25,903 bases of DNA from a virus. Position 1 is the first letter of the stretch, and every line of letters begins with the position of its first letter. A program made the position numbers and the translations under genes. A model generated the notes under the pieces. The model did not search any database. It saw only the letters and a program-made list of their open reading frames with translations, and was not told the DNA's origin. This document shows positions 1 through 25,903 of this stretch, piece after piece. The stretch covers positions 1 to 25,903 of IMG/VR virus record IMGVR_UViG_3300046482_000331; one strand, 5' to 3'.

Positions 1-2533
1 CCAGATTACTCCACTGATTGAACTGCGTGCCTTGCGCCAGCCGTTGCGCATTAAACAGTTCGGCGAGCCGCTGGTTCTGCGCTTCCCGCTCGGCCCAGTC
101 ACGCCCGTACTGGAGCTGGTTCTGCCCCAGCAGCCGACTATAGAGGGCCTCGTCATAGGCCTGCCGCTCGCGCTGCCCCTGTTGCTGGGCGTTGAAGTCG
201 GCCTGCCAGCCAAACTGCCCTTGCTGCGCCCGCATCTGGGCTTCCTGTGCGGCCTGGCTCCAGTTCTGGGCTTGCGATTGCTGCGCCAATTGCTCCCGGA
301 AGGCCGCTTCGGCCTGTGCCTGCGACCAGCCCTGCTGACTGGCGATCTGGTTGACCTGCTCGCGGAGCTGCGCCTCACTCATGGCCTGGCCGTAACCCAT
401 CTGACTTGCCGTCTGCGCCCACTGCTCTCGCAGCTGTGCCTGTTGGCTGGCGCGTTGCCAGGCCGCGCCATACTCCTGACTCGCCAGGTCCTGCCCTTGC
501 TCCTGGAGCGCACGCAACGCTGAGCCTGACAAGGCCCCACCCCGGGCCGCCTGCGAGGCCTCTAAGGCCCGCTGGGCCCGGTCCAGGCGAAACTGCACCC
601 CCGGATCATTGGCGAGCAGTGCCTGCCCACTGAGCGTCGGCACGGCCCCCGGCGTGTAGCGGTACTGGCTCGCGGCCGGGATGGCCCCTGGCGCGTAGCG
701 GTAGTCCCCGGCACGCGGTCCCTGCCCTGGCGTGTAGCGGTACCCCGCCGCACTGGGCACGTCGGTGGGCGTATAGCCGCCGTAACTGCCCGGCGTCCAC
801 CCTGGGGTGGCACTCGGGAGGGCATAGCCTGCGCCACTGAGCGGCGCCACCTGGCCGAGCGTCGGTTGCGCCTGACCCGCCAGCGTCTGGAGTTGCCCCA
901 GGGCACTGCGTCCGGCTTCGAGCCATGGGGCCTGGTTGGCCTGGGTAGCCAGCCACTGGGCCGTTTGCAGATCAATGCCCCGGTTGAGGGCCGCCGCCTG
1001 GAGGGCCGCCGCGTCACTGGCGGCACTGGCCCCCATGGCGCCGGCCCCGAGCGACGTCAGGCCGCTCACGGCAGGGCCGAGCCACGAGGCATTTTTGCCC
1101 AGAAAGCCGCCCACACTGCCGAGGGCGCCGAGAGCGGTGCCGAGCCAGCCGCCGCCGGTGCCGCCGCCGCCCCCAAAGCCGTACAGACTGGGATTGGCCG
1201 CCATCGCCGCCGCGACCTGATCTTGTAAGGACGACACGTCACCAGGGAAATCCCCCGTGCCGTAGCCACTCCAATCGCTCACACCACTATACCAGTCGCC
1301 GGCGCCGATATCCGTACTGTAATCTCCCGGGAAATCCCCACCGCCCCAGTCGTTCCAATCCATACGCCCTCCTGTCGCCGCGTCCGTGAGTCCCTGCGTC
1401 GCCCCCTCCTGCACGCCCTGCGCCGCACTGAGCAGGCCCGCCACACCACTGCCCGCACTGCCAAGCTGTGACCCTAAGCCCAGATAGCGACTCACCTGTT
1501 GGAGGGGCTGTGTTCCAGTTGCCCTCCCAAGCGCCCCAGTAATGCGCCCAGCAGAGCCCGCTAAACGTGCCACATCACCCACACTGCGGATGCCGGTACT
1601 CGCCAGATTCCCCAGCCCGGCCGCGCCACCCGCCAGGCCACCGAGGACCCCGAGACCCAGCCCGACTTTCTGGAGCCAGGGCTGGCCCGTGGCGGCGCCC
1701 AGCACGTTCGCGCCCATCCCGCCGTAAGAGCCGATGGCACCGATCGTCCCGAGCGTCGAGGTGGGAATCCCCAGGATCGAGGGCGCCGCCGCACTGGCTG
1801 CCGCAGGGGCTGCCGCGGCGCCACCGGCCGCCACTGGCGCAAAGGCCCCGAAAGCCGCCGCGCCGCCGGCCGCCGCGCCCAGGGTGCCCAGGGCCATAAA
1901 AAACTCGTTCGAGAGCGGGTTGAAAGCGTCCGAGGGCTGCGGTGTCGTGGCCACCCAGTTCTGGTACGCATCGGCCTGGCGCACGTTCTCGAACAGACTG
2001 CGCTCGGCATCGGTGGCACTGCCGGCGCGGATTTTGTCGCGTAGGCCCAGCATAATGGCGCCCAGGTCGGGGGAGCTCTGCGTGAGCCGCCAGGCGGACT
2101 CCACCCACTCGGGATCGCTCTTGTCCTCGGGAAATCCGACCCAATAGCCCCCGCGCGCCCCTGGGGTCAGGCGCGCGAGCTCCCGCGTCGGCACCGCCAG
2201 GGCCTGCGTGCGCATCTCCTCCCACTGCTCACGCTCGTAGTCCTTGAGCTGCCCGGCCTCGGCCTGCTCAGCAAAATGGAGGAGCTGCTGAATATAGCCC
2301 GGCGGGGCGTAGGGCATCTGCGGGATCGGGGCGCCCGGCATCCATTGAAAACTGCTGCTCGATCCCTCCTGGCTCGGGAATTGATAGGAAAGCGTATATT
2401 CCGGGACCTTGGAGATCCCTTCATCCCCCCACGTTACCTTGCTCCCGTCAGGGAGCGGTAACTCCCCGTAGAAGGGAATGTCTTCCTGTTGATCGTCCAC
2501 AATCCCGCGGCCAGGAACAACGTACAGGGTCAT
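1..2533 (-). CDS. Putative phage DNA ejection/internal virion protein (partial, runs off left edge)
   Basis: This reading frame starts at ATG 2533 and stays open to the window edge, giving at least 844 residues with the C-terminus missing. The N-terminal 130 residues are mixed alpha/beta. A long Gly/Ala-rich, weakly hydrophobic stretch follows, then a Gln/Ala-rich helical region. Near 500-650 lies a segment of the type DPGVQFRLDRAQRALE...ARGGALSG...YGQDLASQEY. I recall this as a common signature of ejection or tail-associated proteins in podovirus-like phages. Its place at the end of a P22-ordered late block fits a DNA transfer protein like P22 gp7, gp16 or gp20, which are carried in the virion and injected with the DNA. 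AGGA lies about 8 nt before the ATG. The phage-structural role is fairly firm; the exact gp equivalence is inference. Confidence 0.7.
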   Translation of the reverse strand, partial: MTLYVVPGRGIVDDQQEDIPFYGELPLPDGSKVTWGDEGISKVPEYTLSYQFPSQEGSSSSFQWMPGAPIPQMPYAPPGYIQQLLHFAEQAEAGQLKDYEREQWEEMRTQALAVPTRELARLTPGARGGYWVGFPEDKSDPEWVESAWRLTQSSPDLGAIMLGLRDKIRAGSATDAERSLFENVRQADAYQNWVATTPQPSDAFNPLSNEFFMALGTLGAAAGGAAAFGAFAPVAAGGAAAAPAAASAAAPSILGIPTSTLGTIGAIGSYGGMGANVLGAATGQPWLQKVGLGLGVLGGLAGGAAGLGNLASTGIRSVGDVARLAGSAGRITGALGRATGTQPLQQVSRYLGLGSQLGSAGSGVAGLLSAAQGVQEGATQGLTDAATGGRMDWNDWGGGDFPGDYSTDIGAGDWYSGVSDWSGYGTGDFPGDVSSLQDQVAAAMAANPSLYGFGGGGGTGGGWLGTALGALGSVGGFLGKNASWLGPAVSGLTSLGAGAMGASAASDAAALQAAALNRGIDLQTAQWLATQANQAPWLEAGRSALGQLQTLAGQAQPTLGQVAPLSGAGYALPSATPGWTPGSYGGYTPTDVPSAAGYRYTPGQGPRAGDYRYAPGAIPAASQYRYTPGAVPTLSGQALLANDPGVQFRLDRAQRALEASQAARGGALSGSALRALQEQGQDLASQEYGAAWQRASQQAQLREQWAQTASQMGYGQAMSEAQLREQVNQIASQQGWSQAQAEAAFREQLAQQSQAQNWSQAAQEAQMRAQQGQFGWQADFNAQQQGQRERQAYDEALYSRLLGQNQLQYGRDWAEREAQNQRLAELFNAQRLAQGTQFNQWSNL

Positions 2534-2555
2534 AGGAAAGTCCTATGTTTCTAGC

Positions 2556-3116
2556 CTACCCCGCCCAGTACGACCCACTGAGCGCAATCTGCGTCGTGGC
2601 CGTCAGGGCCGTCACCGGCAGGCGGTCCCAGCCCGTCGTACGCCCTTGCTGATACAGCCGCACGCGCGGTTCGCCAGCCACCATGGCGCCCATCAGGCTC
2701 TCGAACTGGCCGCCCAGCGTGACGTTGCCAAAGGCCAGCGACACCGGAATGAGCAAGGCGGGTGGGCCACTCGCCGCCGCCGGCAGCCCTGCCACGTCCA
2801 CAAAGCCGGCCATGATGGGATCGAGCGCGCTGAGGGCGAGCGTCGCCGCAATCGTATAATTGTTCCCCGTCTTGATGGCCTGGCCCCACTGCACGCTATA
2901 GGTGTGACCACTCGTGCCACTGCTGTCCACCAGCGTCGGCGTCCAGGTGAGGAGCACCGGCGTGATGGCCTCCAGCGTGGCCTCAATGGCGCCCAGGCGT
3001 TGCTGCGTCGTCAGCGACAAACGCTCGAACCAGCGTACCCACGTCGGCGTGAGCACCAGGGGCTCCCGAAACAGCACGGGCTCACGGGCCGGCACAGGAT
3101 CTAAACGTTCGGCCAC
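2556..3116 (-). CDS. Phage virion-associated protein, unknown function
   Basis: This 186-residue protein starts at GTG 3116, with GGAG about 10 nt upstream. It sits 12 nt after the stop of the FN3 gene and 22 nt before the ejection-type gene, so it belongs to the late operon. The N-terminus is Pro/Glu-rich with two tryptophans (TPTWVRWFERLS). The rest is rich in beta-prone and small residues with a Gly/Ala-Pro middle, and it has no cysteine or membrane segment. I do not recognise a named family. Position and composition suggest a small tail or head-decoration protein. Confidence 0.6.
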   Translation of the reverse strand: MAERLDPVPAREPVLFREPLVLTPTWVRWFERLSLTTQQRLGAIEATLEAITPVLLTWTPTLVDSSGTSGHTYSVQWGQAIKTGNNYTIAATLALSALDPIMAGFVDVAGLPAAASGPPALLIPVSLAFGNVTLGGQFESLMGAMVAGEPRVRLYQQGRTTGWDRLPVTALTATTQIALSGSYWAG

Positions 3117-3128
3117 AGCTAGGGCTCC

Positions 3129-3495
3129 TCAAGGTACGACTGTACCGCGCAGTCCTGTCGGCGCGTTGGGCGCTTGTGGTAGCGGCACTTGAAATTGAAC
3201 GGTGTTGCTAGGACCGGATTCCTCCCCGTCTGCAGCCACCGCTTTGACGATGTAGCAGTAGTTGTGCCCAGCCAGCAACGGGGCCGGCGCCGAGCCCGTA
3301 TCCGTATACGTCTGCTGGCTCCTGGGCGTCGTCGCCAGGAACGCATACACCCCGAGACAATCGTTATCGCGATACACCGCGAAGTGGTCCGCCGGGTCCA
3401 GGGGATTGTCAAAGATAATCCCAGATGAGGTTCACCCCAACCCCCAGGGCAGGCATGGCCCAGAGCAGCACAAGGGCGGTCAGTACGGCGCGCAT
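3129..3495 (-). CDS. Secreted fibronectin type III domain protein, split by a +1 frameshift
   Basis: ATG 3495 has a GGAGG site 9 nt upstream and lies 1 nt after the stop of the gp10-like gene. The first frame encodes 28 residues (MRAVLTALVLLWAMPALG, then VGVNLIWDYL) and ends at TGA 3411-3409. The following frame (+1) continues from GAC 3410 as DNPLDPADHFAVYRD... to a stop at 3129-3131. Joined, this is a 121-residue protein with a signal peptide and one FN3-like domain with the typical closing pattern (YCYIVKAVAADGEESGPSNTVQF). The stop lies in TAT CTT TGA C, the same bases and phase as the bacterial RF2 frameshift site. It is either programmed frameshifting or a one-base error in a run of T. 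The signal peptide is unusual for a virion protein and suggests a surface or periplasmic role. Confidence 0.65.
3405..3423 (-). other. Candidate RF2-type +1 programmed frameshift site
   Basis: Read on the minus strand, the codons are TGG GAT TAT CTT TGA followed by C AAT. The ten bases TAT CTT TGA C match the E. coli prfB recoding site in sequence and codon phase. Slipping one base forward on CTT yields Leu then GAC (Asp) and enters the FN3 frame. The strong Shine-Dalgarno-like stimulator of prfB (AGGGGG three bases before CTT) is not present. Only GGGA occurs, ending four bases before CTT. This weakens the recoding reading relative to a simple insertion of one T. Confidence 0.45.
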
Positions 3496-3496
3496 G

Positions 3497-4984
3497 TTAA
3501 CTTACCTCCAGGCGAGCCCCTAATATGGCCGTGAACACCGGGTCAGTCACGACCACTTTGAACGCCCGCTGACTCTTCGCTCTCCCCAGCCGACGCCACC
3601 TGACCAGCCTCGTGCGTTCGCCAATGCGCCCGGCGCTACGCCACAGGGGGTGACTCCACGAGTGGCCCCCGTCATCGGACCAACTCAACATGACTTGCGG
3701 GTCGGCCCCTGGCGGCTGCGCACCCCCGTCGGGCGGGTCGAAGCCGGCCTGCTCGTGCGTGCCAGGCAGCGCCAGCCCATCCAGGCCCACGCCCGTTTCG
3801 AGCAGCAACTCGAACAGGTGATACACCACGGGCTGCTGGTCGTTGCGGATGTGCGGCGAGATGCGCTCGCGGTAGAGCGGATCGGTGCCATGCGTGTACC
3901 AATCCGGGCGCCAGCGATACAGGTGCCCGGTGGTGCGATCACCCCAGAGATGGTCACCAAACGCGAGGCAATGCGTGCCAGCGCGCCAGGCCGTGAGCGT
4001 ACCCTCGGCGGTGAGGTCCGCCAGTTCGGTCCAGCCCTGCGTCGCCACGTCATAGGCCCAGGTGGTGTCGTGGCCCGGCACGTGCAGGAAGTACCACGAG
4101 TGGCCACCATGCCGGGCGGTGTAGGCTTCCGTGCCAGAGAGATCCGTCACATGCGAGAGCGACGATTCAACGGCATGGGTGGAGATGCGGACGGGGGCGA
4201 AACCTTCCAGGCGCCAGACCGGGCCTTCGCCCCTGGGGCTTCCTCCTAGGAAGTACACAGTATTTTGCATAGCGACGCAGGCCCAGGGCGCCGCGATCCC
4301 CTGCTCAATAAACGTACTGCTGGCACGCATGTACGGGTTCAGACTGTCCCCGGTCGGATGCCACACCTCAATACTTTGCGTGCCGAATAAGTACAGCTCT
4401 CTATGGTCTATAAGCAGCGTCAGGAGCAGGTCGGCACGCGCTTCCGCCTCGTAGAAGTTGAGGGCGGGCCAGGTCGCCGGGGCAAACGGGTCGCTGTACC
4501 AGAAGCGCCGCGTGCCAGGCTCGTTGGTGAGGATGCGGCCATCGAGGTACTGCACCCGCCCAAAGGTCTGCGGGCCTGTGAGCGGGATGGTCGCCAGCGT
4601 GTTGGTGGCAAACGGCATGGTATACCCGACGCCCTGCGCGCTCACCACCAGCGTCTGGCCGTCATCGGTCATACTGACCGGCGCGAGGCCGGTGGCGAGT
4701 GTGCCACGCACGAGATGCGTACCGCCGGCAAAGCACTCGTAGAGGGTGGTACTGGTCGCGCTAAAAACCCTGCCATTTGTACATTCATATAATCCGAGAA
4801 TAGGTGCAGATTCAAGTAAATCGACTTGCTCTAAACCAGGGAAACCGTACAACGTGTATTGCCCACGTTGATTTGGGGACTCTTCTAAATACAAATTTAA
4901 TGTTCTTTCAGAACTAACAAAAGGGCTTCTTGCTGGTGATGACGGACCTACAAAGCCTTTAAAATCCATGGCATTCCTAGCCAT
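3497..4984 (-). CDS. P22 gp10-like packaged DNA stabilization / tail hub protein
   Basis: The product is 495 residues from ATG 4984. In-frame alternatives are TTG 4996 and ATG 4970, the latter with AGGA just upstream. The start resembles gp10-type proteins (GPSSPARSPFVSSERTLNLYLEES). The body is made of beta-propeller-like repeats rich in W, Y, D and G, such as RFWYSDPFAPATWP, YLFGTQSIEVWHPTG and MLSWSDDGGHSW. In P22, gp10 sits under the portal and gp4, and keeps packaged DNA from leaking. Here it likewise follows the gp4-like gene, although an HNH gene and a membrane-protein gene on the other strand lie between them. The first 70 codons are clearly AT-richer (about 41% GC in 4861-4980) than the rest (about 70% in 4021-4080). 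Confidence 0.75.
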   Translation of the reverse strand: MARNAMDFKGFVGPSSPARSPFVSSERTLNLYLEESPNQRGQYTLYGFPGLEQVDLLESAPILGLYECTNGRVFSATSTTLYECFAGGTHLVRGTLATGLAPVSMTDDGQTLVVSAQGVGYTMPFATNTLATIPLTGPQTFGRVQYLDGRILTNEPGTRRFWYSDPFAPATWPALNFYEAEARADLLLTLLIDHRELYLFGTQSIEVWHPTGDSLNPYMRASSTFIEQGIAAPWACVAMQNTVYFLGGSPRGEGPVWRLEGFAPVRISTHAVESSLSHVTDLSGTEAYTARHGGHSWYFLHVPGHDTTWAYDVATQGWTELADLTAEGTLTAWRAGTHCLAFGDHLWGDRTTGHLYRWRPDWYTHGTDPLYRERISPHIRNDQQPVVYHLFELLLETGVGLDGLALPGTHEQAGFDPPDGGAQPPGADPQVMLSWSDDGGHSWSHPLWRSAGRIGERTRLVRWRRLGRAKSQRAFKVVVTDPVFTAILGARLEVS

Positions 4985-5101
4985 ACTAGGGTACAATAAG
5001 AGTATACTTGCTCACTGATGGGGTAGCGCCTGATCAGCGCTCGTCAAGTCATTGACCTTCCTCAGTGAGCCCCATCATCCAACCTGGAAGGAGGTTGCCA
5101 C
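4985..5101 (+). promoter_or_regulatory. Structured leader of HNH gene 1
   Basis: A TACAAT hexamer at 4992-4997 could be a -10 element, with only a poor -35. Downstream, GCTCACTGA (5010-5018) can pair with TCAGTGAGC (5062-5070). GATGGGG (5017-5023) can pair with CCCCATC (5070-5076), so the two pairings cross like a pseudoknot. An inner hairpin AGCGC/GCGCT lies at 5025-5041. The ribosome site GGAAGGAGG is inside a small hairpin CAACCT/AGGTTG (5080-5097) that would partly mask it. Confidence 0.4.
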
Positions 5102-5809
5102 ATGCCGTTCAAAGATCCCGAAAAATATCGTGCCATGGCTGGTATTTACTGTAGACGTTGGCTCGAAAAATCCCCCAAAAACCGTGAGACGTACAATGCC
5201 GCAGCGCGTGCGTCGTACCATCGACGGAAAGAACGACTCAACTCGGAACGTCGGGCAAAGCATGCAGCAAATCGTGACGAGTTGAATGCGATACGGCGAG
5301 CAAAGCGCGCTCTGAAGACACAAGATGCGCGGGAAAAGCGACTGCAAGAAGCTCCGCTGAAGAAAGCGCAAGCACAACAAGCACGTATTCTGTGGCTCAG
5401 CCAATGGCATCGTACTTATCGGGCTGCTAATCCTCAGCAATTCCGTGCCTATGGACACGCGCGACGTGCAAGAGAAAATGGACATCCATATACATTGACA
5501 CCAGAGCAAGAATCGTTTTGCCGCGCGCACTTTCACTACACCTGTGCTGTCTGCGGCCATGAAGAAGGCTTTCAGTGGCGCATTGTGTTGGATCACTGGA
5601 TACCTCTCAAATCCCCTGACTGTCCTGGCACGGTTGCCACCAACATGATTCCTCTCTGTCATGGCGTCGGCGGCTGTAATAACTCGAAAAAGGACAAAGA
5701 CCCTGAAACCTGGCTGATTGCTCGCGTCGGGAAGCGCAAAGCCGCGACAATCTTGAAGCGTATCCGCGCCTATTTCGCTCTTGTGGCCCCAAAGGAGCAA
5801 GACGCATGA
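5102..5809 (+). CDS. HNH homing-type endonuclease, inserted opposite the late operon
   Basis: The protein has 235 residues and begins at ATG 5102 after GGAAGGAGG. The N-terminal half is very basic and helical, with repeated Arg/Lys-Ala blocks like those of phage free-standing HNH genes. The HNH core is in the C-terminal half: CAVCG, then IVLDHWIPL (catalytic D-H), then NMIPLCHGVGGCNNSKKDKDP with the second Cys pair and Asn. It is on the plus strand between two minus-strand virion genes, gp4-like and gp10-like, which normally adjoin. That fits an intronless homing endonuclease that spreads by cutting alleles lacking it. Its stop overlaps the next start by 4 bases. A paralogue lies at 8420. Confidence 0.85.
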   Translation: MPFKDPEKYRAMAGIYCRRWLEKSPKNRETYNAAARASYHRRKERLNSERRAKHAANRDELNAIRRAKRALKTQDAREKRLQEAPLKKAQAQQARILWLSQWHRTYRAANPQQFRAYGHARRARENGHPYTLTPEQESFCRAHFHYTCAVCGHEEGFQWRIVLDHWIPLKSPDCPGTVATNMIPLCHGVGGCNNSKKDKDPETWLIARVGKRKAATILKRIRAYFALVAPKEQDA

Positions 5810-6078
5810 CCCCGGAGCGCAAAGCCGACGTGCTCTTCTGGTGCCAGGTCGCCCTCTATCTCACGATTATGGGCGCGATTATCACCACCATGATCCTCTT
5901 TGCCTTCTGGCTCAATACCCTGCGCCTCGACCTGGAGGAAGCCCGCGCCAGAGATCGCGCCATGCTCCAGCAACACCAGACCGTGCTCGCCGATCACGAC
6001 CGCGCCCGCGAGCAACACGACCGCGACCACCAGGCGTCCCACGCGGCCTTCATGGCGCTGCTCCAGGCGTACCGTTAA
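5806..6078 (+). CDS. Small membrane-anchored coiled-coil protein
   Basis: This 90-residue protein starts in an ATGA overlap with the HNH stop, so the two are probably translated together. Residues 10-37 form one hydrophobic membrane segment after a short charged head (MTPERKAD). Residues 42-88 form a highly charged helix with repeated Asp/His/Arg/Gln, probably a coiled coil. The architecture resembles small phage holin-accessory, spanin or anchor proteins, but no family is recognised. It converges on the gp4-like gene and shares the bases of its stop codon with it. Pairing of a membrane protein with a homing endonuclease is unusual. Confidence 0.7.
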   Translation: MTPERKADVLFWCQVALYLTIMGAIITTMILFAFWLNTLRLDLEEARARDRAMLQQHQTVLADHDRAREQHDRDHQASHAAFMALLQAYR

Positions 6079-6791
6079 CCAATCCCCGCCCGGAAGCGCG
6101 CCATCCGGTCCCCCACCAGACCGCTCCCCGGCGTTGGACTCATCCGCCCTACGACCGTGTTGATCACCGCCAGGTTGCGCTTCGATTCCTCCGCAATCTT
6201 CAGCGTAAGCGGCGAGGGCTGCACGCCATAGGAGGGCGAACATTCGAGCGCCAGGGCTGCCCGGAGCGCCCGCGTATAGCCTGGCGGAAACTGCACGTCG
6301 TCATCGAGACTGCTGAAGGCCTCTAGGGGCACCCAGGGATAGACGGTAATCGTCCATGGTCCTGCCGCATTGACTGGCCAAATATACAGCTCCCCTAGGG
6401 GCACCTGCGGCGCGTAGTACAGCGCCAGGGGCCACGTGCTGGTTTCCGTCTTCCAGGCGAGCTGGGCGTACTGCTCCTGGCGCGCCAGCACCTCCACGGG
6501 GTAGTCATAGCCCACCGCATCACGGTACTCCGCATGGTCCGCCAGGCGGATCGGGCGCGCACTGGGGATGGCACCGCCCACCCCCCAGGTCTGCATCGGG
6601 ACACCTGCGGGCCACGACAGCTCCGTGGGCTTGAGATAGTAAATCCACAACGACTCGGTACTGAACGAGTCGAGCAGGGCATTGAGCAGGTCCAGGCCAT
6701 GCTGGGCCATATCAGCCTGAATCGGCTCTTCCGGGCTACTGACGCCCAGGTCCATCAGGGCGCCTTTAATCAGGGTCCTGGCGGTGGTCAC
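6075..6791 (-). CDS. P22 gp4-like head closure / tail accessory factor
   Basis: The product has 238 residues, starting at GTG 6791 in a GTGA overlap with the small gene upstream. The N-terminus (TTARTLIKGALMDLGVSSPEEPIQADMAQHGLDLLNALLDSFSTE, given here only as its pattern of paired helices) is the hallmark of P22 gp4-type connectors. Later come LYIWPVN and a PPGYTRALRAALALECSP motif with a conserved helical end, as in these families. In P22, gp4 binds below the portal, seals the head and makes the platform for gp10 and the tailspike. Its place after coat and before gp10 supports this role. Confidence 0.78.
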   Translation of the reverse strand: MTTARTLIKGALMDLGVSSPEEPIQADMAQHGLDLLNALLDSFSTESLWIYYLKPTELSWPAGVPMQTWGVGGAIPSARPIRLADHAEYRDAVGYDYPVEVLARQEQYAQLAWKTETSTWPLALYYAPQVPLGELYIWPVNAAGPWTITVYPWVPLEAFSSLDDDVQFPPGYTRALRAALALECSPSYGVQPSPLTLKIAEESKRNLAVINTVVGRMSPTPGSGLVGDRMARFRAGIG

Positions 6792-6976
6792 CGGCTGCTC
6801 CGGCGCGGGCTGGCCGCCTCACTCTCAGCAGCCTTCGCCGCCGCGTCCGCCGCCTCAGCCGGGCTCTCAAACCATTCGCCAGCCGGGAGCGCACGCAATT
6901 CCTCCGGCGTCGTCACGACCTTCGATGTGCCACTGACGTGATAGCGCCAGGAGGGCAGCACAGGGGCTTCGGGCAT
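6788..6976 (-). CDS. Small late protein, unknown function
   Basis: The 62-residue product starts at ATG 6976; upstream in-frame starts would overlap the coat gene. It begins MPEAPVLPSWRYHV and ends in an Ala/Glu/Ser-rich helix. It lies 20 nt after the coat stop and overlaps the gp4-like start (GTGA), so it is co-translated with head genes. Such short proteins between coat and connector genes are common in phages. The function is not known. Confidence 0.6.
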   Translation of the reverse strand: MPEAPVLPSWRYHVSGTSKVVTTPEELRALPAGEWFESPAEAADAAAKAAESEAASPRRSSR

Positions 6977-6996
6977 AATCCATCTCGCTTTCCATA

Positions 6997-8205
6997 TTAG
7001 ACCAATGGACTCCAGACACGGCATACGGCCTCAGGTTGCACATATTTGAACCCCCAGAGCACATCACAACGGCTCAAATGGCCATCAGTACGGATGTCGG
7101 AGTCACGCCACACGCGCAACGCCAGACGCACCTGTTCATCACTGGCCGTGGCATTCTCGCCAGACCACGGGGTAAACAGCTTGACGTTGCCCAGCGTCAC
7201 GCCAATGGGGTGATAAAACAGGTTCTGGGCATAGGCGGTGTCTGCGGTACCCAGAAACGTGATGACGCCGTTATCCACGGGGAGTGCCGTGACGGTGGCC
7301 CGTGGGTCGGACGGCAGAATCATCGGCGGGTAGACCGGCACACTGGCCGTGCCCGTGCCACTCGCGTCCACGTCGGCCTGCACGCTGAACATGCGCAACT
7401 TCCCGGTCGATTCCAGCGACTGCGGCTTGATCCCGAACACGTTGGCCACCTGAAACACGTCGCCCTTTTTGAGAACGCCCGTGGCCGAGGCGGTAAAGCC
7501 CTTCATGTTAATCGTGGACCCCGTCGAGCCGGCGGCAATGAGCGGCGTCCCGGCGCGCGAGCCCGTGGTATGCGTGGCCACGTTTTGATCAATCGACCAC
7601 TTCGCGCCTAAGGTCTTGCCCATCAGGCCATCGGTGTACTGCCGGCCAATCTCGGTGGACTGCTGAAACAGGCCCTTGTTCTCGTCAACCACCTCGATGC
7701 CTTCGTCGGGATGGAGCACCACGGCGCGCTGATCGTCCCTGGGCACCCCTTCCATATCCAGGAGGGCCGAGGCCAGACCAAACGCCCGCCAGTGCTTGCC
7801 GGTTTCCACCAGCACCGAGTTATACGCCTCCCAGTACATAGACAGGCCATCCGTGTCAATTTCGTTGGCCAGGCGGGCCGCCTGGGGTTTGGCGATGCGA
7901 TTGTTCCAGTCATCGAACTGCAATGTAAGTTCCACTGACGTGAAATCCACATCCGCATGTTTCTGTTTGTCAATGACCAGACGGACCACCTCTTCCACGT
8001 AGTCTTGACCGACATAAGCAGGGCCATCATGGACCGAATAGCGCGGGGTTTTCCTTATGTCGAGAAAATCGCCGATCTTGTGACCTTGCTTCCCAAAATC
8101 ATCCTCCCAGCGGCGATCCGCACCAGCGGCGAAAACGAGGTTATTGGTTAAATTAGCGAGAAGCATTTGACTTACCATCTGTATGGTACGAAAAGTATTG
8201 GCCAT
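6997..8205 (-). CDS. Major capsid (coat) protein, P22 gp5-like
   Basis: This 402-residue protein starts at ATG 8205 with AGGA about 9 nt before it. The N-terminus MANTFRTIQMVSQMLLANLTNNLVFA and the FDDWNNRIAKPQAARLANEIDTDG region match the pattern of P22-type coat proteins (HK97 fold with extra insertion domain). The remainder is beta-rich with many Gly/Thr/Val (KGDVFQVANVFGI, VYPPMILPSDP, LFYHPIGVTLGNVKLFTP), as in that family. Its length is close to that of P22 coat (430). It follows scaffold and portal in the late order, although an HNH gene lies between coat and scaffold. The part of the gene nearest the HNH gene is AT-richer than the rest. Confidence 0.82.
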   Translation of the reverse strand: MANTFRTIQMVSQMLLANLTNNLVFAAGADRRWEDDFGKQGHKIGDFLDIRKTPRYSVHDGPAYVGQDYVEEVVRLVIDKQKHADVDFTSVELTLQFDDWNNRIAKPQAARLANEIDTDGLSMYWEAYNSVLVETGKHWRAFGLASALLDMEGVPRDDQRAVVLHPDEGIEVVDENKGLFQQSTEIGRQYTDGLMGKTLGAKWSIDQNVATHTTGSRAGTPLIAAGSTGSTINMKGFTASATGVLKKGDVFQVANVFGIKPQSLESTGKLRMFSVQADVDASGTGTASVPVYPPMILPSDPRATVTALPVDNGVITFLGTADTAYAQNLFYHPIGVTLGNVKLFTPWSGENATASDEQVRLALRVWRDSDIRTDGHLSRCDVLWGFKYVQPEAVCRVWSPLV

Positions 8206-8419
8206 ATTAGCTCTTTCCTATTTACAACGGAATGTCGGCGTAAAGGGGGAGCTAAACGCCATACTTTATTGGCAAACGTGCCAATAGATGGGATACAATT
8301 ACCTATGTCTGGTATACTCCAGATGCGACACGGCTAGGGAACAGCTGCCCGAAAACCTGTCTCAGCAGGCTGCCGCGTCGTTTTCCACTGAGACCTCTGA
8401 CTGAGGAGAGGACAGAGAG
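8206..8419 (+). promoter_or_regulatory. Structured leader of HNH gene 2 and coat-gene upstream region
   Basis: This 214-bp gap separates the coat start (minus) from HNH gene 2 (plus). A TACAAT -10 candidate is at 8294-8299. A small hairpin TCTGG/CCAGA spans 8308-8323. Hairpin CCTG/CAGG (8356-8369) has the loop TCTCAG, which can pair with CTGAGA at 8388-8393, and GAAAAC (8351-8356) can pair with GTTTTC (8380-8385); the pairings cross like a pseudoknot. CCTCT (8394-8398) can pair with AGAGG (8407-8411), which covers the ribosome site. Confidence 0.4.
8267..8286. promoter_or_regulatory. Perfect 8-bp inverted repeat, operator-like
   Basis: TATTGGCA and TGCCAATA flank a 4-base centre (AACG). The repeat ends 7 bases before the TACAAT candidate -10 of HNH gene 2, and its left arm contains TTGGCA, usable as a -35 with a long 19-base spacer. 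It also lies about 60 bp upstream of the coat start on the other strand. No T-run follows, so a repressor site is a better reading than a terminator. Confidence 0.4.
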
Positions 8420-9094
8420 ATGTCTCGCCAAATTGATCCAGACGTGCAGAAAGCACGCTGGCGTCTTGCCAGTGCGCGCTATCGTGCCAAACATCGTCCA
8501 AAAGTTCTTGCCAAACAGCGTGACTATAATCAGCGCTACTACGCGAAAAATCGCGAGAAATTGATCGCAGCCAGCGCCGCGTACTATGCGGCAAATCGCG
8601 AGCAGATTCTTGCTGACAACAAAACTCCAGAAGCGCGGAGGTATCAAGCGCTCTGGAAAAGGGCCTTCCGTGCGAGCAATCCAGTCGCGTACAATGCCTA
8701 TACGCAGAAGCGTCGTGATGCCAATCGCGAGACCATTCGCGAGCGTGACCGTGCCTACTATGCCATAGACTATGCCGCGCATCCTGAACGCCACCGGGCG
8801 AAACACCATAGGCGACGTGCGCGGATAGCCGGATCGCAACGTAATGACTTGACGCCCGAACAAGCTGCACTCATTCTTGCTCTCGCCGATGGCGTCTGCG
8901 CCTATTGTCCGTACTACAATCCTACGTGTCAGGCCTGCAAACGGCATAGTCACGAACTCACCTATGATCACATCACGCCCGTCAATGACCAGGGCGACAG
9001 CACACTCTGGAACTTTGTCGCCTGCTGTAAGTCTTGCAACTCCAAGAAAGGTATTGGACCGCCTCCAGGACCAGTCCAACCGTTGTTGCTCTAG
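8420..9094 (+). CDS. HNH homing-type endonuclease, second copy in late block
   Basis: The product has 224 residues from ATG 8420, with GAGGAGAGG upstream. The first 110 residues are a basic helical repeat region built on units such as YAKNREKLIAA and YAANREQILAD. The HNH core is at 155-215: CAYC, then LTYDHITPVND, then NFVACCKSCNSKKG. This is on the plus strand between the minus-strand scaffold and coat genes, and its stop overlaps the scaffold stop in CTAG. The neighbouring genes are intact, which fits a free-standing homing gene placed in an intergenic gap. It is related in layout to the gene at 5102, though the cores differ. Confidence 0.85.
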   Translation: MSRQIDPDVQKARWRLASARYRAKHRPKVLAKQRDYNQRYYAKNREKLIAASAAYYAANREQILADNKTPEARRYQALWKRAFRASNPVAYNAYTQKRRDANRETIRERDRAYYAIDYAAHPERHRAKHHRRRARIAGSQRNDLTPEQAALILALADGVCAYCPYYNPTCQACKRHSHELTYDHITPVNDQGDSTLWNFVACCKSCNSKKGIGPPPGPVQPLLL

Positions 9095-10086
9095 CGCCCG
9101 AAGTCCCTAGGGCTAGGCCTCCATCCACTATTCCATTTCGCTCTAAACTCCGCCTGACTCCAGTCCGCCGGGGATTCCGGCGGGGCCGCCCCGCGCCCAG
9201 TCAGGGGGGCGAGCGGGGGGGCTAAGGGTGGGGGACTGGCCGCCGGGGGAGCAGCGGGCGGGGGGGCCTGTGGCGGGGTGCCGTTCGCCTGGAGAGAGAC
9301 AGGCTGCAGGCGCCCGAGTTCGATCAGCATGAGTGGCGGGGGGAGCTGGTTCAAGCGTGCCACCACGTCAGGCTGGCTGGCCAGGCCATAGGCGATGGCA
9401 GGACCATCCGGATGGAACATGAGGGCCTGCTGGAGGGGCGGCGAGACCTTCCCCACCAGCCCGGCACGCACCACGTCGTCGTAGTCCGCGTGCTGCGCCT
9501 TGAAAGCCGCCTCGCGTTCCTGAAGCTGGCGCTGGAGGTCCTGCATCTGCTGGCGCTGCTGCATCTCCTGTGTCTGCGCCTGCGTCACTTGCTGGGCTTC
9601 GTAGCGGGCCGTGGCGCGCACGTAGTCGTCGTGACTCTGAAACGCCTCGGCCTGCGGGGGGCCCTGGGGCTGCTCGGGGAGCGCGGGGGCCCCACCCTGG
9701 AGCAGCTGCGTCATGAGCTGCATCTGGGCACGCAGTTCGGCAATGGTCTGCTGATTGGTGGCGCGCTCGGCTTCCAGGGCCCGCTCGGCCGCACGGTGGC
9801 GAGCGGTCAGGCGACCAATGCGTTTATGGAGATAGCCGGCCGTAATCGGCGCATCATCGGGAGAGTCGGGCTCGTCCGCATCCCCTGGGGACTCTCCCTC
9901 CCCAGGGGCGGGTGGTTCGGGTGGTGAGTCCGAGGGCGGTGCGTCGGAGGCCTCCGGCGACACCTGTGCACCAGGCGCATCTGTTTGCGCACCGTCAGCT
10001 GCCGGCACGTCGGGCGATACGTCCCCGGGATAGGGGGTCTCGGTAATCTGGCCGCTGGCGTCGCGGCTGGTGATCGTAATGGCCAC
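9091..10086 (-). CDS. Capsid scaffolding protein
   Basis: This 331-residue protein starts at ATG 10086, only 2 nt after the portal stop. Residues 20-80 are an acidic Pro/Asp/Glu/Ser-rich disordered tail. Residues 85-205 are a Gln/Arg/Glu-rich helical coiled coil, and 265-310 are a Pro/Ala linker. A basic aromatic C-terminus follows (WSQAEFRAKWNSGWRPSPRDFGR region). Scaffold proteins of P22-type phages are helical and acidic, and bind coat through a basic C-terminal helix-turn-helix. The position between portal and coat supports the assignment, which rests on position and composition rather than a sequence motif. Confidence 0.75.
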   Translation of the reverse strand: MAITITSRDASGQITETPYPGDVSPDVPAADGAQTDAPGAQVSPEASDAPPSDSPPEPPAPGEGESPGDADEPDSPDDAPITAGYLHKRIGRLTARHRAAERALEAERATNQQTIAELRAQMQLMTQLLQGGAPALPEQPQGPPQAEAFQSHDDYVRATARYEAQQVTQAQTQEMQQRQQMQDLQRQLQEREAAFKAQHADYDDVVRAGLVGKVSPPLQQALMFHPDGPAIAYGLASQPDVVARLNQLPPPLMLIELGRLQPVSLQANGTPPQAPPPAAPPAASPPPLAPPLAPLTGRGAAPPESPADWSQAEFRAKWNSGWRPSPRDFGR

Positions 10087-10088
10087 CG

Positions 10089-12182
10089 TTATTGCTCCTC
10101 TACGGTGCCGTTCGTGGGTTGCTGCATGTCATGGGCGAGTTTTGCTGCTTCGACAGAATATTTGAGTTCCAGTTCACGGCGCTTGAGGGCATTATCCTCC
10201 ACAGCCACCTCATGTTCCCACTTCGCCTTATAGGTCTCAATCGCCTCGGTCTGGCGCTTATCCTCCAGGCGCGTCTTGAGCCGGGCATTTTCCTGCTCGG
10301 TCAAGGCCAGCTGTTGCGTCGCCACCTGTGTCTGCTGCTGGAGCTTCTGCATCTCCTGCGTCAGCGCCTCCAGCTGCTGCTGGGCCTGTCTGGCGGCGTT
10401 CTGCGCCTGCACCAGCTGCGTTTCCGGACTCCCGCCTTGCGTCGCCTGGAGCGCTTCCGGTGGGACTAACGTGCGCAAGCGTTGCGAGAGTTCCTCGGCG
10501 CCCGGGATATCGAGCGAGCCCGTATAGATGTCGAGGACATACTTCGCCACGTCAGGCACCGCGCCCAGGAGAATGCCAAGCCGCTCATTCATCATCTCGC
10601 GGCTGGTGTCATAACTGGGGCCACTGGACACCACGCATTCGTACACGCCAGCCCCCAGCGCATGGTCCATCCCCTGCCCATCCGGCCTGGGCTGGTTCAC
10701 CTGGGCCATCGAAACCGTCCCGTCCTTGCCGACCTGGCGCAGCTGCGTCGGGCCCGGGTAGAGGGTTGGCAGGATAGCGAGGATCTGCCTGCCACACGCC
10801 TCGATCGACCACGCCAGGTTGGCCGTGAAGCCGGCGGTCGTCTGCTCGCCCTCGCGCTTCCTGGCGTCAATCGCCGCGCCACTCTGTTCATTGGAGGGCG
10901 CGCCAACGCTGGCTTCGTACTGGCCTACGGTGGCCTGAATGTCCTGGGCGGCGAGCATCCTGGCCTGGGAGATGGCCTGGACGGCGGGCTCGGCCACCTC
11001 ACGGCGGGGTGGGGGGAGGAGCTGGCCGCCAGCCACCACGGCCTTGACGGGCAGGTAGGGCAGGTGCGCGTCATTGGCCTGCCTCCACAGGTCCTCGTAG
11101 CCGGCGATGGTCTCGGCAAACAGGATGAAGGGCGCCTTGGGCGTCAGGGCAATGGCACTCATTTCGGCGCTGGCGTAGGCATCGTAAGCGAACTGGCTGG
11201 AGGCCGAGGCCTGCACAATGCCGGTGCGGCGGGCCCGGCCGTCGAGGTCGAGGCGCCGGCCTTCGACACGGATCAGCGGGATGTGACTTCCTGGCCAGCG
11301 GGTCTTCTCCAACACCGCGTAGCCGCACATGGTCACGCCATAGACGGTGCAGATGCGCGTCTGGCGCGTCGGCCACTCTGGCGGGAGATCGCCGAGTCCC
11401 TCGGTGGGCAGCACCGTGCCATCGGGCATCTGGACGATCTCTTCGTCCTGCCAGACCTTGTAGTAGTAGAGAGCCACCTGGACATCCGTCGGCGTGACCC
11501 ACTTCTGGTCAGGATAGGACGCCCAGTGACGCACCTCGGCCGGGCTCTTGCGGTATTTGGCGCAGAAGGCGCGGTGCGACATGGTGTCGATGATGAAGGC
11601 CCAGTCGAGGTCCAGGGCTGCTGGGTGGGTGGAATAGGGGTCACAGAACACACTGAAGCGGTCGTACACCGGCACAATTTTGAGGCACTGCTGGAAGGAC
11701 GTCGGGGATTCGTAGTCCAGCGCGAGGCGAAAGAAGCCCTCGCCAGTGCTGATGGCCTGGGATAAGGCCGAGGTGTACGAAATTTCTGCTTGTGAATCGG
11801 CCTCTATGTCCCTGACTTTCCCTTCCAAGATCGTCGCAAGCTTCTGCGTCGCCCCCCCCGACTTGGGACGAATACGGATGGAAAAGGGCGCACGCCTGTA
11901 CGAGTTGATGAGTTGGGAGATATATTGATGCGTCCGATCAATAGTGAGCGTCGGCTGCTCCTGGCCTTGTTTGGCGCGTTGCTCCCGTAAATAGGAAGGC
12001 CAATGCTCACCGCTTTGAAACACTAAGGCATCGCGTTGTTGAGCCCTTTCAGCCTGCTCGGCTTGTTCTGATTCGGTGAACCGGGCACGGGCTTCGCTGA
12101 GCACGTCGTCATCGGTGCGCGGGTCCAGCGCAGTCTTGTCCTCGCGGGTCAGCGGGCGCAGGGTCTGGACGTGTTCAGCCAC
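10089..12182 (-). CDS. Portal protein, P22 gp1-like
   Basis: The product has 697 residues, starting at GTG 12182 with AGGAG 9 nt upstream. Early residues include HWPSYLREQRAKQGQEQPTL and DRTHQYISQLINSYRRAPFSIRIRP, typical of P22-class portals. SGGATQKLATILEGKVRDIE and the IVPVYDRFSVFCDP block are also family features. Residues 560-680 form a long Gln-rich coiled coil (QAQNAARQAQQQLEALTQE), matching the extended C-terminal barrel helix of these portals. The portal is the dodecameric ring through which the terminase packages DNA. It lies between a small basic protein gene and the scaffold gene. Confidence 0.85.
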   Translation of the reverse strand: MAEHVQTLRPLTREDKTALDPRTDDDVLSEARARFTESEQAEQAERAQQRDALVFQSGEHWPSYLREQRAKQGQEQPTLTIDRTHQYISQLINSYRRAPFSIRIRPKSGGATQKLATILEGKVRDIEADSQAEISYTSALSQAISTGEGFFRLALDYESPTSFQQCLKIVPVYDRFSVFCDPYSTHPAALDLDWAFIIDTMSHRAFCAKYRKSPAEVRHWASYPDQKWVTPTDVQVALYYYKVWQDEEIVQMPDGTVLPTEGLGDLPPEWPTRQTRICTVYGVTMCGYAVLEKTRWPGSHIPLIRVEGRRLDLDGRARRTGIVQASASSQFAYDAYASAEMSAIALTPKAPFILFAETIAGYEDLWRQANDAHLPYLPVKAVVAGGQLLPPPRREVAEPAVQAISQARMLAAQDIQATVGQYEASVGAPSNEQSGAAIDARKREGEQTTAGFTANLAWSIEACGRQILAILPTLYPGPTQLRQVGKDGTVSMAQVNQPRPDGQGMDHALGAGVYECVVSSGPSYDTSREMMNERLGILLGAVPDVAKYVLDIYTGSLDIPGAEELSQRLRTLVPPEALQATQGGSPETQLVQAQNAARQAQQQLEALTQEMQKLQQQTQVATQQLALTEQENARLKTRLEDKRQTEAIETYKAKWEHEVAVEDNALKRRELELKYSVEAAKLAHDMQQPTNGTVEEQ

Positions 12183-12194
12183 GGGCGCGTGCTC

Positions 12195-12389
12195 CTAATA
12201 CGAGGTCTTTGAGGAACGTTTGGGGATCTTCGCCCCGGCTTTCCTCGCCTTGGACAGCGCGATGGCGCGCATCTGGCTCTCGCGCTCCTCTGCTGTCTGG
12301 TGCGTGCCCATGGTCGAGGGCGGGTTGGCATGCACCTCGCGCATCGCCTCAGCCACTTTTTTCGCGGTCTTACTCTTCGCCTTCGCCAT
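12195..12389 (-). CDS. Small basic protein, DUF6496-like
   Basis: ATG 12389 follows GAGGAG by 7 nt and gives 64 residues. The protein is rich in Lys, Ala and Arg and carries KVAEAMREVHAN followed later by RAIALSKARKAGAKIPKRS. This order (a KVM-REF-like helix then AIAIALSEARKAG) is the pattern I recall for the small phage family DUF6496, of unknown function. It lies 12 nt before the portal start and overlaps the upstream gene by 20 nt, so it belongs to the packaging block. Family assignment is from memory. Confidence 0.65.
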   Translation of the reverse strand: MAKAKSKTAKKVAEAMREVHANPPSTMGTHQTAEERESQMRAIALSKARKAGAKIPKRSSKTSY

Positions 12390-12624
12390 CGTCCATCTCC
12401 TCAGCGGCCGGGAAGTATCCCCACCGCAGACTGTATAAGCCACATCGACACACCGTAGCTGGTGCCTCGGTCTCGCAGGCATACGACCGCCAGTGCCGAG
12501 GCAGCCGTCCGAGCCCCCGCTGCACCCAAACCCAGCGCGGCAGCAGCATGACCCACCGCCGGCGCGTGCGGTGGCGCCAGGGGGAGGTGACGGCCCAGGC
12601 CTCAGGAAGCGGTGTGGTGGGCAT
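12370..12624 (-). CDS. Small Arg/Trp-rich protein, unknown function
   Basis: This 84-residue frame starts at ATG 12624, directly after the HNH stop. AGGAGG lies 4 nt before it and overlaps that stop region, so it looks translationally coupled. The first half is rich in Arg and Trp, the middle has Cys residues (YACETEAPATVCRCG) and the end is acidic (AAEEMDDGEGEE). No family is recognised. The strong ribosome site and tight packing favour a real gene, but the composition is odd and expression is unproven. Confidence 0.5.
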   Translation of the reverse strand: MPTTPLPEAWAVTSPWRHRTRRRWVMLLPRWVWVQRGLGRLPRHWRSYACETEAPATVCRCGLYSLRWGYFPAAEEMDDGEGEE

Positions 12625-13209
12625 CTAGCCTCCTAGGGCCTGCTTCTGTGCGCTGAGACGGCGACGGTAATTTTTCTTGTGCCTGCTACGACACGCACGA
12701 CAAATACGACGTCCCTTTGGGTCCAACGCCAGGTTGTCGCCATCAAATTCATGCCCATATTTGCAATGCGTCTTGCGAGCATTGGCAGCGGTTAATCCTT
12801 CGCCTCGCAAGATATTTGTATGCCTGGTAACGGGCTCAAGATGTGCAGGATTACAACAGGCATGATGGCGGCAGAGATGATCGAGCTGGAGTCCTTGAGG
12901 AATCGGTCCTACAAAGCGCTCATAAGCATACCGATGCACATACAGGAACGTGTGACTCCCTAAAGACAACTGTCCATAGCCCTTCTTATCAAGGGTCCCA
13001 CCCCACAGCCAACACGTCTCCGTGCGTGTTACATAGGCTTCAAAGCGTATGGCAAGACTACAGGCGTCAGAACATCCCCGCTGGGATCTCCCATTGGCTC
13101 GGTAGACGTGGTTGCACCACACACACACGCGCAAAGGGGCACGCGGGTGGCTTCGTTGCGTTTTTCTCCAGACAGCGGGCGGAAAAAGCCGTAGATTCTT
13201 CTCAGGCAT
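12625..13209 (-). CDS. HNH endonuclease (HNH_3 type) between terminase and portal genes
   Basis: ATG 13209 has GGAG 8 nt upstream and gives 194 residues; an upstream GTG-type frame to 13305 has no good ribosome site. A Cys cluster at about 30-50 (CVWCNHVYRANGRSQRGCSDAC) looks like a zinc finger. The HNH_3 core follows: CWLWGGTLDKKGYGQL, VHRYAYERFVGPIP, QLDHLCRHHACCNPAHLEPVT and NILRGEG. A basic tail with further Cys pairs ends the protein. It lies between TerL and portal, in the same direction as both, with its own extended -10 promoter upstream. HNH genes next to terminase are common in phages and can be homing genes or packaging partners; given the other copies here, homing is likely. Confidence 0.82.
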   Translation of the reverse strand: MPEKNLRLFPPAVWRKTQRSHPRAPLRVCVWCNHVYRANGRSQRGCSDACSLAIRFEAYVTRTETCWLWGGTLDKKGYGQLSLGSHTFLYVHRYAYERFVGPIPQGLQLDHLCRHHACCNPAHLEPVTRHTNILRGEGLTAANARKTHCKYGHEFDGDNLALDPKGRRICRACRSRHKKNYRRRLSAQKQALGG

Positions 13210-13276
13210 GCTGCGACTCCAATCCAGTTGCAGTGTGAGTAGGGACGTGTCAGGCACCACCCTGGCACGTCTCGTT

Positions 13277-13305
13277 ATTATACCACAAGAGTCTGCGTAA
13301 TACAT
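13277..13305 (-). promoter_or_regulatory. Extended -10 promoter for HNH gene 3
   Basis: On the minus strand TGGTATAAT (TATAAT at 13282-13277) is a perfect -10 with the extended TG element. The -35 region is weak. It lies between the TerL stop and the HNH start, leaving a leader of about 60 nt. Confidence 0.5.
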
Positions 13306-13309
13306 TGAT

Positions 13310-14647
13310 TTACCTGAACCAAAAGCCTTGCCTTACCCCTCGTGGGATAGCACCTGGATCTCTTGTAAATGTCGGAAGTTGCACTGTCTCCTGATCCTGG
13401 TACATAATACAAAATGTTCTAAGAGAGTCTGCGGCGTGGCTTGACCAGTCATGCATAGGATGGTCTAAGAAGGTTTTGCGTGTCTCGCTCCATTCCCTAC
13501 GGTAAGCCGCCAGCGCCAGCAACCCTTCATGGCACTTCTCTTTGTCGAACATGAAACGGGGGAATAACGTTCTCACGGCCTGCACACCGTCAGCAATCGG
13601 GCTCTGCGTGGCAATGACCGAAGGCTTCAGCCCTAAGCTTTCCGCCAGGGCCAAGCGGGAACGTCCATCACTACTAAAGTCGCGCGCCATGACGTCATGA
13701 GGCCAGTAAAAACGACCATAGACGTAGGGCTTCTCTCGGATGGCTCGCACATAATATTCCAGTCCACGGTCCGTTGCTTCGAAGTAATCTATAACGTGGA
13801 TCATTCTGCCCACAGGCTGAAAAAACCAAATAGCCGTGCTATCGGCAACCCCGATGTCGAACGAAACGTGCACAGGGATATTGACTTCCCATGGCACTCT
13901 GGTGATACGTCCTTCCTCCCTGGCCGTCTCCAGGTACGAGGCGTAGTAGGCGCCAATCAGGGCACTCTCGAAACTGCACATCCACTCCTGGGCATATTGC
14001 TCTGGTGCCATGACGCGCCGGGCCGCGTCGAGTTCCTCCTGCGGGATGACGCCGGTATCCTCCACCGTATAGAGCGCCGTATGCCAATCAGGCTCGTGCT
14101 GCGCCTGCTGGTAGAGGTCGTAAAAATGATTATGCCCCATGGGCGTCCCAATGAAGATGGCCCAGCCGGCCCGGTCCGCCAGTGCCGGGCGCACCACTTC
14201 ATGCCACACGCGCGGGCGCATCTGGGCGTACTCATCGAACACGACGCCATCGAGGTAGATACCGCGCAGGCTATCGGGGTTATCCGCACCGTAGAGGCGA
14301 ATCTGGCCACCATTGGGGAAATCCACCCGGAGCTCGGCTTGATTGATGGTGATGTCCTCAAAGACACTGGCATAGCGCGACAGCATATCCCACGCAATGG
14401 CTTTGGCCTGGCGATAGAGGGGAGCGATATAGGCGTAACGCGGCTGGCGCTGCGCGTTGCGTGTGAGGTCAGAGAGGGTAATCAGTAAGGTCAGGGCACT
14501 TTTCCCGAAGCGACGATGACAGACCCAGCAATTAAAACGCTGACGCGCATCGACCAGACGCTTTTGATAGGGGCGGAGGCGTTCAGCACGGATAAGGGGT
14601 GCACGCCTAGATTTCGAGGATCTGGGTGGTGCGATGGCCATGTTCAT
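13310..14647 (-). CDS. Terminase large subunit
   Basis: The product has 445 residues from ATG 14647 and overlaps the small subunit gene by 41 nt. The ATPase half has a Walker A-type RRFGKS at 45-50 and a Walker B GVVFDEYAQM with the catalytic DE at 138-139. GTPMGHNHFYDLY (about 167-179) is the usual coupling segment. The RNase H-like nuclease half has SFDIGVADSTAIWFF (first Asp), HDVMARDFSSDGRS and a final DHPMHDWSSHAADSLR with the last Asp. These enzymes drive DNA into the procapsid through the portal and cut it at the end. The last 80 codons, next to HNH gene 3, are AT-richer (about 48% GC) than the middle (about 78% in 14161-14220). Confidence 0.92.
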   Translation of the reverse strand: MNMAIAPPRSSKSRRAPLIRAERLRPYQKRLVDARQRFNCWVCHRRFGKSALTLLITLSDLTRNAQRQPRYAYIAPLYRQAKAIAWDMLSRYASVFEDITINQAELRVDFPNGGQIRLYGADNPDSLRGIYLDGVVFDEYAQMRPRVWHEVVRPALADRAGWAIFIGTPMGHNHFYDLYQQAQHEPDWHTALYTVEDTGVIPQEELDAARRVMAPEQYAQEWMCSFESALIGAYYASYLETAREEGRITRVPWEVNIPVHVSFDIGVADSTAIWFFQPVGRMIHVIDYFEATDRGLEYYVRAIREKPYVYGRFYWPHDVMARDFSSDGRSRLALAESLGLKPSVIATQSPIADGVQAVRTLFPRFMFDKEKCHEGLLALAAYRREWSETRKTFLDHPMHDWSSHAADSLRTFCIMYQDQETVQLPTFTRDPGAIPRGVRQGFWFR

Positions 14648-14885
14648 CGACCTTGGTAATTTCCAGGATCTGTTTCACGTCAATGGGCTTGCCATAGACA
14701 TAGGCCCAGACGGTTTGCAAGAAGGAGACACTCGGGGTCTCGGCGTTGAGCACCTTATCGAGCTGCGACTTGAATTCAGGGCGTTCCAGGATCGTGCGGA
14801 AATACGCTTCTGCCTCGACGGTGCGCTTGTTCAGAGAGCCAGGAGGGCGCCCGGCGCCGGGGCGTTTGCCGCCGTGTGTCGCCAT
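14607..14885 (-). CDS. Terminase small subunit (putative)
   Basis: ATG 14885 gives 92 residues; ATG 14891 two codons earlier is an alternative, and neither has a strong ribosome site. The N-terminus GGKRPGAGRPPGSLNKRT is the AT-hook-like signature often seen at the start of small terminase and terminase-associated proteins. The rest is helical and ends in LEITKVDEHGHRTTQILEI. It overlaps the large subunit gene by 41 nt. The small subunit recognises the packaging site and regulates the motor. The assignment rests on the motif and position. Confidence 0.75.
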   Translation of the reverse strand: MATHGGKRPGAGRPPGSLNKRTVEAEAYFRTILERPEFKSQLDKVLNAETPSVSFLQTVWAYVYGKPIDVKQILEITKVDEHGHRTTQILEI

Positions 14886-15112
14886 GATCATTCATCTTGA
14901 TTCTTTATCAAGCATCCCCCATCCGTGCGCCGCAGGGCCAGACGACGCACGGCGGGTGTTAGTAGCACAAGAGTCCTGGGGTCGTGTGGATAGTGTCGAG
15001 AGGAGAGGGCTTGCCGGTGAGTAGGCGCACCAGTAGCCCCAAGGATAGGATAGGTCTAAGATACTCTATCCTATACTTCCTCTAGACTACTAGCACGGGA
15101 ACAATTGTATGG
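14886..15112. other. Gap upstream of the terminase genes with two inverted repeats
   Basis: No gene is seen. CTTGAT/ATCAAG (14896-14912) lies just before the small terminase start. AAGGATAGGATAG (15041-15053) and CTATCCTATACTT (15066-15078) form a 13-bp stem with one mismatch and a 12-base loop. No run of T follows either hairpin on the side needed for a terminator. No convincing sigma70 promoter for the late operon was found here, so the late genes may need an activator or read-through from the operon upstream. Confidence 0.45.
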
Positions 15113-15355
15113 CTATCGCGTGCTGGATGTCAAAAGGGAAAATGGGTCCGCGTCGATCCAGGCCACGGCATCAGCGGGGGCCGCATGCATGCTGGCGGTG
15201 TTCGAGGGCCAGACCCAGATCACGGCGTCTGCGGCAAAGTCGACGTCGCTGAACACGGCCTCCGGGTAGCGCGCCAGCAGCGCGGTCATGGCGTCCTGGA
15301 GGGAGGCGAAGTCCTCCGGGGTGGCGCACGCCAGGTCGTAGACGGTGCAGGGCAT
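15113..15355 (-). CDS. Small acidic protein, unknown function
   Basis: This 80-residue protein starts at ATG 15355 with AGGAGG 4 nt upstream; the TAG stop of the previous gene runs into that site. It is rich in Ala and Asp with several aromatics (VFSDVDFAADAVIWVWPSN) and appears to be a compact alpha/beta protein. No cysteine pair or membrane segment is seen, and no family is recognised. It is the last gene of the XRE-led operon. Confidence 0.6.
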   Translation of the reverse strand: MPCTVYDLACATPEDFASLQDAMTALLARYPEAVFSDVDFAADAVIWVWPSNTASMHAAPADAVAWIDADPFSLLTSSTR

Positions 15356-15363
15356 ACGTCCTC

Positions 15364-15573
15364 CTAGTGCCCATTGGGCGGCCGCTGGAGCAGGTCGAGG
15401 ATGGCGGCGAGCGTGCGGTCAAGGCGCGCGTTGATCTCGCCTTGACTGGCGAGAAACCGGAGGAGTTGGTCCTCCACCTTGCTCTGCATCTCGGCCAGGT
15501 CGATCATCACGGCTGTCAGTTTGTCAAAGCCCTGCTCCAGGCGTGTCAGGCGGCCTTCGTGGTCATCAGGCAT
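15364..15573 (-). CDS. Micro coiled-coil protein A
   Basis: ATG 15573 has AGGAGG 4 nt upstream and gives 69 residues. The protein is one charged helix with heptad-like Leu spacing (DDHEGRLTRLEQGFDKL, then LDRTLAAILDLLQRPPNGH). It resembles the products at 15582 and 17506, which share the DDHE..RL start or the LLQR...NG tail. Function is unknown; proteins like this often act as oligomerising adapters. Confidence 0.65.
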   Translation of the reverse strand: MPDDHEGRLTRLEQGFDKLTAVMIDLAEMQSKVEDQLLRFLASQGEINARLDRTLAAILDLLQRPPNGH

Positions 15574-15581
15574 CTGTCCTC

Positions 15582-15758
15582 CTAGGGCGTGCCGTTGTGC
15601 GTGTCGTTCCCCTCGCGGCGCTGGAGGAGTTGCACGATCAGGCGGTGGTCCTCGCGCAGGGCATCGATCACCGCGTCCATGCGGCTACAGAGCGCCACGA
15701 GGTGTCGGATAATGTCCTCGTGGCTGGCGAGCTGGGCGTTAAAGTCAGGGTCAGACAT
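15582..15758 (-). CDS. Micro coiled-coil protein B
   Basis: ATG 15758, with GAGG 6 nt upstream, gives 58 residues; it overlaps the end of the XRE gene by 8 nt. The helix contains ASHEDIIRHLVALCSRMDAVI and ends IVQLLQRREGNDTHNGTP, very close to the tail of micro protein C (VVQLLQRQADGGPQNGQP) on the other strand. The shared tail suggests duplication. No function is known. Confidence 0.65.
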   Translation of the reverse strand: MSDPDFNAQLASHEDIIRHLVALCSRMDAVIDALREDHRLIVQLLQRREGNDTHNGTP

Positions 15759-15975
15759 GGGGCACCTCGTCACGACCGAGGAGATAATCCACACTCACGC
15801 CGAGCACATCAGCAAGACGGACAAGCCGCGCCACCGTGGGCACACTCACGCCACGTTCGTACTTACTCACATCGGTTTTAAACAGCCGCGCCTGGTGCGC
15901 GACATCATCCTGACTCAATCCACGTCGTCGCCGCACGAGCAGCAAGCGCTCCTGTAACAGCGGAACACGTTCCAT
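15751..15975 (-). CDS. XRE-family transcriptional regulator (Cro/cI-type HTH)
   Basis: ATG 15975 follows AGGAGG by 5 nt and gives 74 residues; GTG 15981 is less likely since it would sit on the ribosome site. Nearly the whole protein is one HTH_XRE domain: ERLLLVRRRRGLSQDDVAHQ, then TDVSKYERGVSVPTVARLVRLADVLGVSVDYLLGR. It leads a minus-strand operon of four small genes. A strong divergent promoter pair lies upstream, so it may repress its own promoter and that of the plus-strand HNH/SWIM operon. Confidence 0.85.
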   Translation of the reverse strand: MERVPLLQERLLLVRRRRGLSQDDVAHQARLFKTDVSKYERGVSVPTVARLVRLADVLGVSVDYLLGRDEVPHV

Positions 15976-15992
15976 ACTCACCTCCTACTATG

Positions 15993-16021
15993 ATGATAGC
16001 AAGTGGTGAAAAATATTTCAA
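15993..16021 (-). promoter_or_regulatory. Sigma70-like promoter of the XRE operon
   Basis: On the minus strand, TTGAAA (16021-16016), a 17-base spacer and TATCAT (15998-15993) form a good promoter. Transcription would start near 15986, at the edge of the AGGAGG site, giving a very short leader. Confidence 0.6.
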
Positions 16022-16050
16022 ATTTCTTCTACTTTTTTTCTAAGATTGGC

Positions 16051-16079
16051 TTGCACAGGTAAGCGAGTTAGGCTACAAT
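16051..16079 (+). promoter_or_regulatory. Sigma70-like promoter of HNH gene 4 operon
   Basis: TTGCAC (16051-16056), a 17-base spacer and TACAAT (16074-16079) form a strong candidate. It lies 30 bp from the divergent XRE promoter, so one bound regulator could affect both. Confidence 0.6.
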
Positions 16080-16139
16080 ATTTCTAGAGACAGCATGGCG
16101 GTGGCCAACCCCGCAAGAGAGCATAAGGAGAAAGACAGC

Positions 16140-16733
16140 ATGTATCCAGAGGCACTCATTACCCGTTTTTGGTCCCATGTGCGACAGTGTACACATGGGA
16201 TGACGTGTGACACCTGTTGTTGGGAATGGACAGCAAGTCTGAATTCCTGGGGGTATGGAAATTTTAAAATGACGCCCCGCTACCGCGAAGGACGGGCCAT
16301 CACACAGCACGCACACCGCGTTGCGTATCGGATTCACTATGGGGCATTCGACGACGCAGCATTCGTCTGCCATCGTTGCGATAATCCTGCCTGCGTTAAT
16401 CCACAACATTTATGGCTCGGCACACCAAAAGACAATGTCAATGATGCGGTGAAGAAAGGACGACATCGATCCCAAGTCCTCAAGCTCCCGGAAGAGGAGA
16501 AGCGGGTCATTATGTACGCGAAATCACGCGGGATAAACAATAAGCATCTTGCCATGATTTTCGCAGTCACGATCCAAACGATACGTCTCATTGGGCATCA
16601 GCAAGTGTTCCACAGTCCTAAGGAAGGATTTCAGGACTATGCCGCAGAGTATGTGAAGATGGCAATTGAAAAAAGGTTAGCGGCTTTACGAGAGCAGTTA
16701 CTCGAAGTCTGCCAGCAGTTAAAAGAACAGTAA
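16140..16733 (+). CDS. HNH_3 homing-type endonuclease with C-terminal HTH
   Basis: ATG 16140 is preceded by AAGGAG and gives 197 residues; ATG 16095 lies in an identical 10-base context but lacks a ribosome site. The HNH_3 core is clear: CCWEWTASLNSWGYGNF, AHRVAYRIHYGAF, FVCHRCDNPACVNPQHLWLGTPKDN and a Lys/Arg turn. Residues 120-155 (EEKRVIMYAKSRGINNKHLAMIFAVTIQTIRLI) look like a helix-turn-helix used to bind the target. It is the first gene of a plus-strand operon. It could be a homing gene or a resident nuclease; no split host gene is seen. Confidence 0.85.
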   Translation: MYPEALITRFWSHVRQCTHGMTCDTCCWEWTASLNSWGYGNFKMTPRYREGRAITQHAHRVAYRIHYGAFDDAAFVCHRCDNPACVNPQHLWLGTPKDNVNDAVKKGRHRSQVLKLPEEEKRVIMYAKSRGINNKHLAMIFAVTIQTIRLIGHQQVFHSPKEGFQDYAAEYVKMAIEKRLAALREQLLEVCQQLKEQ

Positions 16734-16746
16734 GGAAACATAGCGC

Positions 16747-16783
16747 GGCGTACCGCCAAGCCCTAGGAAGCGAACGGTACGCC
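16747..16783. repeat. 9-bp inverted repeat before the SWIM gene
   Basis: GGCGTACCG (16747-16755) and CGGTACGCC (16775-16783) are perfect arms around a 19-base loop. It begins 13 bases after the HNH stop, and no T-run follows. It could be an mRNA hairpin or an operator. Confidence 0.45.
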
Positions 16784-16817
16784 ACACCACCCCTGAACCC
16801 CATGGAGGAGTCGAGAG

Positions 16818-17363
16818 ATGCGCACCGTAGCAGAAACCATCCAGTTTGACAATGCCCTGAGAGACCTGGCCGAGCGTGCCCGCACCCGGTACGCCGGCGA
16901 AACGGCCCGCATCGACCGCGGCCTCTGCCTGGCGCTGAACGGCCACGTCACGCTGCACCAGGACGGGACGGCCAGCGTGCAGAGCGGCCGCGACGCCGAG
17001 GTGGTGTATACGGTAAACGGGCACTGCGATTGCCCGGATGCGACGCGGGCCCCGGAAGGCCGGTGTAAACATGTATGGGCTCGCTGCTTCGTCCGCAAAG
17101 CCCACAAGCAGATCGAGGAGGACCGGGCCGCCAACACGTATTATGCCACGTACTACGCCGAGCATGGCCTGGCGTATCAGGGCATCGCGCAGTACATCCC
17201 CGGGCAGGGCTGGGTGTTTCAGTCGGACGAGGATGACTTTACGCTGACCTACGCTGACCATGCCAGCCTGGTGCTGGGCGGCCGCGTCGATATCCTCGAA
17301 GCGCAGCGCGCCGCCGATGGTTCGCTGGTTGAGAAAGTCTGCTTCGGCACAGGGAGGAGTTAA
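16818..17363 (+). CDS. SWIM zinc-finger protein
   Basis: ATG 16818 follows GGAGGAG and gives 181 residues. The SWIM signature CxC-x(n)-CxH is complete: CDCPDATRAPEGRCKHVWA at about 73-91. Before it lies a strand-rich segment (GHVTLHQDGTASVQSG...EVVYTVNG) that recurs in the SWIM gene at 24691. The C-terminal 90 residues are rich in Tyr and Asp and are of unknown family. SWIM fingers bind DNA or proteins. The sequence GGAGTCGAGAGATG around the start is identical to that of the 24691 gene. Confidence 0.82.
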   Translation: MRTVAETIQFDNALRDLAERARTRYAGETARIDRGLCLALNGHVTLHQDGTASVQSGRDAEVVYTVNGHCDCPDATRAPEGRCKHVWARCFVRKAHKQIEEDRAANTYYATYYAEHGLAYQGIAQYIPGQGWVFQSDEDDFTLTYADHASLVLGGRVDILEAQRAADGSLVEKVCFGTGRS

Positions 17364-17366
17364 ACC

Positions 17367-17462
17367 ATGATTGCCGAATACCTTGTCCTGGTCTTGGCCT
17401 TCAGCGTCGCTGAAGGCCTCCTCCTGTGTGTCGTGCACCAGTATCTGCGCCGCCGCCGCTAA
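17367..17462 (+). CDS. 31-residue single-pass membrane micro-protein
   Basis: ATG 17367 lies behind a strong GGAGGAG site that overlaps the SWIM gene stop, and TAA is at 17460-17462. The product is short: MIAEYLVLVLAFSVAEGLLL followed by CVVHQYLRRRR. It is one hydrophobic membrane segment with an Arg-rich tail that should stay in the cytoplasm. It is too short for family recognition, but the ribosome site, tight spacing and following hairpin support it. Confidence 0.6.
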   Translation: MIAEYLVLVLAFSVAEGLLLCVVHQYLRRRR

Positions 17463-17470
17463 CCCCACCC

Positions 17471-17492
17471 CGGGCGCCACGCGTGGCGCCCG
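17471..17492. repeat. GC hairpin element 1 (perfect 22-bp palindrome)
   Basis: Arms GGGCGCC (17472-17478) and GGCGCCC (17485-17491) flank ACGCGT, itself palindromic. It begins 9 bases after the stop of the membrane micro-protein. The same arms recur twice downstream. Confidence 0.7.
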
Positions 17493-17505
17493 ACAAGGAG
17501 CCCTG

Positions 17506-17664
17506 ATGCCCACACTCGATGACCACGAAGAACGCTTGCAGCAGCATGCCGAACGGATTCGGTTGCTCGAAGACTTGATGGCGCGCGCCATCGCCCTGAA
17601 CGAACTGGTGGTGCAATTGCTCCAGCGCCAGGCGGACGGCGGCCCCCAGAACGGGCAGCCCTGA
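17506..17664 (+). CDS. Micro coiled-coil protein C
   Basis: ATG 17506 has AAGGAG 6 nt upstream and gives 52 residues in one charged helix: LDDHEERLQQHAERIRLLED then LNELVVQLLQRQADGGPQNG. The start resembles micro protein A and the tail resembles B, which are both on the opposite strand near 15.5 kb. Hairpin elements lie on both sides. Function unknown. Confidence 0.65.
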   Translation: MPTLDDHEERLQQHAERIRLLEDLMARAIALNELVVQLLQRQADGGPQNGQP

Positions 17665-17674
17665 GCGCACCCCC

Positions 17675-17693
17675 GGGCGCCCACACGGCGCCC
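17675..17693. repeat. GC hairpin element 2
   Basis: GGGCGCC (17675-17681) and GGCGCCC (17687-17693) are perfect arms around CACAC. It begins 10 bases after the stop of micro protein C and is followed by the AAAGGAG site of the next gene. Confidence 0.7.
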
Positions 17694-17711
17694 CAGAAAG
17701 GAGATGCGACG

Positions 17712-17948
17712 ATGTTGACCCCACACGAAGAGACGCAGTGGTACGACTATGTCGAGACCATGGCTCAGCGAGGCCTGACGGTGGACGTAAGCGAGCTGGT
17801 GGACGTGCTGCGCCATCTGGAGGATGCCCCCGCAGGGCACGTGCTGGCCGCCGCCCTGGGAGTCGGCACCATGCCCCTGGAGGATCTGGCCAGGCGCCTG
17901 ACCTTACAGACGCGGACCATCATCGAGACCGGCCGCGTCCCACGGTAA
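17712..17948 (+). CDS. Small helical protein, unknown function
   Basis: ATG 17712 follows AAAGGAGATG by about 6 nt and gives 78 residues. The protein is helical and acidic in the first half (HEETQWYDYVETMAQRGL, VSELVDVLRHLEDAPAG). The end, MPLEDLARRLTLQTRTIIETGR, resembles a helix pair. No motif is recognised. It is the last gene of the micro-gene operon and is also followed by a GC hairpin. Confidence 0.65.
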   Translation: MLTPHEETQWYDYVETMAQRGLTVDVSELVDVLRHLEDAPAGHVLAAALGVGTMPLEDLARRLTLQTRTIIETGRVPR

Positions 17949-17957
17949 CCCCCCACC

Positions 17958-17976
17958 GGGCGCCCCCGTGGCGCCC
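17958..17976. repeat. GC hairpin element 3
   Basis: GGGCGCC (17958-17964) and GGCGCCC (17970-17976) flank CCCGT. It begins 9 bases after the stop at 17948. No T-run follows, so it is not a standard terminator. Confidence 0.7.
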
Positions 17977-17989
17977 ATCCCGGCACACC

Positions 17990-18050
17990 ATGGAAAGCTA
18001 AAGTTTCCATGTATATCCTCGTAACTTCTTGATGTACCTGCTCTTAAGAG
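17990..18050. repeat. Inverted repeat and palindrome in convergent gap
   Basis: ATGGAAA/TTTCCAT (17990-18010) is a 7-bp inverted repeat. CTCTTAAGAG (18041-18050) is a perfect palindrome. Both lie between the end of the micro-gene operon and the end of the XRE repressor gene on the other strand. Neither has a T-run; one could assist termination or be a protein site. Confidence 0.35.
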
Positions 18051-18094
18051 ATCCGTATTTTCCCTGGTTGCGCCTGGGTTGCGGATTGACGTCC

Positions 18095-18553
18095 TCAAGC
18101 CGTCTCCGTGCCGTTGCGCTCCGTGTCCCCGTGTCCCCCGGTCTCCGTGTCTGCCTCTGCCTGTCCCTGGCGCCGGAGCTCCTGCCAGAGATCGCTGACC
18201 CGGGTCAACTGTTCCTGCGAGAGGTTGCCGAGGATGACCATCCCCCCGTTGGCCACCCAGACGCGCACTTCGCCCGCCGCGTGGTAGTGCACGACGCGGC
18301 CACCGCCGAGGCCGCCGAGCAGTTCATCAATGCTGGTACGCAGGGCGGCCGCCAGGTCCTGCGCGTGCTCGAGGGACGGCCACACCTTGCCACCCTCAAT
18401 CTGCGAGATGTTTTCCTGGGTCACGCCGATGCGCTGCGCCAGCTCGCCCTGGGAAAGCCCCAGACGTTCCCGGTGCAGGCGCACCATGCGCCCAAAAAGC
18501 TCCTGCCTGACCCGACTCTGCGCCCGTCCACGCTTCTGTTTTGCCGCCGGCAT
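18095..18553 (-). CDS. XRE-family repressor, cI-like candidate
   Basis: ATG 18553 gives 152 residues. Residues 18-80 are an HTH_XRE domain (RLHRERLGLSQGELAQR, GVTQENISQIEGGKVWPSLEHAQDLAAALRTSIDELL, described by its helices). The rest is a short beta-like segment (VVHYHAAGEVRVWVANGG) and an acidic tail, without the Ser/Lys autocleavage site of LexA-type repressors. A 247-bp AT-rich region with divergent promoters separates it from an XRE gene on the other strand, the arrangement of a lambda-like switch. The role is inference from that layout. Confidence 0.8.
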   Translation of the reverse strand: MPAAKQKRGRAQSRVRQELFGRMVRLHRERLGLSQGELAQRIGVTQENISQIEGGKVWPSLEHAQDLAAALRTSIDELLGGLGGGRVVHYHAAGEVRVWVANGGMVILGNLSQEQLTRVSDLWQELRRQGQAEADTETGGHGDTERNGTETA

Positions 18554-18615
18554 GCTGCACCATCCGTGTCAACGTATAACTTTTTTCCGCGCCAGTATAA
18601 GTAAAAGTTCTTGTA

Positions 18616-18644
18616 ACTATAGACAACAATTAACATTCCGTAAA
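18616..18644 (-). promoter_or_regulatory. Candidate promoter of the cI-like gene
   Basis: On the minus strand TTTACG (18644-18639), a 17-base spacer and TATAGT (18621-18616). The leader would be about 55 nt. Confidence 0.45.
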
Positions 18645-18706
18645 GTCATATAAATTCCAGATATTAAATATAGGAAAAATAGAACGTTTCGAGGCTGTTT
18701 TTAGGC

Positions 18707-18735
18707 TTGCAGGGTCGCATTAATCTGACTATAAG
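18707..18735 (+). promoter_or_regulatory. Sigma70-like promoter of the Cro-like operon
   Basis: TTGCAG (18707-18712), a 17-base spacer and TATAAG (18730-18735). It would drive the small XRE gene and the downstream ParB-like genes. Confidence 0.55.
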
Positions 18736-18800
18736 GTGACTTTATCAAACTCACAGATACTTTGGCCTCTTGTCCTGGAGACAGCGGAGAGGAGGACCCA

Positions 18801-19061
18801 TTGTCGACGACCAGATTAGGCAGCCTGCTCCTGGCCGGCCGGGTCATGGCTGGCTTCAAACAGATCGACGCCGCAGATCACGCCAACATCTCGCAACCCT
18901 ATCTCTCGATGATTGAACATGGCAAGTGTGCCCCCTCACGCGCCCTCAGAGACCGCCTGTGCATGCTCTACGGCCTGGAGGTGGACAAGGTTGAGGCGGC
19001 CGTCAAGCGCGGCGGGCCGCGACTGGCGCTGCTGCTGCTGGTGGGCGGGTGGTGCGTATGA
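18801..19061 (+). CDS. Small XRE-family regulator, Cro-like candidate
   Basis: TTG 18801, 5 nt after a perfect AGGAGG, is the preferred start, giving 86 residues; the earlier TTG 18762 has no ribosome site. The HTH is seen as FKQIDAADHANISQPYLSMI then EHGKCAPSRALRDRLCMLYG, with an SQPYLSMIEHG recognition-helix pattern. The C-terminus is hydrophobic (PRLALLLLVGGWCV). It is divergent to the cI-like gene and first in a plus-strand operon, and its stop overlaps the next start (ATGA). Confidence 0.72.
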   Translation: MSTTRLGSLLLAGRVMAGFKQIDAADHANISQPYLSMIEHGKCAPSRALRDRLCMLYGLEVDKVEAAVKRGGPRLALLLLVGGWCV

Positions 19062-19345
19062 GCCCGCCCGCGTGCCCCGTATGCCGCGTCCTCACCAGCT
19101 ATGCCGAGGTGCTGCTCGTGCAGTTCGTGCTGGCACTCCAGGACCTGGTGCGGACCTGTTGCCCGGCCTGTGCCGAGCCCTGGGGCGAGCACGGCCTGGC
19201 GCATCCGCATCAGCGAGTGGGGCGGGTATCCTCCTGCCCAGGCATCGAGGGAGAAGGTGAACTGCAGCAGAGTGATCATGCGAGAGAGCGGGGCTGGGTG
19301 TGGGATCCAGCCCCAGACAACCTGATCCATCCCGCGCATGGGTGA
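19058..19345 (+). CDS. Small double-CxxC (zinc-ribbon-like) protein
   Basis: ATG 19058 overlaps the previous stop (ATGA), indicating coupled translation, and gives 95 residues. Two Cys pairs, CPVC (7-10) and CCPAC (about 34-38), could hold one zinc ion. The C-terminus is His/Trp-rich without a recognised domain and may be disordered. No function is known; such proteins often act as small phage regulators. Confidence 0.6.
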   Translation: MSPPACPVCRVLTSYAEVLLVQFVLALQDLVRTCCPACAEPWGEHGLAHPHQRVGRVSSCPGIEGEGELQQSDHARERGWVWDPAPDNLIHPAHG

Positions 19346-19384
19346 CACCTCGCGGGAGGATCCTGCAACCAGAAGGAAAGCATA

Positions 19385-20260
19385 ATGGCCGAGAGGCAAA
19401 ATACCAAACAGGTCGAAACTAGCCCTGCAGTGCAACGCAAGCCCTCCCGCGAGGCCTTGCCCGAGATTGAATGGCTGGCGGTCGCGGATTTGCTTGTGGA
19501 CTATAGCTATCAACATCGCCCGTATGCCAGTGCGATCGAAGCGCTCAACAAGGATTTCCAGGAGGCCCATAGCGGCTTTATTCTGGTCAATCAGCGGGCG
19601 GATGGCAGCATGTGGATTCTCGATGGACAGACGCGTCACGCTGTGCACCAGCTGCGCGGGATCCGGTGGATCAGGGCGGAAATGCTCCATGGGCTCACCC
19701 AGGCCGACGAGGCTGAGGTGTATTTACTCAAATGCATCAACGCCAAACGCATGCCGGTGGATTTCTTTCTGGCGGAATATATCGCCAGACGACCCATCGC
19801 CGTGCTCATCCATGACGTACTCACCAAACGTGGGATTGAGATTGAGTCCTACGCCACAACGCAACGGCGGCGCGGGATCGATACCACCCCGGTGGTCACC
19901 TGCGTCAGCTATCTCAAGCGCATGATTCACCGGGATCCCAGCGGGGAGGTGTTAGGGATGGCCCTGGATTTGATTGACGATACCTGGGAGTACAGCGGGA
20001 ATTCGCTGACCGCGATCTTTCTAGACGCCATCCACAAAATCCTCGTGGCGCATGCCGATGAACTGGACCGCAAAGCCTTTATCACGAAGTTGGAAGGGCA
20101 CCGTCCCGAAGAATTGCGTGAGCAAGCGCTGCTCCTCAGGCTCGGCACGAAACCCCAACTCTCCGTCGGCGTCGCGCTGCAGCGGGTGATGATCGATCTC
20201 TACAATCACGGCCGGCCGCAGGACAGGAGGATCACCCTTGGATCTCCAAACCGCAGCTAG
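19385..20260 (+). CDS. ParB-like domain protein (DUF6551-like)
   Basis: ATG 19385 follows AAGGAAAG and gives 291 residues. The first 110 residues have the ParB-like core: IEWLAVADLLVDYSYQHRP, then a strand-helix, then MWILDGQTRHAVHQLRG (the DGQ-R motif) and IRWIRAEMLHGLTQADEAE. The rest is helical (DFFLAEYIARRPIAVLIHDVL and further helices). This pattern is that of phage ParB-like proteins such as DUF6551, thought to act on DNA or as NTP-binding folds in replication or regulation. It is in an operon with the next gene, which starts inside its 3' end. Confidence 0.72.
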   Translation: MAERQNTKQVETSPAVQRKPSREALPEIEWLAVADLLVDYSYQHRPYASAIEALNKDFQEAHSGFILVNQRADGSMWILDGQTRHAVHQLRGIRWIRAEMLHGLTQADEAEVYLLKCINAKRMPVDFFLAEYIARRPIAVLIHDVLTKRGIEIESYATTQRRRGIDTTPVVTCVSYLKRMIHRDPSGEVLGMALDLIDDTWEYSGNSLTAIFLDAIHKILVAHADELDRKAFITKLEGHRPEELREQALLLRLGTKPQLSVGVALQRVMIDLYNHGRPQDRRITLGSPNRS

Positions 20261-20813
20261 GCGCTATGAAGAAACGCGGCACTTTTGGGCGCGCGAAATG
20301 GCCCTCAAACTTGTCGAAGGCCATTACCTGAAGCTCGTGCACCTGTTGCGGTGCATGCAGGCCAACGCGGCGCCCATGTCCACGAGGATGCTTGCTGCAA
20401 CCTGGCCCATGGGCAATGGCAAACTCATCTCACATGAGCGTGGTGTCGTCATGAGCCTCAAGGCTCTCAGGCGTGCAGGCATGGTCAAACGCAGCTCCAG
20501 GGCTGACTGTGTCTTTTGGTATACGCTGACAGAATTAGGGGAAATGGTGTGCCTGTATCTGCCTCTGGATGAGGGCAATGCCGCGACGAAAAATACCCGC
20601 TCACCTTCGGTTGGGAAAATACAGAACGCGTTCCCAACCGATGGTGGCGAGACACATACGCCGCCAGACGAACACAAGGTGGAGGGGGACAATCCGGTCC
20701 TGGACAATCAACAGCTGGAGGAAGCCCATAATCAGCCTGGCAACCAACCGATGGAGCAGACACGCAAACGCGGGCGACCTCGGAAAACGCTCGTGGCTGC
20801 AGACAGCGCTTGA
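20238..20813 (+). CDS. Putative winged-helix DNA-binding protein with AT-hook tail
   Basis: TTG 20238 lies 7 nt after AGGAGG and within the end of the ParB-like gene, giving 191 residues. Residues 20-115 are helical then strand-like (ATWPMGNGKLISHERGVVMS, LKALRRAGMVKRSSRADCVF, WYTLTELGEMV), compatible with a winged helix. The last 70 residues are polar and disordered and end in RKRGRPRKT, an AT-hook-like motif. A replication-initiation or regulatory role is plausible but unproven. Confidence 0.6.
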   Translation: MDLQTAARRYEETRHFWAREMALKLVEGHYLKLVHLLRCMQANAAPMSTRMLAATWPMGNGKLISHERGVVMSLKALRRAGMVKRSSRADCVFWYTLTELGEMVCLYLPLDEGNAATKNTRSPSVGKIQNAFPTDGGETHTPPDEHKVEGDNPVLDNQQLEEAHNQPGNQPMEQTRKRGRPRKTLVAADSA

Positions 20814-20822
20814 GAGCTCTCA

Positions 20823-20845
20823 GGGAGGGGGACATCCCCCCTCCT
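20823..20845. terminator. G/C-rich hairpin between convergent genes
   Basis: GGGGG and CCCCC arms with a short ACAT loop, extended by AGG/TCC past one bulge, lie at the junction of two converging genes. It overlaps the stop of the minus-strand gene. No T-run follows on either strand, so termination is only a possibility. Confidence 0.35.
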
Positions 20846-21053
20846 ACGCCGTCGGGGCCAGGGCGCGGCGGCGGCGATCTTTGGTGCGATCTCGCTCCTC
20901 CTTGAGAAGCCGCCTGGCGAGCGCAGAGGCACCTTCAGGATGCACATCCAACCACTCTTTCAGGTCGCAGGGCACCATGATGTGGATCTGATACGTCAAC
21001 CCTTTAGGTTTCGGGCCTGGTTTTTTGCGTGGTGAGGTCTCTGGAGTATCCAT
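20844..21053 (-). CDS. Small ribbon-helix-helix-like DNA-binding protein
   Basis: ATG 21053 gives 69 residues; a frame reaching 21110 would run through the promoter. The N-terminus is basic with a GRP-like patch (PRKKPGPKPKG). Next come a strand (TYQIHIMVPCD), a helix (LKEWLDVHPEG) and a second helix (ASALARRLLKEERDRTKD), the order of an RHH (Arc/CopG-type) fold. No Shine-Dalgarno is seen, and the leader is short. The near-symmetric divergent promoter just upstream, with TTGTAC/GTACAA arms, could be its own operator. Confidence 0.6.
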   Translation of the reverse strand: MDTPETSPRKKPGPKPKGLTYQIHIMVPCDLKEWLDVHPEGASALARRLLKEERDRTKDRRRRALAPTA

Positions 21054-21081
21054 GTGATAAGTGTAGCACAAATGGATAATT

Positions 21082-21111
21082 GTTGTACATAAGGGAAAAA
21101 TCACGTACAAT
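21082..21111. promoter_or_regulatory. Near-symmetric divergent promoter/operator
   Basis: Plus strand: TTGTAC (21083-21088), 17 bases, TACAAT (21106-21111). Minus strand: TTGTAC (21110-21105), 17 bases, TACAAC (21087-21082). The two promoters lie on top of each other, and TTGTAC/GTACAA makes a 6-bp inverted repeat. Only one polymerase could use it at a time. It serves the RHH-like gene (minus) and the HNH-primase genes (plus). Confidence 0.6.
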
Positions 21112-21161
21112 TAATCTACAAAAATCATACGGATATCTTCGCAACACAGAAGGACCTCTCT

Positions 21162-21803
21162 ATGCCTCCCCTCGCCCCAAAACCATACAGCGTCATTCAT
21201 CACGAAGCCCCCCTGCCACCTGATCTCAGCAAGGGCCAGACGCTCATCGCGCTCTATGCCCTGCAACAATGGGAATGCCTCAAGCAACCCCAACTCAGCC
21301 CCTACAAACCCGGCTACTTCTATAACGCCATCCAGGGCATTTTACGCGGGCTGGAGACCCCATCGCGAGGCACCGCGTTGCGCCATCTCGCCACCAGTGC
21401 CTGCATCGCCTGTGGCGATCCCGTCAATCCGCTGCGTTCCAGATTCGATCATATCATTCCAAGCGCCAGCGGTGGTCCGGAAGACCTCGGCAATGCCCTC
21501 GTCTTGTGTCGTCCGCATAACAGCTCGAAAGGGACGAGGGACCTGCTCGACTGGTGGCTGTGGAAATCCTACGATGCCCTCCTGCTGCCTCGAGAGGTCC
21601 TGTGCCTCTATGCCCGTATTCACTGGCAGCATTACGGCCCAGAAGTTCTTGGCGAACCCACACCGCCCTTTCTTGCCGCGTTCCTGTGTGCCCGCGCTGC
21701 AGCCCTCCCCGGCGATGACTACCGCATTGCCCTGATCGGTGCAGCCTTTGCCGCCAGTGGCTTTGTACGCTGGCTCAAGGAGCCCCCACGCCATGGCACG
21801 TGA
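21162..21803 (+). CDS. HNH endonuclease adjoining the primase gene
   Basis: ATG 21162 follows AGAAGGA and gives 213 residues. The HNH core is central: CIACGDPVNPLRSRFDHIIP, then SGGPEDLGNALVLCRPHNSS with the conserved D-H and N/H, followed by a KGTRD turn. The N- and C-terminal helical parts (YKPGYFYNAIQGILRG, CARAAALPGDDYRIALIG) are not recognised. It lacks the basic repeat N-terminus of the late-block HNH genes. It overlaps the primase start by 11 nt and shares its promoter, so it may be a resident partner of replication rather than a parasite. Confidence 0.78.
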   Translation: MPPLAPKPYSVIHHEAPLPPDLSKGQTLIALYALQQWECLKQPQLSPYKPGYFYNAIQGILRGLETPSRGTALRHLATSACIACGDPVNPLRSRFDHIIPSASGGPEDLGNALVLCRPHNSSKGTRDLLDWWLWKSYDALLLPREVLCLYARIHWQHYGPEVLGEPTPPFLAAFLCARAAALPGDDYRIALIGAAFAASGFVRWLKEPPRHGT

Positions 21804-24342
21804 TCTGACTACTCAGGACCTCCTTACCGCAGCAATGGCCTATGCCCAGCGGGGCTGGCGCGTCATCCCCCTCTACAGCCTGCACCAGGGGGTGTGCAGT
21901 TGTGCACGGAAACGCGCCTGTCCCACGCCGGGGAAACATCCGCCGGTTGCAGGATGGGTGTCGGCCGCCAGTACAGAGACGACACAGATTGAGCAGTGGT
22001 GGCAGCGCTGGCCCCAGGCCAATGTCGGCATCGTCACCGGAGCGGGCTCTGACCTCGTCGTCGTGGATGTCGATCCACGCCACGGTGGGCATCTCGCCTG
22101 GGACGAACTCCAACATCATCATGGCCCCATCCCCCACTCGCCCCAGGTACTCACCGGGGGCGGTGGCACGCACGACTATTTTCACATGCGTGAAGCCCTC
22201 GGCAGTATCGACCTGGCCCATGGTATCCAATTCCAGGCAGAAGGGCGCCTGGTCGTCGCACCACCATCGCTCCACGTCTCCGGTCAACGCTACGAGTGGG
22301 AGAGCGCACACGACCCGGAGGATATCCCCCTGGCACCCCTGCCAGCGTGGATACGTGCCATGGTCCAGACGCATACGCAGGACGACGAGCACCCTGCGGC
22401 ACCGCCTTTGCCGCTCATCGACACGCCCCCGGTGTATCTCCTGCGGGTCTCGACACGCATCAAATATCTCATCCAGATGGGCACCGATCCCGACAACCCG
22501 GCACGCTATCCAAGCCGCTCAGAGGCACTCTTTGCGGTCATCTGCGCCCTCGTGCAGGCCGGCTATGATGATGCCACTATCGCCGCCATTGTGCTGAATC
22601 CCCAGCACGCCATCAGCGACAAACCGCGCAGCCAGCGCGACCCCCGCAGTCCCAGGTATGAGAGCGCGATCCGGGCCTGGACGGCCAAAGAAATCCTGCG
22701 CGCCCGGGCCAAAGTCCGCCCCGCCAGCAATGGCTCTCGAGCAGCGGGCGGGATTAAATTCCTAGATTCCAGGCATTTAATTCCTAATGAAAACGATCAC
22801 GAAAAATCCTCACAACATGCTGATATACATAGTGAAAAAGGCGATACATCCGGATTAAATTCCTTAAATTCATTAAATTCCTACCGTGAATGGCCGTGTA
22901 TGGTGCCAGAGGCGTACTACGGGATTGCCGGGCGCATCGTGCACACCATTGAGCCGCATAGCGAAGCCGACCCTGTCGCCCTGCTCATCCAGCTCCTGAC
23001 GTACTTCGGAACCCTCATTGGCCGCAGTGCCTATTACCAAATCGAAGCCACCCGGCACTACACCAATCTCTATACGTGTCTCATTGGTCCCACCTCCAAA
23101 GCCCGCAAAGGTACCGCCTATGATCACATCGAAGCCCAGATGAAAACCGTGGATACCTCATGGGGCGCGTCGAACCGCAGTGGGGGCTGCGGGTCCGGGG
23201 AAGGACTCATTGCCGCGGTGCGTGATCGGGTCATGCAACGCCAGGCCATCAAACAGCGCGGCAAAGTGACCGGCTATGAGGACGTGGAAGTCGATCCCGG
23301 GGTCATTGATAAGCGCCTGCTGGTGTATGAGAGCGAATTTGCCTCGGTCCTCAAAATCGCTGCCAGGGATGGCAACATTCTGAGTGTCATTCTCCGGCAA
23401 GCCTGGGAGACAGGGGAGTTGCGCAACACCGTGAAAACCAGTCCGATGAAAGCCACCGGGGCGCATATTGGCCTGATTGCCCATATCACCATTGAAGAAC
23501 TCCAGCGCTTGCTGACCAGCACCGAAGCCGCCAATGGTTTTGGCAATCGCTTTGTCTGGCTGTGCGTCCGTCGCTCCAAACTGTTGCCGCATGGTGGGGC
23601 CTTGCACACCGAGAACGTTGCGCCCCTGGTGCAGGCCTTAGGAGAGGCCGTGCGCGCCGCCCGTGACATCACGGCCATGCGCCGGGACGCCCAGGCCACG
23701 GCCGGCTGGGAAGCCGTCTATCCCTTGCTCTCAGATGAACGACCTGGGCTGGCCGGCGCCCTGCTGGCCCGTGCCGAAGCACAGGTGCTGCGCTTCTCGA
23801 TGCTCTATGCCCTCCTCGATGGCAGCGCGGTGATCACGCTCGCGCACCTCTGTGCTGCCCTGGCGGTGTGGGAGTATATCGAACAATCCGTACTCTATAT
23901 CTTTGCTGAGACCCTTGGTGATCCCCTGGCCGATACCCTCCTGCTGTTGTTGGGGGAGCAGGGCGAAGAGGGATTGACGAAAACACAGATCTTTGCCCAT
24001 GGCACGTTTCACAATCGCCGTGTCGATGAAATCGATCGGGTGATTCGCCTGCTGGTCGAGCGGGGACTGGCCCGCGTGACTCTCGTACCCACCGGCGGGA
24101 AAGGGCGACCGACAGAAATAGTCACCGCCATGGGGCAGGAATTTAATGAATTTAAGGAATTTAATGCCTCTAAGTACGTTAACCTAGCTAAAATCAAAGG
24201 GTTACAGATAAGCGATGAAAAGGAATTAAATAGGCAATCGGTAGGAATTAAATCCCCGCCAGGGTCAGGCTGTGCCCATGAGAGCACCTGCACGGCGGGG
24301 GACAATCTCATCTGCCAGGCATGCGGCGTCGTGGTTTTTTGA
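21793..24342 (+). CDS. Prim-Pol primase fused to DUF3987-type helicase-like domain
   Basis: ATG 21793, about 10 nt after AAGGAG, gives 849 residues; an upstream in-frame start at 21739 lies well inside the HNH gene. Residues 1-200 are a bifunctional primase-polymerase (AEP) domain with VVVDVDP (catalytic DxD at 92/94) and GGGGTHDYF (about 124-132). Residues about 370-700 are DUF3987-like, with a GPTSKARKGT Walker A-type loop near 432 and a YESEFASVL segment. A winged-helix-like part follows, then four Cys (CAHESTC...CQAC) for a zinc site. Polar repeats LNSLNSLNS (355-363) and EFNEFKEFN (783-791) flank the DUF3987 part and are encoded by AT-rich 9-bp DNA iterons. It is likely the phage replication initiator/primase. 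Confidence 0.85.
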   Translation: MARDLTTQDLLTAAMAYAQRGWRVIPLYSLHQGVCSCARKRACPTPGKHPPVAGWVSAASTETTQIEQWWQRWPQANVGIVTGAGSDLVVVDVDPRHGGHLAWDELQHHHGPIPHSPQVLTGGGGTHDYFHMREALGSIDLAHGIQFQAEGRLVVAPPSLHVSGQRYEWESAHDPEDIPLAPLPAWIRAMVQTHTQDDEHPAAPPLPLIDTPPVYLLRVSTRIKYLIQMGTDPDNPARYPSRSEALFAVICALVQAGYDDATIAAIVLNPQHAISDKPRSQRDPRSPRYESAIRAWTAKEILRARAKVRPASNGSRAAGGIKFLDSRHLIPNENDHEKSSQHADIHSEKGDTSGLNSLNSLNSYREWPCMVPEAYYGIAGRIVHTIEPHSEADPVALLIQLLTYFGTLIGRSAYYQIEATRHYTNLYTCLIGPTSKARKGTAYDHIEAQMKTVDTSWGASNRSGGCGSGEGLIAAVRDRVMQRQAIKQRGKVTGYEDVEVDPGVIDKRLLVYESEFASVLKIAARDGNILSVILRQAWETGELRNTVKTSPMKATGAHIGLIAHITIEELQRLLTSTEAANGFGNRFVWLCVRRSKLLPHGGALHTENVAPLVQALGEAVRAARDITAMRRDAQATAGWEAVYPLLSDERPGLAGALLARAEAQVLRFSMLYALLDGSAVITLAHLCAALAVWEYIEQSVLYIFAETLGDPLADTLLLLLGEQGEEGLTKTQIFAHGTFHNRRVDEIDRVIRLLVERGLARVTLVPTGGKGRPTEIVTAMGQEFNEFKEFNASKYVNLAKIKGLQISDEKELNRQSVGIKSPPGSGCAHESTCTAGDNLICQACGVVVF
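22754..22882. repeat. Left iteron cluster within primase gene
   Basis: The unit TTAAATTCC occurs at 22754-22762 and, as a variant TTTAATTCC, at 22776-22784. Three tandem copies lie at 22855-22881 (the middle one ends in A). The bases 22854-22882 are the exact reverse complement of 24137-24165. The stretch is clearly AT-rich within a GC-rich gene. Confidence 0.75.
24137..24252. repeat. Right iteron cluster within primase gene, inverted
   Basis: Three tandem 9-bp units (GAATTTAAT, GAATTTAAG, GAATTTAAT) lie within 24137-24165, followed by GGAATTAAA at 24222-24230 and 24244-24252. The order mirrors the left cluster, so the whole is an imperfect nested inverted repeat about 1.4 kb apart. Confidence 0.75.
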
Positions 24343-24384
24343 GAGGAAACGTGCTTATATATGTAGAATTATCATACAGATTTT

Positions 24385-24393
24385 TGCTATAAT
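24385..24393 (+). promoter_or_regulatory. Extended -10 promoter after the primase gene
   Basis: TGCTATAAT (TATAAT at 24388-24393) is a consensus extended -10; no good -35 is visible. It lies 42 bases after the primase stop and would drive the micro coiled-coil and SWIM-fusion genes. Confidence 0.55.
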
Positions 24394-24444
24394 GGTCGAT
24401 AAGGTAGGTAGACACACACACCCCTTGGCGAGAGGAGCCCTGGT

Positions 24445-24606
24445 ATGGACAGTGACACCCGTCTGGAAGAGCGTATTGAGCGCTTAATGGAAACCCTGGC
24501 GATGACGCAAGACCGCCTGGTGGAGATCCAGGCGGAGACGACAGAGAGCTTGCAGCGGATCGAAGGACTACTGAAGCAGATTCTGGCCGCGGTGGCCAGA
24601 GACTGA
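24445..24606 (+). CDS. Micro coiled-coil protein D
   Basis: ATG 24445 follows GAGGAG by 7 nt and gives 53 residues, a single charged helix (DTRLEERIERLMETLAMTQ, LVEIQAETTESLQRIEGLLK, QILAAVARD). It is like proteins A-C in size, charge and Leu spacing but lacks their LLQR...NG tail, so it may be convergent. A hairpin lies downstream. Confidence 0.6.
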   Translation: MDSDTRLEERIERLMETLAMTQDRLVEIQAETTESLQRIEGLLKQILAAVARD

Positions 24607-24613
24607 CACACGA

Positions 24614-24647
24614 CAGGCCTGGCTCCCCACCACGGTTACCAGGCCTG
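24614..24647. repeat. 9-bp inverted repeat after micro protein D
   Basis: CAGGCCTGG (24614-24622) and CCAGGCCTG (24639-24647) are perfect arms around a 16-base loop. It begins 7 bases after the stop, like the hairpins after the 17.4-17.9 kb micro-genes, but its sequence is different. Confidence 0.55.
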
Positions 24648-24690
24648 CGCGATGCACTGACATAACCCCCCTACGCAAAGGAGTCGAGAG

Positions 24691-25857
24691 ATGAATAACA
24701 CAAGTAGCGTAGTAGAGCAACTCATGCACACAGACGCCGAACGCGAATTATGGATCATCGTCAAAGAACACGAAAGGCCGCCGTACTTTTTCCCTGACGA
24801 GGGCGTGGGCAATCGCCTCAACCGCGCCGCCCGCGTCGTTGCCGAGGGCCGCCTCACGCCCAACGCGGACGGCTCCTACACGGTGGAGGGCTCTGCGGGT
24901 CGCACCTACCGCGTGGCGGATCGCTGTTCGTGCCCCAATGCCTCGCGCGGCAAAAATCATTGGTGTTACCACCACGTGGCGGTAGCCCTCTACATCGAAT
25001 GGTGCCGGCGCCGCCATTTCCTGCCCGGCCAGGAGGCGTTGCCGCTGCCGCCCACGACGCCTGACGAACGCCTTGCCCATGCCCCCCTCGCGGCCCACGA
25101 GGCCCTAGGAGACGCGATGACCGAAGACCCCTCTCCCTACATCCCGGAGCCTGACGAGGCCACAGTCGCTGTGCTGGAGCCGCCCAGAGCGACCCGTGCA
25201 CTGACCCCCGCCCCGGCGCAGGAGGACGATCTGGAGCAGGCCCTCGCCACCTGGACCGCGCAGCGTAAAGTGGTGCAGCGCTTTCTCAAACAGGAGCTGC
25301 ACGCCAACGTGGATTATTATCAACTCAAAATCGGCGGGAAGGACACCAAGCCCTCGCTCAGTAAGGCCGGTGCCGAAAAGGTCACCGGATGGCTCAAACT
25401 CCAGGCGTCCTTTGCCCCGGATACCGGCACCTGGGAAATGCTCGGACGCCCACAGGATTTAGTGTGCTACGTCTGTACACTCCGCACCAGGAGCGGGGAA
25501 ATTGTCGGCGAAGGGCGCGGCGCCAGGTCCGTCAAGAAAGACGGCGGTGATGTCAACAAAGCCATCAAGATGGCGGAAAAGTCGAGTTTTGTGAGTGCCG
25601 TCCTGCGCACCGGCTGCCTGAGTGATGTGTTTACCTCCGATCTGGAGGACATGCAGGACACCCCGGAGCCCCAGCCCAGGCCCCCGGCCCAGCCCAGCAG
25701 TGCGGCGCTGCGGAGCCAGATCTGGGCCTGGATGCAGCAGCACGCGCCCGAGGTCACGTCCCGTGAGGCGGTGACCGCCTGGATCGCGCAGGAAACGGGG
25801 TATGAGCTGCATCCGAACAATTATCCCAAAATCATGGCGAGCCTGGAAGGACGCTAG
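24691..25857 (+). CDS. SWIM zinc-finger fused to putative Rad52-like annealing domain
   Basis: ATG 24691 follows AAAGGAG and gives 388 residues. Residues 50-103 hold a SWIM region (TPNADGSYTVEGSAGRTYRV, CSCPNASRGKNHWCYHHVAV, a CxC-CxxH variant of the finger). A Pro-rich linker follows (about 110-180). Residues 190-320 contain NVDYYQLKIGGKDTKPSLSK, AGAEKVTGWLKL, EIVGEGRGARSV and NKAIKMAEKSSFVSAVLRTG, then LSDVFTSDLEDM. I recall this order from phage single-strand-annealing proteins of the Rad52 group, but only from memory. The last 60 residues are a helical domain of unknown family. It probably acts in phage recombination. Confidence 0.7.
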   Translation: MNNTSSVVEQLMHTDAERELWIIVKEHERPPYFFPDEGVGNRLNRAARVVAEGRLTPNADGSYTVEGSAGRTYRVADRCSCPNASRGKNHWCYHHVAVALYIEWCRRRHFLPGQEALPLPPTTPDERLAHAPLAAHEALGDAMTEDPSPYIPEPDEATVAVLEPPRATRALTPAPAQEDDLEQALATWTAQRKVVQRFLKQELHANVDYYQLKIGGKDTKPSLSKAGAEKVTGWLKLQASFAPDTGTWEMLGRPQDLVCYVCTLRTRSGEIVGEGRGARSVKKDGGDVNKAIKMAEKSSFVSAVLRTGCLSDVFTSDLEDMQDTPEPQPRPPAQPSSAALRSQIWAWMQQHAPEVTSREAVTAWIAQETGYELHPNNYPKIMASLEGR

Positions 25858-25859
25858 CC

Positions 25860-25903
25860 ATGCAGAGCACTGGCCTCCTGGTCTTCCAGGCGTTATGCGA
25901 CTG
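25860..25903 (+). CDS. Start of a downstream gene (cut by window edge)
   Basis: ATG 25860 lies one base after the SWIM-fusion stop (CTAGCCATG) and is open to the edge: MQSTGLLVFQALCD. Too little is present to identify it. The spacing fits the same operon, but only an AAGGACG-like site precedes the ATG. Confidence 0.4.
   Translation, partial: MQSTGLLVFQALCD

Follow-up and report, generated by a model that had tools for sequence, protein, structure and literature searches.

Conserved GC-rich hairpins behind the genes of a small phage operon as candidate RNA gene-end elements

Why should three successive small genes of a phage operon each be followed, shortly after the stop codon, by the same GC-rich hairpin? 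The question was raised by a 25,903-nt stretch of viral DNA, referred to here as the window (IMG/VR record IMGVR_UViG_3300046482_000331, positions 1 to 25,903), which carries a P22-like portal, a terminase large subunit, a Prim-Pol primase and an HNH endonuclease. No direct DNA similarity of the window to sequenced phages was found, and its SWIM protein had no match among isolated phages in the collection searched. The nearest terminases in bacterial genomes shared at best 51% (Rhodospirillaceae) and 50% (Anaerolineae MAG) identity. Genes were called with a purpose-made codon-score caller; a few calls in the window are doubtful, such as the + strand ORFs at 5.1-6.1 kb and 8.4 kb, and the operon genes are unaffected by these.

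The operon is encoded on the + strand in the order HNH gene, 181-aa SWIM-type zinc-finger gene, and ORFs of 31, 52 and 78 codons, and it faces a convergent HTH regulator. Its features are as follows.

16052, + strand: -35-like box TGCACA of the operon promoter (consensus match only)
16074-16079, + strand: putative -10 box TACAAT of the operon promoter (consensus match only)
16747-16783, + strand: leader hairpin before the SWIM gene, GGCGTACCG, 19-nt loop, CGGTACGCC, followed by the spacer CACACCACCCC
16818-17363, + strand: SWIM-type zinc-finger gene (CxCx..CxH), 181 aa, from homologues and Pfam
17367-17462, + strand: 31-aa ORF, probable small membrane protein judging by its sequence, MIAEYLVLVLAFSVAEGLLLCVVHQYLRRRR
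17463-17470, + strand: C/A-rich spacer after the 31-aa ORF
17471-17492, + strand: gene-end hairpin 1, 9-bp stem (extended), 4-nt loop, dG -18.1 kcal/mol
17495-17500, + strand: Shine-Dalgarno AAGGAG of the 52-aa ORF, 2 nt past hairpin 1
17506-17664, + strand: 52-aa ORF, probable coiled coil (predicted fold)
17675-17693, + strand: gene-end hairpin 2, 7-bp stem, 5-nt loop, dG -14.5 kcal/mol
17697-17703, + strand: Shine-Dalgarno AAAGGAG of the 78-aa ORF
17712-17948, + strand: 78-aa ORF, last gene of the operon, without a family match
17958-17976, + strand: gene-end hairpin 3, 7-bp stem, 5-nt loop, dG -14.2 kcal/mol
17989-18011, no strand assigned: second, AT-rich dyad CATGGAAA-GCTAAAG-TTTCCATG at the convergent operon end, from sequence
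18095-18487, - strand: HTH (Cro/cI-type) regulator, convergent

The Pfam SWIM model was matched by one of five SWIM homologues, the window protein itself falling below Pfam significance. In relatives, TTGACA/TATATT-like boxes occur at the place matching the putative operon promoter of the window, likewise as consensus matches only. Inside the 31-aa ORF there is a 10-bp inverted repeat (GGCCTTCAGC/GCTGAAGGCC, 3-nt loop, 17396-17418).

The pattern GGGCGCC-loop-GGCGCCC was searched in the whole window and matched only three times, at 17472-17491, 17675-17693 and 17958-17976, compared with a mean of 0.01 and a largest count of 1 in 100 shuffles. The hairpins start 9, 10 and 9 nt past the stops of the 31-, 52- and 78-aa ORFs, respectively, as the initial annotation had described. 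Its remark that a T-run is missing also held at all three copies: no T occurs in the 8 nt past hairpins 1 and 2, and the sequence past hairpin 3 is ATCCCGGC. The C-rich lead-in that it pointed out was found as well, and in 19 family elements the spacer before the hairpin consists of 70% C, 23% A and 3% G, the corresponding figures being 33% C and 28% G for all family gene ends whose gap is at least 36 nt. The two gaps between the small genes (43 and 47 nt) are filled by spacer, hairpin, Shine-Dalgarno and start codon, so there is no room in them for a promoter. Hairpin 3 is the operon end, and no downstream gene follows it on the + strand. There is no hairpin directly 3' of the SWIM gene in the window because the 31-aa ORF begins 3 nt later; the two genes look as if they form a tightly coupled pair with one common end, hairpin 1. 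The near-identical twin of the window (L239, 3300045965_000170) has a contig that stops in the last SWIM codons, just before the three hairpins, possibly owing to an assembly break at the hairpin repeats.

Relatives were collected from viral contigs, 31 by terminase and 20 by SWIM protein; the two sets overlap, and some of the family loci share a source metagenome and fall short of full independence. Nine exact GGGCGCC hairpins occur in the 306 kb of family DNA (window included), all nine past gene ends and none intragenic. Eight of them start 8-16 nt past the gene end, a zone that makes up 1.3% of positions, and the ninth (in L013) is the second of a tandem pair, 33 nt past the gene end. Hairpins of any sequence between a stop and a Shine-Dalgarno-preceded start numbered 14 in the family vs 2.2 expected by circular shift (200 shifts, largest 9). 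A hairpin of dG ≤ -10 starting 4-16 nt past the stop was present in 12 of 36 same-strand family gaps of 36-80 nt and, by the same criterion, in 2 of 219 overlaps or gaps of at most 15 nt. Among distant terminase relatives, such a hairpin was found in 8 of 102 gaps, most of these being unlike the family ones in look.

The SWIM gene gave a view of orthologous positions chosen by protein and not by hairpin. A hairpin lies directly past its stop in ten distinct loci (L240/L241, L242, L243, L244, L248, L249/L250, L251/L252, L255, L256 and L257). Other dyads take its place in L246 and L254/L258, the hairpin is absent past the SWIM gene in two loci (L245 and L247), and the loci of L253 and L239 run off contig ends. 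The family hairpin also follows genes of 138-198 codons, so the idea that it is limited to micro-genes did not hold. The hairpin is usually followed by a Shine-Dalgarno, which starts 0-11 nt past it in 14 copies; the operon-end copies in the window, L024, L028 and L257 have none, which links the hairpin to the 3' end of the gene before it. The comparison shows that a strong GC hairpin, as predicted from sequence, is kept behind the genes of this operon in related phages, mostly 8-16 nt past the stop. Absence of the hairpin in relatives or random placement, either of which the initial annotation had named as refuting its proposal, did not occur.

The stems differ among copies, and it is therefore the pairing rather than the letters that is kept. 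They include GGGCGCC, GGGGCC, GGGGGCC, GGGGGC, GGGGGAGG, GGGGAGC, and GGGGGTC pairing with GGCCCCC (one G-U). Because MAFFT misaligned the short stems, pairs were counted on hand-registered stems: with seven different stems, the inner pairs are kept in 126 of 126 cases in 21 elements, a figure biased by the selection of these elements as hairpins, and whole-arm shuffles keep 83% of inner pairs on average and at most 93%. The orthologous SWIM-end copies, found by protein, show the stem changes too. Within single operons, L017 has three differing stems and L009 has two. The Rfam covariance models gave no match up to E=1 for window positions 15900-18100, and neither the gene-end hairpin nor the leader hairpin was matched at the early operons of eight relatives.

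A second conserved hairpin is located at the other end of the operon. Leader hairpins were found in L017, L022, L024, L028, L029, L031, L254 and L257, sharing the same order past the promoter-like boxes: (A/T)ACAGCATG..., a 7-11 bp stem, CACACCAACCC and a Shine-Dalgarno. The loop in relatives is roughly 13-20 nt, often ACCCCGCGAAGAGA. Outer pairs of the leader, on hand-registered stems, are kept in 87 of 91 cases (shuffles: mean 67.5, maximum 79); the predicted leader stem covaries among relatives. A scan for the leader shape gave one match per phage at the SWIM operon; the few additional matches, in L006, L033 and L035, look unrelated. In the window, the 5' half of the leader, AGACAGCATGGCGGTGGCCAACCCCGCAAGAGA (16085-16140), adjoins the HNH endonuclease gene, and the complete leader hairpin appears again after the gene (16733-16785); the arrangement resembles the insertion of a homing-endonuclease gene into the leader.

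What might the gene-end hairpins do? The explanation that we tentatively prefer, at somewhat less than an even chance, is that they are RNA gene-end elements acting as 3' decay barriers within one phage operon. The hairpin would form in the transcript as soon as the ribosome finishing the upstream gene has left the spacer, and the folded hairpin would then block 3'-to-5' exonucleases. In this way the 3' end of each upstream gene segment would be shielded, and each segment of a single polycistronic RNA would have a lifetime of its own; the second conserved hairpin would sit at the 5' end of that RNA. Two features expected of an intercistronic mRNA-stability element (puf/REP-like) are seen here, namely a strong hairpin between co-directional genes past the upstream stop, and pairing that is conserved while the sequence is not (the pair count is selection-biased; the SWIM loci were found by protein). 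A precedent is the intercistronic hairpin of the puf operon, described as giving segmental mRNA stability (Klug 1987, as cited in PMC6238624). Of the proposal in the initial annotation that the hairpin is an mRNA processing or stability element for each gene, the premises were borne out, with the place past the stop and the pairing kept while the sequence changes in relatives; the function itself is presumed.

Termination of transcription is a close rival, nearly as likely as the decay barrier and a serious possibility in its own right. The hairpins could be intrinsic terminators of the U-less, I-shaped kind described for phiC31, either leaky or overcome by antitermination, giving stepwise attenuation along the operon and a stop at its end. 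As GC-rich hairpins past phage gene ends without a U-tract, they match the phiC31 early-region terminators as these are described for Ingham 1995 in PMC5335608 and PMC8355165, the phiC31 hairpins being reported to terminate transcription; a terminating effect here would be by analogy. A hairpin copy also closes the operon in several phages. The canonical Rho-independent form is matched in its GC-rich hairpin but not in its U-tract, none of which lies directly past the stems in the window; a terminator scan that needs a T-run had no match at the hairpins, and among 14 copies the tail is clearly T-rich only in L018 and L255. Whether a U-tract is needed is itself disputed: U-less hairpins are reported to lower reporter expression in mycobacteria, but polymerase work disputes this, and a U-tract need is reported for the mycobacterial polymerase (Czyz 2014, as cited in PMC5335608). 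Terminators are repressed by a ribosome at a nearby stop codon, and according to PMC4824070 a terminator requires 10-15 nt of free RNA if it is to fold behind that ribosome; the spacers of about 8-14 nt are near this range but at its edge, so the spacing does not decide the question. Most copies are internal to the operon without promoter space after them, and some operon ends have an extra, different dyad. Since there is no U-tract and no promoter room in the 38-48 nt gaps, the hairpin would terminate at most part of the transcripts, and such partial termination may add to the effect. Two points favour the decay barrier: an internal copy with no promoter behind it cannot act as a full terminator, and the presence of a hairpin at the 5' end as well is in keeping with a transcript that is protected.

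The remaining explanations are less likely. In a broader scheme, which seems unlikely, the hairpins would be the RNA punctuation of one early or regulatory transcript, with a covarying leader hairpin, a hairpin closing most translation units and nearly G-free linkers, possibly read by a phage factor (e.g. the SWIM protein of the operon) that would control how strongly each of the exchangeable small genes is expressed. That the hairpin insulates translation, keeping the next Shine-Dalgarno open or blocking ribosome read-over, is slightly less probable still; the 0-11 nt distance to the Shine-Dalgarno in 14 copies is suggestive, but copies without a following gene exist, and the computed Shine-Dalgarno openness is independent of the hairpin (0.34 present, 0.31 deleted, 0.37 scrambled), so that the computed accessibility gives no support to an opening role. 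The mobile or modular cassette suggested in the initial annotation, in which ORF and hairpin travel as a unit, is now very improbable. Gene content between the hairpins does vary from phage to phage, with most downstream small proteins unrelated, and the GGGCGCC stem is common to several phages, but the hairpin keeps its operon position beside the conserved SWIM gene, which is not a micro-gene, in the ten loci while its stem changes. In L013 and L028, a homologue of the hairpin-bearing 58-codon gene of L017 has a different location, where it overlaps the next gene and lacks a hairpin. Neither hallmark of integron-like cassettes was found: among the loci compared, this homologous ORF at another site does not bring the hairpin along, and no attC core GTTRRRY is visible by eye at the window hairpins. 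The exchanged genes between the hairpins, the 138-198-codon carriers and the small-gene homologue elsewhere indicate that the hairpin belongs to the operon and not to a mobile unit. The least likely explanation is that the hairpins are DNA palindromes to which a protein binds, be it the phage HTH regulator or some other. The stem sequence is the same in all three window copies and the HTH gene adjoins them, but a single sequence-specific DNA-binding protein would not read alike the three different stems of the L017 operon or the two of L009, and placement relative to stop codons is a register of RNA and translation.

The array can be compared with known systems. The phiC31 early region, as Ingham, Hunter and Smith (1995) are cited for it, is likewise a phage operon with GC-rich hairpins lacking a 3' poly-U. 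In contrast, the records studied here are unrelated and podovirus-like, their hairpins occupy gaps of 38-48 nt and come immediately ahead of the next Shine-Dalgarno, and termination is a candidate function only. The mycobacterial I-shaped hairpin TtsaD of the alr-groEL1 operon (PMC5335608) is also U-less and downstream of a gene inside an operon, but it is a single host-operon element, whereas the hairpin here is repeated past successive genes with a C/A spacer. In Rhodobacter puf, a hairpin between co-transcribed genes has likewise been proposed to give segments different lifetimes; the stability effect was shown there and is presumed here, where an operon holds several copies. The layout of stop, hairpin, Shine-Dalgarno and start, with GGGCGCC-loop-GGCGCCC, also occurs between the major capsid gene and the next in Pseudomonas/Burkholderia-type phages, as a single copy in a structural operon, the phages and genes being unrelated to those here. 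A scan of viral contigs for the GGGCGCC stem followed by AGGAG gave, among the matches listed, many with the stop-hairpin-Shine-Dalgarno layout in unrelated phages, so the single-hairpin layout is common. The distinctive part is the repetition of hairpins along a regulatory operon together with the leader hairpin: gene-end U-less hairpins are known (phiC31, puf), and the clade-wide array with a leader hairpin is new.

The predicted hairpin structure and its conservation are solid, and the working mechanism is what we infer from them. Conservation alone shows U-less gene-end hairpins to be selected features in this group of uncultured phages. The orthologous copies allow one to ask whether such hairpins serve transcription termination or mRNA protection, which is disputed for U-less hairpins. 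The hairpin is also a practical cue for spotting real genes of 30-80 codons in phage genomes.

Two further observations concern other parts of these genomes. The stretch CTGGTTGCGCCTGGGTTGC is conserved in two phages, at about 18064-18083 in the window and in the convergent region of L009, separating the end of the operon from the 3' end of the HTH gene. A match to int-alpA RNA (RF02996, Rfam) was found in the window at 8327-8393 (+ strand, 36.9 bits), on the strand opposite to the neighbouring late genes, and a second family member has one as well (L031, 20678-20740, - strand, 41.2 bits).
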